Assembly: GCA_019689635.1 (NCBI GenBank) | Contig: JADGHB010000007.1 | Coordinates: 1-64,000, forward strand | Reading direction: 5' to 3' | Source: Nevskia sp. | GTDB taxonomy: Bacteria; Pseudomonadota; Gammaproteobacteria; Nevskiales; Nevskiaceae | Length of the DNA: 64,000 bases | Translations under genes and position numbers: made by a program | Notes under the pieces: model-generated | What the model was told of the DNA's origin: nothing | Seen by the model: only the letters and a program-made list of their open reading frames with translations | Database searches by the model: none | Shown: piece by piece, positions 1 through 64,000 of the stretch | Numbering within the stretch: position 1 is the first letter of the stretch | How the letters are laid out: every line of letters begins with the position of its first letter

Positions 1-98
1 TCCTCTACCTCGAACGGCTGGTCCATCGTCCACCTCCTGGTTAGGGGGTGGGGATTTTTCAATTCCCACAAGTGGGGATTTTCGGATTCCTACTGACA
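1..98 (-). mobile_element. End of an IS21-like insertion sequence (partial)
   Basis: On the minus strand the segment starts with TGTCAGTAGG at 98 and carries two spaced copies of AAAATCCCCAC. A purine-rich ribosome binding site (CCAGGAGGTGG) and an ATG at 26 follow, opening a gene that leaves the window. Multiple short repeats inside a TG-starting terminus, just before the first transposase gene, are typical of IS21-family ends. The brnT reading frame loses its similarity exactly here, which places the boundary near 98. The transposase itself is outside the window, so the family call is inference. Confidence 0.45.
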
Positions 99-228
99 CC
101 TCGCTGTGGTCAGGGTCGTAAAACGCGATCTGCTGCGGGTCGTAGAAGCAGCTCTGCGCCTCGTCGAAAGAGACGCCGTGCTTGGCGAGGTTGGCCTGCG
201 CCTTGCCGTCGTCCCATTCGAACTGCAT
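99..228 (-). pseudogene. brnT: brnT toxin, truncated by insertion
   Basis: Starting from ATG at 228, about 43 codons read as the N-terminal half of a BrnT ribonuclease toxin. They include FEWDDGKAQANLAKHGVSFD, which closely matches FEWNPRKARENLAKHGVSFE of the intact brnT at 3143. Similarity stops after a DPDHSE segment, where the IS-like end begins, so the central strands and C-terminus are lost. The frame stays open into the element and off the window. No brnA antitoxin accompanies this copy. A broken toxin without antitoxin is expected to be harmless. Confidence 0.75.
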
Positions 229-247
229 GACATACGTATATCATGCA
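224..247. promoter_or_regulatory. Palindromic operator candidate of the truncated brnT
   Basis: A 24-bp inverted repeat matches at 11 of 12 pairs, with outer arms TGCATGA and TCATGCA and centre TACGTA. It overlaps the brnT start codon at 226-228. BrnA antitoxins are known to autoregulate their operon. The intact brnTA locus has a similar palindrome at the same place, so this is probably the operator left behind. Confidence 0.5.
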
Positions 248-303
248 CAGATCGTCTGGAAAAGGCCGGGCCAGTCTGTAGCCGGCGTGCGTCAAGGTCG
301 GTT

Positions 304-415
304 TGATCCGGCCTATGCGGACGGCCGGACGCGCGTCGAAACCCCTGGATGGCGTGCGCGTCTTCCGGGCACCGCGGGTTTCGACCATCACCGCGGCGAT
401 GCGCGCGGCGCCGCC
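304..415 (+). pseudogene. Glycosyltransferase fragment A (internally deleted wcaI copy)
   Basis: Bases 304-378 align with about 902-974 of the intact glycosyltransferase (shared stretches include GCCTA.GCGGACGG and GATGGCGTGCG). Bases 379-415 align with 1281-1318 (shared CGCGGGTTTCGACCATCACC). About 300 bp between the two blocks is missing, so this is an internally deleted partial duplicate with no coding capacity. It abuts the transposase remnant. Confidence 0.8.
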
Positions 416-645
416 AGCGCCACGCGGCCGATGGTGCCGATCAGCGTTTGATCCCGATGCCCGTGACGATAACCCGTCGCCGAGGGCTCACGGCCGTGCC
501 GCAAGCGGCCCAGCGCCGCCTATCCTCCTTCCCCCCGCAACGCCTGCAGATAACCTTGCACCCCGCTGCGGGAGGCCAGCCCCAGCGGGTCCACCCCGTC
601 GCTCAAGCTGGGCAAGCCGTTCGATCCGGTGATACCTTTGCTCAT
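416..645 (-). pseudogene. IS256/mutator-type transposase remnant
   Basis: The minus strand opens with ATG at 645 and reads 41 codons, including GLASRSGVQGYLQALRGEGG, to a stop at 520. After a frame change it continues as GRLRHGREPSATGYRHGHRD and then a TIGRVALAAPRA segment. The GYRHGHRD...GT.GRV...PRA pattern is the N-terminal signature of mutator (IS256-family) transposases. The DDE catalytic region is absent; the remnant ends against glycosyltransferase fragment A. It is frameshifted and truncated, hence dead. Confidence 0.6.
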
Positions 646-709
646 GGCGTAGTCTCTTCGGCGCTGCCAGGCGCCGTGTCTTGGTGGTTGCCAAGCTGGA
701 GACTACGCC
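646..709 (-). repeat. Hairpin-rich leader of the transposase remnant
   Basis: A perfect 11-bp inverted repeat, GGCGTAGTCTC (646-656) and GAGACTACGCC (699-709), encloses a GGCGC/GCGCC stem and a CTTGG/CCAAG stem. It sits directly upstream of the transposase ATG on the minus strand. Such leaders are often protective structures limiting read-through into a transposase; that role is inference here. Confidence 0.5.
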
Positions 710-755
710 CTCTTCGAATTTCCACCACTTCCGCGACGCGGCCGCATAGGGTGAC

Positions 756-2000
756 TTGAACATTCTGTTCTACGGCTTGAACTACGCCCCCGAGCCGACC
801 GGCACCGGCAGGTACACCGGCGAGATGGCCGCCTGGCTGGCGGCGCGCGGGCATGCGGTGGAGGTGATCTGCGGCCTGCCGCACTACCCGCAGTGGAAGC
901 TGGCCCCGGCCTACGCGGACGGTCGGGCGCGCGTGGAAACGCTCGATGGCGTGCGTGTCTTGCGCGCGCCGCATTTCGTTCCTTCGGCGGAGGCGCTCGG
1001 CGCAGGCGCGCGCATCCGGCTGGAGACGAGCTTCACGCTGTCTTCGGCGCGCTACTGGGTGCCGCGGTTTTTCAGGCGGAATCGGCCGGATCTCGTGATC
1101 GCGGTGATGCCGCCCATGCAGGTGGCGGTGTGGCCGCTGCTCTATGCCTGGCTGCGGCGCGTGCCCTGGGTGCTGCACGTGCAGGACTTGCAGGTGGATG
1201 CGGCCCTGCGGCTGGGGATGCTGAACGGGGCGTTTGGCCGTTTGCTGTATGCGATCGAATCGTTTTTGCTGCGGCGGGCGACGCGGGTTTCGACCATCAC
1301 CGAGGCGATGCGCGCGCGGGTGGTGGCCAAGGGCGTGCCCGAGGAACGCACCTGGCTCGTGCCCAACTGGGCGGACATTGCCGCGATCCGGCCCGGGCCG
1401 CGGGACAATGCGTTCCGGCGAGCGCTGGGCGTCTCGGAGGATGCGGTGGTGGCGCTCTACGCCGGCAACATGGGCGAAAAGCAGGGGCTGGAGACGGTGC
1501 TGCAAGCCGCGGCGCTGTGCCGCGACGATCCGCGCCTGGTCTTCGTCATGGTGGGCGCGGGCGCGGCGCGGGCGCGACTGGAGCGACGCGCGGCGGAGCT
1601 GGAGTTGCCCAATCTGCGCTTTCTGCCCTTGCAGCCGGCAGAGCGCTTGAACGAGATGCTGGCCGCCGGGGACATCCACCTCGTGATCCAGCGGCGCGAT
1701 GCGGCCGATCTGGTGATGCCCTCCAAGCTGACCAACATCCTCGCGGCCGGACGCTGCTGCGTGGCCACCGCGGCGCCGGGGACGGCGCTGCACGAAGTGG
1801 TGCACGGTCACGCGCTCGGCGCGGTGGTGCCGCCCGACGATGGCGCGGCGCTCGCCGCCGCCGTGCGGCGGCTGGCGGCCGAGCCTGAGCGGCGCGCAAC
1901 TTGCGGGAATCGGGCACGCGCGTATGCGCAGGCGTATCTGGACAAGGAGCGGATTCTGGCGGTGCTCGAGGAGCGGTTGAGGGAGCTCGTCGGCCATTGA
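756..2000 (+). CDS. wcaI: WcaI-family glycosyltransferase
   Basis: This 414-residue GT-B protein probably transfers a sugar, likely fucose, during exopolysaccharide assembly at the cytoplasmic face of the inner membrane. It begins NILFYGLNYAPEPTGTGRYT, the typical WcaI opening with its glycine-rich loop. Residues from about 225 form a Glycos_transf_1 domain, with ALYAGNMGEKQGLE and the VMPSKLTNILAAGRCCVATA segment near 320. The start is TTG at 756, fixed by the conserved N-terminus; no better in-frame start was found. An IS256 remnant lies only about 50 bp upstream. The downstream gmd/fcl pair supplies GDP-fucose. Two decayed copies of parts of this gene flank it at 304 and 2803. Confidence 0.85.
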   Translation: MNILFYGLNYAPEPTGTGRYTGEMAAWLAARGHAVEVICGLPHYPQWKLAPAYADGRARVETLDGVRVLRAPHFVPSAEALGAGARIRLETSFTLSSARYWVPRFFRRNRPDLVIAVMPPMQVAVWPLLYAWLRRVPWVLHVQDLQVDAALRLGMLNGAFGRLLYAIESFLLRRATRVSTITEAMRARVVAKGVPEERTWLVPNWADIAAIRPGPRDNAFRRALGVSEDAVVALYAGNMGEKQGLETVLQAAALCRDDPRLVFVMVGAGAARARLERRAAELELPNLRFLPLQPAERLNEMLAAGDIHLVIQRRDAADLVMPSKLTNILAAGRCCVATAAPGTALHEVVHGHALGAVVPPDDGAALAAAVRRLAAEPERRATCGNRARAYAQAYLDKERILAVLEERLRELVGH

Positions 2001-2025
2001 CATGATAATTGGATGAAAACATACT
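1997..2025 (+). promoter_or_regulatory. Promoter candidate of the VapBC operon
   Basis: TTGACA (1997-2002), a perfect -35 box, is followed after 17 bp by CATACT (2020-2025). It overlaps the stop codon of the glycosyltransferase gene. The predicted start point falls at or next to the ATG at 2032, so the transcript may be nearly leaderless. A partial inverted repeat, GACATGATAATT (1999-2010) and AATTCATGTC (2027-2036), overlaps it and could be the operator. Confidence 0.4.
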
Positions 2026-2031
2026 TAATTC

Positions 2032-2265
2032 ATGTCCACGACCATGGTACAAATTCGCAACGTCCCGGCCGAGTTGCATCGGCGCTTGAAGGCGCGTGCG
2101 GCGATGGAGGGGATGTCGATGTCCGAATACGTCTTGCGTGAGGTCGGTAAAGCCTTGGAGCACCCGACACGCCGGGAAGTGCTGGAGCGGCTGCGGGCGC
2201 GTCCCGTGCGGCATTTGAAACGAAGCGCGGCGGAAGTGATCAGGGCCGAGCGGAACACGCGGTGA
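2032..2265 (+). CDS. vapB: FitA/VapB-type ribbon-helix-helix antitoxin
   Basis: A 77-residue antitoxin expected to bind operator DNA through its N-terminal ribbon-helix-helix (MVQIRNVPAELHRRLKARAA) and to block the partner PIN toxin with its basic C-terminal tail. The phrase MEGMSMSEYVLREVGKALEH is typical of the FitA/VapB group. An internal ATG at 2044 begins MVQIRN and may be the true start; neither start has a good ribosome binding site. Its stop overlaps the toxin start by four bases (GTGA), indicating translational coupling. Confidence 0.85.
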   Translation: MSTTMVQIRNVPAELHRRLKARAAMEGMSMSEYVLREVGKALEHPTRREVLERLRARPVRHLKRSAAEVIRAERNTR

Positions 2266-2660
2266 TCGTGCTGGACGCTTCGGCGCTGGTGGAGCTGGTG
2301 TTGGGCACCCCTGCCGGGCGTATCGTCGCCGAGCGTATCGCCGATCCCGCGGTGGGACTGCATGTGCCGCATCTTGCCGATGTCGAGGTGGTCCAAGCGC
2401 TGCGGCGCTACCTGCGCGACGGAGAGATCACGCCCGAAGATGCGGCGGTTGCGCTCGACGATTTTCGCGCCCTGGACTTACAACGCCACGCCCATGAACC
2501 ACTGCTGGAGCGCGTGTGGGCGCTGCGCAGCAATCTCAGCGCTTATGATGCCGTTTACGTGGTCCTCGCCGAAGCGCTCGACACGGTCCTGCTGACTTGC
2601 GACGGTCCGCTCTCGCGTGCACCCGGCATGGCCAAGCGCGTTGAGTTGATACGGTCGTAG
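2262..2660 (+). CDS. vapC: VapC-type PIN-domain ribonuclease toxin
   Basis: A 132-residue PIN-domain toxin expected to cleave RNA, usually tRNA, in a Mg2+-dependent way when free of antitoxin. Acidic active-site residues are in place: D5 in VLDASALVE, E42 in LADVEVV, D96 in SAYDAVYV and D113 in TCDGPL. Length is normal for VapC. It starts with GTG at 2262, overlapping the antitoxin stop. The pair looks intact and functional. Confidence 0.88.
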   Translation: MIVLDASALVELVLGTPAGRIVAERIADPAVGLHVPHLADVEVVQALRRYLRDGEITPEDAAVALDDFRALDLQRHAHEPLLERVWALRSNLSAYDAVYVVLAEALDTVLLTCDGPLSRAPGMAKRVELIRS

Positions 2661-2716
2661 GCTTGAGGGACCGCTGCGAAACCGCAAGACCCTGGCGCTC
2701 GCCGAGCGGCCCGTAG

Positions 2717-2795
2717 GCCGGGCTTTAGCCCGGCAAGAGCCGGTTTGAAGGCCGAACTGCGGCTCGACTGGCGGAATGCGCTGCGCTTTCCCGCC
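2717..2795. repeat. REP-like hairpin pair
   Basis: GCCGGGC (2717-2723), TTTA, GCCCGGC (2728-2734) forms a perfect 7-bp stem. A second element at 2770-2795 begins GGCGGAATGCGCTGCGC and ends CCCGCC. A related sequence in opposite orientation lies at 7535-7565. These resemble the short palindromic intergenic repeats common in proteobacterial genomes. They lie just before glycosyltransferase fragment B. Confidence 0.45.
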
Positions 2796-2802
2796 CTGAC
2801 GC

Positions 2803-3075
2803 CTTGGCGATGCCCTCCAAGCTGACCAACATCCTCGCGGCCGCACGCTGCTGCGTGGCCACCGCGGCGCCGGGGACGGCGCTGCACGAAGTGGTGCACG
2901 GCCACGAACTCGGCGCGGTGGTGCCCCCGACGATGGCGCGGCGCTCGCCGCCGCCGTGCGGCGGCTGGCGGCCGAGCCGGCGCGGCGCGAAACTTGCGGA
3001 AGCAAAGCGTGCGTTTACGCAGAGGAATATCTGGACAAGGAGCAGATTCTGGTGGCGTTCGAGGGGCGGCTGCTG
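2803..3075 (+). pseudogene. Glycosyltransferase fragment B (3' end of a wcaI copy)
   Basis: This segment aligns almost base for base with 1709-1990, the last third of the intact wcaI. Shared stretches include GATGCCCTCCAAGCTGACCA and CTGGACAAGGAGC. A one-base deletion in the CCCGACGATGG region (about 2926-2935) and further small indels near 2996 destroy the frame. It is a decayed partial duplicate ending shortly before the brnTA operon. Confidence 0.85.
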
Positions 3076-3125
3076 ACCTTTGCACGTCAAGGAAAGTGCA
3101 GGGTCTGATTGACGGTGCATTGGCT

Positions 3126-3144
3126 ATACATACAATGTATGTAT
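3126..3144. promoter_or_regulatory. brnTA operator palindrome
   Basis: ATACATAC (3126-3133), AAT, GTATGTAT (3137-3144) is a perfect 8-bp inverted repeat running into the brnT start codon at 3143. Its core is shared with the palindrome at 224-247 ahead of the truncated brnT. BrnA is known to autorepress its operon, so this is the likely binding site. Confidence 0.6.
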
Positions 3145-3430
3145 GATCAAGTTCGAGTGGAACCCAAGGAAAGCTCGCGAGAACTTGGCAAAGCACGGTG
3201 TTTCATTTGAGGAAGCCGAGTCGGTATTCTTCGATGAGTACGCGCGGCAGTTCTTTGACGAGGAACACTCGGGCGAAGAAGAACGTTTCATCATGCTGGG
3301 TTTGAGTTATCGCTTGCGCATTCTTGTGGTGTGCCACTGCGAACGGGATCGTGGAAACACGATTCGGATCATCTCTGCTCGAAAAGCCACGGCCGCCGAG
3401 CGGCAGCACTATCAAGGTCCAATGCCATGA
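3143..3430 (+). CDS. brnT: BrnT family ribonuclease toxin
   Basis: A 95-residue BrnT toxin, a RelE-like-fold ribonuclease that halts translation by cleaving RNA when not bound by BrnA. It shows the family's FEWNPRKARENLAKHGVSFE opening, a central EERFIMLGLSYRLRILVVCH core and the C-terminal IRIISARKATAAERQHY segment carrying conserved R/H residues. The ATG at 3143 lies within the operator palindrome. The gene overlaps brnA by four bases. Length is full for the family. Confidence 0.93.
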   Translation: MIKFEWNPRKARENLAKHGVSFEEAESVFFDEYARQFFDEEHSGEEERFIMLGLSYRLRILVVCHCERDRGNTIRIISARKATAAERQHYQGPMP

Positions 3431-3642
3431 AGAAGGAATACGATTTTTCGAAGATGAGGTCTCGGAAAAACCCGTACGCATCCAAGCTGAAGAAGCAAGT
3501 GACGATTCGCATAGGCGGCGATGTCATCAGCTACTTTAAGCAGATGTCGGACGAAACGGGCATTCCGTACCAAAGTCTGATCAATTTGTATCTCAGAGAT
3601 TGCGTGGCTCACGATCGCAAACCCGACTTCAATTGGCGGTAA
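3427..3642 (+). CDS. brnA: BrnA family antitoxin
   Basis: A 71-residue antitoxin with a disordered N-terminus (MKKEYDFSKMRSRKNPY) that would wrap the toxin, followed by a ribbon-helix-helix (KKQVTIRIGGDVISYFKQMS then GIPYQSLINLYLRD) for DNA binding. The start ATG at 3427 overlaps the brnT stop (ATGA). An upstream in-frame ATG at 3331 would run through brnT and is not used. The toxin-first order is the normal brnTA arrangement. Confidence 0.92.
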   Translation: MKKEYDFSKMRSRKNPYASKLKKQVTIRIGGDVISYFKQMSDETGIPYQSLINLYLRDCVAHDRKPDFNWR

Positions 3643-3724
3643 TACGACGCTCTTTGAATTAAGGGCCTTGGCCATGCATCGTGACGGTTGCAATGGATCG
3701 GAGCGTCAGCGCGGCGATGCGTCC

Positions 3725-3749
3725 GTGTTACACTGATCCCGTGTTACAC
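3725..3749. promoter_or_regulatory. Tandem GTGTTACAC operator candidate
   Basis: GTGTTACAC occurs twice, at 3725-3733 and 3741-3749, with starts 16 bp apart. Each copy is itself a near-palindrome (GTGT/ACAC). The pair ends 8 bp before the GTG start of an RHH antitoxin gene, a position and architecture expected for autoregulation. Confidence 0.45.
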
Positions 3750-3757
3750 GGGTTAGC

Positions 3758-4006
3758 GTGAGCGTGGCGAAGGTGGCGAATCTGACGATCACGGTGGACG
3801 ACGAGACCTTGCGGCGCGCCCGGGCGCGCGCTGTCGAGGAAGGTTCATCGATCAATGCGATTTTGCGCGAATACCTGGAAGCCTACTCTCGCCGGACCAG
3901 GGCACAGCAGGATGCACTGATGGACCTTCTGGCTTTGGCGGATTCCGTCATGGCTTCCAGGGGTAAGCGACGGTGGACGCGAGACGAATTGCACCAGCGC
4001 AAGTAA
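3758..4006 (+). CDS. VapB-like antitoxin (toxin partner broken)
   Basis: An 82-residue protein beginning MSVAKVANLTITVDDETLRR (GTG start), the ribbon-helix-helix pattern of antitoxins, followed by GSSINAILREYLEAYSRR and a basic tail (GKRRWTRDELHQRK). It overlaps the next frame as TAATG, the usual coupling to a PIN toxin. Since that toxin frame is interrupted, this antitoxin is probably an orphan, able at most to repress its own promoter. Confidence 0.75.
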   Translation: MSVAKVANLTITVDDETLRRARARAVEEGSSINAILREYLEAYSRRTRAQQDALMDLLALADSVMASRGKRRWTRDELHQRK

Positions 4007-4349
4007 TGCGGGCTTTCCTCGACACGAACGTGCTCGTCTGTTTATTCGATCACGGTGCGCCTAAAAAGCGCGACATGGCGCGCGGGTTATTGATGAGCCA
4101 AGGCGCGGAGCTCGAACTGATCCTCAGTACACAAGTCCTGTAGGAATTCTATGTCACAGTGACGCGCAAACTCGCCAGGCTGCCGTCGCTTTGTCGCGGC
4201 GTGCTGGTTTTTCGTTCTGGGACGCGATGATTGTCGAGGCAGCCTGGCGCTCGGGTGCGCAAGAGCTCCTGTCCGAGGACCTGCAGGACGGGCGTGAAAT
4301 CGAGGGCATGCAGATACGGAACCCTTTTGGCTCGATGCGCGCTCGTTGA
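4006..4349 (+). pseudogene. PIN-domain toxin, broken by stop and deletion
   Basis: From ATG at 4006 the frame reads MRAFLDTNVLVCLFDHGAPK, with the first catalytic aspartate D6. It reaches an in-frame TAG at 4141 where homologs have glutamine (STQVL-stop-EFYVTVTRK). About 40-50 residues are then missing. After a frame change the C-terminus resumes as FSFWDAMIVEAAWRSGAQEL and LLSEDLQDGREIEG, ending at TGA 4347-4349. Stop codon plus internal deletion make this a dead toxin. Confidence 0.8.
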
Positions 4350-4389
4350 GGTTTCTTAAAGTGGACGACTGGAACTTCCTTCACCCCAA

Positions 4390-4411
4390 CCCTCTCCCAG
4401 AGGGAGAGGGG
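4390..4411. repeat. Short hairpin repeat before gmd
   Basis: CCCTCTCCC (4390-4398), AGA, GGGAGAGGG (4402-4410) forms a perfect 9-bp stem, preceded by TCACCCCAAC. This is a widespread type of proteobacterial intergenic palindrome. No T-run follows, so a terminator role is doubtful. Confidence 0.45.
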
Positions 4412-4459
4412 ATCATTCGATGAATTTCCCACTCGCGACACGGATCAAGCGACGGCAAC

Positions 4460-5548
4460 ATGACTAAGCGGGCATTGATCACCGGCGTCACCGGCCAGGA
4501 CGGCGCGTACCTGGCGGAATTCCTGTTGAACAAGGGCTACGAGGTGCATGGCGTCAAGCGCCGCGCGTCCTTGTTCAACACCGACCGTATCGACCATCTC
4601 TATCAGGACCCGCACACGCCGCATCGGCGCTTCATCCTGCACTACGGCGATCTCACCGATTCCACCAACCTGATCCGCGTGGTGCAGGAGGTGCAGCCGG
4701 ACGAGATCTACAACCTCGCGGCGCAGAGCCACGTGGCGGTCTCGTTCGAGACGCCGGAGTACACCGCCAACGCGGATGCGGTGGGCACGCTGCGCCTGCT
4801 GGAGGCGCTGCGCATCCTCGGGCTGGAGAAGAAGACGCGCTTCTACCAGGCTTCCACCTCGGAGCTGTACGGCAAGGTGCAGGAAATCCCGCAGACCGAG
4901 ACGACGCCGTTCTACCCGCGCTCGCCGTACGCGGCGGCCAAGCTCTACGCCTACTGGATCACGGTGAACTACCGCGAGGCCTACGGCATGTACGCCTGCA
5001 ACGGAATACTTTTCAACCACGAGAGTCCCGTGCGCGGGGAGACTTTCGTCACGCGCAAGATCACGCGCGCGCTGGCGCGCATCAAGCTCGGCCTGCAGGA
5101 GCGGCTGTATCTGGGCAACCTCGACGCCCGGCGCGACTGGGGCCACGCGCGCGATTACGTCGAGGCGCAGTGGCTGATGCTGCAGCAGGACCAGCCGGAC
5201 GACTACGTGATCGCCAGCGGCGTTCAGCACTCGGTGCGCGAGTTCGTGCAGGCCGCGGGCCAGGAGCTCGACATGCGCATCGAATGGGAAGGCCGTGGGC
5301 TGGAGGAAAAAGGCTACGACCGCAAGACCGGCGCCTGCATCGTGTCGGTGGACCCGCGCTATTTCCGGCCGACCGAAGTGGAGACCCTGCTGGGCGACGC
5401 GACCAAGGCCAGAACCCGGCTCGGCTGGCAGCCGCGCGTGACGTTTACCGAGCTGGTCAGGGAGATGGTGCAGGAAGACCTGAAAGCCGCGGAGCGCGAC
5501 GAGCTGTGCCGGCGCGAGGGATATCGCACCTACGCCTACCATGAATAA
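4460..5548 (+). CDS. gmd: GDP-mannose 4,6-dehydratase
   Basis: This 362-residue short-chain dehydrogenase converts GDP-D-mannose to GDP-4-keto-6-deoxymannose, the first step to GDP-L-fucose. The NADP-binding loop is [16 protein letters not shown] near residue 8. STSELYG and the [15 protein letters not shown] stretch hold the catalytic Ser/Thr, Glu, Tyr and Lys. [16 protein letters not shown] near 187 is the substrate-binding segment. Length matches the family. It overlaps fcl by 8 bases, so the two are co-translated. Confidence 0.97.
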
Positions 5549-6491
5549 AGACGCGCGCATCTATGTCGCCGGCCACAACGGCTTGGTCGGCTCGGCCATC
5601 GTGCGCCGCTTGCGCGCCGAAGGATGCGACCGGCTACTGTTGCGGACACGCCGCGAGCTGGATCTTGCGGATGGCGCCCAGGTGCGGAAGTTCTTCGACA
5701 CGGAGCGGCCGGAATACGTGTTCCTCGCCGCAGCCAAGGTCGGCGGGATCTATGCCAACGACACCTACCCGGCCGACTTCATCCGCGACAACTTGCAGAT
5801 CGAGGTCAACGTCATCGACGCGGCTTGGCGGACGGGCGTGAAGAAGCTGTGCTTTCTGGGATCCTCCTGCATCTATCCCAAACATGCGCCGCAGCCGATG
5901 AAGGAAGAATGTCTGCTCACCGGCCCGCTGGAGCCGACCAACGAGTGGTACGCGATCGCCAAGATCGCCGGCATCAAGCTGTGCCAGGCGTATCGCCGGC
6001 AGTACGGCTTCGACGCGATCAGCCTGATGCCGACCAATCTCTACGGGCCGGGCGACAATTTCGATTTGCAGAACTCGCACGTGCTGCCGGCGCTGATCCG
6101 CAAGTTTCACGAGGCCAAGCTACGCGGCGATCCATCCGTGACGGTGTGGGGCACGGGCAAGCCGCGGCGCGAGTTCCTGCACGTGGACGATCTGGCCGAC
6201 GCCTGCGTTTTCCTGATGCGGCACTACGAGGATGAGGCCATCATCAACGTGGGAGTGGGCGAGGATGTCTCCATCGCCGAGCTGGCGGCGATGGTGAAGG
6301 ACGTCGTCGGATTCCGCGGCGGGATCGTCTATGACCAGACCAAGCCGGACGGCACGCCGCGCAAGCTGCTCGACGTCTCGCGGCTCACGGCGCTGGGCTG
6401 GCGGCCGCGGATCGCCTTGCGCGAGGGGATCGCCAGCACCTACCGGTGGTTCTGCGAACGGCACGCAACGGAGTTGCGCCTGGCGGGGTGA
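5541..6491 (+). CDS. fcl: GDP-L-fucose synthase
   Basis: A 316-residue bifunctional epimerase/reductase that turns GDP-4-keto-6-deoxymannose into GDP-L-fucose with NADPH. It shows the Rossmann loop [16 protein letters not shown] (G11, G14, G17), [17 protein letters not shown], the catalytic YxxxK in [11 protein letters not shown], and [13 protein letters not shown]. The ATG at 5541 lies inside the end of gmd. With gmd it supplies activated fucose for the polysaccharide implied by the neighbouring glycosyltransferase and sugar transferase. Confidence 0.97.
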
Positions 6492-6543
6492 ACGTCCGGG
6501 ATTGCAAGAATTGGGAAAAGCGCAGGATGACGGCGCAAGGCGC

Positions 6544-7272
6544 TCACACGGCGCCGCGCCCGGTCAAGACCACCAGCGGCGTTTTGAGAAGGATCCACCA
6601 GTCGTTCCACAAGCGGTGCGTGCGCACGTAGTGGCAATCGAGCGCAATGCGCCGGCTGAAGTTGCCGTCGCCGCGCGCGGTGACCTGCCACAGACCGGTG
6701 ATGCCGGGGCGCATCGCCAGATACCACTTGGCGGCGCGGCCGTACAACGGGAGTTGCTCGGGCATGATCGGCCGCGGCCCGACCAGGCTCATGTCCCCGC
6801 GCAGGACATTCCAGAGCTGGGGCAGCTCGTCCAGACTGGTGCGACGCAGGAATTTTCCGACGCGGGTGATGCGCGGGTCGTTTTTCAGTTTCTGCGAACG
6901 CTCCCACTCGGCGGCCAGCTCGGGGTGATCGCGCAGCAGTTGCTCGAGCTTTTGTTCCGCGTCGGGGGTCATGGTGCGGTACTTGAGGCACTTGAACAAG
7001 CGGCCGTGGCGGCCGACCCGCCATTGGCGGAACAGGATCTGCCGGCCGCTCATCCTCACCGCGCCGGCGAGCGCGAGGAAGACGGGGGACAGCAGCGCGA
7101 GCAAGGCGAGGCTCAGCGCGATGTCGATGGCGCGTTTGCTGAATTCCGTGACAGGGGGAATCGCGGAACAGCCGAGTTCGGTGTTGCCGGTCGCTGCGGA
7201 GGAAAACGTCTGTGAGCCGAACTGTGCGGTGCTTTGCCGGCGATTCGAGAGTTCTTTGACTTGACTGACCAT
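6544..7272 (-). CDS. ExoY-type undecaprenyl-phosphate sugar-phosphotransferase
   Basis: A 242-residue bacterial sugar transferase expected to load the first sugar-1-phosphate of an exopolysaccharide repeat onto undecaprenyl phosphate. After a variable N-terminus there is one hydrophobic segment (AIDIALSLALLALLSPVFLA, about 49-68). The catalytic domain follows, with KYRTM, RITRVGKFLRRTSLDELPQL, GDMSLVGPRP and MRPGITGLWQV. It lacks the four extra N-terminal membrane helices of WcaJ/WbaP, which fits the short ExoY/PglC-like class. It is convergent with fcl. Confidence 0.92.
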   Translation of the reverse strand: MVSQVKELSNRRQSTAQFGSQTFSSAATGNTELGCSAIPPVTEFSKRAIDIALSLALLALLSPVFLALAGAVRMSGRQILFRQWRVGRHGRLFKCLKYRTMTPDAEQKLEQLLRDHPELAAEWERSQKLKNDPRITRVGKFLRRTSLDELPQLWNVLRGDMSLVGPRPIMPEQLPLYGRAAKWYLAMRPGITGLWQVTARGDGNFSRRIALDCHYVRTHRLWNDWWILLKTPLVVLTGRGAV

Positions 7273-7976
7273 GTCGCTTGTTGCCCGATTCCTTTTGTCC
7301 GCTAACGCGTCCCTGCGCCCGTGCGGATTCCGAGAGTGCTCAAAATAGTTTTTTTAGCTTCTAGCCGTCGTCGCGTTCGAGTGGTCCTCCGATTGTTCCG
7401 GGCGGAAAGATTGACGCAAGGATGGTGCCGGCCGATTGTGAAGCGCCGATGTTCGATTCCTGGCGTGGAGCGATGGGGTCGGGCGCAGCCGTAAACCGCC
7501 AAGCCGCCCGCCGAAGCTCTGCCGCAGGGAGATCGCGGGAACGCAGCGCGCTGCGCGATTCCGCCCTGCGCGGACTTGTCTCAAGGCAGTCCGGCAGGCG
7601 ACGCGGTGTCCGTGACTTGTCCCTTGCACCCACCATCCTCTGGTCATGGCGATCTTCATTTATCCCGGCGGCGCCGTCCGTGAAGCCGGACCCAACGCCG
7701 AGCCGTTAGCCAGCGTTACAGATACCGCTTCTTTCCGTTGAGAGGCACCGCACATTCCATGGCCGGGATCGAGGCGTGAATTGCCTGCGCAAGCCCTGAG
7801 TGCGCGCTTCGATCGAGGCCGGGTACGGGTCTCGCGGGCATTATCGGCGCCGCACGCGCGGTCGGCAACTTTTCGTTCAGCTTCTTCAGTGCCTGGCGGC
7901 GGTGCCGTGAGAGCCCTGGTTGCTAAGATTGCCGGGCTGCGGACACTTGGGCGAATGGGCGAGGGCGCTTTTCCCG
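7273..7976. other. 704-bp stretch without a recognisable gene
   Basis: Short open frames here have no family features and look like chance GC-rich frames. A REP-like element lies at 7535-7565 and contains the perfect palindrome CGCAGCGCGCTGCG (7542-7555). Its sequence is related, in opposite orientation, to the element at 2770-2795. The region separates the divergent sugar transferase and ubiH genes and should contain both promoters, which I could not place with confidence. Confidence 0.5.
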
Positions 7977-9215
7977 ATGACACAGACTCTGCCGAATCCT
8001 GGCGCGGACGGGGACCGAGCGGTCGGATATGCCGGCGCTTGCGACGTGGCCATCGTCGGGGGCGGCCTGGTCGGCACCAGCCTGGCGGTGGCCTTGCAGG
8101 ACACGCCCTTGCGCGTGGCCTTGATCGAGGCGGCGCCGCCCCCGCAGAGCGAAGCTTCCTGGGACGAACGCTGCATCGCGCTCAACGACGCCAGCCGTCG
8201 CATCTTCCTCGCGCTCGGCGTATGGGAGGCGCTGCGCGCCGAAGCCGAGCCCATCCTCGCCACGCACATTTCCGAGCGCGGTCGCTTCGGCGTTTCCCAT
8301 TTCGAAGCCGCGGAAGCCGGGCTCGAAGCGCTCGGCTACAACGTGCCCTTGCGTGCCATCGGCAAGGCGCTGGAGCGGCGTGTGAGTCAGGCGCCGCGTC
8401 TGGCACTGTTCCGGCCCGCGCGCGTGTGCGGACTCGCGCGCGGCGACGCGGGCGTGCGGCTGGATCTCGAAACGAGCGGCGGCCGGCGCACGCTCGAAGC
8501 GAAGCTCGCGGTGGCCGCCGACGGCGCGCGCTCGGCGTTGCGCGAGTGGCTGGGGATCGAGGCCCAGACGAGGGACTACGCCCAGCAGGCGATCGTCACC
8601 GCGGTGCGCCTGTCGCGGCCGCATCGCGGCGTGGCTTACGAGCGCTTCACGCCCGACGGCCCGCTGGCGCTGATCCCCAAGCCGGGCCTGGCCATGTCGC
8701 TGGTGTGGACCACGCCGCAGGCATGGGTCGAACGCCGCATGGGCTGGAGCGAGGCGGAGTTCCTCGCCGCCGCGCAGGAGGCGTTCGGCGGGCGGCTCGG
8801 CCGTTTCCTCGAACTCGGCCGGCGCTGGGCCTATCCGCTGACGCGCGTGCTCAGCGAACGGCTCACCGCGCCGCGCGTGGTGTTCGTCGGCAACGCGGCG
8901 CAGACTCTGCATCCCGTGGCGGCGCAGGGATTCAACCTCGGACTGCGCGACGTCGCCGCGCTCGCCGAGCTGCTCGCCGAAGCCGCGGATCCCGGCGAGG
9001 CCGAGCTGCTCTCCGCCTACGAACGGCGGCGCGCGCAGGACCGCGACCGCGTGGCGGATCTCACCGACCTCATGGTGCGCGCCTTCTCCAATCGCGCGCC
9101 GGTGCTCGCGCAGGCGCGCCATTGGGGCCTGGTGGCGGTGGATCTGCTGCCGCCGCTGCGCCGCGCGGTGCTGCAACAGCACCTGGGCCATCTCGGCCTG
9201 CCGCGCGTCTCATGA
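7977..9215 (+). CDS. ubiH: UbiH-like ubiquinone biosynthesis hydroxylase
   Basis: A 412-residue class A flavin monooxygenase of the UbiH/COQ6 family that hydroxylates the aromatic ring during ubiquinone synthesis at the inner membrane. The FAD-binding VAIVGGGLVGTSLAVAL lies near residue 24. A DERCIALNDASRRIF segment and the second FAD motif GNAAQTLHPVAAQGFNLG (usually GNAAHTLHP) are present. I chose ATG 7977 because the 19 codons upstream have no family similarity. It overlaps the next hydroxylase gene by four bases. Confidence 0.93.
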   Translation: MTQTLPNPGADGDRAVGYAGACDVAIVGGGLVGTSLAVALQDTPLRVALIEAAPPPQSEASWDERCIALNDASRRIFLALGVWEALRAEAEPILATHISERGRFGVSHFEAAEAGLEALGYNVPLRAIGKALERRVSQAPRLALFRPARVCGLARGDAGVRLDLETSGGRRTLEAKLAVAADGARSALREWLGIEAQTRDYAQQAIVTAVRLSRPHRGVAYERFTPDGPLALIPKPGLAMSLVWTTPQAWVERRMGWSEAEFLAAAQEAFGGRLGRFLELGRRWAYPLTRVLSERLTAPRVVFVGNAAQTLHPVAAQGFNLGLRDVAALAELLAEAADPGEAELLSAYERRRAQDRDRVADLTDLMVRAFSNRAPVLAQARHWGLVAVDLLPPLRRAVLQQHLGHLGLPRVS

Positions 9216-10381
9216 ACGAGCGCTGCGAAATCGCCGTCGTCGGCGGCGGTCCGGTTGGCGCCGCCGCCACGCTGGCCCTGGCGCGGCAGGGTTTCGAGGT
9301 CGTGCTGATCGAGCGCGGCGCGCCGCCGCCGGCTTTCGATGCCGCGAACTACGACACGCGCGTCTATGCGCTGGCGCCGCGTTCCGCGGCGTTCCTGGAC
9401 GCGCTCGGCGCCTGGGAGGCGGTGCGGCGTGCGCGCGTCAGTCCTTATTCCGCGATGCGGGTGTGGGAGACGAATCCCGAACGCGGGTTGTGTTTCCGGG
9501 CGGGCGACGCGGGGCGCGGCGAGCTGGGCTGGATCGTCGAGCACGGATTGATCCTCTCGGCGCTGTGGGCGCGGCTCGAGGCCCTCGCGCGGCTTACGAA
9601 CGCGGTGATCGAAAGCGCCGAGTTCGGCGCATCCCGCGCGCGGCTGGTGCTCGCCGGCGGGCGCAGCCTCGACGCGCGCCTGGTCGTCGCCGCCGACGGC
9701 GCCGACTCGCCCTTGCGCCGGTTCGCCGGCATCGAAACGGTGGCGCGCGGTTACGGCGAGCGCGCCCTGGTCAGCCACGTGCGCACGGAACAGCCGCACC
9801 GCGCCACGGCCTATCAGCGCTTCCTGCCGAGCGGGCCGCTGGCCTTCCTGCCGCTTTCCGACGGCCGCAGCTCCATCGTGTGGTCGGCGGAGGAGACGGT
9901 CGCGCAGGAATTGCTCGCCCTGGACGACGCGGCGTTCCGCGCGCGGCTGGCCGAGGCCTCGGAACGGGTGCTCGGCGAAATTGGGGAGGCCACGCCGCGG
10001 CTGGCCTTTCCGCTGCGCCTGCAGCATGCGCGCGAGTATGCGCGGCCGGGCCTGGTGCTGATCGGCGACGCCGCCCACACGCTTCATCCGCTGGCGGGCC
10101 AGGGGCTCAACCTGGGGCTGGCCGATGCGGAATGCCTCGCCGACACGCTCGCCGCCGCGCGCGACGCCGGCCGCGACTGGAGCGGCGCGCGCACCCTGGC
10201 CCGCTACGCCCGCGCGCGCAAGGCGGCCAACCTGGAGATGCTCGCCCTGACCGACGCGCTGGACCGCGCCTTCCGGCTGCGCGTGCCCGGGCTGCGGGCG
10301 CTGCTCGCTGTGGGGCTGCGCGCGGTGGACCGCTGGGATCCGGTCCGCGCCTGGTTCGCGCGCCAGGCCGTCGGCGTCTGA
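9212..10381 (+). CDS. UbiI/UbiF-family FAD-dependent hydroxylase
   Basis: A 389-residue paralogue of the preceding enzyme, also a UbiH/F/I/VisC-family ring hydroxylase. It begins CEIAVVGGGPVGAAATLALA (FAD-binding), has the NYDTRVYALAPRSAAFLDAL segment, and the GDAAHTLHPLAGQGLNLGLA motif near 290. ATG 9212 overlaps the ubiH stop (ATGA), implying one transcript. UbiI (C5) is the most likely identity from the ubiH-ubiI pairing seen in many proteobacteria; UbiF (C6) cannot be excluded by eye. Confidence 0.9.
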   Translation: MNERCEIAVVGGGPVGAAATLALARQGFEVVLIERGAPPPAFDAANYDTRVYALAPRSAAFLDALGAWEAVRRARVSPYSAMRVWETNPERGLCFRAGDAGRGELGWIVEHGLILSALWARLEALARLTNAVIESAEFGASRARLVLAGGRSLDARLVVAADGADSPLRRFAGIETVARGYGERALVSHVRTEQPHRATAYQRFLPSGPLAFLPLSDGRSSIVWSAEETVAQELLALDDAAFRARLAEASERVLGEIGEATPRLAFPLRLQHAREYARPGLVLIGDAAHTLHPLAGQGLNLGLADAECLADTLAAARDAGRDWSGARTLARYARARKAANLEMLALTDALDRAFRLRVPGLRALLAVGLRAVDRWDPVRAWFARQAVGV

Positions 10382-10448
10382 CGGCTACGCCCCCCGGTTG
10401 CCGTCGCCGGGCAGCGCGGCCCGCCCTCGATCCGCGCCGAGCTGTAGA

Positions 10449-10467
10449 ATGCAAGCATTGCTTGCAT
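10449..10467. promoter_or_regulatory. Perfect operator palindrome of the FitAB operon
   Basis: ATGCAAGCA (10449-10457), T, TGCTTGCAT (10459-10467) is a perfect 9-bp inverted repeat around one base. It lies 18 bp before the antitoxin ATG. FitAB/VapBC complexes bind such inverted repeats to repress their own operon. Confidence 0.6.
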
Positions 10468-10485
10468 GGTATCGGAGGGCGCGCA

Positions 10486-10704
10486 ATGGCGACGAATCTG
10501 GTGGTCCGAAACGTGGAAAAAGAAGTGGCGGCAGCACTGAAACGCCGCGCGGCAAAGCACGGTCGCAGCGCGGAAGCCGAGCACCGTGAATTGCTGCGCA
10601 GCGCTCTGCTGCATCCCAAGCGGCGCTCGGTGGCCGAAGTGCTCGCCAGCATGCCGAACGTGGGAACCGACGAAGACTTCGCGATCCGCAAGCGTACGCG
10701 GTAG
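10486..10704 (+). CDS. fitA: FitA-type antitoxin
   Basis: A 72-residue ribbon-helix-helix antitoxin: ATNLVVRNVEKEVAAALKRR forms the DNA-binding strand and first helix, followed by HGRSAEAEHRELLRSAL, the FitA hallmark. The C-terminal RSVAEVLASMPNVGTDEDFA would occlude the PIN toxin. A purine-rich ATCGGAGGG lies upstream of ATG 10486. It is separated from the toxin gene by six bases and preceded by a perfect palindrome. Confidence 0.9.
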   Translation: MATNLVVRNVEKEVAAALKRRAAKHGRSAEAEHRELLRSALLHPKRRSVAEVLASMPNVGTDEDFAIRKRTR

Positions 10705-10710
10705 CGGGTC

Positions 10711-11121
10711 ATGTATCTCGTGGACACCAACGTCATCAGCGAGCTGCGCAAAGGGGCCAAAGCCAACGCCGGCGTCCGCGAGTTCTGGAAGCGCGCGCCG
10801 CCGGATGCGCAGTTCATCGCCGTGCAGACGGTGGGCGAGCTGCGCGCCGGCGTGGAATCCATTCGCTTGCGCGGCGACCTTGCGCAGGCGCAACGGCTCG
10901 AAATCTGGCTGCAAAAAGCCATCGCCGAACTCGGCGAGCGCATCCTGCCGTTCGACGAGGAATGCGCACAAATCTGGGGCGCTCTCATGGCGCGCAATCC
11001 CCACCACTCGATCGACAAACAGATCGCCGCCATCGCCCTGATCCACAACCTGACCGTCGTCACGCGCAACGTCGAAGACTTCGCCGGCACGGGCGTGAAG
11101 ATCGTCAACCCCTTCACCTGA
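10711..11121 (+). CDS. fitB: FitB-type PIN-domain toxin
   Basis: A 136-residue PIN-domain ribonuclease toxin. It begins MYLVDTNVISELRKGAKANA, the FitB opening. Putative metal ligands are D5, E43 (VQTVGELRAGVE), D102 (SIDKQIAAIAL) and the D123 region of TRNVEDFAGTG. Length and motifs are complete. With the upstream antitoxin it forms an apparently intact module inserted between the ubiquinone genes and the convergent sulfotransferase gene. Confidence 0.92.
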   Translation: MYLVDTNVISELRKGAKANAGVREFWKRAPPDAQFIAVQTVGELRAGVESIRLRGDLAQAQRLEIWLQKAIAELGERILPFDEECAQIWGALMARNPHHSIDKQIAAIALIHNLTVVTRNVEDFAGTGVKIVNPFT

Positions 11122-11154
11122 TCGCATTCATAACGCCGCAAGAAGGAAAACGCT

Positions 11155-11199
11155 CGGCGGCCAGGTGGCCAAAACCGCCGAAATGCTCGCGCTGCGAGC
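11155..11199. terminator. Hairpins between convergent genes
   Basis: CGGCGG (11155-11160) pairs with CCGCCG (11175-11180) across a loop that itself holds GGCC...GGCC. Immediately after, GCTCGC (11185-11190), GCT, GCGAGC (11194-11199) makes a tight stem. The stems sit between the ends of convergent genes, but no T-run follows, so termination is only suggested. Confidence 0.3.
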
Positions 11200-11220
11200 C
11201 AGGCCGCGCCAGCCGCGGGC

Positions 11221-12309
11221 TTACCAGCCCTCCGCCACTTCGGAGAGCGGGAAGCTCAAGCCGACGCGCTGCCAGACTTCGGCGACACGCTGCACCACCG
11301 GCTGCGCGCGCTCGAACCATTCGGGATGACGCCGGCGCGCGGTGTCGGAAACCTGGAAGGCGCCGACGACCGAGGTGCTGTCGTAGCGGCGGTGGAAGGC
11401 TTGGGCCAGCGCCTCCAGCCGCGTCTTGCCGTAAGCGACCACGCGCAGCTCGCGGCTGGCGGACAAGCCCGTGGTGGCGAGATAGAGATGGTATTGTTCC
11501 CAGTAGCGCAGGTAGGCATCGAAGTAATCCATGCGCGCCAGGGCTTCCGGGGCAAGGCCGGTGTAGAGCAGATCGCGGCGCGCCCAGTCCTCGATGTTGG
11601 AGCGCACCGCGAAGCGGCCGTCGGCCGGCAGCCCGCCGGATTTTTCGTAGGTGGACACGCAGGCCGCGGCGGGATGGCGCAGGGTGACGACGTGTTCCAC
11701 CGCTTCGCCCAGCACGCGCTGGAAGAAACCGCCGGCGTAGATGCCCTTGGTCAGTTTCTTGGGCACCACGATCTTGCCCGAGTGGCGCGCCCGGCCGGCG
11801 AAGAACAGCTCCACCATGGTCAGATATTCGGCCATGGTCTGGAGGCTGACGATCCAGCTATTGACGCCGCGCAGGAGCTCGAACGGCCCGGCCTCGGGAA
11901 AGCCGTCGTGCGCCAGCGTCCCCGGAACCTGCGCGGGCTCCAGGCCCAGCGCGCGGTACAACTCGGCGGTGAGATAGGAGCCGCCGCTGCGCGGAATGCC
12001 CACGACGTTGACGAAGTGGAAGCGGAACTGCAGTTCGTGGATCGGCGCCAGATCGCCGGTCAAAAGCGCCAGCAGCAAGGCGTAGGCGCGCGCCACCTGG
12101 GCGCGCCCGCGCGGATCGTTCATCACCCGCGGCGCGACTTGCGCCGCGCGGCGCTGGAGTTCGGGCTGGTCGCGGTTGAGCCGCTCCGAGCGCTGGTCGG
12201 CCCAGGGCGCGGACTCGTAGGGGCGCGCGTCCAGCCAATGCGCGAGGAAGTCGATGAACGCCGGCGAGGCCGGCAGCTCGCGGTCAGTGAGCTTGATCGC
12301 GACGCCCAT
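11221..12309 (-). CDS. Sulfotransferase-like protein
   Basis: A 362-residue protein resembling the PAPS-dependent sulfotransferase fold. NVVGIPRSGGSYLTAELYRA near residue 107 matches the 5'-phosphosulfate loop. VVTLRHPAAACVSTYEKSG near 212 matches the 3'-phosphate motif. It would transfer sulfate from PAPS to an unknown acceptor, perhaps surface carbohydrate or protein. It is the last gene of a leftward cluster with the TpsBA secretion pair, and overlaps the SapC-family gene by 26 bases. The acceptor is unknown and catalytic competence unproven. Confidence 0.7.
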   Translation of the reverse strand: MGVAIKLTDRELPASPAFIDFLAHWLDARPYESAPWADQRSERLNRDQPELQRRAAQVAPRVMNDPRGRAQVARAYALLLALLTGDLAPIHELQFRFHFVNVVGIPRSGGSYLTAELYRALGLEPAQVPGTLAHDGFPEAGPFELLRGVNSWIVSLQTMAEYLTMVELFFAGRARHSGKIVVPKKLTKGIYAGGFFQRVLGEAVEHVVTLRHPAAACVSTYEKSGGLPADGRFAVRSNIEDWARRDLLYTGLAPEALARMDYFDAYLRYWEQYHLYLATTGLSASRELRVVAYGKTRLEALAQAFHRRYDSTSVVGAFQVSDTARRRHPEWFERAQPVVQRVAEVWQRVGLSFPLSEVAEGW

Positions 12310-13048
12310 CGGCGGCGGCGCTCCGGTCCAAGAGCTTGGCGAAATTTTCCAGCGACAGCAGGTGCGCGTATACCGCGCGCAGCTCGCCGCGGCGCATGGA
12401 CTCTCTCAGCGCCGCCTCCTCCAGCGCATGGAGCTTTTGTTCGTCCACGCGCCACAGCCCCTGGAGGCGCAGCGGAGGGCGGTTTTCGGGCAGCGCCAGG
12501 GCCTCGAAGGGCACCAGCAGGCCGAAGGCGTCCAGCCGCTTGACGAATGCCCGCGTCTGCGCCCGCGCGCTCTCGAAGGCCTCGATCAGCTTCTGCCACG
12601 GAGCCCAAGCGGCGGTGGGTTCGCCGCGCGCGTCGAACCACGGCTGGTCGGAGGGTGCGAGCTGGTCTTCCTGGACGCAGATCAGTTGTTTCGGCTCGCC
12701 GTCCTCCGCAGTCGCGGTGGCCACGCAGAACGGATGCCGGCGCACGATCGCCGGCACGTAAACGCCCGCTCGCCAGCGCCCCTGCTCGTCCACGTAGAGG
12801 TTTTGCCGCGCGCGCAAGCCCAGCAAGGCGGCCGGCCAGTATTCGCCGCTGTGCGCCTCGCGCACGAAGGCCAGCGGGTAGTCGAGTCCCGCGACCGGCA
12901 TTTCCACGGCATTCAACAGCACGCTGTTGAGTTCCGCGCACCAGGCGGCGCTGTGGTCGGGCCGCAGCGCCAGGCCGGCATGGCGCTGCCGGTCGAGCGG
13001 AGTGACGGCGCCGTAGCCGAGCGGCGCCTGCAGTCGGACTTGGACCAT
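12284..13048 (-). CDS. SapC-family protein
   Basis: A 254-residue protein of the SapC family (PF07277), named after a Campylobacter surface-layer locus but of unknown biochemical role. Typical features are the LNSVLLNAVEMPVAGLDYPL segment near residue 45, WPAALLGLRARQNLYVDEQG, and the YVPAIVRRHPF core. No signal peptide or membrane helix is evident. It lies between the FecR-domain gene (31-bp gap) and the sulfotransferase gene (overlap), so it probably acts in the same pathway. Confidence 0.82.
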   Translation of the reverse strand: MVQVRLQAPLGYGAVTPLDRQRHAGLALRPDHSAAWCAELNSVLLNAVEMPVAGLDYPLAFVREAHSGEYWPAALLGLRARQNLYVDEQGRWRAGVYVPAIVRRHPFCVATATAEDGEPKQLICVQEDQLAPSDQPWFDARGEPTAAWAPWQKLIEAFESARAQTRAFVKRLDAFGLLVPFEALALPENRPPLRLQGLWRVDEQKLHALEEAALRESMRRGELRAVYAHLLSLENFAKLLDRSAAADGRRDQAH

Positions 13049-13079
13049 GCGCCGATGGTGCGTGGATTGCGTCCGCGCT

Positions 13080-13850
13080 TCAAGCGGCGCAGTTGGCGGG
13101 ATTCGGGATGGGATCGACGTGGAGGAAATGCGGCTCTTGCGGAAGCAAGAGGCTGGTGCCGTCGGGCAGGGTCAGCAGATACTGGCCGACTTCGAGCACG
13201 AAACTGCCTTTGGGCGTGTTGACCACGATGCTGTGGGCATACACCGTCGTCACCAGCCCGCCGAGCGCGGATACGCCGGGCGGCAGCACTTCGGCCAGCA
13301 CCGGGTCGGTGGCGCAGCTCTCGTCGCAGATCACCGCCAGGTAATCGGTGCCGCGGATGCCGATGGTGGCCACTGGCGTGGCGACCTGGTATTCCTCGTG
13401 GTTGATTTTGCCGATCAGGCCGCTGATGGTCCGGAATCCGCCCTTGAGCAGTCGGAAGAAGGCATGCGAGCCGCTGCTCGTGGCGGCCGGCGCGGGCGTC
13501 AGCGGCGGCGGGTTTTGCGCTGCTGCGGACACGGGTGGCGCGGGCGGTGCCGCCGGCGCGCCGCCGGTGTTGTCGAGGTAGCCGCTGATCTCGAAGCGGC
13601 TGTTGGGGCGCAGCAGAAAGAATGCGCCGTCGCTGAACTTGAGATCGAGATAGCTGCTGGCGCCGGAGGCGATCACTTCGCCGGAATAGACCGCATCGCC
13701 CTTGGCCAGGGCGCGGATGCTGCCGTCGGTGGCCGTGGCGGTGCCGCGGCCGGTGAGCAGGATCACCGTCGCGGCCGGCGCCGCCGCGGCCGCGAGCCCC
13801 GGAAGGCACAGCAGCAAAACCGCCAAAAGCCCGCGCAAGCGCGCGCTCAT
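13080..13850 (-). CDS. Secreted FecR-domain protein
   Basis: A 256-residue exported protein: MSARLRGLLAVLLLCLPGLA is a signal peptide with likely cleavage after AAAA. The FecR-like domain starts with VILLTGRGTATATDGSIRAL and continues through GDAVYSGEVIASGASSYLDL, a proline/alanine-rich insert (about 105-130) and TPVATIGIRGTDYLA. Unlike the FecR sensor it has no transmembrane helix or partner sigma factor here. It overlaps the adhesin gene by four bases, so the two are probably made together. The function is unknown; a role at the cell surface is inferred. Confidence 0.82.
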   Translation of the reverse strand: MSARLRGLLAVLLLCLPGLAAAAAPAATVILLTGRGTATATDGSIRALAKGDAVYSGEVIASGASSYLDLKFSDGAFFLLRPNSRFEISGYLDNTGGAPAAPPAPPVSAAAQNPPPLTPAPAATSSGSHAFFRLLKGGFRTISGLIGKINHEEYQVATPVATIGIRGTDYLAVICDESCATDPVLAEVLPPGVSALGGLVTTVYAHSIVVNTPKGSFVLEVGQYLLTLPDGTSLLLPQEPHFLHVDPIPNPANCAA

Positions 13851-16800
13851 GGCGCACCTCCCAAGCCGCAGGAAAGCCCGGGTTGCGAGGAGGTTTTTTG
13901 ATCGATGAGTCCGCGGTTGGCGTGGCTCACCCCGTCGTCGTTGACGTCGCCGGGATTGCTGTCGTAGCCCAGCACGCCTTCGCCCTGGAACTCGGTGTCG
14001 TACAGGTCCTGCAGGACCGGCAGATCCTGGCCGTTGACCTCCGGCGTGCGCAGCACCGCCGCGCCGAGCACGATCACGCGCCCGTTGGTGCCGATCGAAT
14101 CGGGATAGAACGTAGTGCCGCGGCTGGCGAACACGTAGTTGGTGCCCTGCGGACGGATGTTGAAGAACTGCACGCCGTCGCCGACGTGGAGGTCGGCGGT
14201 TTCCAGGCTGCCGCCGTACACGATCGTGGCGATGCCCGCGGCGGTGGGTACGCCGGACAGCGTCAGCACCGCGGCGGGGTCGGTCGGCTGGAAGTCGAGG
14301 AAGATGGCGTTGGCCGCATTGGCCGAGGGCAGCGTGAGCGTGGGCGCCTGGATGTAGAGATAGCCGCCGGAGAGATCGAGGCTGCCGAGAGTGACGCCAC
14401 CCGGCGCGCTGAAGGCCGCGTTCGGCGCGCCGGAAGCCGGCAGCAGCGCCGGCGCGACTGCGCCCAGCGCCGTCAGCAGCCCGGGATCCGCGCCGAAGTC
14501 GGCGGTGCCGTTGCCGACGGTGAGCGCGACGCTGCTCAGGTCGATGGAATTGGCCTGCATCGATACGGCGTTCGCGTCGAGCGTGGAAGGAGCGCCGCTG
14601 CCGTCCACCGCGCCGCTTGCGGTGACATGGACCGCGTTGGCGCCGAGCGCCGAGCCGTCGTCGATGTGGATGTCGGCGCCCTGCAGGCTGAGATCGGAGT
14701 GAGCGTTCAGCCTCGCCTGCGAGAAGCTGATGGCGCCGCCGGCGCTGAGGCTGTAGCCGCTCGCCGCGGCACGCGCGCGCAGTGCGCGGCCGCCGCCGCC
14801 GGCGGTATCCGCGATCGTGCTGTCGGCGATGACGATGTCGCCGCCGGCCTGTGCGGCGAAGTTCTGCGCGAGGATCTGGCTGCCGCTGAGGTCGAGCTTG
14901 CCGCTGCCGGCGGTGAGCGCGACCTCGCTCGCCACGCCGCCGCCGGGGCCGCCCAGCGTGGCGCCGGTCAGCGTGAGATCGGTCGCGCCTTGCAGGGCGA
15001 GGGTCTGACCGCTGGCCTGGGTGGCGTTCAGGCTCAGCGCGCCGGCGGTGGAGGCGAGGCTGAGCTCGCCCGCGGCGCTCAGCGTGACGCTGCCCACGTC
15101 GAGATCCTGGCCCGCGGACAGCGTCAGGTTGTCGCCGCTGACGTTGCCGAACGCGAGGTGGCCGTTCTGCGCCACGAGCTGCACGTCCCCGCTGGCGCTG
15201 ACCGCGCCGACGCCGACGTCGCCGCTCGCGGCGCTCGCGTTCACGGCGCCCGCGGAAGCGGCGAGGTCGCCGGTCGCGATCGAGCCGCCGTCGGCGTGAA
15301 GCGCGATGGTCTGGGCGCCGATGTTGCCGGTGTGCACGAACTGGTCGGCCACCGCGTTCACCTCGAAACTGCCGGCGGAGACCACGTTGCCGAAGGTGTA
15401 GCCGGAATCCGCCGGTGCGCTGGCGATGCTGCCGGAGTAGCCGCCGCTGCCGAGCGTGACGTCGCCGTAGGTCTGACCGCCGCCGGTGCTGTTGGCGCTC
15501 AATGCCAAGGCCTGCACCTGGCCGGCGAGGATCGCACCGGCCGCCGCGTTAAGCGCGACATTGCCGGCCACGGCGGCAAGATTGCCGGCGGTGACGCCGC
15601 CGCCGGCCTGCACGTCGATGTCGCCGATTTCGGCGGTCAGCGCGCCGGTCTGGGCGTTGCCGCCGGCGGTGATCGCGATGCCGGTGAAGTGGCTGCCGTT
15701 CACCGTGGTGGAATGCGTGCCGGTGCTCACGTCGCCGAGCGTGACCGCGCCGCCGGCGTCGAACCGCGCACCGCCGTTGACGGTTACCGCGCCGCCCTGG
15801 ATGTCGCCGCTGCCGGCCTGCACGGAGATGCCGCCGGGTGCGGCGTCGTCGCCGAATTGCACCTTGCCGAACTGCACGCCGTCGCCGGCGGAAAGCACGA
15901 TCGCGCGCGCCGCGCTGCCGCTGCCTAGGCCGCCCGTGAGATCGCCCACCGAAACCCCGTGCGCCGCGGTGACGAAGATGTTGCCGGTGGAATAGATGTC
16001 GCCGGTCGTGACCGCGCCGCCCGAGGAAGTCAGGTTCACGTCGCCGACGCCGACCGGCGCGGTTTCGAAATTCACGCCGCCGGTGGCGAGTTCCTGGGCC
16101 GTGATATCGCCGCCGGCGGAGAGGCTCAGGCCGTCGACCGCGATCACCTTGCCGACGGCGAGCGTGGTGCCGGTGGAAAGATTCGCCGCGCCGCCGGCCG
16201 TGACATCGGCAAGCGTCGCGCCGCCGTGGGCGGCGGAGACGTCGATGTCGCCGCTGCTCGTGGCGAGCGCGGTGCCGACCGCGACGCTGCCGTTCGTGGA
16301 GGCGATGTCGATCGACTGCGCGACGTTCACCGCGACCGTGTTGCTCAACGTGACGTCGTGTCCGGCGTCGATGTTCAGCGTCTGGCTGTGCAGGGCGCCG
16401 CCGGCGAGATTCACCGTGTCGGCAGCGAGCGCGATGCTGTCCGCGGCGCTGCTCGTGCCGGCGGCCAGCGTCACGCCGGTCAAGTCCAGCGTCGTGCCGG
16501 CGCCGAGTATGAGGTGCGGCGCGTACAAGGACAGGCTGGACGCGGACAGCGCGCCGCCGGCTTGCACGTTCAGCGTATCGCCCGCGTCGATGGCGCCGGC
16601 CTGAGCGCTGGTCAGAGTGAGATCGGCGCCGGAGCTAAGCGTCACGTCCTGGCCGCTGATGCCGGAGAAGCCGATGCCGCCGCTCGCGACCTTGACGGTG
16701 ACCGCTTGCGTCGCGGTCAGCGTGCCGAGCTGTACGCCGCCGCTGCCGGATGTCACCGCGATGTTGGCGGCCTGGAGGTCCTGGGTGTTCACCCCGGTTC

Positions 16801-19800
16801 CGCTCAGATTCACGTCGCCGGCGAAGTTCAGGTTTCCGCCGATGCCCAAGGTGCCCCCGCTCGTAAGACTGAGGTTGGTGCCGTTGAGCACCGTGGTCGT
16901 GGGCAGAGTGAAGCTTAAGGTCGAACTCAGATCGAGGTCGTGGCCGTTGAGCGTGGCGCCGTCGAGCGAGAGACTGCCGGCGTCGATCGTGACCGCGCCG
17001 TCCGCGGTGCTGGAATTGAGTTGCGAGCCGTTGAGGTTCACCGCGCCGGTCGTGGCGAGATCGATGGCATTGCCGCCGGTCAACGTCATGCCGTTGGCAA
17101 TGATGCCGGCGCCGTTGTTGCCGGTGAGCGAGAGCGTCTGCGCCGCATCGAGCGTCCAGCCGGCGAAATTCATGCTGTTGCCGAAGGCGAGCGCGATGGA
17201 TTGCGCGTTGAGCTGGGGCGCGCCGAAGTTCGTCGCCGGGGCGGCCGAGCCGCTGTTGCCCGAGCTGGGGTAACCGTTGCGCAGGTATCCCAGCAGCGGA
17301 GGGCCGAGCGCGACCACGCCGGGCAGACTGCTGGTGATCAGGTTTCCGGCATTGACGGTGACGCTGCCCAGGCCGCTGGCGGACAGGCCGAGCACGACGT
17401 CGTTCTGGGCGGAGAGATTCACATTGCCGATCAGCGGGGTCGCGTCGCCGACCGCGGCGAAATAAGCGTCGCCGGCCGCGTTAAACACCGTGCCTGAAGG
17501 CACCAGGGTGGGATCGTCGCTCTGGAAACTCCCGCTTGCCGCCGCGATGCTCACGCCGCCCAGCGCGAGGTCGGCGGCGTGGATCTGGGCTCCGGCCAGA
17601 TAGCGGCCGGAGACCGCCAGCGTGCCGCCGATGTGCAGGCTCGCCGCGGACGTGCTGCCGTCGCCGACCTGGAACTGGGTGGCGTCGCCGAGATAGGTGG
17701 TCGTCGCGTCCCGCAAGGGCGCGGCGTCGGTGCTGCCCGCGAACTGCACGGTCTCGCGATAACGGGCCTCGGGCGCGGCGAGGCCGTCGAGCGTGACGTT
17801 GCCGCTGACGGCGAACTGGCCGGGGCCGGACAGCGTGGCGCTCGCGCCGGCGCCGCGCAGCGTGATGGACTGCAGGCTGACGCTGTCGCTGCCGGCTTGG
17901 GTGAGGATGTCGAGGCTGGCGTGGGCGAACAGCGCGTCGCTGCCGGGGCTGCCGCCGTCGATGGTGCGCGTGACCTGGTAGCTGCTGCCGCCGATGTCCA
18001 CGCCGGATTGGGTGGCGACGCCGCTCACATGCCCGACGGCGCCGCCGTGAGCGGCATCGATCGTGATGGTGCCCGCGCTGAAAGCGTGGGTCTCGATGGT
18101 GGCCGAGGCCAGGCCCACGCCTTCCAGGTCGATCGGTCCGCCGACCTGCGCCGAGCCCTCGCTCGAATCGGTGCGGATGGACAGCGCGACCGCGCCCATC
18201 GACAGATGCCCGCTGTCCAGATGGAAACCGCCGAAGCTCTGGCAAAGCTCGCACACGAATCGGTCCGTGATGGAGCCGCTGCCGGAACCGTTGAACGCGG
18301 TGGCGGTCAGCGTGATGCCGCCGTCCACCGTCACGGAGTTGCCGGCATGGAGGGTGGCCTGGGCCATCGGGTTGGCGGCCTCGTTGACGAAGCCGCTGCC
18401 TCCGCCGCCGGAGAGCTGGATGTCGCCGCGCACGTGGATGCCGTTTGCCGCTTCCACGTCGAGTGTGGCGTAGCTCGAGGCGCTGCTCGCGTGGATGAAA
18501 CCGGTGTCCACGCTCCCGCCAGCCGCATCCAGCGTGAGCGCGGTGCCGCCCGCGGAATAGCCGCTGCCGGTATTGGCGATCCCGATGTCGCCGGTGGCGA
18601 TGTCGCCGCTGCCGGCGTACAGGTAAAGACCTTGACCGCCGGTGATCTTGCCGACCGTGATGTCGCCGCCGGCAAAGACATCGAGAAAGCCGCCGGCATG
18701 GAGGTCGCCGGTTTGCACCGACTCCGGCGACGTCAAATCGATGTTGCGCGCACTCAGGCCGCCGACGTCGATCACGCCGTATTGGCTGCCGCCGATCAGG
18801 GACAGATCGCCGCCGACCTTGATCGAATTGCTCGTGTTGGCGAAACGGATGCCCCCGCCGGAAACGCCGGCGCCGCGCACGAAACTGACCGAGCCCAGGC
18901 CCAGGCCGTTGGCCGGATTGGTGGCGATGCTGCCGATGCCCAGGGTCAGGCTGCCGCAGGTGGTGCAGGCGGTGCCATCCAGGGCGCCGCCCGCGCCGAG
19001 ATCGGCGAGCGTGATGCTGTTCGTGGCGGCCAGCGTGACGTTGGTGCCGGCGTCGAGCTGGCTCTCGATGAAGTTCTGATAGACCGTGGCGTCGCCGCTG
19101 GCGGAGCCGCTGCTGCCGCTGCCGGCGGCGATGGTGATGTTGGTGGGATCGATGACCAGTTGCCCGCCGCGCCCCAGACTGACCGTGCCGAACAGATGCA
19201 GGCTGCCGTGGCCGGACAGCTCGGCCAACCCTCCGCGCGCGCCGCCGGTGGCCGAGATCAGCGCGCCGCGGGCGATATCGGTGTCGTGGCCGGCGATCAC
19301 GCGGATGTCGCCGCCGTGGCCCGCGGCGCCGCCCTCGGCGAGAATCCGCGCGCCCTCGGCGAGAGCGATGTCGTGATCGCCGCGGAGCGCCACGCTGCCG
19401 CCGTCGCCCGCCGCGTTGCTCGCGTCGAGGGTGCCGCTGTTTTCGATGTCGCCGCCGCCGCTGGCGGTCAGCTCGATCTGGCCGTCGTGCTCGGCGATGC
19501 CCTGCGCGCGCACCAGGCCGCTGTTGTTCACCGCACTGCCCACGAGATCGCGTGCGGTGGCGGCGGTCATCAGCACGCGGCCGCCGTCGGCCAGCAGTTC
19601 ACCCGAGTTCGTCACGCCGGCGTGCAGCGCCAGCGTGGCCCGGTCCACCGCGAAACTGATCAGGCCATCGCCGTCGAGATCCAGGGTCATGGCGCTTCCG
19701 GAGGCCAGCACCACCTGGCCCAGCCGTGCCTGGATCAGCCCGCTGTTTTCGACGCGGTCGCCGGAGAGCACCACGAAACCGCCGTCCGCCGCCTTGATGG

Positions 19801-20308
19801 CCCCGGCGTTGGTGACCGCCGCGCCGGGCGCGCCGCCGCCGGTGAAGACGTAGCGGCCGGCCATGAAGTCCTGGTTGCTGATGTCGAGCGTGCTCGCCAC
19901 CAGGCCGCCGACATCGACTTGCGCGCCGGGCGCGAACAGCACGCCGTTGGGATTGATCAGGAACACCCGGCCGTTGGCGAGCAGGCTGCCGAAGATTTCC
20001 GAAGGGGAGCCGCCGATGACGCGGTTGAGCGCCACGCTGCTCGCCGAGGGCTGGACGAACTGCACGTATTCGTTGCCGCCGATGGAGAACTGTTGCCAGT
20101 CGATGATCGCCCGGTTCGTGCTCTGGTTGATGACGGTGCCGTTGGGCGTGGGATTGCCGATGGTGGCCTGGCCGCCGACCACCACGCCGCCGCTGGGTCC
20201 GGCCCAGCCGAGGCCCGGCAGCAGCAGGCCGCCGCCGAGCAGGGCGAAACTGCGCCGGATCGCGGCGGGGATGGGAAGCAGACGCGGGATCGATCCTGAT
20301 TGGCGCAT
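13847..20308 (-). CDS. Giant filamentous-haemagglutinin-like TpsA adhesin
   Basis: A 2153-residue exoprotein of a two-partner secretion system. After a basic signal sequence ending near GLGWAGPSGG, the TPS domain (about 40-300) carries NQSTNRAIIDWQQFSIGGNE, GSPSEIFGSLLANGRVFLIN and NPNGVLFAPGAQVDVGGL. The rest is glycine/alanine/serine-rich beta-helix repeats of the LSAGGDI/TLDAGNSVTL kind. C448/C451 and C686/C689 form two CxxC pairs, and C2147 is near the end. D2121-N2123-D2125-G makes a calcium-loop-like motif at the C-terminus. GAGG precedes ATG 20308. The cognate transporter gene lies 159 bp upstream. Large leftward antisense-looking frames across it are shadows. Confidence 0.93.
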   Translation of the reverse strand: MRQSGSIPRLLPIPAAIRRSFALLGGGLLLPGLGWAGPSGGVVVGGQATIGNPTPNGTVINQSTNRAIIDWQQFSIGGNEYVQFVQPSASSVALNRVIGGSPSEIFGSLLANGRVFLINPNGVLFAPGAQVDVGGLVASTLDISNQDFMAGRYVFTGGGAPGAAVTNAGAIKAADGGFVVLSGDRVENSGLIQARLGQVVLASGSAMTLDLDGDGLISFAVDRATLALHAGVTNSGELLADGGRVLMTAATARDLVGSAVNNSGLVRAQGIAEHDGQIELTASGGGDIENSGTLDASNAAGDGGSVALRGDHDIALAEGARILAEGGAAGHGGDIRVIAGHDTDIARGALISATGGARGGLAELSGHGSLHLFGTVSLGRGGQLVIDPTNITIAAGSGSSGSASGDATVYQNFIESQLDAGTNVTLAATNSITLADLGAGGALDGTACTTCGSLTLGIGSIATNPANGLGLGSVSFVRGAGVSGGGIRFANTSNSIKVGGDLSLIGGSQYGVIDVGGLSARNIDLTSPESVQTGDLHAGGFLDVFAGGDITVGKITGGQGLYLYAGSGDIATGDIGIANTGSGYSAGGTALTLDAAGGSVDTGFIHASSASSYATLDVEAANGIHVRGDIQLSGGGGSGFVNEAANPMAQATLHAGNSVTVDGGITLTATAFNGSGSGSITDRFVCELCQSFGGFHLDSGHLSMGAVALSIRTDSSEGSAQVGGPIDLEGVGLASATIETHAFSAGTITIDAAHGGAVGHVSGVATQSGVDIGGSSYQVTRTIDGGSPGSDALFAHASLDILTQAGSDSVSLQSITLRGAGASATLSGPGQFAVSGNVTLDGLAAPEARYRETVQFAGSTDAAPLRDATTTYLGDATQFQVGDGSTSAASLHIGGTLAVSGRYLAGAQIHAADLALGGVSIAAASGSFQSDDPTLVPSGTVFNAAGDAYFAAVGDATPLIGNVNLSAQNDVVLGLSASGLGSVTVNAGNLITSSLPGVVALGPPLLGYLRNGYPSSGNSGSAAPATNFGAPQLNAQSIALAFGNSMNFAGWTLDAAQTLSLTGNNGAGIIANGMTLTGGNAIDLATTGAVNLNGSQLNSSTADGAVTIDAGSLSLDGATLNGHDLDLSSTLSFTLPTTTVLNGTNLSLTSGGTLGIGGNLNFAGDVNLSGTGVNTQDLQAANIAVTSGSGGVQLGTLTATQAVTVKVASGGIGFSGISGQDVTLSSGADLTLTSAQAGAIDAGDTLNVQAGGALSASSLSLYAPHLILGAGTTLDLTGVTLAAGTSSAADSIALAADTVNLAGGALHSQTLNIDAGHDVTLSNTVAVNVAQSIDIASTNGSVAVGTALATSSGDIDVSAAHGGATLADVTAGGAANLSTGTTLAVGKVIAVDGLSLSAGGDITAQELATGGVNFETAPVGVGDVNLTSSGGAVTTGDIYSTGNIFVTAAHGVSVGDLTGGLGSGSAARAIVLSAGDGVQFGKVQFGDDAAPGGISVQAGSGDIQGGAVTVNGGARFDAGGAVTLGDVSTGTHSTTVNGSHFTGIAITAGGNAQTGALTAEIGDIDVQAGGGVTAGNLAAVAGNVALNAAAGAILAGQVQALALSANSTGGGQTYGDVTLGSGGYSGSIASAPADSGYTFGNVVSAGSFEVNAVADQFVHTGNIGAQTIALHADGGSIATGDLAASAGAVNASAASGDVGVGAVSASGDVQLVAQNGHLAFGNVSGDNLTLSAGQDLDVGSVTLSAAGELSLASTAGALSLNATQASGQTLALQGATDLTLTGATLGGPGGGVASEVALTAGSGKLDLSGSQILAQNFAAQAGGDIVIADSTIADTAGGGGRALRARAAASGYSLSAGGAISFSQARLNAHSDLSLQGADIHIDDGSALGANAVHVTASGAVDGSGAPSTLDANAVSMQANSIDLSSVALTVGNGTADFGADPGLLTALGAVAPALLPASGAPNAAFSAPGGVTLGSLDLSGGYLYIQAPTLTLPSANAANAIFLDFQPTDPAAVLTLSGVPTAAGIATIVYGGSLETADLHVGDGVQFFNIRPQGTNYVFASRGTTFYPDSIGTNGRVIVLGAAVLRTPEVNGQDLPVLQDLYDTEFQGEGVLGYDSNPGDVNDDGVSHANRGLIDQKTSSQPGLSCGLGGAP

Positions 20309-20467
20309 GGCAAGTACCTCAGCACTCGCGCTGAAGAAATCGTAGCGAGCAAGCCCGGCCGCGAGGAGTCAGGCGCGCAGGAACCGCAGCATACCAACGA
20401 GTATGTGAGGATTCCGAGCACCGCACGACGAAGCGGATGGGCTGCGCAGTAGATTTATTCATAAGCC

Positions 20468-22087
20468 TCAGAAGCTGGCCGACAGGGCGGCGTACCAGCG
20501 CCCGTCGTCGCGGCCGTCGCTGACCGGCTTGTGGCCGATGGGATAGTCCCAGTCCAGCTTCAAGTCGAACTTGCGGTAGAGCACGTCGAGGCCCGCGCCG
20601 GCGCTCACCAGGCCGTCGCTGTCATCGGCGCCGGGCGGCAGCTCGAGCCGACGGACCTGGCCGGCATCCGCCTGGATGCGCGGCAGCAAGGTCACCGGCC
20701 CGATGGCGTAAGGGCGGCGCAGTGCGAGACTGCCGAACACGCCGCGGTCGCCGCGCACCTCCGCGGGCGGATAGCCGCGCACGGTGGTCGGACCGCCGAC
20801 GGAAAACTGCTCGGTGTCGGGCAGCGGGTCCGGCGAATAGACGCCGTCGAACTGCGCCAGCAGTTGCAGCCGCGCGGGCAGCGGTTGCAGGTGCTGCAGG
20901 TTCAGCTCCAGGCGCAGGCGCTCGGCGTTGCGCGAGCTCGCCGAGGCCTTGCTGAAATCGCTATGCAGACTGCCGCTCACCTGGGTCACTCCCGAGTCCG
21001 ACCACAGCCGAGTGTAGGTCGCGCCCAGATTCATCAGCGTGATCTCCGTCGCGCTGATCGGCAGGCCACTCAAGTCCGCGTCGGCCTTGGTATAAATCAC
21101 GCCGGCCGTGCCCAGGAAGGAACTGCTGGGCCGTCGCCAGAAGGGCTGGATCAGGCTGAATTGGGCGTTCTCGTTCTTGCCGCCGACCGAAAACGGCGGC
21201 GCCACCTTGAAGCGCGCGTAGCCGAAATTGAGGTCCGCGCGCAGGCCCTTGGACGTCAACGGTGCGTTGTAGTCGAGGTCGCCGTAATTGAGCCGGTTGG
21301 TGGTGGAATGCACGCCGAGCAGCTGCAACTGATCGGCGATCGTCAGCGGGTTGTTGAACGTGACCGAGCCGGCGAGGCGGTACTCGCCGATGTCCTTGCG
21401 GCCGTAGTTGTCGAGGATGAGGTTCGCGTCGAGCGGGTCTTCCTGGGTCTTGATCGTGAGATCGCTGGTTCCGAACGAGGCGCCGGGCTTGAGGATCGCG
21501 CGCGCGGCGAGGCCGGGCAGGGCGTTGAGCGTCTGCAGGTCTTCCTGCAGCGGCGCGGCGCGGTAGACCTCGCCGCTGCGGGTCCTGGTCATGAACCAGT
21601 TGAGCAGGCCGTCGCGATAACGCCGGTTGCCCTCGAAGCCGATGCGGCCGATGCGCCCTTCGATCACTTCCAGCCGCACGACCCCGTTTTCGATTTTCTG
21701 CGCCGGCACCGCCACGCTGGCGAGGCTGTACCCATGGCGGGCGTAGAACTCGGCCACGCGGTCGGCGGCCTGGTAGATCTGGCCCAGCGTGACCGGCTTG
21801 CCCACGACATCCGCCACCAGCGGTGCCAGCACGTCCGCGCCGAACACGGTATTGCCGGAGAACTCGAAGCGCGAGACGACCACCGTGGGGCCCTGTGCCG
21901 GCGCTGCGGCGGACGGCGGCTGGGGCGCGCTGATGGACGGCGCCGGCGGCGGCTTGAGTTCGGGCGGGCGTTTGAGCGTTTCCTCCACGGTTCCCGGCGT
22001 GGTGGGCAGCGGCGGCGCCGCCCATAGGGCGAGCGGCAGCAGCGCCGCAGCGGACAACGCGAACACCAACTTTTCCCGTCCGATCAT
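20468..22087 (-). CDS. TpsB (ShlB/FhaC/HecB-family) outer-membrane transporter
   Basis: A roughly 539-residue Omp85-superfamily pore that recognises and exports the adjacent TpsA. From ATG 22087 it has a signal peptide (LVFALSAAALLPLALWAAPP), a proline-rich linker, and POTRA domains (VVVSRFEFSGNTVFGADVLA; VRLEVIEGRIGRIGFEGNRR). The 16-strand barrel contains the conserved TTVRGYPPAEVRGDRG motif near the end and a terminal aromatic (ALSASF). An upstream in-frame ATG at 22144 is possible, but 22087 gives a better signal peptide and has AGGAG just before it. Confidence 0.95.
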   Translation of the reverse strand: MIGREKLVFALSAAALLPLALWAAPPLPTTPGTVEETLKRPPELKPPPAPSISAPQPPSAAAPAQGPTVVVSRFEFSGNTVFGADVLAPLVADVVGKPVTLGQIYQAADRVAEFYARHGYSLASVAVPAQKIENGVVRLEVIEGRIGRIGFEGNRRYRDGLLNWFMTRTRSGEVYRAAPLQEDLQTLNALPGLAARAILKPGASFGTSDLTIKTQEDPLDANLILDNYGRKDIGEYRLAGSVTFNNPLTIADQLQLLGVHSTTNRLNYGDLDYNAPLTSKGLRADLNFGYARFKVAPPFSVGGKNENAQFSLIQPFWRRPSSSFLGTAGVIYTKADADLSGLPISATEITLMNLGATYTRLWSDSGVTQVSGSLHSDFSKASASSRNAERLRLELNLQHLQPLPARLQLLAQFDGVYSPDPLPDTEQFSVGGPTTVRGYPPAEVRGDRGVFGSLALRRPYAIGPVTLLPRIQADAGQVRRLELPPGADDSDGLVSAGAGLDVLYRKFDLKLDWDYPIGHKPVSDGRDDGRWYAALSASF

Positions 22088-22300
22088 TCTCCTGCCCCCA
22101 CGCAGGAAGAGCGCGCCATGCCTGGCATGACTGTGCGGCTGCACCGTGCGGCTTCGTCGAGCTCCGCCCGGTTTTCATGGGCGAGTATTTCCTCGATCCG
22201 GCGCCGACAGCGTATCAAGCGACTATAGACCAGCCTCCGGGGTCTTCCAAGCCGCGTTTGCGGGGTGGCTCACACTTGCGCCTGTGCCTTGCGTCACGTC

Positions 22301-22329
22301 TCGCCAATCGCCGTGGCACCGGCTATAGT
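22301..22329 (+). promoter_or_regulatory. Promoter candidate of the gcv operon
   Basis: TCGCCA (22301-22306) and TATAGT (22324-22329) are separated by 17 bp. The predicted start near 22336 coincides with the first base of aptamer helix P1 of the glycine riboswitch, which supports the call. Confidence 0.5.
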
Positions 22330-22333
22330 GATG

Positions 22334-22485
22334 GCGCTGCGAGAGAGACCGGCACGCCCGGCACCGAAGGCGCAAGCTCGCTCCAATCGCTCAGGTAAAA
22401 GGATCGCAGCGGCGGCAACACTCTGGAGAGCATCCGCGCAGCGGATCACCGAAGGCGCTCAACGCTCAGGTCAAAGGACAGAGGA
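22334..22485 (+). ncRNA. Tandem glycine riboswitch
   Basis: Two consecutive glycine aptamers precede gcvT. Aptamer 1 is closed by GCTGCGA (22336-22342) with TCGCAGC (22404-22410). It has the conserved GAGAGA, CCGAAGGCGCAAGC and CTCAGGTAAAAGGA elements. Aptamer 2 is closed by CTCTG (22421-22425) with CAGAG (22479-22483), with GGAGAGC, CCGAAGGCGCTCAACGC and CTCAGGTCAAAGGA. Glycine binding normally switches on glycine cleavage genes, matching the downstream operon. No intrinsic terminator follows, so control is probably translational. Confidence 0.95.
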
Positions 22486-22515
22486 GCGATTTCCCCACTT
22501 CGGGTCGGAAATCGC
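22486..22515 (+). promoter_or_regulatory. Hairpin between riboswitch and gcvT start codon
   Basis: GCGATTTCC (22486-22494) and GGAAATCGC (22507-22515) form a perfect 9-bp stem with a 12-base loop. It begins two bases after aptamer 2 and ends exactly at the gcvT ATG. The best ribosome-binding sequence, AGAGGAG (22480-22486), straddles the aptamer closing helix and the hairpin base. The hairpin is therefore a candidate expression platform. Confidence 0.6.
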
Positions 22516-23631
22516 ATGCTCAAGAAAACCGCGCTCAACGAAGAACACCGTCGCCTCGGCGCTCGGCTGGTGGATTTCGCCGGCTGGGAGATGCCGCTCC
22601 AGTACGCCTCCCAACTCGAGGAGCACCACGCGGTGCGCACCGCCGCCGGCATGTTCGACGTGGCGCACATGGCGGTGGTGGACCTGCACGGCGCGCGCAC
22701 GCTCGAATTCCTGCGCGAGCTCTTGGCCAACGACGCCGCCAGGCTCACGCTGCCGGGCAAGGCGCCGGCCGTGAACGGAACGCCTGCGGGCAAGGCCCTG
22801 TACTCGTGCATGCTCAACGAGGCGGGCGGGGTGATCGACGATTTGATCGTCTATTTCCTCGCTGCGGATCGCTATCGCCTGGTGGTCAACGCGGGCACCA
22901 CGGAAAAAGATCTCGCCTGGCTGCGCCGCCACGCCGCGCGATTCGGCGTGGAGATCCGCCCGCGTACCGACCTCGGCATTCTCGCCGTGCAAGGCCCGCA
23001 AGCGCGCGCGCGCGTCGCGCCGCTGCTGCCCGAGGAACTGGCGTCGGCGGCGTCTGCGCTCAAGCCGTTCTCCGCCGCCTGGGATGAGCGCCGCTTCGTC
23101 GCCCGTACCGGCTACACCGGCGAGGACGGTTACGAGCTGATCCTGCCGCATGCGAGCCTGGTCGAGTTCTGGACCGCGTTGCTCGCCGCCGGCGTGCGGC
23201 CCTGCGGGTTGGGCGCGCGCGACACGCTGCGCCTGGAGGCCGGCATGAACCTCTACGGCCAGGACATGGACGAGTCGGTCACGCCGCTGGAATGCGGCCT
23301 GGCCTGGACCGTGGCCTTCGAGCCGGCCGAGCGAAACTTCATCGGCCGCGCGGCCCTGGAGGCCCAGCGTTCCGCACCGCCGCGCCGGCAGATCGGCCTG
23401 GTCCTGGAAAGCCGCGGCGTGCTGCGCGCCCACATGCCGGTGCGCGCGCAGGGCGCGCTCGCCGGGGAAATCACCAGCGGCGGATTCGCGCCGACCATGA
23501 AGACCTCCATCGCGCTGGCGCGCGTGCGGGCGGACGCCGCCGCGCCCTACGAAGTGGAGATCCGCGGCCAGTGGCAGCCGGCGCGCGAAGTCAAGCCGCC
23601 TTTCGTGCGCCACGGCAAGATCCTCGTGTAA
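22516..23631 (+). CDS. gcvT: Glycine cleavage T protein (aminomethyltransferase)
   Basis: This 371-residue tetrahydrofolate-dependent aminomethyltransferase takes the aminomethyl group from lipoylated GcvH, releasing ammonia and making 5,10-methylene-THF. Typical segments are LVDFAGWEMPLQYASQLEEH, GMFDVAHMAVVDLHG, NEAGGVIDDLIVYFLAADRY and ARTGYTGEDGYELILPH, with GLGARDTLRLEAGMNLYGQD in the folate-binding region. Length is standard. It leads the operon directly behind the glycine riboswitch. Confidence 0.97.
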   Translation: MLKKTALNEEHRRLGARLVDFAGWEMPLQYASQLEEHHAVRTAAGMFDVAHMAVVDLHGARTLEFLRELLANDAARLTLPGKAPAVNGTPAGKALYSCMLNEAGGVIDDLIVYFLAADRYRLVVNAGTTEKDLAWLRRHAARFGVEIRPRTDLGILAVQGPQARARVAPLLPEELASAASALKPFSAAWDERRFVARTGYTGEDGYELILPHASLVEFWTALLAAGVRPCGLGARDTLRLEAGMNLYGQDMDESVTPLECGLAWTVAFEPAERNFIGRAALEAQRSAPPRRQIGLVLESRGVLRAHMPVRAQGALAGEITSGGFAPTMKTSIALARVRADAAAPYEVEIRGQWQPAREVKPPFVRHGKILV

Positions 23632-23641
23632 GGAGAAAGCG

Positions 23642-24031
23642 ATGAGCAAAATTCCCGGCGAGCTGAAATACGCCAAGACTCACGAATGGGTGAAACCGCT
23701 GCCCGGCGGCGAAGCGCTGGTGGGCATCACCGACCATGCCCAGCAGGCGCTGGGCGATCTGGTGTTCGTGGAGTTGCCCAAGCCCGGCCGGCAGGTGTCC
23801 GCGGGCGAGGCCTGCGCCGTGGTCGAGTCGGTCAAGGCCGCCTCCGACGTCTATGCGCCGATCGCCGGAGAAATTCTGGAGATCAACGCCGCGCTGGCCG
23901 AGGCGCCGGAACTCCTCAACCAGGATCCCTACGGCAAGGGCTGGATGTGGAAGATGAGGCCGGCGCAGGCGCAGGACCTCGCCGGGCTGCTCGACGCGGC
24001 GGGTTACGAGAAGGTCCTCGCCCAATCTTAA
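23642..24031 (+). CDS. gcvH: Glycine cleavage H protein
   Basis: The 129-residue lipoyl carrier that shuttles the aminomethyl intermediate between P, T and L proteins. The lipoylated lysine is K65 in the VVESVKAASDVYAPIAGEIL motif. The N-terminus (LKYAKTHEWVK) and the ITDHAQQALGDLVFVELP segment are typical. AAGGAGAAAGCG precedes ATG 23642, a strong ribosome binding site, consistent with the high demand for this carrier. Confidence 0.97.
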   Translation: MSKIPGELKYAKTHEWVKPLPGGEALVGITDHAQQALGDLVFVELPKPGRQVSAGEACAVVESVKAASDVYAPIAGEILEINAALAEAPELLNQDPYGKGWMWKMRPAQAQDLAGLLDAAGYEKVLAQS

Positions 24032-24063
24032 TTCGTTCCTGATTCGTTCCTGACTCGTTCCAG
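24031..24063 (+). repeat. Three 11-bp tandem repeats before gcvPA
   Basis: ATTCGTTCCTG occurs at 24031-24041 and 24042-24052, followed by the variant ACTCGTTCCAG at 24053-24063. The array fills the whole gcvH-gcvPA gap, including the place where a ribosome binding site would be expected. It contains no Shine-Dalgarno-like sequence. Confidence 0.7.
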
Positions 24064-24065
24064 CC

Positions 24066-25469
24066 ATGCCCTTCATCCCGCATACCGAAGCCGACACGCG
24101 CGAAATGCTCGACGCGATCGGCGTGCCGAGTCTGGACGCGCTGTTCGACGAGATTCCCAAGGAGCTGCTGTGCGACGGCCTCAAGGACGTGCCGGAAGGC
24201 CTGCCGGAACTGGCGGTGTCGCGGCTGATGCGCGCGCGCGCGCGGCAGGATGGCACGCTGCTCAACTTCTGCGGCGCCGGCGCTTACGAGCATCACATTC
24301 CCGCGGCCGTTTGGGAGATCGCCACGCGCGGGGAGTTCTATTCCGCCTACACGCCCTACCAGGCCGAGGCCAGCCAGGGCACGCTGCAACTGCTCTACGA
24401 GTACCAGAGCATGATGTGCGCGTTGACCGGCATGGAGGTTTCCAACGCCTCGCTGTACGACGGCGCCAGCGCGCTGGCCGAGGCGCTGCTCATGGCGGTG
24501 CGGCTCAAAGGCGGCGAGGCGCCGCACCGCGTGCTGGTGCCGCGCGCCGTGCACCCGCATTACCGGGCCGTGTGCCGCGCCATCACTGCGGCCCAGGGCG
24601 TGGAGCCGATCGAGCTGGGTTACGACTCCGCCACCGGCCGCACGCGCCTGCCGGACGAGTCGCACGCGCAGGCGCGGCCGGTCGCGCTGGTGATCCCGCA
24701 ACCGAATTTCTTCGGCGTGCTCGAAGACGTGGACGCACTGACCGACTGGGCCCACGCCCACGGCGCCCTGGCCATCGCCTTGCCCAATCCGCTGGCGCTC
24801 GCGCTGCTCAAGCCCCCGGGGCAGTGGGGATCGGCTGCGTCCGGCGTCCGCCCGCTCGCGGGTCAAGGCCAGGCTCGGCGCGGAGCCGACATCTGCTGCG
24901 GCGAAGGTCAGCCGCTGGGCGTGCCGCTGTCCTCCGGCGGGCCTTATTTCGGATTTCTCACGACGCGCATGGCGTTCGTGCGCCAGATGCCGGGCCGCCT
25001 CGTCGGCCGCACGCTGGATCTCGACGGCAAACCCGGTTACACGCTCACCCTGCAGGCCCGCGAGCAGCACATCCGCCGCGCCAAGGCCACCTCCAACATC
25101 TGCACCAACCAGGGCCTGCTGGTGACCGCCGCGACGCTCCACATGGCGCTGCTCGGCGCCGAGGGACTCGCGCGGACGGCGGCGCACTGCATGGCCAATA
25201 CCCGCGCGCTGGTCGAGCGCCTGTCGGCGATCCCGGGCGTGAAGGCGCTGTTCGCCGGCGAGGTCTTCCACGAGCGCGCGCTGCGCCTGCCGCGTCCGGC
25301 GGCGGCGGTGCTGGAAAAGCTGGCGCGCAGGGGCATACTCGGCGGTTATGATCTCGGCGCGCACTATCCGGATCTCGGCGATGCGCTTTTGGTCTGCGCC
25401 ACCGAGACGCGCACCGCGGAAGATCTCGAGCGCTACGCCGGCGCCCTGCGCGCGGCGCTGACCGATTGA
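24066..25469 (+). CDS. gcvPA: Glycine dehydrogenase subunit 1 (P protein, N-terminal half)
   Basis: The 467-residue alpha subunit of the split, two-gene P protein that decarboxylates glycine and loads GcvH. Features include [17 protein letters not shown] at the start, [40 protein letters not shown], and [15 protein letters not shown] near the end. It lacks the pyridoxal phosphate lysine, which is on GcvPB as expected. Length is standard for split GcvPA. No ribosome binding site is visible, so translation may depend on coupling with gcvH. Confidence 0.96.
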
Positions 25470-25490
25470 CCCACCCCAAGGAGACTCATC

Positions 25491-25991
25491 ATGGCGACCG
25501 TGACCCTGCAAGGACAACCGCTGCAGATCGAAGGCCAACTGCCCCAGCCCGGTGCCGAGGCGCCGGGGTTCCGGCTGGTGAACGCCGAACTCAAGGACGT
25601 GACGCTGCACGATTTCGCCGGCCGGCGCAAAGTCCTGAACATCTTTCCCTCGATCGACACCCCGGTGTGCGCGACCTCGGTGCGCAAGTTCAACCAGCGC
25701 GCGGCACAGCTCCCCAATACCGTGGTGTTGTGCATCTCCGCGGACCTGCCGTTCGCGCAGAAGCGCTTCTGCGGAGCCGAAGGGCTGAACAACGTCGTCA
25801 CCCTGTCGTTGATGCGCGGCCGCAGTTTCGCCGAGGACTACGGCGTGGCCATCGCCACCGGCCCGCTCGCCGGCCTGACCGCGCGCGCGGTGGTGGTGCT
25901 CGACGAGCGCAACCGCGTGCTGCATTCCCAACTGGTGCCGGAAATCGCCCAGGAGCCGGACTACGAGGCGGCGATCAAGGCGCTGGGATGA
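25491..25991 (+). CDS. tpx: Thiol peroxidase (Tpx)
   Basis: A 166-residue atypical two-Cys peroxiredoxin that reduces hydrogen and alkyl peroxides with thioredoxin. Peroxidatic C60 lies in [17 protein letters not shown] and resolving C94 in [13 protein letters not shown], the normal Tpx spacing. AAGGAGACTCATC precedes the ATG. Its position is unusual: it sits between gcvPA and gcvPB, whose products form one enzyme, so it must be co-transcribed with the glycine cleavage system. Confidence 0.96.
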
Positions 25992-26044
25992 AAACCGCCG
26001 TCCTCGCCCTGCGTTTTCCCTGGTTCCGCCGGCCCGCGCACTGA
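25988..26044 (+). CDS. Possible 18-residue small ORF between tpx and gcvPB
   Basis: ATG 25988 overlaps the tpx stop (ATGA) and opens an 18-codon frame reading [18 protein letters not shown], ending six bases before gcvPB. The peptide is hydrophobic then basic. It could couple translation from tpx to gcvPB, or be coincidental. Nothing in its sequence identifies a function. Confidence 0.25.
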
Positions 26045-26050
26045 CGACCC

Positions 26051-27520
26051 ATGACCGAACCCTTGATTTTCGAACTGTCCCGTCCCGGCCGCGGCGCCCA
26101 GGCGCAGTATCCCGGACCGGCCTTGGACGTCGGGATTCTCGGGATTCCTGGCGCGCTGCGGCGCGAAGCGCCGCCGGCGCTGCCCGAGGTTTCCGAGTTG
26201 CAGGCGGTGCGCCACTACACGCGGCTGTCGCGGCTGAACTTCTGCATCGACACGCAGTTCTACCCGCTGGGCTCGTGCACCATGAAGTACAACCCGCGCG
26301 CCTGCAACACGCTGGCCATGCTGCCGGAGTTCCTCGCGCGCCATCCGCTGGCGCCGGAGTCGCACGGTCAGGGGTTTCTCTGCTGTCTGTACGAATTGCA
26401 GGAGATCCTCAAAAGCGTCACCGGCATGGCGGGCGTCTCGTTGACGCCGATGGCGGGCGCGCAGGGCGAGTTCGCGGGCGTGGCGATGATCCGCGCCTAC
26501 CACCGCGCGCGCGGCGATCTGGCGCGCGACGAAATCCTGGTGCCGGACGCCGCGCACGGCACCAATCCGGCCACCGCCGCCATGCTCGGCATGAACGTGC
26601 GCGAGATTCCCACCGACGCGGACGGCGACGTGGATCTCGCCGCGCTCGAAGCGGCGGTCGGCCCGCGCACCGCCGGCATCATGCTGACCAATCCTTCGAC
26701 GCTGGGCGTGTTCGAGCGCCGCATCCAGGCCATCGCCCGGGTCGTGCACCGGGCCGGCGGATTGCTGTACTACGACGGCGCCAATCTCAACGCCATTCTC
26801 GGCAAGGTGCGTCCCGGCGACATGGGGTTCGACGTGATCCACCTCAATCTGCACAAGACCTTCTCCACGCCCCACGGCGGCGGCGGCCCCGGCGCGGGCG
26901 CGGTGGGCGTATCCCGGCGCTTGCTGCCGTTCCTGCCGGTGCCGATCGTGGGCAAGCGCGGGCGCAAATACCGCTGGCTCGACGAGCGCGAGCGGCCGCA
27001 GAGCATCGGCCGCCTGTCCGCGTTCATGGGCAATGCCGGCGTGCTGCTGCGCGCCTACGTCTATGCGCGGCTGTTGGGGCGCGAGGGCATGCACCGGGTG
27101 GCGGAATTCGCCGCGCTCAACGCCAATTATCTCGCCGCGCGGCTCAAGGAGAAGGGCTTCGATCTCGCGTTCCCGCGGCGCCGCGCCAGCCACGAGTTCA
27201 TCCTCACGCTGAAAAAACAGAAAGCCGAACTCAATCTCACCGCCACCGACGTGGCCAAGCGCCTGCTCGATTACGGCTTTCACGCGCCGACGATCTATTT
27301 CCCGCTGCTGGTGCCGGAGTGCCTGCTGATCGAGCCGACCGAGACCGAGGACAAGGCCACCCTCGATGCCTTCGTCGCTGCGCTGTGTGCGATCTGGGAA
27401 GAGGCGAAAGCCGACATGGCCCGGCTCAAGGGTGCGCCCTACACCACGCCGGTGCGCCGGCTCGATGACGTGCGCGCCGCGCGGCAACTGGATCTGCGCT
27501 GGACGGGTCTCGCCGCATGA
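26051..27520 (+). CDS. gcvPB: Glycine dehydrogenase subunit 2 (P protein, C-terminal half)
   Basis: The 489-residue beta subunit of the split P protein, carrying pyridoxal phosphate on K269 in [19 protein letters not shown]. Other family segments are [20 protein letters not shown], the [19 protein letters not shown] phosphate-contact region and [14 protein letters not shown]. With GcvPA it forms the heterotetrameric glycine decarboxylase. It overlaps the downstream kinase gene by four bases. Confidence 0.97.
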
Positions 27521-28452
27521 ACGCGCTGATCTGCGGCTCGATGGCCTACGACACGATCATGGTTTTCTCCGGCCGCTTCAAGGACGCGATCCTGCCGGAC
27601 AAGGTGCACATCCTCAACGTCGCCTTCCTGGTGCCGGAGTTGCGGCGCGAGTTCGGCGGCACCGCCGGCAACATCGCCTACAACCTGAATCTGCTGTTGC
27701 CCGGCGCCGCGCTGCCGATGGCCACCGTGGGCAAGGATTTCGCGGCCTACGCCGAATGGCTGGACGCGAACGCCATCGACCGCCGCTACGTCAAGCCCAT
27801 CCCGGAGGCTTACACCGCGCAGGCGTACATCACCACCGACCTCGACGACAACCAGATCACCGCCTTCCATCCCGGCGCGATGAATCATTCCCATCTGCAG
27901 GACATTCCCACCGCGGGCGTGCGTCTGGGCTGTCTGTCGCCGGATGGACGCGAAGGCATGCTGCTGCACGCGCGCCAGATGGTGGAGGCGGGCATTCCTT
28001 TCGTCTTCGACCCGGGGCAGGGCCTGCCGATGTTCACGCCCGAGGAGCTCAAGACTTTCATCGCCCAGGCCAGCTATCTGGCGGTCAACGACTACGAGTC
28101 GGAGCTTTTGACCGCGCGCACCGGCTGGTCCTTGAGCGAGATCGCCAGCCGCGTGGATGCGCTGATCGTCACCCGCGGCGCCAAGGGCTCGCACATCTTC
28201 GCCCGCAACAAGATTTACGAGATTCCCGCGGCGCACGCCGGCGCGCTGGCCGATCCCACCGGCTGCGGCGATGCCTACCGGGGCGGGCTGCTCTACGGAT
28301 TGCTGCGCGGGCTGGACTGGGAGACCACCGGCCGCGTCGCTGCGCTGATGGGCGCGATCAAGATCGAACGCCCGGGGCCGCAGAATCATCGCTTCACGTT
28401 CGACGAGTTCCGCGCGCGCTTCAAGAAAGAATTCCGCTACGACCTCGGTTGA
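27517..28452 (+). CDS. PfkB-family carbohydrate/nucleoside kinase
   Basis: A 311-residue ribokinase-like sugar or nucleoside kinase. The N-terminus reads [17 protein letters not shown], followed by the [11 protein letters not shown] substrate-binding glycines. The catalytic signature [20 protein letters not shown] has the base aspartate in the GCGD segment (usually GAGD). The profile is that of bacterial adenosine-kinase-like proteins. ATG 27517 overlaps the gcvPB stop, so it is the last gene of the riboswitch-controlled operon. The substrate cannot be read from sequence. Confidence 0.88.
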
Positions 28453-28472
28453 GCGGGGGAAAGCCGAGCACG

Positions 28473-28496
28473 GTCGTCGGTAACCCCTCCGACGAC
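28473..28496. terminator. Hairpin at the end of the gcv operon
   Basis: GTCGTCGG (28473-28480), an 8-base loop, and CCGACGAC (28489-28496) form a perfect stem 20 bp after the kinase stop. It lies between convergent genes. No T-run follows, so it may be a Rho-dependent or stabilising 3' structure rather than a classic intrinsic terminator. Confidence 0.4.
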
Positions 28497-28554
28497 TTCC
28501 GGACGATCCGGCGCAGGCGCGGGATGTAAGGCTCGTCCAAGGGATCTGCAAGCC

Positions 28555-31113
28555 TCACGGCTTGCCGGAAGCCTGCGCATCGGATTTTGGGGCGGCGGGC
28601 GCTGGAGGTTCTTGCGGCGAGGGCGGGGGCGGCTGATGCGGTGCGGCGCTCGCCGCAGGCGAGGCTGCGGCGGCGAGTTCCTGCCCACCGTCCAGATGGG
28701 CGACATCCACGCGGTCCACGACCGCCGGGTCGTCTCGGAGCTTGAGGTATAGATGCCCGTCGCGCGGGCGCGGGACCGGCAGGCTGGCGCCGGGAAAGCC
28801 GGCTGCGACCTGCACCGAGCGCTTGAATTCGGGATCGTCCGACACGGCGTCGATCAGGAACAAATCCGTTCCCGAAAGCAAACAGGGTGCGCCCGGGTCC
28901 GCCGGGCAGCGGATCGAGTCCAGTCGCGGCAGGCGAGTCAAGGTGGCGAGCGGCTGCCAGTCCCCTGCCGCGGCGGCGGTCACGGGACGGAACTTCAGCG
29001 GGCCGAAGGCCGAGGGCCCGAAGGCTTTGCCCGCATCGAGCGTCGCGACCGCCACGCGGCTGTCTTCCAGGCGCAGACTGCCGTCGGCCACCGTCAGCCG
29101 GGTCGAGAAGGATTCGTCGGCGGATGCGACTTCGAGCGCGAGATCGCGCGGCAGACGCTCGGGCACGCGCGCGCGCACCGAGAACACGAGCACGGCGTCC
29201 TGCGGGAGCAGGTGGGGATCCTCGAGCTGGATGTTGCTGGAGCGGCTGGCGCTGGAGGGCAGGTGATCTTCGGCGATCAGGTCGACCTGCGGCCGCGGCG
29301 CGTCCACCAGGGCCGGGATCTGGGCGCTGCGGCCATCCTTGAGCGTCACCACGGCGGATTGCGCCGCGCCGGGCGCGAGCGCGGCCACGGCCGTGGCGTC
29401 GGCGGCGGTCATCTGCAACTGGTCTTCGCCGGAGGCGCTGCTGAGCGTCCCCGGCACGAAGGTCGTGCCCGCGAAGGCGAGACTCGCCACCTGATCCAGG
29501 CGCTTGCCCCGCAGGGTTCCGACGACATCGCCGGCGTGCAGCTCGAAGCGGTCGAGTTTGGCCGGGATCGAATAGGCGGTCAGCGGCACCGACACCGGCT
29601 GCGCTGCGCCGTACTGCGAGATCAGCAACTCGGCGGCGCCGGGCTGAGCGTCTGTGAGCGGCACCTCCACCGCCACCTCGTCGGGTTTGACCGCCTGCCA
29701 CTTGAGCGCCGGGGTCTGTCCCGCGGCCGTTTTCAGGGCGATGCGGTCGATGCAGCTCACGTTGCGGCTGCGCAGGTGCACGGTGTTCGTACGCCCCACC
29801 ACCAGCGCGTCCTCGTCGCCCGCCGCCAGGCGCCAGGGACCGGGATCCGCCGTCTGCAGCGGGAACGAAGGACCGCGGTAGGGCTCGAAGCCCCAATAGC
29901 CTTCCAGCGTCCCGAGGTAAGTCTGCGCCGCGGGGCCGGACTGCATCCGGCGCGTATCGACGACGAAACCGCCCTGGGCGGCGTCGGCCTGGGCGGGCAG
30001 CCGGATCGGCGGACGGCCCTCGGCCGACAGCGTCAGGGTCATGTCGTGCGCGTAGCGGGTGGAGAACACCAGCGGCGCGCCTTCCACCGGCAGGACCAGA
30101 TGCGGGTCGCTGGCGCAGGCCACCGCCGGCGGATCGTCCACGGGACGCAATTGTGGAGGCCGCGCCTGCTCGATCGCCGGCAGCGCGACCACGATCACCG
30201 ACTTGGGGCTGTCGAAGGAGGGCACGGCGTTGAGGGCCAGCGCGAGCCGGTTGCCGTGCGGCGTGGCCAGCGCCGGGATGTACTGGAATTGCGCCGAGGT
30301 GAAGGAATCCAGGATGCGCACGATGTCCAGCACGGAGGCGAGGTAGGGGCTATAGACCCCGTAACCCAGTTGCGGCGTGCTGGCGGCCGTCATCACCAGA
30401 TCGGCGGCCGGGCCGGTGCTCACCGTGTGCGCCAGCGAGCTGGTCTGCGCGTCGGCGAGGATCAGGTTGTCCTGGTCGGCGGTCAGGCAGGCGATCTGCA
30501 GTTGCGGAATGCGGTCCAGGCATTTTTCGTCGAACTTGATGGCGAGGCTGCGCGCCAGCAGCGGCGCCTGTTTTTTCAGCGCCTGAGAATCGGAGACGCC
30601 GAGGGTCTGGATCGCATTCAAGTAGGAGGTCAGACGCGAGTGATCGAGCGCCGCCTGGGTCAGTTCCTGGGTCGCGCGGACGAAGGCGCCGGGACGGCCG
30701 CGCACCGCCTCGGTGATGGCCTCCACGTCACCCCGAGTGGAAGGCGCCAGAAAGATCACGGCCTGGCGCGCGCCCTTGGGCACCGTCACGGTCAGACCCC
30801 GTCGCGCGCATGTACCGGTCCAGGTCTTGCAGGGAAAGATCCAGTCGCCCGGCGGAGGATCGGTGGAGCCTTTCAGGAAGGCCGCCACCAGCAGGTAGTG
30901 CACGGTCTGCGACGGAGAGAAGGCCGTGGAGATCCACAGGCGGTCGCCTTCGGCGAGCGCAGGCACTTCGTCGATCGGCAGGATGGCGGACCCGCGCTGC
31001 ACGTCCACCACCAGCGACGGGCCGGCGAGATCGAACGGCGCCGGCGCGGCCGAGGTGGTTCCCGCGGCGAGCACCGCGGCGGCGATCATCAAACGGCGAA
31101 TTCGCATGGACAT
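28555..31113 (-). CDS. Large exported protein of unknown function
   Basis: I do not recognise this protein of about 852 residues. From ATG 31113 it begins MSMRIRRLMIAAAVLAAG, a signal peptide with likely cleavage near TSAA. The body is beta-rich and mixed, with no metal or catalytic motif I can name. Stretches such as FELHAGDVVGTLRGKRLDQV suggest immunoglobulin-like or TIG-like folds. The last 40 residues are Pro/Ala-rich (HQPPPPSPQEPPAPAAPK), a disordered tail. An upstream ATG at 31152 is possible. The putative lipoprotein gene 88 bp upstream on the same strand is the likely operon partner. Confidence 0.75.
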   Translation of the reverse strand: MSMRIRRLMIAAAVLAAGTTSAAPAPFDLAGPSLVVDVQRGSAILPIDEVPALAEGDRLWISTAFSPSQTVHYLLVAAFLKGSTDPPPGDWIFPCKTWTGTCARRGLTVTVPKGARQAVIFLAPSTRGDVEAITEAVRGRPGAFVRATQELTQAALDHSRLTSYLNAIQTLGVSDSQALKKQAPLLARSLAIKFDEKCLDRIPQLQIACLTADQDNLILADAQTSSLAHTVSTGPAADLVMTAASTPQLGYGVYSPYLASVLDIVRILDSFTSAQFQYIPALATPHGNRLALALNAVPSFDSPKSVIVVALPAIEQARPPQLRPVDDPPAVACASDPHLVLPVEGAPLVFSTRYAHDMTLTLSAEGRPPIRLPAQADAAQGGFVVDTRRMQSGPAAQTYLGTLEGYWGFEPYRGPSFPLQTADPGPWRLAAGDEDALVVGRTNTVHLRSRNVSCIDRIALKTAAGQTPALKWQAVKPDEVAVEVPLTDAQPGAAELLISQYGAAQPVSVPLTAYSIPAKLDRFELHAGDVVGTLRGKRLDQVASLAFAGTTFVPGTLSSASGEDQLQMTAADATAVAALAPGAAQSAVVTLKDGRSAQIPALVDAPRPQVDLIAEDHLPSSASRSSNIQLEDPHLLPQDAVLVFSVRARVPERLPRDLALEVASADESFSTRLTVADGSLRLEDSRVAVATLDAGKAFGPSAFGPLKFRPVTAAAAGDWQPLATLTRLPRLDSIRCPADPGAPCLLSGTDLFLIDAVSDDPEFKRSVQVAAGFPGASLPVPRPRDGHLYLKLRDDPAVVDRVDVAHLDGGQELAAAASPAASAAPHQPPPPSPQEPPAPAAPKSDAQASGKP

Positions 31114-31201
31114 CGGGCGGCTGCGAAAGCGGCAAGGGGTTTGAAGCCGCAAGCTTGGATGGGAGGTGCGTCTCGAAGTTCGATCCGCGTCGGGTCCCTG
31201 A

Positions 31202-31942
31202 TTATGAACTCGAGCCGCCGTTCACCAGCCGCGACCAGAGGGCTTGCGCGTCGGCGAGCAGCAAATCGACGGCGGCGTTTTCGGTTTGCACGCGTCGCTC
31301 TTCAAGCTGGGCGATCGAACCCCAGGCGTCATCCAGGGAGCGGCTCGCGGTAGCGCGCGCCTGCCCCAGTTCCGCGCCGGTGCGCACGTCCAGGAAGCGG
31401 CCGTCGGCCACGCAGTCGATGCGTGCTCCATGCTCGGCCGGTTTGGCGGTCGGTAAGCGAGCGTCGGGCTCGAGGGCGCGGCCGCCGACCACGAAGCTCG
31501 TCTCCAGCGTATAGACGAACACGACGTCCGCCTGGATTTTGGCCGCCGCCCAGCGCAGATCGGTCAGCGAATCCAGACGGCTCGGAAGCAGGCCCGCGTC
31601 GAGCGCTTCGGCCTGGGCGATCGAAGGCCAGCGGGAGATGGCGTCGAGCATTCGTTTCGTAACGGCGTCGGTTTCCGCCACGGCACAGTAGCGTCCGCAG
31701 TTCGTGCCCTGCGCCGAGGGGGATCGATAACCGGGACCCTGCACGCGCATCATGACCAGGCGCGCGGGCGTCGGCACGACGGGGATCGCGCCATCCGCCG
31801 CCGGGTTCGGCGGCGTCATGACGTCCGCCGGCGCCGCACCGCCGGGTGTGCGATAAACCGCGCAGGCCGAGCCGAGCAGGATCAGCGCGGCGGCCAGACT
31901 GCGTAGAACGGGTTTGAAGGAGTGACGCGGAGGCAGTGCCAC
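31202..31942 (-). CDS. Putative lipoprotein of unknown function
   Basis: A 246-residue protein whose N-terminus ends in a lipobox-like LILLGSACAVY (lipidated C27), following a basic hydrophobic signal (GTG start). The mature part contains CGRYCAVAE, IQADVVFVYTLETSFVVGGR and a helical LDDAWGSIAQLEERRVQTEN region. The ADVVFVYTLET strand recalls outer-membrane lipoproteins of the CsgG-like type, but I cannot assign a family. It precedes the large exported protein and follows the nuo operon by 22 bp on the same strand. Confidence 0.7.
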   Translation of the reverse strand: MALPPRHSFKPVLRSLAAALILLGSACAVYRTPGGAAPADVMTPPNPAADGAIPVVPTPARLVMMRVQGPGYRSPSAQGTNCGRYCAVAETDAVTKRMLDAISRWPSIAQAEALDAGLLPSRLDSLTDLRWAAAKIQADVVFVYTLETSFVVGGRALEPDARLPTAKPAEHGARIDCVADGRFLDVRTGAELGQARATASRSLDDAWGSIAQLEERRVQTENAAVDLLLADAQALWSRLVNGGSSS

Positions 31943-31964
31943 GGAAACTCGGCGGGGGGAAGAC

Positions 31965-33494
31965 TCACTGCCCGCCCAGCACCGCCGCCTGCACCACCGC
32001 GATGAAGGGGGTGGGATAGACGCCGAGCCACAGCATCAACAGCATCAAGGCCAGCAGCATGATGCCGCCGGTGCCCCGTGCCCAGTTGAGCGGGGCGGCG
32101 TAGCGGCGTACCCAGGGCGCGCGCAGGTACAGTTGCACCATGGCGCGCAGATAGTAGTACAGCCCGATCGCGCTGCCGAGCACCAGCACCGCGAGGAGCA
32201 GCCAGAGGTTCTTGTCCACGCCGGCGGCCACCGCGTAGAACTTGCCGATGAAGCCCGCGGTGAGCGGAATGCCGGCCAGCGAGAGCAGGGCCACGGTGAG
32301 GATGGCGGTGAGGTAGGGCCGCCGCCAGAACAGGCCGCGGTAATCCCACAGCGTGTCGGCGTCGTGGTCGCGATAGGGACTGGACATCATGGTCACCACG
32401 CCGAAGGCGGCGAGCGTGGTGACGACGTAGGTGAGCAGGTACACGCCCACCGCTTCCACCGCCAGCGGTCCGGCGGCGATGAAGGCCACCAGCACGTAGC
32501 CGAAGTGGGCGATCGAGGAGTAGGCCAACAGGCGCTTCAAGTTGTCCTGCAGCAACGCCAGCACGTTGCCGATGACGATGGACAGGATGGCGATGGCCGA
32601 CAGTACGTCGATCAGCGCGCGGTGGTCATAGCCGCGCGCCTCGACGTAGTAGCGCAGCAGCAGGGCGAACACCGCAGTCTTGGAGGCGGTGGCGAGATAG
32701 GCGGTGACCGGCGCCGGCGCGCCTTCGTACACGTCCGGCGTCCACAGGTGGAAGGGGGCCAGCGACAGCTTGAAGGCGATGCCGGCCAGCAGCAGGCCGC
32801 CGCCGACCAGCAGGATGGTCTGGCCCGCGCCGGCGACGGCCGCGGCGCGCGCGCCGATCTCCGCGAACAGCAGCGTGCCGGTCTGCGAATAAATGAGCGC
32901 CATGCCGAACAGGATGAAGGCGGAGGCCACGGCCGACAGCACCAGATACTTGACGCTGGCCTCCAGCGAACGGCGTTCGCGTACCAGATACCCGACCATG
33001 CCGTAGAGCGGGATCGACAGCAGCTCCAGGCCGATAAAGAACGCGGCGAAATGGCGGCTGCACACCACCACCAGCCCGCCCAGCGTGGACAGCGCCAGCA
33101 GGAGATACACCTCTTCCTGGTTGCCCTTGTGGCCTTCCATGTAGGCGTAACTCAGGGTCGCCGTGGCGAGCGCGGCGGCGAGCACCAGGCCCATGTAGAA
33201 CGCGGCATAGCTGTCGATCACCAGCAGCGGCGTGACGAACTGCGGCAGCGGCGAGGGGCCGAGCAGCGCGTGCAGCGGCGCCTGCCAGGCCACCGGCAGC
33301 CCGTCGACCAGCAGCGGCAGCACCAGCCAGGTGGCGGCGAGCAGGGCGAGGTTGAGGCCCACGGCGACCAAGGTCGCGTTCCACCAGTGATGGCGGCGGA
33401 AGGCGACCGCGATCATGGCGCCGACGATGGTCGCCGACACGATCAGGATCGGCGAGAGGGCCAGCCATTGGGCGGTGGTGAACATCGCGTTCAT
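31965..33494 (-). CDS. nuoN: NADH-quinone oxidoreductase subunit N
   Basis: This 509-residue antiporter-like membrane subunit is part of the proton-pumping arm of complex I. Conserved segments include FFIGLELLSIPLYGMVGYLV, LEASVKYLVLSAVASAFILF, GIAFKLSLAPFHLWTPDVYE (pumping lysine) and LAYSSIAHFGYVLVAFIA. About 14 hydrophobic helices are visible. ATG 33494 overlaps the nuoM stop by four bases. It is the last nuo gene. Confidence 0.97.
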   Translation of the reverse strand: MNAMFTTAQWLALSPILIVSATIVGAMIAVAFRRHHWWNATLVAVGLNLALLAATWLVLPLLVDGLPVAWQAPLHALLGPSPLPQFVTPLLVIDSYAAFYMGLVLAAALATATLSYAYMEGHKGNQEEVYLLLALSTLGGLVVVCSRHFAAFFIGLELLSIPLYGMVGYLVRERRSLEASVKYLVLSAVASAFILFGMALIYSQTGTLLFAEIGARAAAVAGAGQTILLVGGGLLLAGIAFKLSLAPFHLWTPDVYEGAPAPVTAYLATASKTAVFALLLRYYVEARGYDHRALIDVLSAIAILSIVIGNVLALLQDNLKRLLAYSSIAHFGYVLVAFIAAGPLAVEAVGVYLLTYVVTTLAAFGVVTMMSSPYRDHDADTLWDYRGLFWRRPYLTAILTVALLSLAGIPLTAGFIGKFYAVAAGVDKNLWLLLAVLVLGSAIGLYYYLRAMVQLYLRAPWVRRYAAPLNWARGTGGIMLLALMLLMLWLGVYPTPFIAVVQAAVLGGQ

Positions 33495-35032
33495 GGCATC
33501 CCCGGGGCCGCCGCGGCCGTTCCGGCGGCTTGCTGAAACAGCGTCTGCACCGCGTGCATCGGCGCGGCGGAAAGATTCAGGGCCGGCTGAGGATCGAGGC
33601 CCAGCCAGACCAGGACCGCCATCAGGGTGAGCATGGTCGCCAGCTCGCGGCCGTTGAGGTCTTGCAGCATCGCGGTGTCCGGACCGCGCACCGGCCCGTG
33701 GAAGGCGCGCTGCACCAGGATCAGGGCATAGGCCGCGGCCAACACCATGCCGCTGGCGGCGAACACCGTGACCAGGGCATCGACCTTGAACGTGCCGATC
33801 AGCACCAGGAACTCGCCGACGAAGTTGCCCAGGCCCGGCAGGCCCAGCGCCGCCAGCGCAAAGAACAGCGCGATCGGCGGCAGGAAGGGGAAGCGCGACC
33901 ACAGGCCGCCCATTTCGCGCAGGTCGCGCGTGTGCAGGCGCTCGTAGATTTCTCCGCACAGGATGAACAGGGCGCCGGCGGAGATGCCGTGCGCCAGCAT
34001 GTTGATCACCGCGCCTTGGAGGGCGGTCTCGGTGCCGGCGTAGATGCCGATCAGCACGAAGCCCATGTGGCTGATGCTGGTGTAGGCGACCAGGCGCTTG
34101 ATGTCGTTCTGCGCGTAGGCGAGCAGCGCGCCGTAGACGATGCCCAGCACGCCCAGCCACATCGCGATCGGCGCGAACTCGCGCGAGGCGTGCGGAAACA
34201 GGGGCAGGGCGAAGCGCAGCAGGCCGTAGGCGGCGGTCTTCAGCAGCACGCCGGCCAGGTCCACCGAACCGGCGGTCGGCGCCTGCGAGTGCGCGTCCGG
34301 CAGCCAGTTGTGGAAGGGCACCACCGGGAGTTTCACCGCGAAGGCCACGAAGAAGCCCAGCATCAGCCACCACTCGAGGCGCGCGCTCATCGGCGTGGCG
34401 AGCAGCGCGCTGTAGTCGAAGGTGATGACGTGGCTCGCCTGATAGTGCGCGAACACCAGGCCCAGGATGGACAGCAGCATCAGCAGGCCGGAGGCCTGGG
34501 TGTAGATGAAGAACTTGGTCGCCGCGTACACGCGCCCGCGCCCGCCGGGCACGTTGTGGCCCCACAGCGCGATCAGGAAGTACATCGGCACCAGCATCAT
34601 TTCCCAGAAGAAGAAGAACAGGAACAGGTCCATCGCCAGGAACACGCCGATGACCCCGCCCAGGTTCCACAGCAGGTTCAAGTGGAAGAAGCCGACGTGG
34701 CGCTGCACCTCGCGCCAGGAGCAGGCCACCGCCATCACGCCCAGCAGGCCGGTCAGGAATACCAAGAGCAGCGACAGGCCGTCGAGCGCGAGGTGGAAGC
34801 TGATGCCGAAGCGCGGGATCCACGGCACCTGGAACTCCTCGACCCACACGTGGCGCGCGCCGAGCAGGGTCAGCGAGTAGTCGCCGATGAACCACAGCTC
34901 GGCGGCGAGCGCCAGCACCACGAACATGGTGCCCAGCGCCACCCAGCGCGGCAGCCCGCGGCCGAAGCGCTCGATCTGCCAGCACAGCGCTCCGCCGATG
35001 AAGGGCAGGACGAACAGCCAGACCAGAATCAT
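33491..35032 (-). CDS. nuoM: NADH-quinone oxidoreductase subunit M
   Basis: A 513-residue antiporter-like complex I subunit. Characteristic segments are FYLIALWGHNVPGG after the FFFFWEMMLVPMY glutamate helix, FAVKLPVVPFHNWLPDAHSQ, and RLVAYTSISHMGFVLIGIYA. All helices expected for NuoM are present and the length is typical. Ten bases separate it from nuoL and it overlaps nuoN, so it sits within the contiguous operon. Confidence 0.98.
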   Translation of the reverse strand: MILVWLFVLPFIGGALCWQIERFGRGLPRWVALGTMFVVLALAAELWFIGDYSLTLLGARHVWVEEFQVPWIPRFGISFHLALDGLSLLLVFLTGLLGVMAVACSWREVQRHVGFFHLNLLWNLGGVIGVFLAMDLFLFFFFWEMMLVPMYFLIALWGHNVPGGRGRVYAATKFFIYTQASGLLMLLSILGLVFAHYQASHVITFDYSALLATPMSARLEWWLMLGFFVAFAVKLPVVPFHNWLPDAHSQAPTAGSVDLAGVLLKTAAYGLLRFALPLFPHASREFAPIAMWLGVLGIVYGALLAYAQNDIKRLVAYTSISHMGFVLIGIYAGTETALQGAVINMLAHGISAGALFILCGEIYERLHTRDLREMGGLWSRFPFLPPIALFFALAALGLPGLGNFVGEFLVLIGTFKVDALVTVFAASGMVLAAAYALILVQRAFHGPVRGPDTAMLQDLNGRELATMLTLMAVLVWLGLDPQPALNLSAAPMHAVQTLFQQAAGTAAAAPGMP

Positions 35033-35042
35033 GTCGCCGCCC

Positions 35043-36899
35043 TCACAGATAAATCACCGCGGCGATGACCAGCACCGCGCCGGCCGCCATGCTCGCCGCG
35101 TACCAGCGCAGCCGGCCGTTCTCGCTGCGCACCGAGCCGCGATACAGCGCGCGCAGGCCCGTGGCGATGCCGGCGACGGCGAGATCGAAGACGTCGGCGG
35201 CATTGACCCGCGTCACGTACAGGAAGGGCCGCACGAACAGCCGGTCGTAGAGCCAGTCGAAGCCGAAGGCCGCGAACCACCAGCGCGACAACCAGCGTCC
35301 CGGCGCGCTCTGCGCAAGCCGCGCGACGAAGCGCCGTTCGCCGAGGAACAGCGCTCCGGCCAGCGCGATGCCGGCGATCGCCACCGCGCCCGACAGCGCC
35401 GCCACTTGCTGCTGTAGCGCGCCGCCTTCCTCGGCCGGATTGGCCGGCAACACTCCGGACAGCGGTTGGTGGATCATTCCGCCCACGAAGGTGGACAGGA
35501 TCAGCAAGACCACCAGCGGCAAGCCGTAGGCGAGGCCGTGGCCGGCGTGCACTTCGCCGTGGCCGCGGTACTCGCCGTGGAAGACGATGAAGATCAAACG
35601 GAAGGTGTAGATCGACGTCAGGAAGGCGCCGAACAGCCCGGCCCAGAACAGCCCGATGTGGCCGGAGGCGTAGGCCTGCCAGAGGATCTCGTCCTTGCTG
35701 TAGAAGCCGGCGGTGAGATAGGGGAAGGCGGCCAGCGCGCCGCCGCCGACGAGGAAGCAGGCGTAGGCCAGCGGCAGCTTCTTGCGCAGCCCGCCCATCT
35801 TGAAGATGTCCTGCTCGTGGTGACAGGCGAGGATCACGGCGCCGGCGGCGAGGAACAGCAGGGCCTTGAAGAAGGCGTGGGTCATGAGGTGGAAGATCGC
35901 CGGCTGGAAGGCGCCCGCGCCTTCGGCCAGGAACATGTAGCCGATCTGGCTCATGGTGGAATAGGCCAGCACGCGCTTGATGTCGGTCTGTACCAGGGCG
36001 GAAAAGCCGGCGAGCAGCAAGGTGACCGCGCCGACTCCGCCGACCAGGTGCAGCGAGAACGGCGCCAGCTCGTAGAGCGTGTGGGTGCGCGCCACCAGGT
36101 ACACGCCGGCGGTGACCATGGTCGCGGCGTGGATCAGGGCCGACACCGGCGTGGGGCCGGCCATGGCGTCCGGCAACCAGGTCTGCAGCGGAAGCTGCGC
36201 GCTCTTGCCCACCGCGCCGCCCAGCAGCAGCAAGGTGATCAGGGTGACCGTGGGACTGCCGGGCGCGAACTGCTGCGGCGCCAGGCTGAGCGCCTGCTGG
36301 ATGTCCAGCGTGCCGAGGCTGTGGAACAGCAGGAACAGGCCGATGGCGAACAGCGTGTCACCCACGCGGGTGACGACGAAGGCCTTGCGCGCGGCGGCGC
36401 CGTTGGCGGGATCCTTGTACCAGAAGCCGATCAGCAGATAGGAGCACAGGCCCACGCCCTCCCAGCCCAGGTACAGGAACAGCAGGCTGTCGCCCAGCAC
36501 CAGGAACAACATGCTGGCGACGAACAGGTTCATGTAGGAGAAAAAGCGCGCATAGCCCTCGTCGCCGCGCATGTACCAGGCGGCGAACAGGTGGATGAGG
36601 AACCCCACGCCGGTGATGACGCCCATCATGCTCAGCGACAGGCCGTCCAGGCGCAGCGCGAAACGCACGTCGAAAGCGCCGGCGCTCATCCAGTGCCACA
36701 GCGTTTGCGTGTAGGCGCCGCCGGCGGGCGGGTGGCTCAGGAACTGCCCGGCGAGCGCGGCGGTGAGCAGGGCGGACAGGCCGACCGAGCCGACGCCGAT
36801 GGCCGCCGCCAGCCGCTCGCCGACGCGCCCGCGCGCGAAAGCGAGCACCAGGAATCCGGCCAGCGGAAAGGCGAAGACGAGGTAGAGCAGGTCGTACAT
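35043..36899 (-). CDS. nuoL: NADH-quinone oxidoreductase subunit L
   Basis: A 618-residue distal proton-pumping subunit, including the long lateral helix typical of NuoL. Motifs: [40 protein letters not shown] and [20 protein letters not shown]. The C-terminal hydrophobic helix ([15 protein letters not shown]) anchors the lateral helix. It follows nuoK with a one-base gap. Confidence 0.98.
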
Positions 36900-36900
36900 G

Positions 36901-37218
36901 TCAGCCCTTGAGTTCCCCGGCGGCGTCCGTGTCCAGCGTTCCGAAGCGGCGGTAGATCTGCAGCACCAGCGCCAGGCCCACGCTGGCTTCGGAAGCGGCC
37001 AGCGTCAGGATCAGGATGAACAGGATCTGGCCGTCGGCGGCGTGCCAGCGGCTGCCGGCGGCCACGAAGGCCAGCGCCGCCGCGTTCATCATGATCTCGA
37101 TGGACATCAGCACGAACAGGACATTGCGCCGCGCGAGGATGCCGAGCAGGCCCAGCGCGAACAGGATCCCGGAAAGGATCAGCGCGTGCTCCAGCGGCAA
37201 GGTCGTCGCTTCCGTCAT
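36901..37218 (-). CDS. nuoK: NADH-quinone oxidoreductase subunit K
   Basis: A 105-residue three-helix membrane subunit homologous to MrpC. The conserved glutamates lie in [19 protein letters not shown] and [21 protein letters not shown] chose ATG 37218 ([17 protein letters not shown]) rather than an upstream ATG at 37266, because it gives the normal NuoK length. An 88-bp gap with two competing inverted repeats separates it from nuoJ. Confidence 0.97.
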
Positions 37219-37254
37219 TCGCTCTATCCGTCTTCTTCCTTCTGGCGCGCCGCA

Positions 37255-37293
37255 GAATCGCGGCACGCTTTGGCCCGTCCCGCGATTCGGGAC
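37255..37293 (-). repeat. Competing hairpins in the nuoJ-nuoK gap
   Basis: GAATCGCGG (37255-37263) pairs with CCGCGATTC (37280-37288). The overlapping GTCCCG (37277-37282) pairs with CGGGAC (37288-37293). The two stems share bases and cannot form together. They occupy the only sizeable gap in the membrane-arm part of the operon. Confidence 0.6.
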
Positions 37294-37306
37294 CGGCCGT
37301 TGCCGA

Positions 37307-37798
37307 TTACTCGTTGCGCCCCAGGTGAAACGCCGCCACCAGCGCCGCCAGCAGCAGCATCGAGCCCAGCTCCACCGCCAGCAGGTAAGGCCCGAACAAG
37401 GCCGCGCCCACGGCGCGCGCGCCGATCGTGCCCTCGCCGATGCCCGCCGCGGCGGGCATCCGTCCCAGCACGTGCAGCAGTTCCGCCAGCAGGACCAGCG
37501 CCAGCACCGCCGGCCCCGCCCATACGCGCGGGGTGAGCCAGCGTCGTTCCTGCTCCACCGCGGCGCGGCCGAGGTTGAGCATCATCACCACGAACACGAA
37601 CAGCACCATGATCGCGCCGGCGTACACGATGACTTCCAGGATGCCGGCGAACGGCGCGCCGATGGCGAAGAACACCATGGCCACCGCGAGCAGCGACACG
37701 ATCAGGTAGAGCAGCGCGTGCACCGGGTCCAGGCTGCTGATCGCGAGCAAGGTGGCGATGACGGCGACGGCGGCGGAGAGATCGAAAGCGAATTCCAC
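37307..37798 (-). CDS. nuoJ: NADH-quinone oxidoreductase subunit J
   Basis: A 163-residue membrane subunit with five predicted helices. The family segment [20 protein letters not shown] reads here as [20 protein letters not shown], containing the pi-bulge helix that couples quinone reduction to pumping. The start is GTG 37798 ([17 protein letters not shown]); no ATG fits. The protein is slightly shorter than E. coli NuoJ. It lies 17 bp after nuoI. Confidence 0.96.
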
Positions 37799-37815
37799 GG
37801 TCGGTTCCGGTTCGG

Positions 37816-38373
37816 TCAGGGCAGCAGCGTCTTCACGTCCACCGGCGGCGCCTCGTTGCGCGCGGCGCCCTTGGGCTTGCCGGCGACGGCCAGGCCGGCC
37901 ACTTTGTAGAAATTGTAGCCGGGGTCCTTGCCGGGGCCGCTGATCAGCAGATGTTCCTTTTCGTACACCAGGTTCTGGCGGTCGTATTCGCACAGCTCGA
38001 AGTCCGGCGTGAGCTGGATGGCGCTGGTCGGGCAGGCCTCCTCGCAGAAGCCGCAGAAGATGCAGCGCGAGAAATTGATGCGGAAGAACTCCGGGTACCA
38101 GCGGCCGTCCTCGGTTTGCGCCTTCTGCAGCGAGATGCAACCCACCGGGCAGGCGGCGGCGCACAGGTTGCAGGCCACGCAGCGTTCCTGGCCGTCGGGG
38201 TCGCGGGTGAGCACGATGCGCCCGCGGTAGCGCGGCGGCAGATAGACCGGTTCGTCCGGATACTGCACGGTGTCGCGCGGGCGGAAGCTGTGCAAAAAGA
38301 TCATCCACAGGCTGCGCAGGTTGGTGTAGATGCCCACCAGGACCGCCCACAGTTGCACCAAGAAATTCCGCAC
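37816..38373 (-). CDS. nuoI: NADH-quinone oxidoreductase subunit I
   Basis: A 185-residue iron-sulfur subunit carrying clusters N6a and N6b. The two ferredoxin motifs are [15 protein letters not shown] and [15 protein letters not shown]. The N-terminal amphipathic region docks it to the membrane arm. The C-terminus is longer than in E. coli by a basic tail ([13 protein letters not shown]). It follows nuoH with a four-base gap. Confidence 0.97.
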
Positions 38374-38377
38374 GGCT

Positions 38378-39382
38378 TTAGCCTCCCTGCCGCGCCAGGA
38401 CGAAGGCGGCGGTCCCCAAGAGGTTGATCAGCGTGACCGGCAGGCAGAACTTCCAGCCGCCGTCCATCACCTGGTCGTAGCGCGGCCGCGGCAGCGCGGC
38501 GCGCAGCAGGATGAACAGCATGATGAAGAAGAAGGTCTTGATCGAGAAATACACGAAGCCGAGCAGCGGCCAGCGGTCGGCGCCGGGCCCCAGCCAGCCG
38601 CCCAGGAACAGCGTGGCGAGCAGCGCCGAGACCAGCACCACGCCCACGTACTCGGCGACGAAGAACATGCCGAACTTCATGCCCGAGTATTCGGTGTGGT
38701 AGCCGGCGGCCAGTTCCTGCTCCGCTTCCGGCAGGTCGAAAGGCGCGCGGTGCGTGGCGGCGATGCCGGCGACGAAGAAGGTACAAAACCCCAGGAACTG
38801 CGGCAGGATGAACCAGCCGTGGCGCTGGGCCGCGACGATGTCGCTCAAGGCGAAGGACCCGGCCTTCATCACCACGCCCATCACCGCCAGACCCATGAAC
38901 ACTTCGTAGCTCACCATCTGCGCCGCCGAGCGCAGCGCGCCGAGCAGGGCATATTTGCTGTTGGACGACCAGCCGCCGAGCATCACCGCGTACACGGCCA
39001 GCGCGGCCAAGGCCAGGAACAGCAGGATGCCGATGTTGAGATCGGGCGCCACGCCCCAGCCGGGCGCCACCGGCACCAGCACGAAGGCGAGCAGAAAAGT
39101 GGACATCGCCACCATCGGCGCGATCCAGAACGCCGCCTTGTCCACGAACGGCGGTGTCCAGTCCTCCTTGAAGAAGATCTTGATCATGTCGGCCACCACC
39201 TGCAGCAGGCCGAACCAGCCCACGCGGTTGGGGCCGTAGCGGTCCTGCCACAAGCCCAGCAGGCGGCGCTCGACCCAGATCAGCATCGCCGCGGTGACGA
39301 CCAGGCCGAGCAGAATCACCACCGCCTTGACCGCGGCGATCAGCGCGGCGGTGACCTCCGGCGTGAATCCGATCGCACTCAT
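38378..39382 (-). CDS. nuoH: NADH-quinone oxidoreductase subunit H
   Basis: A 334-residue subunit that with NuoB and NuoD forms the quinone chamber. Conserved segments: [35 protein letters not shown] and [20 protein letters not shown] with its acidic cluster. Eight helices are visible. ATG 39382 overlaps the nuoG stop by four bases; frames reading further upstream belong to nuoG in another frame. Confidence 0.98.
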
Positions 39383-42132
39383 GCCACGTTCACCCGCGAC
39401 AGTTGCACCGCCGTGCCCGGCGCGACGTACGGCATGCCCGCCAGTCCCGCGGGCAGGCCGACCAGGCCGCGCGGCAGGGCGGGTTTGAGTTTGAGCGGCA
39501 GACGCAGCGCGGTGCCGGGCAGGCTCACGTCGAGCAGCATGTTCTCGCCCACGCCGAGCGTCTGCGCGTCCGCGGGATTGAGCGCGACGTAGGGCTTGGG
39601 CGCCAGCTCGGCCACCGGCGCGGCGCGCGCGGACTGCTCCTCGCTGCCGTAGATGTGCCACAGCGGCACATGCCGCCACACGCCGGGCTGGGGCACGAAG
39701 GCTTCCGGCACGCGCGCGAAGTAGCCCTGCGACGTGGAATGGGCGAGCGGCTCGAACAGGCGCACGCCGGCGTCGCCGGTGCGCAGATGCCCGCCGACCT
39801 CGGCCTGGAACTTGTTCCAGGCCTGCGGCGAATTCCAGCCCGGCGCCCAGGCGTAAGGCGTCAGCGCCGCCGGACGTTCGCCGGCCTCGTAACCGTGATG
39901 GCCTTCCATCGAGTAGGCCAGCGCCGAGTCGGGATCCTGCGGCGCGCGCGGCTCGTGCACCGACAGGTGCGCGCGCATCGCCGTGCGGCCGCTGTAGCGG
40001 TGCGGCTCGCGGGCGATGCGCAGGCCGCGCAGGCGGAAGCGCGCATTGGGCGCGGCCTCCACGATCCTGGCCAGCTCCGGAAAGGCCTGCGCGGTGGCGG
40101 CGGTCACGGCGTCGAAATGGCCCCAGTCCGGGGCGATCTGATGGAGCTGCGCGCGCAGATCCATGAGCCAGGCCCAGCCCGGCCGGACGGCGGCTCCGGC
40201 GTCGTAATACGTCGGGTCGTAGACCTGGAAGTAGCGCTGCGCGCGGCCCTCGTGATTGACCACCGTGCCGTCGTCTTCGGCGAAGCTGCCGGCCGGCAGG
40301 ACGACCTCGGCCGCTTCGGCGGTGGCGGTCATCTGGTGATCGAGCACGATCAGCCTGGCGTTCTTGAGCGCCGCCTCCACTCGCGTGCGCGGCGCGCGGC
40401 GGTACAGATCGTTTTCCAGCACCACCGCCACGTCGGCGGCGCCGCTGGCGAGCAGTTGCAGGGCGTGCTCGAGGTCGTGGGCCGCGGCGTCGGCCGGCTG
40501 CAGCAGCGCGGCGCCGATGCTGTTGACCTCGGGCACCGCGAGCGCCAGCTCGACTTTCTTGCCGCGCGCCTTGAGGGCGCAAGCGACGTTGGCCGCGGCT
40601 TCCAGCACGCAGGCCGAGCCGCAGCCGGTGCCGGAGACCACCAGCGGGCGCTCGGCGGCGAGCAGGGTTTGCGCGATGCGCTGCGCCGCTGCCGCGAGCG
40701 GCGCGGCCAGGCCGGCGACCGCCGGGGCGTTCGGATCGATGGCATGCGCCACGGCGAAGCCCAGGCGCGCGAGGTTGTCGGGCGCTTCGCGCAGCGTCTC
40801 GACGGCGAGGTCGTCGATGCGCGTGGCATCGACGGTGGCGACGAAGATCGGGTTTTTCTGCTGCTGGCCGATGTCGGCCAGCGCCGCCGCCTGCCAGGCG
40901 GGGATGTGCCGCTCGGCGGCGAGCGCGGCCTGCTTGCCGCGCGCGGCCTGGCGCAAGGCCAGGGCGATGCGCGGCGCGGTGTTGGTCACGTCCTCGCCCA
41001 GCACCAGCACCGCGTCGGCGTGCTCCATCACCCGCAGGCTGGGGATGCGCACCTGGCCTTGACGCAGGATCTGCACGGCGCGCGCGACCAGCGCGCCTTC
41101 GAGCGCGGCGTGGCCGTCGAAAAAGTTTTCCGCGCCGACCAGGGCGCGCAGGGCGAAATTCGCCTCCAGGCTGGCGCGCGGGCTGCCGATGCCGATGGCG
41201 CGCCGCGCGGACTTGAGCAGGTTGGCGGCGTGGGCCAGCGCTTCGCCGGGCGCCACCGCGCGGCGCTCGCCGTCGCGGCGGGCCAGCGCGCGGCGCGGGC
41301 GGTCCTTGCGGTTGACGAAACCGTAGCCGAAGCGGCCGCGATCGCACAGAAAATAGTGGTTGACCGAGCCGTTGTAGCGGTTCTCGATGCGGCGGATCTC
41401 GCCGTAGCGCTCGCCCGGCGAGACGTTGCAGCCGAGCGCGCAGTGCTGGCAGACGCTGGGCGCGAACTGCAGGTCCCACTTGCGGGTGTAGTGCTCGCCG
41501 TGGGTCTTGTCGGTGAACACGCCGGTGGGGCAGACCTCGGTGAGGTTGCCGGCGAACTCGCTCTCCAGCACGCCGTCGGTCTCGCGGCCGAAGTAAACGT
41601 TGGCCGCGGTCCCGAACACGCCCAGATCGGTGCCGCCCGCGTAGTCCTTGTAGTAGCGCACGCAGCGGTAGCAGGCGATGCAGCGGTTCATCTCGTGGTT
41701 GACGAACGGCCCGAGGTACTGGTTGAGGTGCGTGCGCTTGGTGAAGCGGTAGCGCCGCGCCACGTGCCCGGTCATCACCGTCATGTCCTGCAGATGGCAG
41801 TGGCCGCCTTCCTCGCACACCGGACAGTCGTGCGGATGGTTGGTCATCAGGTATTCGATCACGCCGGCGCGGAAGGCGCGCGCCTCCGGATCGTCGATCG
41901 ACAGGAAGGTGCCGTCGGTGGCCGGTGTCATGCACGACATGACGATGCGGCCCTGCCGGTCGTTCTCGTCGCGGAACTGCTTGACCGCGCACTGGCGGCA
42001 GGCGCCCACGCTGCCCAGCGCCGGGTGCCAGCAGAAGTAGGGCAGGTCGAAGCCGAGGCTCAGGCAGGCGTGCAGCAGGTTGTCGTCGGCCTCGACTTCG
42101 TAGGGCTTGCCGTCGATGTGGATGGTCGCCAT
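39379..42132 (-). CDS. nuoG: NADH-quinone oxidoreductase subunit G
   Basis: A 917-residue iron-sulfur subunit of the peripheral arm. The N-terminal [2Fe-2S] site is in [20 protein letters not shown]. The His-Cys site lies in [18 protein letters not shown] and a ferredoxin motif in [35 protein letters not shown] plus a downstream cysteine matches the extra cluster N7. The remainder is a degenerate molybdopterin-oxidoreductase domain. Length is close to other gammaproteobacterial NuoG. Confidence 0.97.
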
Positions 42133-42148
42133 GCGGGTCCCGGAGTGG

Positions 42149-43447
42149 TTATGCGGCGGCTTGCGCCGGCGGTCGCGCGATGCCGGCCTCGAATTCGGCG
42201 CGGAAATACTTGAGCGCGCTCTGCAGCGGTTCCATCGCGCCGGGCGCGTGGGCGCAGAACGTACGGCCGGGGCCCAAGAAGCGCGTCATCTGTTCGAGCG
42301 CCTCGAGATCGCCGGGACGGCCCTCGCCGCGCATCAGCGCCGCCAGCAGTTTTTCGGTCCACGGCAGGCCGTCGCGGCAGGGCGTGCACCAGCCGCAGGA
42401 TTCGCGCGCGAAAAATTCCTCGAGGTTGCGCAGCACCGCGAGCAGATTCTGACGATCGTCCACCACGGTGATGAGACCGGTGCCCAGGCGGCTGCCGGCC
42501 TTGGCGATGGTGTCGAAGTCCATCGCCAGGTCCAGGTGCTCGGGCAGCAGGAAGTCGGTGGAGGCGCCGCCCGGCAGCCAGCACTTGAGTTTCAGGCCGT
42601 CCTGTAGGCCGCCGGCGTGTTCCTCCACGATTTCGCGCGCCGTGGCGCCGAACGGCAGCTCCCAGCATCCGGGACGCTTGACCCGCCCGGAAACGCCGTA
42701 CAGCTTGGTGCCGGCGTCCTTGCTCTTGCCTTGCGACAGGCCGTGGAACCAGGCCGCGCCGTTTTGCACGATGTGCGGCACGTTGCACAGCGTCTCGACG
42801 TTGTTCACCACGGTCGGCCGGCCCCACAGCCCGGCGATCTGCGGGAAGGGCGGCTTGGCGCGCGGGTTGGCGCGCTTGCCCTCCAGGGAATTGAGCAAGG
42901 CGGTTTCCTCGCCGCAGATGTAGCGGCCGGCGCCGGTGTGCACGAAAAGCTCGTAGCTCCACGGCGAGCCGAGAATGTTTTTGCCCAGATAACCGGCGGC
43001 CTGCGCCTCGGCGATAGCCCGGTTGAGCCGTTCGGCGGCCAGCACGTATTCGCCGCGCAGGAAGATGTAGCCGCGCGTGGCTTGCAGCGCGTAGCCCGCC
43101 ACGATCATGCCTTCGACGAGCTGGTGCGGATCGCCTTCCATCAACAGGCGATCCTTGAACGTGCCGGGTTCCATCTCGTCGGCATTGCACACCAGATATT
43201 TCCGCCCGGCATCCGGGCCCATGGGCACCAGACCCCATTTCACGCCGGTGGGAAAGCCGGCGCCGCCGCGGCCGCGCAGGTTGGAATCCTTGACGAGCTT
43301 GGTGATGTCGCCCGGCGCCATCTCTTTGACGGCCTTGCGCAGCGCCCGATAGCCGCCGGCGGCTTCGTAGCCCTTGCGGTCGAGCGGCGCGGCGAGATCG
43401 ATGCGCGCGGTCAGCGGATGGGTTTCGGGGGAAAGACGCGCGCTCAC
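42149..43447 (-). CDS. nuoF: NADH-quinone oxidoreductase subunit F
   Basis: The 432-residue NADH- and FMN-binding subunit where electrons enter complex [18 protein letters not shown] is the NADH/FMN loop. [13 protein letters not shown] plus a downstream cysteine binds cluster N3. The start is GTG 43447. It is separated from nuoE by 100 bp that look like an insertion, because the 13-bp junction sequence is repeated on both sides. Confidence 0.98.
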
Positions 43448-43554
43448 GGGGACACCTTATGGCGGACAGAGCTGTGCAGGCTGTGCCGTGAGCGGACGCG
43501 CGCCTCCCGCACCCATTGCGCTGCGCGCAAACACCGTGTCGGCGCGCTCACGGG
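43438..43554 (-). repeat. 13-bp direct repeats flanking the nuoE-nuoF gap
   Basis: GCGCGCTCACGGG occurs at 43438-43450, covering the nuoF start codon, and again at 43542-43554, covering the nuoE stop codon. The offset is 104 bp. Between them, CCGTGAGCG (43486-43494) is an inverted copy of the central 9 bases. The insert between the repeats starts GACAC and ends GTGTC (43536-43540) plus one base. Confidence 0.8.
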
Positions 43555-44066
43555 TAACGCTCCAGCAGTTTTTCCACGTCGGCGGCGCGGAGGTTGCCGT
43601 GCGTGTCGTCGTCGATCATCAGCACCGGTCCTTTGTCGCAGGCGCCGAGGCAGCAGATGGGCAGCAGGGTGAAGCGGCCGTCCGCCGTGGTCTGCCCCGG
43701 ACCCACGCCGAGCCTGCGCTGGAGCGCGGCGAACACCTCCTCGAAGCCGGTGAGGAAGCAGGAGACGCTGTCGCAGACCTTGATCACATGCCGGCCCACC
43801 GGGCGGCGGAAGATCAGGTTGTAGAAGGTGGCCACGCCTTCCACGTCGGAGGCGGGAATGCCCAGCACCTGGCCGATCACGGCGATCGCGCCGTCCGGCA
43901 CCCAGCCGTGGCGCTTCTGCACGATCTTGAGCGCCTCGATGCTGGCCGCGCGCGGGTCTTCGTAGCGCGCGATCTCGTGCTCGATGGCGGCGCGGTCTTC
44001 GTCGTGCAGCACGAACGGCTGCGCGGGCGGCAGGTCGGAGAGCTTGAGGACGCGGTCGTGGCTCAT
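43548..44066 (-). CDS. nuoE: NADH-quinone oxidoreductase subunit E
   Basis: A 172-residue thioredoxin-fold subunit holding [2Fe-2S] cluster N1a. The four cysteines are in KVCDSVSC and PICCLGACDKGPV, in the standard order. The helical N-terminus contains KRHGWVPDGAIAVIGQVLGI. The ATG lies four bases after the nuoCD stop. The end of the gene forms part of the repeated junction sequence. Confidence 0.97.
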   Translation of the reverse strand: MSHDRVLKLSDLPPAQPFVLHDEDRAAIEHEIARYEDPRAASIEALKIVQKRHGWVPDGAIAVIGQVLGIPASDVEGVATFYNLIFRRPVGRHVIKVCDSVSCFLTGFEEVFAALQRRLGVGPGQTTADGRFTLLPICCLGACDKGPVLMIDDDTHGNLRAADVEKLLERYP

Positions 44067-44070
44067 CGCG

Positions 44071-45873
44071 CTAACGGTCCACGTCCGCCATCACGAAATC
44101 GATGGAGGCGAGCAGCATGATCAAATCCGGGATCATGCTGCCGCGGATGATGTGCGGAATCATCTGCAGGTGCGGAAAGCTGGGCGTGCGGATGCGCGTG
44201 CGGTAGCTCATGGTGCCGCCGTCGCTGGTCAGGTAGTAGCTGTTCAGCCCCTTGGTCGCCTCGATGGCGAAATAGCCCTCGCCGGGCGGGATCACCGGGC
44301 CCCAGGACACGCCCAGGAAGTGATTGATGAGCGTTTCGATGTCGGCCAGCATGCGCTCGCGCGGCGGCGGGCAGGTCAGCGGATGATCGGCCTTGAAGGG
44401 GCCCTCCGGCATGTGCTCCAGGCACTGCCGGATGATGTGCAGGCTCTGGCGCATCTCCTCCAGGCGCACCACGGCGCGGTCGTAGGCGTCGCCGTTGGCG
44501 GCGAGCGGCACCTCGAACTCGAAGTTCTCGTAGCCGGAATAAGGCCGCGCCTTGCGCAGATCGTAGTTGACGCCGGTGGCGCGCAGGCCGGCGCCGGTGA
44601 CGCCCCATTCGATCGCCTCGTCGGCGGTGTAGCGCGCGACGTCGATGGTGCGCGCGCGCAGGATGCCGTTTTTGAGCGCGGCCTTTTCGTATTCGTCGAG
44701 GCGCTTGGGCAGCCAGTCCACGAACTCCCGCACCTTGCGGTCCCAGCCCTTGGGCAGATCCGCGGCCAGCCCGCCGATGCGATACCAGGCCGGGTGCATG
44801 CGGAAGCCGGTGACCGCCTCGATCACGTCGTAGGCTTTCTGGCGGTCGGTGAACATGAAGAAGATCGGCGTCATCGCGCCGACGTCCTGCACGTAGGTGC
44901 CGAGAAACAGCAGGTGCGAGGTGATGCGGAAGAATTCCGCCATCATCACGCGGATGGTCTTGACCCGGTCCGGCACCTCGATGCCGGCGAGCTGCTCCAC
45001 CGCCAGTACGTAGGGCAGGTTGTTCATCACCCCGCCCAGGTAATCGATGCGGTCGGTGTAGGGGATGAAGGTGTGCCAGGATTGGCGCTCGGCCATCTTT
45101 TCGGCGCCGCGGTGGTGGTAGCCGATGTCCGGCACGCAATCCACGATCACCTCGCCGTCCAGTTGCAGCACGATGCGGAAGGCGCCGTGCGCGGACGGAT
45201 GGTTGGGACCGAGGTTCAAGAACATGTAATCGTGGTCGGGATCGGCGCGCTTCATGCCCCATTCCTCGGGGTTGAAGCGCAGCGCTTCCTGCTCGGCGTC
45301 TTGCCGCGCCTGGTCGAGCAGGAAGGGATCGAACTCGGTGGCGCGCGCCGGATAGTCCTTGCGCAGCGGATGGCCTTGCCAGGTGCGCGGCAGCAGGATC
45401 CGCTGGAGGTTGGGGTGCCCCTCGAACACGATGCCGAACAGGTCCCAGGTCTCGCGCTCGTACCAGTTGGCGTTGGCCCACAGCCGGGTGATCGTGGGCA
45501 GGGTGGGCTTGTCGCCCGACAGCGCCACCTTCAGGCGCACGTCGCCGTGCCCGCGCGTGGCGATGTCGCGCTCGATCGACAGCAGGTGGTAGAAGACGGT
45601 GAAATCCGCCGGCGGCAGACCGGCACGATGGCGGCGTAGGCGTTCGTCCACCGCGTGCAGGTCGAGCAGCATGCGGTAGGGCCGCGGCACCTCGTGCTTC
45701 AAGAAGCGCAGCACTTCGAGCAGGCGCTCCTTCGGCACCCACAGCGTGGGCACCCCGTCCTTGGTCGGCTGGTAAGTGAACGTCGTCTGGCCGAAGCGCG
45801 CGTAGAGCTCGCGCACCACCTCCGGCAAGGCGGCGGGCGCGACGGGTGGGGCCAGCGGGGCGTCTTCGGCCAT
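44071..45873 (-). CDS. nuoCD: Fused NADH-quinone oxidoreductase subunits C and D
   Basis: A 600-residue fusion as in E. coli and Pseudomonas. The NuoC part (about 1-190) has [20 protein letters not shown] and [20 protein letters not shown]. The NuoD part starts near [20 protein letters not shown] (about 225), with [14 protein letters not shown] and the quinone-site residues downstream. I chose ATG 45873 ([16 protein letters not shown]) because codons further upstream belong to nuoB in another frame. The fusion is a useful lineage marker. Confidence 0.97.
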
Positions 45874-45877
45874 GCGC

Positions 45878-46537
45878 TTAAACCTGATCGGGCGTGCGCA
45901 GGGTGGTCTGCGCGCGGCGCGCGGCGGCCTTGACGTCGCGCTGGGCCGGCGGCGGCAGGCGGTACACGCCCTGGTCGCCGACCACCCAGGACAGCGGGCG
46001 GTGCTCGGTGCCGATGGCATCCTGCAGCAGCATCAAGGCCTGCAGGAAGGCCTCCGGCCGCGGCGGGCAGCCGGGGATGTACACGTCCACCGGCAGGAAC
46101 TTGTCCACGCCCTGCACCACGGAATAGATGTCGTACATGCCGCCGGAGTTGGCGCAGGCGCCCATGGAGATCACCCAGCGCGGTTCGACCATCTGTTCGT
46201 ACAGGCGCTGCACCACCGGCGCCATCTTGATGAAGCAGGTGCCGGCGATGACCATGAGGTCGGCCTGGCGCGGGCTGGCGCGGATCACTTCCGAACCGAA
46301 GCGGGCGATGTCGTGCGGGCTGGTGAAGGCGGTGGCCATCTCCACGTAACAGCACGACAGGCCGAAGTTGTACGGCCAGATCGAGTTCTTGCGGCCCCAG
46401 TTGACCAGCTTTTCGAGCGTGGTGGTCAGCACCGTGCGGTGGACCTGCTGCTCGATGTAACCGCTCCCCTGGTTGACGCCGGGGCGCTGATAGGAGCGGC
46501 GCGCCTGCGGATCGATGCGTTGCAGGGTGTATTCCAT
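45878..46537 (-). CDS. nuoB: NADH-quinone oxidoreductase subunit B
   Basis: The 219-residue subunit holding cluster N2, which reduces quinone. Cluster cysteines are in [29 protein letters not shown] and [17 protein letters not shown]. The ATG 46537 opening ([19 protein letters not shown]) is typical. The C-terminal extension ([20 protein letters not shown]) is basic. It lies eight bases after nuoA and four before nuoCD. Confidence 0.98.
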
Positions 46538-46545
46538 CGCGATCC

Positions 46546-47001
46546 TCAGTGTTTCGCTGCGGCGGCGCTTACGGCGGTGCGCACATGCGGCCGCGGGCGC
46601 GGCCGCGGCGCCCAGTCCAGCCCGCCCAGACGCCAGACATAAACGAGGCCCACCAGCAACACGACGATGAAGATCGCCGCTTCGACGAAACCGGCCCAGC
46701 CGCTGTCGCGCAGCGCCACGGCCCAGGCGTAAAGGAACACGGATTCCAGGTCGAAGATGACGAAGAACATCGCCACCAGGTAAAACTTGGCCGAGATGCG
46801 CAAGCGTCCGCTGCCGACCGAGACCACGCCGGACTCGAAGGGCTCGTACTTGGCGCGACCGGTGTTGCGTCCGCCCAGCACCCAGGCCAGCAGCAGCATC
46901 AGCGCCACGATGCCGGCCACCGCCGCGGCATAGACCACAAGCCCCCAGGCTTGCGGCGACTGCGGCAGGTTTTCGATCAGGAAGCGCACGGCCGACCTCA
47001 C
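46546..47001 (-). CDS. nuoA: NADH-quinone oxidoreductase subunit A
   Basis: A 151-residue, three-helix membrane subunit and first gene of the operon. The family hallmark [20 protein letters not shown] and [20 protein letters not shown] with conserved acids are present. The start is GTG 47001, with another GTG at 46989 possible. A proline/arginine-rich tail ([14 protein letters not shown]) extends the C-terminus. The operon promoter should lie in the 146-bp divergent gap to the methyltransferase gene, which contains the perfect stem GCCATCG/CGATGGC (47095-47114). Confidence 0.96.
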
Positions 47002-47147
47002 GAAAAATAGCGGTTACGGTTTGCGTCGCCGTGCGTATCGAAGCGGGGCCTGAGGCCCGCGGCGACGGCGACTGCACGCAGGCCGATATGATACGCCATC
47101 GCTTTCTCGATGGCAGCGCCGCCGCCCTCGAAACCACGGGGAGTCCA

Positions 47148-48356
47148 GTGTCCGAAATCCTGCTTCGCCTCAAGCCGCGCGAGGATCGCCGCCTGCGCGC
47201 CGGCCACCTGTGGATCTACTCCAACGAGATCGACACCGCGCGCACGCCGCTTAAATCCATCCCGCCCGGCAGCCTGTGCCGGATCGAGGACGCGCGCGGG
47301 GCGCCCCTGGGCACCGCTTACGTCAACCCGCACGCGCTGCTGTGCGCGCGCCTGCTTTCCAGCCGCTGTCCGGCGCGCATCGATGCCGACTGGTTCGCCC
47401 GCCGCCTGCACGCCGCGCTGGCCTTGCGCGAAAAAATCTACGCGCAGCCGTACTACCGACTGGTTTACGGGGAGTCCGACGGCTTGCCGGGCCTGGTGGT
47501 CGACCGCTACGGCGATGTGCTGGTGGTGCAGATCGCGACCGCCGGCATGGAAGCGCTCAAGCCCGTGCTCCTCGACGCGCTGCAGCGCGCGCTCGCGCCG
47601 CGCGGCATCCTGTTGCGCAACGACGGCGGCGCGCGCGAGGCCGAAGACCTGCCGCGCTACGTCGAGTCCCTGGGCGAAGTGCCGGACACCTTGTCGCTGG
47701 AAGAAGGCGGGATTCGCTTCGAGCTGGCGCCGCGTACCGGACAGAAGACCGGCTGGTTCTACGACCAGCGCGACAACCGCGACCGGCTCGCCCGCTACGC
47801 GCAAGGCGCGCGCGTGCTCGACGTCTTCAGCTACGCCGGCGCCTGGGCGCTGCGCGCGCACGGCTGCGGCGCGCGCGCGCTGACCTGCGTGGACAGCTCG
47901 GCGCCGGCGCTGGAAGCGGCGACCCGCAACGCCCAGCTCAACGGCGCGCGCCTGGAAACGCTGCGCGGCGAGGCGCTGGACGTGCTTCAGGCGCTGGCCG
48001 CCGAAGGGCGGCGCTTCGAGCTGGTGATCCTGGATCCGCCGGCGCTGATCAAGCGCGCGAAAGACCATGCCGCGGGACTGAGCCTCTACGCCCGCTTGAA
48101 CCGCGCAGCCCTCAAGCTGCTCGCGCCGGGCGGGTTCATCGTGTCCTGTTCCTGTTCGCAGGCGCTTGCCGCCGAGGAGCTGCAGCGCGTGCTGCTGCGC
48201 GAGTCGCGCGCGCTCGGCCGCCGGCTGTCGATCCTGGAACAAGGCGGGCAGGGACCGGACCACCCGGTGCATCCTGCGATTCCCGAGACGCGCTACCTCA
48301 AAGCCTATTTCGGCGCGCTGCGCGACGACGGATTCCGCGACGCGCGAATCGTGTAA
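47148..48356 (+). CDS. rlmI: RlmI-type 23S rRNA cytosine methyltransferase
   Basis: A 402-residue SAM-dependent methyltransferase expected to form m5C1962 in 23S rRNA. A PUA-like domain starts with [20 protein letters not shown]. The SAM-binding [18 protein letters not shown], the [10 protein letters not shown] catalytic loop and [13 protein letters not shown] are all present. I chose GTG 47148, preceded by GGGGAG, because codons upstream show no family similarity; an ATG at 47031 is an alternative. It is divergent from the nuo operon. Confidence 0.9.
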
Positions 48357-48384
48357 TCTCCCGCAGCCACGATCGCCATCCGCC

Positions 48385-49227
48385 ATGCTCGTCCATCCCG
48401 ACATCGATCCCGTCGCCTTCCGTCTCGGCCCGCTCAAGGTGCATTGGTACGGGTTGATGTACCTGCTCGGGTTCTGGGGCTGCTGGTGGCTGGGCACGGT
48501 GCGCGCGCGCTTCCCGCACGTGCACTGGCCGCGCGAGCGCGTCGGCGACGTGCTGTTCTATGTGGTGCTGGGCGTGATCCTCGGCGGGCGCATCGGCTAC
48601 ATCCTGTTCTACGCCTATGACCCGCAGGGTCACTGGCTGGAGTGGCAGGATCCGCTCACCGTGTTCCGCATCTGGGACGGCGGCATGTCTTTCCACGGCG
48701 GCCTGCTCGGCGTGATCGTGGCGATGATGCTCTTCGCCCGCCACCAGAAGCTCACTTTCTGGAACGTGGCGGACTTCTGCGCCACGCTCGTTCCCTTCGG
48801 CCTGTTCACCGGCCGCATCGGCAATTTCATCAACGGCGAGCTGTGGGGCAAGCCCACGAGTCTGCCCTGGGGCATGGTGTTCCAGAGCGCGCCGGATCGA
48901 CTGCCGCGCCACCCCAGCCAGCTCTACGAGGCCGCGCTGGAGGGCCTGGTGCTGCTCGCGATCCTGTGGGGGTTCGGCCGCAGGCCGCGGCCGCCGGCGG
49001 CGTCGAGCGGCCTGTTCCTGCTGGGCTACGGCGTGTTCCGTTTCCTGATCGAGTTCGTGCGCGTGCCCGACGCGCAGCTCGGCTATCTGCACTTCGGCTG
49101 GATGACCCGCGGCCAGGAGTTGTGCCTGCCGATGATCGCTTTCGGCCTGCTGTTTTTGTGGATGGCGTATTCCGGAAAGACGCCGGGAAAGACGGCGGAG
49201 ACGCGCGACGATGCGCCAGTATCTTGA
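48385..49227 (+). CDS. lgt: Prolipoprotein diacylglyceryl transferase
   Basis: A 280-residue inner-membrane enzyme that attaches diacylglycerol from phosphatidylglycerol to the lipobox cysteine of prolipoproteins. Signature segments are [38 protein letters not shown] and [17 protein letters not shown]. Seven hydrophobic helices are visible. It overlaps thyA by 17 bases. Its clients in this window include the putative lipoproteins at 31202, 49972 and 56835. Confidence 0.98.
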
Positions 49228-50005
49228 ACTGATGCGCACGGTGCTGGAGCGCGGCGTGGAAAAAAGCGACCGCACCGGGGTGGGCACGCGCTCGATCTTC
49301 GGCCATCAGATGCGGTTCGATCTCCAGCAGGGATTCCCGCTGCTGACCACCAAGAAGCTGCATCTCAAATCCATCGTGGTGGAATTGCTGTGGTTCCTGC
49401 GCGGGGACACCAATGTGCGGTTTCTGCACGAGCACGGCGTGACCATCTGGGACGAATGGGCCGACGAACACGGCGAGCTCGGCCCGGTGTACGGCCGCCA
49501 GTGGCGCTCCTGGCCGACTCCCGACGGCCGCCACATCGACCAGATCCAGAGCCTGCTCGAACAGCTCAGGAAGAATCCCGACTCGCGGCGCATGATCGTC
49601 TCGGCCTGGAACGTCGGCGAGCTGGACCGGATGAAGCTCGCGCCCTGCCATTGCCTGTTCCAGTTTTACGTCGCGCAGGGCCGGCTTTCCTGCCAGCTCT
49701 ACCAGCGTTCCTGCGACATCTTCCTCGGCGTGCCGTTCAACATCGCCTCGTACGCGCTGCTCACGCTGATGGTGGCGCAGGTGACGGGTTACGCGCCGGG
49801 CGAGTTCATCTGGACCGGCGGCGACTGCCATCTCTATCTCAACCACCTCGAACAGGCGCGCGAGCAGCTCAAGCGCGAGCCGCGCCGGCTGCCGCGCATG
49901 CGGCTCAATCCCGAGGTCAAGGATTTGTTCGCGTTCCGCTACGAAGACTTCACGCTGCTGGACTACGATCCGTGGCCGCACATTCCCGCCCCGGTCGCCG
50001 TCTAG
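49211..50005 (+). CDS. thyA: Thymidylate synthase
   Basis: A 264-residue enzyme that methylates dUMP to dTMP using 5,10-methylene-THF. The catalytic C146 is in [35 protein letters not shown] and the [19 protein letters not shown] segment are typical. Length equals the E. coli enzyme. It starts inside the end of lgt, and the following hydrolase gene starts inside its own end. The folA gene, which regenerates THF from the dihydrofolate made here, is two genes downstream. Confidence 0.98.
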
Positions 50006-50820
50006 CGGTCGTCCTCGCCTTGCTGATCGCGGGTTGCGCCGCTGGCGCCGGCAGCCGCATCGCCGCCGAGTTTCCGCACCCGCCCCAACCGCGCGCCATC
50101 GATTACGCCGTGGGCGGGCATCACGTCCACTCCGTCGAAATGTCCGGCGGGCGCGAGGCACGCATCGTCTTCATTCACGGCGCCCCGGGCGACTGGACCG
50201 ACTGGGCGGCTTTCCTGCGCGATCCCCGGCTGCGCGCGCACGCCGAGTTGATCGCGCCCGACCGGCCGGGCTATGGCGCGTCCGACCCCGGTCTGGCGGT
50301 GACCGGGCTTGCCGCGCAGGCGCGGGCGCTCGCGCCGCTGCTGCGCGGTGTGCCGACGCTGCTGGTCGGCCATTCCTACGGCGGTGCGGTGGCGGCCGAG
50401 CTGGCGGTGGAAGACTCCGCCCAAGTGCGCGGTCTGGTGCTGATCGCGCCCTCGATCGACCCCAAGCTCGAAGCGCCGCGCTGGTACGACCGGCTGATGG
50501 CCGGCTGGCCGCTGCACGCGCTGCTCGATCGGCAGGTCCGGGTTGCCAACCGCGAGACGCTGGCCCTGCAGCCGCAATTGGCCTCGCTGTGGGCGCGGCT
50601 GCGCGCGGCGGCTTTTCCGGTGACGCTGATCCAGGGCGAGGACGACGTCTCGGTGGACCCGCAAACCGCGGACGATCTGCAAGCCTGGCTGCCGGCCTCG
50701 CGCCTGCGCGTGATCCGCGTGCCGGGCGCCGATCACGAGCTGCCGTGGCGCGAGCCGCGGCTCGTGACCGACGCCATCCTCGCGCTGCTGGCGCGCACCG
50801 CGCGCGGTGCCGTGTCATGA
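49972..50820 (+). CDS. Alpha/beta hydrolase, predicted lipoprotein
   Basis: A hydrolase of about 282 residues. [16 protein letters not shown] is a lipoprotein signal (lipobox IAGC). The alpha/beta fold follows: [14 protein letters not shown] oxyanion loop, [13 protein letters not shown], nucleophile serine in [16 protein letters not shown], and acid/His in GEDDVSVDP and PGADHELP. No ATG fits; GTG 49972, inside the thyA end, is the best start for the signal peptide. It overlaps folA by four bases. The substrate is unknown. Confidence 0.82.
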
Positions 50821-51308
50821 GCGCCGCGACCGAGCTGATCCTGGTGGCCGCCGTCGCCGACAACGGCGTGATCGGCCGCGGTGGCGCCATGCCCTGGAGG
50901 CTGCCGGAGGATCTCAAGCGTTTCCGCCGGCTCACCTGGGGCAAGACCCTGCTGATGGGACGGCGCACCTTCGCGTCGCTCGGCCGGCCGCTGCCCGGGC
51001 GCGAGAACTGGGTGCTCACTCGCGATCGGACTTTCGCGCCGCCCGGCGTGCGGGTGTTCCACAGCATCGAGGCCGCACTGGCCGCCGCCCCGGCCGAACT
51101 GTACGTGATCGGCGGCGCCGAGCTTTATCGCCAGACCCTGCCGTCGGCGCGGCGCATCGAGCTGACCGAAGTGCATGGCACGCCCGAGGGCGATACGCAT
51201 TTTCCGGCGTTCGATCGCAGGCGCTGGCGCGAAACGGCGCGCGAAGATCATCCCGCCGACGCGCGACACAGCGATCCCTACAGCTTCGTCAGCCTGGTCC
51301 GCGCTTGA
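50817..51308 (+). CDS. folA: Dihydrofolate reductase
   Basis: A 163-residue NADPH-dependent enzyme that regenerates tetrahydrofolate. LVAAVADNGVIGRGGAMPWR, the acidic residue in LPEDLKRFRRLT, LLMGRRTFASLGRPLPGREN and LYVIGGAELYRQ are all in place. ATG 50817 overlaps the hydrolase stop (ATGA). Functionally it pairs with thyA two genes upstream. Confidence 0.97.
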   Translation: MSAATELILVAAVADNGVIGRGGAMPWRLPEDLKRFRRLTWGKTLLMGRRTFASLGRPLPGRENWVLTRDRTFAPPGVRVFHSIEAALAAAPAELYVIGGAELYRQTLPSARRIELTEVHGTPEGDTHFPAFDRRRWRETAREDHPADARHSDPYSFVSLVRA

Positions 51309-51351
51309 GCGGGATCATTGAACGGCGGACGCGCGCCGCCGATCATGGGCC

Positions 51352-52647
51352 ATGCGTTCTTCATTCCCGGCTCGCCGCACCGCTGTCGTCCTGGCGCTCG
51401 CGCTGTGGCTGGCGGTTTCGCCGGTCCAGCCGGTCCTGGCCGATGCGACGGCGCCTTGGCCTGCGATCCGCGCGATCGAGTTCTCCGGCAACCGGACGAC
51501 CCGCCCGGTCACCATGCTGCGCGAGCTGGTGGTGCACGTGGGCGATGCGGCCGATCCGGTCAAGATCGAGCAGAGCCGTCAGGCGGTGCTGGACTTGGGC
51601 CTGTTCCGCTCGGTCGAGGTCAGCCAGCGACCGTACGAGGACGGCGTGGCGCTGAACTTCACCGTGCGCGAGAAGTGGTACGTGTTGCCGCTGCCGCGAG
51701 TGGACGCCAATGCCGAGGGCGAATACGCCTACGGCGGCCAGTTGCGCTGGAACAATCTGTTCGGGCTCAACCAGACCCTGCAGCTCCAGGTGCTGGAGCG
51801 CAAGCTCAAGGAGCCGGGGCGCAGCGGCCAGTTCAGTTACAGCGGCAGTTATTCGATTCCTTTCATCGGCGACGGCCGCAGCGGCCTGTTTTTCTCCGGC
51901 GGCCACGCCGTCCAGGACTCGATCGACGGCGCGGGCCAGCATTACGACGAGACTTTCGATTCGGCGCAGGGCCTGTGGACTTATAGTCTGTCGTCGGCTT
52001 CACTGAGCCACGGCTGGAGCATCGGCACCGGCCTGCTGTGGCAGCGCGAGAACACCGCCGGCGAGTTCGCGCCGGCCCCCCAGGGCCATGCCACGGCGCT
52101 GGTCGCCTACGAGAGTGACAACGATTTGCGCTACCAGGTCTACAGCGAGGAAGGCACGCTGTTCGGCGCGCGCCAGGAGTACGCCATCGACGGGCTGGCT
52201 TCGGATTACGGTTACTCGCGCTACACCGCCGACTATTTCCACGCCTGGCATCTGGGCAGCACACCGCACCAGAGTCTGCAGTTTCTGGCCGACGCCGGCG
52301 CCTACCTGGGGGGGGCGGCCAGCCGGCCGCACAACGCCTTCGGTCTGGGCGGTTCCAGTCGCCTGCGCGGTTACGACAAGGATTTCGTCCAGGGCGACGC
52401 GGTGTGGTCCGTGTCCGGCGAGTACCTGCGGCCGCTGCACTGGAACTGGCTGCGCCTGCTGGTCGTCGGCGAAGCCGGCAGCGCCTATCCGCGTTTCGGT
52501 CAGACCGGCAGCCGTCCGGTCTATGCCTCGATCGGGCTCGGATTGCGCCTGCGCATCGTCTGGCTGGTCAACGTCGAGGTCGAAGCCGGCGTGGCGGCGC
52601 CGCTGGTGGACGGCCATCGCCTGCGACTGTTCGCGGGCAGCGTCTGA
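51352..52647 (+). CDS. Small Omp85-family outer-membrane protein with one POTRA domain
   Basis: A 431-residue protein: a signal peptide (to about 30, PVQPVLADA), a single POTRA-like domain (IRAIEFSGNRTTRPVTML to FTVREK, about 38-105), and a roughly 12- to 16-strand barrel. FGLGGSSRLRGYDKDFVQGD carries the Omp85 RGY motif. It is smaller than BamA or TamA and lacks the multi-POTRA arm. It has no adjacent TpsA substrate, so it is not an obvious TpsB. A role in lipid or protein insertion at the outer membrane is possible. Confidence 0.85.
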   Translation: MRSSFPARRTAVVLALALWLAVSPVQPVLADATAPWPAIRAIEFSGNRTTRPVTMLRELVVHVGDAADPVKIEQSRQAVLDLGLFRSVEVSQRPYEDGVALNFTVREKWYVLPLPRVDANAEGEYAYGGQLRWNNLFGLNQTLQLQVLERKLKEPGRSGQFSYSGSYSIPFIGDGRSGLFFSGGHAVQDSIDGAGQHYDETFDSAQGLWTYSLSSASLSHGWSIGTGLLWQRENTAGEFAPAPQGHATALVAYESDNDLRYQVYSEEGTLFGARQEYAIDGLASDYGYSRYTADYFHAWHLGSTPHQSLQFLADAGAYLGGAASRPHNAFGLGGSSRLRGYDKDFVQGDAVWSVSGEYLRPLHWNWLRLLVVGEAGSAYPRFGQTGSRPVYASIGLGLRLRIVWLVNVEVEAGVAAPLVDGHRLRLFAGSV

Positions 52648-52721
52648 GGGCAGTGGCCCGAACGCCATGGGGCGCAGGCATTTGGTATAAGAACGCAAGG
52701 CTTACATCAAGAGGAAAGGAC

Positions 52722-52982
52722 GTGGCGGATCTCAAAACGCAGTTCGAGCAGGCGCAGAAGGACGTCAAGACGCTGAAGGCGCGTCCCAGCAACGAGGATT
52801 TGCTGACGCTGTATGCCCTGTACAAGCAAGGCAGCGTGGGCGACGTGTCCGGCAGCCGTCCCGGCATGCTCGACCCGGTCGGCCGCGCCAAGTACGACGC
52901 CTGGGCCAGGCTCAAAGGCAAGTCGAAAGACGAAGCGATGAAGCGTTACGTGGCCAAGGTCAAGGAATTGCTCGCTCGCTAG
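52722..52982 (+). CDS. Acyl-CoA-binding protein
   Basis: An 86-residue four-helix ACBP, the same size as eukaryotic ACBP. Key features are DLLTLYALYKQGSVGDVSGS, RPGMLDPVGRAKYDAWARLK and GKSKDEAMKRYVAKVKEL, including the acyl-CoA-contacting Tyr and Lys residues. It would carry long-chain acyl-CoA in the cytoplasm. The start is GTG 52722 behind AGAGGAAAGGAC. TATAAG (52686-52691) upstream is a possible -10 element. It is convergent with mgtE. Confidence 0.95.
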   Translation: MADLKTQFEQAQKDVKTLKARPSNEDLLTLYALYKQGSVGDVSGSRPGMLDPVGRAKYDAWARLKGKSKDEAMKRYVAKVKELLAR

Positions 52983-52992
52983 CCTTTGCGTT

Positions 52993-54219
52993 CTACAAGA
53001 GCAGGGCCGTCGCCAGACCGAGATAGAGGCTGATGCCGATGATGTCGGTGGTGACGGTGAGGAAGATGCTCGAGGCGGTCGCCGGATCGGCGCCGCAGCG
53101 CCGCAGGATGGAGGGCACCGCCACGCCAGCGAAGCCGCCGGTGAGGCAGGCGCCGGTCATCGCCAGCCACACCACCAGCGCGAGTTTGAGCGGATTGGCG
53201 TTGTGCTGGCTGACGCCGTAGAAATACATCACCGTTCCCGAGACGAGTCCGATCAGCGCGCCGTTGAGCGCGCCGAGCAGGATCTCCTTGCGCAGCAATC
53301 GTGCGCCGACGCCGCGCTGGTACTCGTTGAGCGCGATGCCGCGCAGCGTGACCGCCAGGGTCTGGCAGCCGGTGTTGCCGGCCACGCTGGACAAGATGGG
53401 CAGGAAGGCGGTGAGCACCACGAGCTGTTCCAGGGTGCCGTTGAACAGGCTGACGATGAAGCCGACCACCACGCCGGTCAAGAGATTGACCTCCAGCCAG
53501 GGATGGCGCAGCTTGAGGCTGCGCGGCCAGGGCGTGAGCAGGCGCTCCTCGTTGCCGACGCCGACCATGCGGCCGCTCTGGGCGCTGATCTCGAAGGCGC
53601 GCGCCTCGAACAGGGCGGCACCAGCGACCGTGCCGAGCAGCTTGCCCGCTTCGTCGCACACCGGGTAGAGCGGATAATGACGGCGTGCGGTTTCGCGCAT
53701 CGCTTGCTCGACCGTGGCCTGCGGCTTCAAGGCGAACGGCTGGGCGAGCATCACCTCCTCGACTCGAGTTTCCGGCGAGGCCAGAAGCAAATCGCGCATG
53801 GTGACGACGCCCTGCAGGCGGCCCGCCTCGTCCACCACGTAGGCATAGATCACCAGTTGACTGGCCGACAGCTCGCGGATCCGCGCGACCAGTTCGGCCA
53901 CGCGCGCGCCGAGCGGGAACACCGCATTGGCCGGCGTCATCAATCGGCCGACGCTGTCTTCCGGGTAACGTTCCGCTTCCACCGGCTGGCGGAGGCGCTC
54001 GTCGAGGGCGCTGAGCGCGGTGCGGCGGGTCTCGTCGTAGCGTTCCAGGAGCGCGCGGCGGCTATGCCCGTCGAGCTCGGCTAGCGCCGCGGCGATCACC
54101 GCGTCGGAATGGTTTTGCAGAAGCGCGAAAGCGTCGGATGGCGCGCGCTTGCGCAGCGCGGTGACGAGCCGGCGCACCTCGCTCGCATCGGCTGCGGCGG
54201 TGAGGTTTGGACTGGACAT
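52993..54219 (-). CDS. mgtE: MgtE-type magnesium transporter
   Basis: A 408-residue Mg2+ channel/transporter. A shortened N-terminal MgtE_N domain (to about 90, with PEDSVGRLMTPANAVFPL) is followed by two CBS domains (VYAYVV-type strands, then LYPVCDEAGKLLGTVAG). The five-helix pore domain starts near PWLEVNLLTGVVVGFIVSLF. LPILSSVAGNTGCQTLAVTL and FLTVTTDIIGISLYLGLATA are the conserved pore segments. It is about 40 residues shorter than typical MgtE, the loss being at the N-terminus. Confidence 0.94.
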   Translation of the reverse strand: MSSPNLTAAADASEVRRLVTALRKRAPSDAFALLQNHSDAVIAAALAELDGHSRRALLERYDETRRTALSALDERLRQPVEAERYPEDSVGRLMTPANAVFPLGARVAELVARIRELSASQLVIYAYVVDEAGRLQGVVTMRDLLLASPETRVEEVMLAQPFALKPQATVEQAMRETARRHYPLYPVCDEAGKLLGTVAGAALFEARAFEISAQSGRMVGVGNEERLLTPWPRSLKLRHPWLEVNLLTGVVVGFIVSLFNGTLEQLVVLTAFLPILSSVAGNTGCQTLAVTLRGIALNEYQRGVGARLLRKEILLGALNGALIGLVSGTVMYFYGVSQHNANPLKLALVVWLAMTGACLTGGFAGVAVPSILRRCGADPATASSIFLTVTTDIIGISLYLGLATALLL

Positions 54220-54419
54220 GGCAATCCCCGGAGGACTCTCTGAGCGGTGGCGCCCCGATCTTAGCCCGAAACCTCAATCCCGCGACCGGGCATGGCGCTC
54301 ATTCCAGAAAGCGATCCGCGTGGCGCAAAGCGTCGCAGGCAAGCCGGACGCGTTCCGGCACGGCAGGCCGATACGGCGTCCTCCTGCCTCCGAAGTCGTC
54401 GCGACGACGTAGAGAGGAC

Positions 54420-55592
54420 ATGCTTTCCCTCCTGGCCCTGAGCGCGGTGCTCGCGACGAATGCGCCGGCCTATTTCGTGCCGGCCGATGACGACCAGGTG
54501 CTGCAGCGGGTTCCCACGATCGCCGATCCGCGCGTTCGTCACATGGAGTCCTTGCGTGCGCTCCACGAGCGTCGGCCGCAAGATCTTGAGGCCGCGCTCG
54601 CCCTGGCACGGGCCTATCTCGACTATGGTCGCGGCACGGGCGACGCCCGTTATCTCGGCCGCGCCGAGGCCGTGATCGAGCCCTGGCTGCGACTCGCCAC
54701 ACCGCCCTTGGACGTATCGCTGGTGCACGCGACCATCCTTCAGAGCCGGCACGACTTCGATGCCGCGCGCGCGCAGCTCGAAGCCCTCTTGCAGCGCGAC
54801 CCCGGCAACGATCAGGCCTGGCTCACGCTGGCCTCGGTGCAGTTGGTGCAAGGCGAGCCCGAGGCCGCCCGGCGCTCCTGCGCCCGCCTGATCGGCGGTC
54901 CGGATGCGCTGGCGGCGCTGGCCTGTCTGGCGGCGGTCAACATGGTCAACGGACGCGCGGCCGATGCCTACGAGAGTCTTGCGCGGATCGTCGGCCGCGC
55001 GCCGCCAGCCGCACCGCAGGTACGGGCCTGGACCGAGGGCCTGCTCGCCGACGCGGCGAGATCCTTGGGGCACGATGCGCTCGCCGAACGGCATTTCCAG
55101 GCGGGCCTGCAGGCCGCGCCGGGCGACAATTTCCTGCTCGCCGACTATGCCGATCTCCTGCTCGACCTCGGGCGGAATGGCGAGGCGCTGGCCCTGGTCA
55201 AGGATTATTCGGCTTCCGATACCTCGTTCCTGCGTCAAGTGCTGGCCGAGCAGCGACTGGGCCTGCCGCAGGCACAGGCCGATGCCGCGCAGATGGCCGC
55301 CCGTTTCGCGGACGAGGCCCGGCGCGGCAGCCGCCTGTATCTGCGCGAACAGGCCCGCTTCGTACTGGAGGTGGAGCGCGATCCCGCACGCGCGTTGGCG
55401 CTGGCGCAGGACAACTGGCGCAGTCAGCGCGCGCCCGAAGACGCGCGCCTGCTGCTGGCCGCGGCGCTGGCCGCCGATCAGCCGGCGGTCGCAGCGCCGG
55501 CCGTTGCGCTGGTGGAGCGCACGCATCTGGAAGACCCGCGCGTGCGCGAGCTGTTGCGCCGACTGCGGCGTGCGCAGGACGGCGCGCCGTGA
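54420..55592 (+). CDS. TPR-repeat protein of the HupE/DUF4331 locus
   Basis: A 390-residue helical-repeat protein with a short N-terminal signal-like segment (MLSLLALSAVLATNAPAYF) and several TPR-like helices. Examples are ATILQSRHDFDAARAQLEAL, LTLASVQLVQGEPEAARRSC and LLADYADLLLDLGRNGEALA. AGAGAGGAC precedes ATG 54420. Such proteins are protein-binding scaffolds; the partner is unknown. The downstream permease start overlaps its stop (GTGA), so the two are translated together and probably work together. Confidence 0.82.
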   Translation: MLSLLALSAVLATNAPAYFVPADDDQVLQRVPTIADPRVRHMESLRALHERRPQDLEAALALARAYLDYGRGTGDARYLGRAEAVIEPWLRLATPPLDVSLVHATILQSRHDFDAARAQLEALLQRDPGNDQAWLTLASVQLVQGEPEAARRSCARLIGGPDALAALACLAAVNMVNGRAADAYESLARIVGRAPPAAPQVRAWTEGLLADAARSLGHDALAERHFQAGLQAAPGDNFLLADYADLLLDLGRNGEALALVKDYSASDTSFLRQVLAEQRLGLPQAQADAAQMAARFADEARRGSRLYLREQARFVLEVERDPARALALAQDNWRSQRAPEDARLLLAAALAADQPAVAAPAVALVERTHLEDPRVRELLRRLRRAQDGAP

Positions 55593-56779
55593 GGGCGATC
55601 GCGCGCTGGCGCCTGGTTCTGCTCTGCGCGGCCGCCCTGGCGCCTGCGGCCTGGGCGCACAAGGAAAGCGACAGCTATCTGCGGCTGAGACCGGATCCCG
55701 CCGATGGACGGCGGCTGCTGGGGCAGTGGGACATCGCGATCCGCGACCTGGCTTTCGTCCTGCCGCTCGACGCCAATGGCGATGGCGCGGTGACCTGGCG
55801 CGAGCTCAAAGCCCAGCGTCAGGCGATCGAGCGCTACGCGCTGGCGCATCTTTCGATCCGTGGGGACGGTCTCGTCTGTCCGATCCGTGCTTCGGATCAG
55901 GGTGTGGCCGAACACAGCGACGGGGCTTACGACGTCATCGTCTTCGAGGCGCGCTGCGACAAGGACACGCCGCAGAAATTGACCCTGGCGTACGACCTGT
56001 TCGCGGATGTCGATCCCTACCACCGGGCCATCGTCCGTTACAGCGCCGGCCAGCGGACGATCAATGACGTCCTCGGTCCGCAGCACGCCTCGGTCACGCT
56101 GGATCTGCGACATCCCCAGCGGTTGCGACAGTTCTGGGATTTCGTGGTGGACGGGCTGTGGCACATCTGGACGGGGCCGGATCACCTGTTGTTCGTCACC
56201 AGCTTGCTGCTGCCCGCCGTGCTGGTCTGCCGCCGCCGGCCGCGCGCTTGGGGCGACGCCGGCGATTGGCAGCCGGTCACGGGCTTCTGGCCGGCCGCCT
56301 GGGAGCTGATCAAGGTGATTTCCGGCTTCACCGTCTCGCATTCGGTGACGCTCACCGCGTCGGTGCTGGGCTATGTGGACCTGCCCAGCCGCCTGGTGGA
56401 ATCGGGCATCGCCGCCTCGGTGATGGTGGCGGCGCTCAACAATCTGCACCCGCTGGTCACGCGCAGGGCCTGGCTGGTCGCGTTCGGATTCGGATTCATC
56501 CACGGGTTGGGGTTCGCCAGCGCCCTGGCGGGTCTCAGTCTGCCGCCCGCGGCGATGGCGCTGGCGCTCGGCGGTTTCAATCTGGGGGTGGAGCTCGGCC
56601 AGGAGTCGGTGGTCTTGCCGCTGCTGGCGATCGCGTACCTGTTGCGCGGCACCGCATTTTATCGACGCGGCGTGCTGCGCGGCGGTTCGGCGCTGATCGC
56701 GGGTTTGGCCGCGCTCTGGCTGGTGCAACGCGCCCTGGACTGGAACGTGCCGGCGCTGCGCTTCTTGACCCCCGGTTGA
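55589..56779 (+). CDS. HupE/UreJ-like membrane protein with an EF-hand domain
   Basis: A 396-residue protein with a signal peptide ending near AWAHKES. The exported N-terminal domain holds a textbook EF-hand loop (D61, N63, D65, G66, E72 in LDANGDGAVTWRE). A HupE/UreJ-like membrane domain starts near 180, with GLWHIWTGPDHLLFVTSLLL, SGFTVSHSVTLTASVLGYV and GFGFIHGLGFASALAGLSLP. The HxxxxD and FxHGxG patterns are typical of this nickel/cobalt permease family. The NikR gene nearby supports a metal role. The cargo is not proven. Confidence 0.85.
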   Translation: MRAIARWRLVLLCAAALAPAAWAHKESDSYLRLRPDPADGRRLLGQWDIAIRDLAFVLPLDANGDGAVTWRELKAQRQAIERYALAHLSIRGDGLVCPIRASDQGVAEHSDGAYDVIVFEARCDKDTPQKLTLAYDLFADVDPYHRAIVRYSAGQRTINDVLGPQHASVTLDLRHPQRLRQFWDFVVDGLWHIWTGPDHLLFVTSLLLPAVLVCRRRPRAWGDAGDWQPVTGFWPAAWELIKVISGFTVSHSVTLTASVLGYVDLPSRLVESGIAASVMVAALNNLHPLVTRRAWLVAFGFGFIHGLGFASALAGLSLPPAAMALALGGFNLGVELGQESVVLPLLAIAYLLRGTAFYRRGVLRGGSALIAGLAALWLVQRALDWNVPALRFLTPG

Positions 56780-56783
56780 GAAA

Positions 56784-56804
56784 AACCCCGCGCGAGGCGG
56801 GGTT
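56784..56804 (-). terminator. Intrinsic terminator for the lipoprotein/DUF4331 operon
   Basis: AACCCCGC (56784-56791), GCGAG, GCGGGGTT (56797-56804) is a perfect 8-bp stem. Read leftward it is followed by a run of T (GGGGTTTTTCTC), making an intrinsic terminator for the leftward operon. It may also stop the rightward TPR-hupE transcript, which ends just before it. Confidence 0.85.
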
Positions 56805-56834
56805 AAGGGGACGCGGGGACTTGGGAGATTGGCG

Positions 56835-57077
56835 TTACATGAACAGCGAGTCGAACTGGTCGGGATCCTCGGAACTGGTGTCGAGATTCAGAGTATTGAT
56901 GTCCACCGGCAAGGCGGTTTCGGTGGTCTGATTGCGGATCAGATCGATCACGAAGCTGGCCAGCGGTGTTGGGCTCATGTTGCCGTTGCCGGTTCCGTTG
57001 CCGCCGCCGTGTCCGCCTCCGCAGGCGCTCAGCAGAAGGGCGCTAAGCGCTGCCACGATTCGAAGTGTCTTGTGCAT
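56835..57077 (-). CDS. Small lipoprotein next to DUF4331
   Basis: An 80-residue predicted lipoprotein: LRIVAALSALLLSACGGGHG ends in a clear lipobox (LLSAC, lipidated C19). A Gly/Asn-rich linker and an acidic C-terminus (DTSSEDPDQFDSLFM) follow. It is 12 bp downstream of the DUF4331 gene and directly upstream of the terminator, so the two form an operon. The function is unknown; the acidic tail could bind metal or protein. Confidence 0.75.
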   Translation of the reverse strand: MHKTLRIVAALSALLLSACGGGHGGGNGTGNGNMSPTPLASFVIDLIRNQTTETALPVDINTLNLDTSSEDPDQFDSLFM

Positions 57078-57089
57078 GGCGTGGATTCC

Positions 57090-58670
57090 TCAATTGCCGT
57101 CGGCCGGGAAGCCGTTTTGCCCGTTGGGTGAACCGGGAACCGGAGTTTTGAGATACGGAAAGCCGTTGTCGAAATCGGCCGCGCTGACCGATACCCCGTC
57201 CGTGTAAGCGGGATGGCTGCCGTCGGGTTTCTGGTTCGGATCGCTCGCACCCAGCAGCGCGCCCATCGCCACGCGCAGCTCGATGTCCACCACGTCGTCG
57301 CCAGGACGGCGGCCATTGGGGAAGCCGGCCGGGTCGCAACCCGGATTGCTGAGACTGAGCATGCCGGCGTTGGTGAAACATTGCAGCGCACCCAGATTGT
57401 TCTGGCCGCTCGCTGCTGTCGCCGGCACGGCCACGTTGAGTCGCAGCATTTCGCCGGGAACCACGTTGGCCGGCTGATTCACGCCCGGCACGCCGGTCAA
57501 GAACGCGGCGACCAGGTCGTTGCGCGGCGTGGGCGGTACCTTGGCCGCATCGCCGAACAGGGCGTTGAGCAGCACGGGCAGGGTGGGATTCGTCACGTAG
57601 TCCAGGAACTGTGCGTCGTCCTTGGGCTCGGAGGCGTTGAACTTGTCCTTGTCCGTGATGCCGATGACGAGCTCGTTGACCAGCGGCGAAGACAAGCGCG
57701 AGACTTGGGTCCAGGCGCCGCCGGCCACCTCCGGTCCGGTTTGAGGTCCGCCGCTGGCGTTCTGGCCGGTGGCCGGGCCGTTGGGCTTCGGGTTGAACAC
57801 GTGCGCCTGACGCACGCTCGAGGTGGTCCAGGCGCCGATGATGGGGCTTGTGGTTTCTGCGGCGTCCTTACCGTCGGCGGTCAGGCAGGCGACGGGCACC
57901 TCCAACGCCAGTGTGGTGATGTTCTTGTCGCCGATGGTGTTGGGATTGCCACTGGTGTTGCCCAGCGGATTGAGATTGACTAGATCGAAGGCCTCGCCCA
58001 AATTGACCGCGAAACCCTCTTTGCGTTGGCCCACGAATACCTTGCCCGGCGTGGAGCAATCGGGGATGGCGATACTGTAAATGTATTGTGCCGCGTAGGC
58101 GGCATAGTCCGGGATGGACTTTTGACCGATGTTGTCCACGGGTTTGGTGAACACGCTTGCGCCACCGTTGGCGTTCGTCACCGGCATGGCTTTGCCCGAG
58201 CGACGTCCGTCGCGCACCAGCGTCACCGTGTAGGTTTCCGCGCGGTTCAAGGTGGGCGTCGTGCTGTTGCTGGGCGGCAGGTTGATCAGGGGGATCGCCA
58301 GCATCTTGCCGTCACCGGTCGGCACGGTGAGGCCCTGGTAGCTGTTCTGGAAGCGGAACTGGAAGGTGAGGTCCTCGCGGGCGTCGCCGTTGTTGTCGAT
58401 GTTGATCTCGTAGAGCGCGTTGGGATCCAGCGCGAAATAGTTCGGTCCGCCGTAGCTGTCCTGCAAAGGATTGTAGTTGGCCAGAAAGGTCACGTAGCCG
58501 CCGTCGCCGGACAGCGGCCGGTCGTCGCCATAGCTGCGGAACATGTAGAAGTCCGTGCCATCCCAGGTCGGATGCTGGGCGATGAACGGTGCCTCCCGAT
58601 GACTCGAGGCCAAAGCCGCGCCGCCAACCAGCAGAGCGGACAAAACGAACCACAGTCGCGATGGTTTCAT
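57090..58670 (-). CDS. Exported DUF4331-family protein
   Basis: A 526-residue secreted protein of the DUF4331 family. A signal peptide (LWFVLSALLVGGAALA) is followed at once by SSHREAPFIAQHPTWDGTDF and YMFRSYGDDRPLSGDGGYV, the family opening with conserved His and Asp. EINIDNNGDAREDLTFQFRF and GRRPGDDVVDIELRVAMGAL are further hallmarks. The biochemical function is not established. I chose ATG 58670, nine bases after CTGGAGG, over ATG 58679. It is divergent from the TonB receptor and upstream of a lipoprotein gene. Confidence 0.9.
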   Translation of the reverse strand: MKPSRLWFVLSALLVGGAALASSHREAPFIAQHPTWDGTDFYMFRSYGDDRPLSGDGGYVTFLANYNPLQDSYGGPNYFALDPNALYEINIDNNGDAREDLTFQFRFQNSYQGLTVPTGDGKMLAIPLINLPPSNSTTPTLNRAETYTVTLVRDGRRSGKAMPVTNANGGASVFTKPVDNIGQKSIPDYAAYAAQYIYSIAIPDCSTPGKVFVGQRKEGFAVNLGEAFDLVNLNPLGNTSGNPNTIGDKNITTLALEVPVACLTADGKDAAETTSPIIGAWTTSSVRQAHVFNPKPNGPATGQNASGGPQTGPEVAGGAWTQVSRLSSPLVNELVIGITDKDKFNASEPKDDAQFLDYVTNPTLPVLLNALFGDAAKVPPTPRNDLVAAFLTGVPGVNQPANVVPGEMLRLNVAVPATAASGQNNLGALQCFTNAGMLSLSNPGCDPAGFPNGRRPGDDVVDIELRVAMGALLGASDPNQKPDGSHPAYTDGVSVSAADFDNGFPYLKTPVPGSPNGQNGFPADGN

Positions 58671-58716
58671 AGCTCGCATCCTCCAGAGGTTGAACTCCCA
58701 CCGCGCTATACGTCCC

Positions 58717-58761
58717 GTGCAGGCGTTCGGATGCACAGGGCCTGCACGCGACGCGCATCCG
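58717..58761. promoter_or_regulatory. Interleaved inverted repeats between DUF4331 and TonB receptor genes
   Basis: GTGCAGGC (58717-58724), 15 bp, GCCTGCAC (58740-58747) is a perfect inverted repeat. A second one, CGGATGC (58728-58734), 20 bp, GCATCCG (58755-58761), is interleaved with it. The first has nearly the geometry of the E. coli NikR operator (half-sites about two helical turns apart). It lies 46 bp upstream of the DUF4331 start, in the only space available for both promoters. The regulator assignment is inference. Confidence 0.45.
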
Positions 58762-58831
58762 TTCAAAGCCGCGCCCCGTAAAGCGTGTGAAGTTTCGAAA
58801 AATCTGCATACGCGGAGCAGGGGGAACGGGC

Positions 58832-60913
58832 ATGTGGCATCGAGTGCAAAACGTCGTGCGTCTTGGTGCGGCGCTGGCGGTCTGTGCCGCTATGCCCGTT
58901 TTGGCCGACGAGGCGCGGACCGTCGCGCAACTGCCCGGGGTCACGGTGTTGGGCGAGCGTTTCGCCGGCGCTTCCGAATCGGCCACCATGGGCACGGTGT
59001 ACGCGGGCGAATTCCAGGATCTTCCGCTGGCGCGGGTGGGCGAGTTGCTGGAGGTCGTGCCCGGCTTGATCCTGACCCAGCACAGCGGCGAGGGCAAGGC
59101 TAATCAGTATTTCCTGCGCGGATTCAACCTCGATCACGGGACCGATATCTCGGTCAACGTGGACGGAGTGCCGGTCAACCTGCCTTCCCATGCCCACGGC
59201 CAGGGTTATGCCGATCTCAATTTTCTGATTCCCGAGCTGGTCGAGCGGATCGAGTTCCGCAAAGGGCCGTACTACGCGGCCTACGGCGATTTCGCCGCGG
59301 CTGGGGCGCTCGATCTTCGGTATTTCGATCGGCTGCCGGAAAATCTCCTGCAGTTCAGCGGCGGCAGTTTCGGGGATTACCGCGGTTTGTCCGCGGGATC
59401 CGCCGGATTATTCTCCGGCACACTGCTCTATGGCCTGGCCGCGGAGCACTTCGACGGTCCTTTCGCGCATCGCGGTTCCGACAAGGGGACTCTGGTGCTG
59501 CGCTATACCCATGCCGTCGGCGGCGGGCTTGCGCATCTCACCGCGACCGGCTACGACACGCGCTTCAATTCCACCGATCAGATTCCGGCGCGCGCCGTGG
59601 CCCAGGGCCTGATCGGTCCTTTCGATTGCATCGATTGCACCGACGGCGGCCGCAGCTACCGTTATGGACTGACCGGGGATTTGCAGCGTCCGCTGGGGTC
59701 CGGGATTTTTGCGGCCAGCGCTTACGCCTACCGTTACCATCTGAATCTTTACTCCGACTTCACGTATTTCCTGGAAGATCCGGCCAACGGCGACCAGTTC
59801 GAGCAGTACGACAGCCGCAACGTGTATGGCGGGCGCGCCGCCTACGATTTTTCGACCTCCTGGCTGGGGCTGAGATTCGACCACGAGGCTGGCGCCCAGC
59901 TGCGCTTCGACGACATCGATCCCGTTGCGCTCTACGACACGCGCGCGCAACGGCGGCTGAGCGCCGTCAGCGTGGACCAAGTGCAGGAACTGGGCATCGC
60001 CGCCTACGTGCAGAGCACGGTGCACGTCCTGGAGCGATTGCGCCTGCAGCCCGGTCTGCGTGTGGACAGGTATCATTTCAACGTCGAGTCCAACTTTTCG
60101 CAGAACGTCGGGGCGCGTTCCGCCAGCCTCTGGCAGCCCAAGCTCAACCTGATCGCCGGGCCGTTCGCCAAGACCGAATTCTTCGTCAATCTCGGCAAGG
60201 GCTTCCATACCAACGACGCGCGGGGCACGACTCAGACGCTGGTGTTCGACCCCCGCCAGCCGCCGGGCCAGCAGTTCACGCCGACCGCCGCAGTGACGCC
60301 CATCGCCGCGGCACGCGGCCTGGATGTGGGGCTGCGCAGCACGGCCTTGCCAGGCGTGGAGTTCTCGGCCAGTTACTTCATCCTGCATCTGGATTCGGAA
60401 CTGACGTTTTCGGGTGACACGGCGGGCAGCGAGCCGAACGCCGCTTCGACGCGCGAAGGCATCGAGACCGCCTTGAGCTGGAAGCCGCTGGCGGGGCTGG
60501 TCGTGGACGCGAGTTACGCCTATTCGCATGCGCGCTTTCGGGATCCCGATCCGGCCGGACAGCACATCCCGGAAGCGGCGACCAGTGTCGCCGGCCTGAC
60601 GGCGGTATACCGCGATCCCAAGGGGTACGACGCCGAACTCAAGTTCCGCTATTTCGGTCCGCGTCCGCTCACCCAGGATGGCGCCGTGTCCTCGCGCGCG
60701 ACCAAGGTCGTGGATCTCGGCGCCGGATATCTCCTGACACGGCACGTGCGGGTCGGCTTGGAGCTGCTCAACGTCTTCGACAGCCGCGATCACGACATCG
60801 ATTATTTCTACACTTCGCGTCTGCCCGGCGAGCCCGCCGCGGGAGTGGACGATTTCCATTTCCATCCCGTGGAGCCCTTATCCGTACGGGCGGAGCTCAG
60901 TTACCGATACTGA
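58832..60913 (+). CDS. TonB-dependent outer-membrane receptor
   Basis: A 693-residue gated porin. The signal peptide ends near MPVLADEA. The TonB box region and plug read QLPGVTVLGERFAG, VGELLEVVPGLILTQHSGEG, YFLRGFNLDHGTDISVNVDG and a His-containing NLPSHAHGQGYADLNF. The barrel ends in an aromatic (RAELSYRY), with DDFHFHPVEP near the C-terminus. I chose ATG 58832 behind CAGGGGGA over ATG 58787. Its location between DUF4331 and nikR suggests uptake of nickel or a nickel complex; the substrate is unproven. Confidence 0.92.
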   Translation: MWHRVQNVVRLGAALAVCAAMPVLADEARTVAQLPGVTVLGERFAGASESATMGTVYAGEFQDLPLARVGELLEVVPGLILTQHSGEGKANQYFLRGFNLDHGTDISVNVDGVPVNLPSHAHGQGYADLNFLIPELVERIEFRKGPYYAAYGDFAAAGALDLRYFDRLPENLLQFSGGSFGDYRGLSAGSAGLFSGTLLYGLAAEHFDGPFAHRGSDKGTLVLRYTHAVGGGLAHLTATGYDTRFNSTDQIPARAVAQGLIGPFDCIDCTDGGRSYRYGLTGDLQRPLGSGIFAASAYAYRYHLNLYSDFTYFLEDPANGDQFEQYDSRNVYGGRAAYDFSTSWLGLRFDHEAGAQLRFDDIDPVALYDTRAQRRLSAVSVDQVQELGIAAYVQSTVHVLERLRLQPGLRVDRYHFNVESNFSQNVGARSASLWQPKLNLIAGPFAKTEFFVNLGKGFHTNDARGTTQTLVFDPRQPPGQQFTPTAAVTPIAAARGLDVGLRSTALPGVEFSASYFILHLDSELTFSGDTAGSEPNAASTREGIETALSWKPLAGLVVDASYAYSHARFRDPDPAGQHIPEAATSVAGLTAVYRDPKGYDAELKFRYFGPRPLTQDGAVSSRATKVVDLGAGYLLTRHVRVGLELLNVFDSRDHDIDYFYTSRLPGEPAAGVDDFHFHPVEPLSVRAELSYRY

Positions 60914-60923
60914 GACTCCAGGA

Positions 60924-61370
60924 TCAAACCGCCGGCGTATAGTGGACGTGGGCGTCTTCTTCCGGGCCGTGTCGCTGCACCGGCACCAGGTGCAAATGCC
61001 CGTGACTGACGCCGCGCTCCGCGAGCAAGGTATCGGCGTAACGCCGCATGGCTGCGATCCGGCCTTTGAGTAGCTGCACTTCCAGGCAATGATCGGCGTC
61101 CAGATGGACGTGAACGGTCGAAAGGCAGGTCGTGTGGTGACGGTGCTGGTGTTCGGTCAGCCGTTCGGCCAGGCGGCGTTCGTGATGGTTGTAGACGTAG
61201 GTGAGGCTGGCGACGCAATGCCCCTCCTCGGATTCGACGAGTTCGCGCTCCAGCCGCTCGCGCAGCAGGTCGCGAAACGCTTCCGAGCGCTGGGCGTATC
61301 CGTGCGCCTTGGCCCAGGCCTCGAAACGCTCGGCCAGCGCATCGTCCACCGACAGGGTGATTCGGCGCAC
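60924..61370 (-). CDS. nikR: Nickel-responsive regulator NikR
   Basis: A 148-residue nickel sensor with an N-terminal ribbon-helix-helix (RRITLSVDDALAERFEAWAK) and a C-terminal ACT-like domain. From GTG 61370 the Ni ligands fall at H76, H87, H89 and C95 (STVHVHLDADHCLEVQLLKG), the same numbers as in E. coli NikR, which fixes the start. The C-terminus has an extra His-containing tail (HGPEEDAHVHYTPAV). It is convergent with the TonB receptor and represses nickel uptake genes in known systems. Confidence 0.95.
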   Translation of the reverse strand: MRRITLSVDDALAERFEAWAKAHGYAQRSEAFRDLLRERLERELVESEEGHCVASLTYVYNHHERRLAERLTEHQHRHHTTCLSTVHVHLDADHCLEVQLLKGRIAAMRRYADTLLAERGVSHGHLHLVPVQRHGPEEDAHVHYTPAV

Positions 61371-61447
61371 TAAAAACCCGCCCAAGGGATGAAGGTTTCG
61401 CTCGCAAGTGTCCGGCAAGCGCGCCGAGCTCGCAAGCGCGGACCCAC

Positions 61448-61471
61448 AAAAAAGGGCCGCGTGTGCGGCCC
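61448..61471 (-). terminator. Intrinsic terminator of the two-repeat protein gene
   Basis: GGGCCGC (61454-61460), GTGT, GCGGCCC (61465-61471) is a perfect 7-bp stem. On the minus strand it is followed by six T (61453-61448), a classic intrinsic terminator located 24 bp after the leftward gene at 61495. Confidence 0.85.
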
Positions 61472-61494
61472 TGAGTGTCAGCGGGACTTCAAAC

Positions 61495-62148
61495 CTAACC
61501 GGCCTGCCTGGCGTTGTGCTTTTTGTTGTAGATCCGATGACTCTGGACGTTTTCTTTGTGCTGGATGCGGGCTTGTTCGGTCGCGTTCACCCGGCCGTTG
61601 GCCGCGGCGTGGGCTTGTGCCCGGTCCACGCGGGCTTGGCCCGCCTCCAGTTTTCCCGCCTCCCGGTTGGTGAGGCGACCGGATTGAAGACCTTGCTCGA
61701 TGCGGTCTTGCTGGTTCAGGTTGCGCTGCACGTCGGCTTGTAGGCGTTCCGAGGATTTGGAGTTCGGGTTGCCGGTCACGGCGTTGTGCTTGTCCGCATA
61801 GATTTCCTGGCTCACGCGGTTCTGCTCGGCATTGATGCGCGCTTGCTCGGCTGCCGAAATCGAGCCATTGCGATCGGCGCGTTTTTCCATCTGGTCGATG
61901 TGCGCTTCTTGGCGCTCGAGCCGGCCGGCTTCATGCGTAGTGAGCTGTCCGGATTTGAGTCCCTGCTCGATGCGCTGCTGCTGATTGACGTCACGCTGCA
62001 CATCGAGCGTGTTGCGGTCCTGGATGCTTGCCGCCGGCGTCTGCACCTGGGCCTGGGTAGTGACCGTCGCGCCGGTTTGAGCGAAGGCCGCCGGGATCGC
62101 CAGCGCTGCTGCGGCTAGGGGCACATAGAAGAGGTGGGGCGTTTTCAT
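61495..62148 (-). CDS. Periplasmic two-repeat protein of unknown function
   Basis: A 217-residue exported protein (signal MKTPHLFYVPLAAAALAIPA, cleavage near AFAQ) made of two homologous units of about 68 residues. Unit one has RIEQGLKSGQLTTHEAGRLE, ADRNGSISAAEQARI and YADKHNA. Unit two has RIEQGLQSGRLTNREAGKLE, AAANGRVNATEQARI and YNKKHNA. The composition is helical, Gln- and Arg-rich, with no Cys. The DRNGSIS..E stretch resembles half an EF-hand; the second copy has lost the Asp. I do not know the function. It has its own terminator. Confidence 0.8.
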   Translation of the reverse strand: MKTPHLFYVPLAAAALAIPAAFAQTGATVTTQAQVQTPAASIQDRNTLDVQRDVNQQQRIEQGLKSGQLTTHEAGRLERQEAHIDQMEKRADRNGSISAAEQARINAEQNRVSQEIYADKHNAVTGNPNSKSSERLQADVQRNLNQQDRIEQGLQSGRLTNREAGKLEAGQARVDRAQAHAAANGRVNATEQARIQHKENVQSHRIYNKKHNARQAG

Positions 62149-62265
62149 GCTCGGATCTCCTGGGTCTGAATGTCGTCTGTGGCTGCGACGATGGGAAGAC
62201 GACCATCCCTCGTCGGGCGGAGGATGCGCAAGACGAGTTGAAGGGAGGCTGAACCGGCCGGCGGT

Positions 62266-63048
62266 TTACGTTTGTTGACGCTCCAGCTCGCGCGCGGCCC
62301 AGTCGCGGGCGAATTGCATGGCCACGCGGCCCGAGCGCGAGCCGCGCGCCAGTGCCCAGCGCAGCGCCGCTTTCTCTACTTCCGCGTTCCAGATTTCCAT
62401 GCCCAGCCGTTGCAGGTGCGAACGCACCAGTTCCAGGTACTGTTCTTGATTGAACGGCGGGAAGGACAGCCACAGGCCGAAGCGTTCGGACAGCGCGATT
62501 TTTTCTTCGGCGGATTCGCCGGGATGCAGCTCGCCGTCCACCCAGCGATATTCCTCGTTCTCGTGCTGGAACTCCGGTACGAGATGGCGGCGGTTGCTGG
62601 TGGCGTAGATGAGCACGTTGTCCGGCGCTTCCTCGATGCCGCCGTCGAGCGCTGCCTTGAGCGCGCTCAGCGCCGGATCGTTGGCCGCCACCGAGAAATC
62701 GTCCACATAAAGAATGAATCGCTCGCCGCGGCCGCGCAGCGGCGCGACCACTTCGGGCAGATCGGTGAGATCGTGCGGCTGCACTTCGACCAGGCGCAGG
62801 CCCTGGGCCGCGAATTCCGGCAGCAGCGCCTTGACCAGCGAAGACTTGCCCGTGCCGCGCGCGCCGGTGAGCAGGGCGTGGTTGGCAGGTCGGCCGGCGA
62901 CGAAGCAGCGGGTGTTCTCGATCAGCGCCTGTTTCTGCCGTTCGATGCCCAAAAGCGTGTTCAGCCGCGTGCGCGAAGGATAGGCGATCGGCTGCAGCGC
63001 TCCCTTGCGCCAGCGGTAAGCGAGCGTTTCGGTCTGGGGATCACTCAT
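62266..63048 (-). CDS. DUF815-family AAA+ ATPase
   Basis: A 260-residue ATPase. Walker A is TGARGTGKSSLVKALLPEF, Walker B is ERFILYVDDFSVAANDPALS, and a sensor-like LIYATSNRRHLVPEF follows. FGLWLSFPPFNQEQYLELVR is typical of DUF815. The C-terminal region (LARGSRSGRVAMQFARDWAA) is the lid. I chose ATG 63048 (MSDPQTETLAYRWRKG) over ATG 63102 because the extra residues show no family similarity. The cellular role is not established; it is soluble and probably acts on proteins. Confidence 0.92.
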   Translation of the reverse strand: MSDPQTETLAYRWRKGALQPIAYPSRTRLNTLLGIERQKQALIENTRCFVAGRPANHALLTGARGTGKSSLVKALLPEFAAQGLRLVEVQPHDLTDLPEVVAPLRGRGERFILYVDDFSVAANDPALSALKAALDGGIEEAPDNVLIYATSNRRHLVPEFQHENEEYRWVDGELHPGESAEEKIALSERFGLWLSFPPFNQEQYLELVRSHLQRLGMEIWNAEVEKAALRWALARGSRSGRVAMQFARDWAARELERQQT

Positions 63049-63211
63049 TGTGGGAGGAAATGTGAATGGGTACGCATTCGGAACGCCGCAACTGTGAATC
63101 ACCCCTCAACCGGGGGATGACCGGGTGAACGAGCATCAGGCTACTGTATCTCGGAGCGTTGGGGCAGCCCGCCCGTTCGGGCGAATGAAGTCCAGGGACA
63201 GGAGGTGGGAG

Positions 63212-64000
63212 ATGAAGCGCAAGAGTCGTACGGTTTTGTTGGGAGCATGTCTGGGAACCTGCGCGGTGGCGCCGGCGCTGGCGGTCGGCGGTCAGCCGGT
63301 GAAGGATTTCTTGAGCGCCGAGATCAAGGTCCTGCGCGAGCAAGCGGCCGCCACGCGCGGTCTGCTGGGCGGCTTGCTCGGCGGCGGCAGCGGCAGCGAG
63401 CTCGGTCAGGCGGTGAAATATCTGGGCGCCGCCGGCAGCGGCATCGTCTATCTGCAACCGGACTGCTCGTCGTCCGCGATCGGCACGCTCGGCCCGGACG
63501 ATCACTGTCTGGTGGTGAATCCCGGCACGCCGGTGAGCTTCGAGTACGACGACATCGGTCGCCTCACCATTCCGGGCAAGAGCAGCAAGGACATCGTCTG
63601 CTTCTGGTACACGAACTTCGTCTATCGCGAATTCGAGAATCCCAACAGCACGCCGCTCGTGGCCACGCTCGCCTATCAGCCTACGGTGACGCTGGAAGCC
63701 GCAGCGCTGTCCGATCCGCGCGCGGTCGATCCGAACACCGGCCTGCCGTACAACGGCAAGATCGATCTGGGCTCGATGGGTTCGCACACCGTCACGCGCA
63801 CGCTGCAGGCCGGCGACATCGACGCCGATAATCAGCAGTACTCGCGCACCTGCATCGGCGGCTACACCAAGGCGAGTTTCACCGATCCGCAGGGCTTCGG
63901 CCTGCCACCGGACCTGGCGGACCGGCTGTTCAAGGAACCGATGACTTTTCATATCAATATCCGTGGCTACGCCAGCGGCGTGGGTAGTGCCCTTCTGTTC
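63212..64000 (+). CDS. Exported protein of unknown function (3' end outside window)
   Basis: An open frame runs from ATG 63212, behind CAGGAGGTGGGAG, to the window end (263 codons, no stop). A signal peptide (SRTVLLGACLGTCAVAPALA) is followed by an amphipathic region, a Gly-rich LLGGLLGGGSGSELG, and beta-rich sequence with several cysteines (YLQPDCSSSAIG, DDHCLVVNPG, KDIVCFWYTNFVYREF). I do not recognise the family. It is divergent from the DUF815 ATPase gene; the 163-bp gap holds the stem CGCCCG/CGGGCG (63170-63183). Confidence 0.75.
   Translation, partial: MKRKSRTVLLGACLGTCAVAPALAVGGQPVKDFLSAEIKVLREQAAATRGLLGGLLGGGSGSELGQAVKYLGAAGSGIVYLQPDCSSSAIGTLGPDDHCLVVNPGTPVSFEYDDIGRLTIPGKSSKDIVCFWYTNFVYREFENPNSTPLVATLAYQPTVTLEAAALSDPRAVDPNTGLPYNGKIDLGSMGSHTVTRTLQAGDIDADNQQYSRTCIGGYTKASFTDPQGFGLPPDLADRLFKEPMTFHINIRGYASGVGSALLF

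Follow-up and report, generated by a model that had tools for sequence, protein, structure and literature searches.

A NikR-linked TonB receptor beside a DUF4331-HupE module: a candidate two-part envelope route for metal import in Nevskia

Introduction

The TonB receptors FrpB4 and FecA3 of Helicobacter pylori are nickel receptors repressed by NikR, and further receptors of this kind have been predicted in proteobacteria. Anglerases are HupE/UreJ-2 permeases whose exported Ang-1 domain has been proposed to feed metal to the permease; in a relative of the permease described below, the domain binds copper with a Kd of 74 nM and nickel with a Kd of 220 nM, and the site prefers copper over nickel (PMC12537917). 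Here we describe a locus in which genes of both kinds lie beside a gene for an exported DUF4331 protein, a family of which we found no mention in the PMC set searched. The locus is part of a 64-kb stretch of Nevskia DNA (the window), from a genome of 2.8 Mb that is 98.5% complete. We argue that two parts, a nickel receptor-NikR pair and a DUF4331-HupE module, may together make up a route for metal import through the cell envelope, and we give this reading a probability of roughly 0.55.

Results

An earlier note on this DNA had named six genes, and all six are present and intact where it placed them, ORF calls and Pfam being in agreement:

54420 to 55592, forward strand: exported TPR protein (TPR_19, E = 2.4e-13), which adjoins HupE in most DUF4331 loci
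55589 to 56779, forward strand: HupE_UreJ_2 permease (PF13795, E = 7.5e-41)
56835 to 57077, reverse strand: small lipoprotein with lipobox LSAC, downstream of DUF4331
57090 to 58670, reverse strand: exported DUF4331 protein (PF14224, E = 1.8e-138)
58599 to 58607, reverse strand: codons for the predicted mature N-terminus Ser-Ser-His (ATCUN-type X-X-His) at a signal-peptidase-consistent site
58671 to 58831, no strand: intergenic region between the divergent DUF4331 and TonB receptor genes
58711 to 58753, no strand: 14-nt inverted repeat CGTCCCGTGCAGGC-N15-GCCTGCACGCGACG within the DUF4331/receptor intergenic region
58785 to 58811, forward strand: NikR box GTGTGA-N15-GCATAC, 10/12 matches to GTATGA-N15-TCATAC
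58832 to 60913, forward strand: TonB-dependent receptor of a nickel-linked subfamily, with plug, barrel, and signal peptide
60924 to 61370, reverse strand: nikR (NikR_C, E = 2e-25), whose longest ORF extends to 61418

The end of the TPR gene overlaps the hupE start by 4 bp, and the two are predicted to form one operon; DUF4331 and the lipoprotein gene, separated by 12 bp, are likewise predicted to share an operon, and lipoprotein homologs are found 3′ of DUF4331 in four other loci (L002, L003, L011, and L028) as well as in relatives of the same genus. The forward tpr-hupE and reverse DUF4331-lipoprotein operons are convergent, and the receptor gene is divergent from DUF4331 and convergent with nikR. 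The most likely starts are ATG 58670 for DUF4331, rather than the long TTG ORF at 58766; GTG 61370 for nikR; and ATG 58832 for the receptor, preferred over GTG 58787 because of a Shine-Dalgarno-like GGGGGA and the signal peptide. DUF4331 is single copy in the genome and its protein has no other Pfam assignment; the receptor has no N-terminal signalling domain. The flanking thyA, folA, mgtE, and DUF815 genes find no match in the loci of relatives, so that no argument from synteny is possible, and neither a cobalamin riboswitch nor any other Rfam match was found at 50-64 kb of the window. Elsewhere in the window (13847-22144) lies a two-partner secretion pair, a 2153-aa TPS-domain exoprotein with a ShlB-type transporter.

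We scanned for NikR boxes with the pattern GTATGA-N14-16-TCATAC, allowing at most 2 mismatches. The box at 58785-58811 is the only one in the window and ends 20 bp 5′ of the receptor ATG. About one such match is expected by chance over 64 kb, so that it is the position of the box which counts; the chance of one in the intergenic region is about 0.0025 under a Markov model of that region. We regard the comparative evidence for a nickel-repressed receptor as strong. Specifically, i) among congeneric receptor orthologs, which are 50-56% identical to the window receptor, the box is perfect in G370, G377, G381, and G376, has 1 mismatch in G382, and has 2 in G374 and G375, so that in this genus NikR-positive genomes with a receptor ortholog show the box in 7/7 cases, and the three box-less orthologs (G372, G379, and G385) all come from NikR-negative genomes (Fisher p ~0.02); ii) more distant relatives of the receptor (~40-47% identity) adjoin NikR in the absence of any DUF4331, one adjacent to a urease operon with a perfect box of its own (G323) and another in a znuABC-tonB-exbB-exbD-receptor-nikR cluster, also with a perfect box (G169); and iii) a NiCoT gene adjoins the NikR-linked receptor in G374. 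The view of the earlier note that receptor and NikR form a nickel-responsive pair is thus strengthened by the box in the promoter, here and in relatives, and we consider it very probable that the pair is a nickel system.

The 58711-58753 palindrome was considered as a NikR site and rejected, since it has the wrong half-sites and the wrong spacing and is absent from relatives; the exact form with 8-nt arms occurs only in the window among the loci examined. Two observations concern related receptors. In G169 (L055, 2496-10238) the ZnuABC-type ABC transporter diverges from the tonB-exbB-exbD-receptor-nikR genes, a candidate for nickel-type use of a ZnuABC-like transporter. In G375 (L086, 11710-13477) a second, divergent TonB receptor lies directly 5′ of the nickel-type receptor and has its own 1-mismatch NikR box at 13451.

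Alignment with E. coli NikR (1q5v) bears out the claim that the four nickel ligands (His, His, His, and Cys) are intact. The protein scores above the cut-offs of PF01402 and PF08753 (ribbon-helix-helix N-domain and NikR_C) and of NCBIfam PRK02967 (165 bits, cut-off 83), and below that of TIGR02793 (142 of 175 bits). The nickel enzymes sought, urease and NiFe hydrogenase, were not found in the 98.5% complete genome. Urease is missing throughout, not merely near the locus as had been noted, and the sole hydrogenase-family match is a Hydrogenase-4/HycE-like large subunit (G000:C93:59772, L067) lacking the nickel cysteine motifs, which led us to reject its PF00374 match as a nickel hydrogenase; it belongs to an energy-converting hydrogenase-related complex. 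Nor was a NicO or NiCoT permease found in the genome.

The earlier note had joined the five envelope genes into one NikR-linked system, and here the comparison speaks otherwise. DUF4331 ranges from Proteobacteria to Actinobacteria, Acidobacteria, and Bacteroidota; 28 of 45 DUF4331 loci contain HupE and 27 a TPR gene, with a more distant TPR gene in 7 others. DUF4331 is present in 31 of 369 gammaproteobacterial genomes, and at least 21 of these have HupE_UreJ_2 no more than 5 kb away from it. NikR is present in 42 of the 369 and accompanies DUF4331 in 5 genomes against 3.5 expected, so that a general genome-wide co-occurrence of the two is rejected; the genome of the window is the only one of the 31 sampled in which they are linked. 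Thus, the suggested association of DUF4331 held for HupE and failed for NikR. We found no NikR box with 2 or fewer mismatches at the unlinked modules of six NikR-positive congeners and none at tpr-hupE in the window, where the one box sits in the divergent intergenic region common to DUF4331 and the receptor. An ECF sigma factor gene lies about 3.5 kb or less from DUF4331 in several loci (L003, L016, L030, L035, L036, L039, and L062). The linkage counts, the lack of boxes in congeners, and the ECF sigma neighbors together indicate that the module is not generally regulated by NikR, and DUF4331, lipoprotein, TPR, and HupE genes form a separate conserved module that is mostly distant from NikR. 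That DUF4331 clusters elsewhere lack metal genes is true only in part: most lack NikR and retain the HupE permease, while roseobacter clusters have neither.

How, then, did module and receptor come to be neighbors in the window? Chance adjacency in this one genome would agree with the large distance between the two units in most congeners, but we think it very improbable. The receptor subfamily is usually single copy, and yet, of the 13 relatives that have both, 6 (G000, G369, G376, G387, G392, and G397) have the receptor at most 10 kb from DUF4331; about 0.1 would be expected by chance, given a single copy of the gene and a genome of 4 Mb. The two are also close in other phyla (Acidobacteria and Bacteroidota, with Fulvivirga and Adhaeribacter) and in G348 and L014, and a receptor fragment lies near DUF4331 on a Comamonadaceae plasmid. 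In a receptor tree, few branches of which are well supported, DUF4331-linked and NikR-linked receptors fall into one mixed subfamily. The module is joined to NikR in four loci, two of which have further nickel/cobalt transporters: the order in Bryobacterales (L032) is CbiM-CbiQ with an ATPase, nikR, DUF4331, TPR, TPR, NicO, and the single locus L014 has two DUF4331 genes together with NikR, receptor, HupE, TPR, NiCoT, and a NicO-like permease. The grouping of module, receptor, and NikR goes beyond chance, since other lineages have the three together again, with the genes arranged differently; the differing orders in the window, G376, and L014 suggest that the locus was repeatedly assembled or rearranged. 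Among nine NikR-positive congeners, a NicO-family match is absent only from G000 (the genome of the window) and G376 (Fisher p ~0.03, with small numbers), and these are the two congeners whose NikR locus includes the module. In G369, which groups in the genus of the window, DUF4331 diverges from a 33%-identical receptor that is followed by a DUF2946 gene (L109/L002). DUF2946 is common near copper genes, and the pair is possibly a copper-type variant.

New in this analysis is the conserved X-X-His start predicted for mature DUF4331. In 44 of 48 sequences X-X-His comes exactly after a signal-peptidase-consistent site, and 3 actinobacterial sequences without a signal peptide begin Met-Ser-Ser-His, from which methionine aminopeptidase is expected to leave a Ser-Ser-His terminus. 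A free N-terminal X-X-His is therefore predicted in 47 of 48 sequences (Ser-Ser-His in the window), positions 1 and 2 being variable and His3 constant; the exception is an L014 DUF4331 with a proline before SSH that should block cleavage there. Such an arrangement is known as ATCUN, an amino-terminal site for Cu and Ni that binds copper at least as readily as nickel, and we predict that the mature N-terminus of DUF4331 is a Cu/Ni site of this type. The structural model is of moderate confidence (pLDDT 74), and residues 1-3 fall below 50, so that the geometry of His3 cannot be read from it. Structure searches recognized no fold relative, with no Foldseek match at E <= 0.001, and the best match in a second look (Z 8.1) was rejected as within the noise for such models.

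DUF4331 could instead be secreted or displayed at the surface and act mainly in something other than metal transport, with a conserved N-terminus needed for folding or anchoring and a HupE that serves it indirectly. On plasmids of Jannaschia, Paracoccus, and Sulfitobacter (L038, L040, and L045) DUF4331 lies beside or inside type II secretion genes, with neither TPR nor HupE nearby, and may be secreted to the outside; the family has many invariant residues besides the N-terminal His; and the ECF sigma linkage fits such a role as well. We nevertheless think this improbable, given the frequency of HupE next to gammaproteobacterial DUF4331 and the retention of a predicted free X-X-His whether a signal peptide or an initiator methionine precedes it.

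The permease is laid out as a signal peptide, an Ang-1 domain with an EF-hand-like loop, and a transmembrane domain. His1 of the mature protein (codon at 55658) directly follows the signal peptide and is found in all aligned sequences whose N-terminus is included; HX5DH (mature H169, D175, and H176), H228, and H282 are invariant in the transmembrane domain. The protein falls below the curated cut-off of classical HupE_UreJ (PF04955, 18.2 of 23 bits) but has HX5DH nonetheless. Its AlphaFold model (pLDDT 89) resembles the Cu-bound Ang-1 domain 9gce in residues 1-152 (Z 13.4, 135 residues aligned). Together with the predicted X-X-His of DUF4331, the His1 and Ang-1 fold support the idea that both are metal-handling envelope proteins.

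Discussion

In our estimate the DUF4331-TPR-HupE module probably imports metal, and its likeliest cargo here is nickel, at slightly better than even odds; copper is the main alternative, especially elsewhere. The module might handle copper, or several metals, in all hosts, with NikR a mere neighbor in a metal-homeostasis island. The lack of a genome-wide DUF4331-NikR association, the unlinked modules without NikR boxes, the preference of Ang-1 for copper over nickel (PMC12537917), and the DUF2946 gene beside the G369 pair would all suit such a module; the fact that it has joined NikR and nickel permeases repeatedly, with the genes differently arranged, would not, nor would the coincidence that the two module-linked congeners are those without a NicO-family permease, and on balance we think it unlikely, if still a serious contender.

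For the import route that we favor, in which nickel receptor and module cooperate, we infer the metal identity of the module, the direction of transport, and the hand-over between proteins; the gene content, NikR box, linkage statistics, N-terminal motifs, and Ang-1 fold come from computation. Besides the points that suit a copper module, the two nickel enzymes sought and not found, the proline of the L014 DUF4331, and the PF04955 score of HupE below the cut-off weigh against this route. Passage of the outer membrane would fall to the NikR-repressed TonB receptor, which would admit nickel in free or chelated form, and the DUF4331-lipoprotein-TPR-HupE module would take over in the periplasm and at the inner membrane. 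The free Ser-Ser-His of DUF4331 would chelate the metal, the lipoprotein and TPR protein would anchor or dock partners, and HupE would capture it with His1 of the Ang-1 domain and pass it along the transmembrane HX5DH His/Asp path, standing in for the missing NiCoT permease of this genome.

We wish to add a broader and more tentative proposal: DUF4331 proteins could be widespread N-terminal X-X-His metal carriers, both exported and cytosolic, that hand Ni(II)/Cu(II) to Ang-1 HupE and in some lineages are coupled to NikR-controlled TonB receptors, completing a nickel route from outer to inner membrane. If so, the recently proposed model of import by anglerases would gain a carrier step. The role of the family can be tested directly, its N-terminus being conserved and predicted to grip metal and its partner often being a metal permease.

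The locus resembles four known systems in part. i) With the Ang-1 anglerase HupE/UreJ-2 (PMC12537917, PDB 9gce) it shares the PF13795 permease, the exported N-terminal fold, and His1 after the signal peptide, but DUF4331 is not mentioned in that work, where NikR and TonB neighbors are reported for DUF4198 and not for Ang-1. ii) With NikR-repressed nickel receptors such as FrpB4 and FecA3 it has in common a TonB receptor, NikR control, and NikR boxes, whereas here the box resembles GTATGA-N15-TCATAC and a DUF4331 module partners the receptor; the nearest solved sequences to the window receptor are BtuB-like, in the plug only. iii) Like the nickel-binding DUF4198 proteins (PMC12537917, PDB 9gcb), DUF4331 is an exported beta protein with an N-terminal metal site, putative in its case, near TonB receptors and NikR, but the His of the site is at position 3 in DUF4331 and at position 1 in DUF4198. 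iv) The NikR-receptor-NiCoT loci of the same genus (e.g. G374, L088) have the same NikR-receptor pair, and differ in that the inner membrane permease there is NiCoT, while here it is HupE accompanied by DUF4331.
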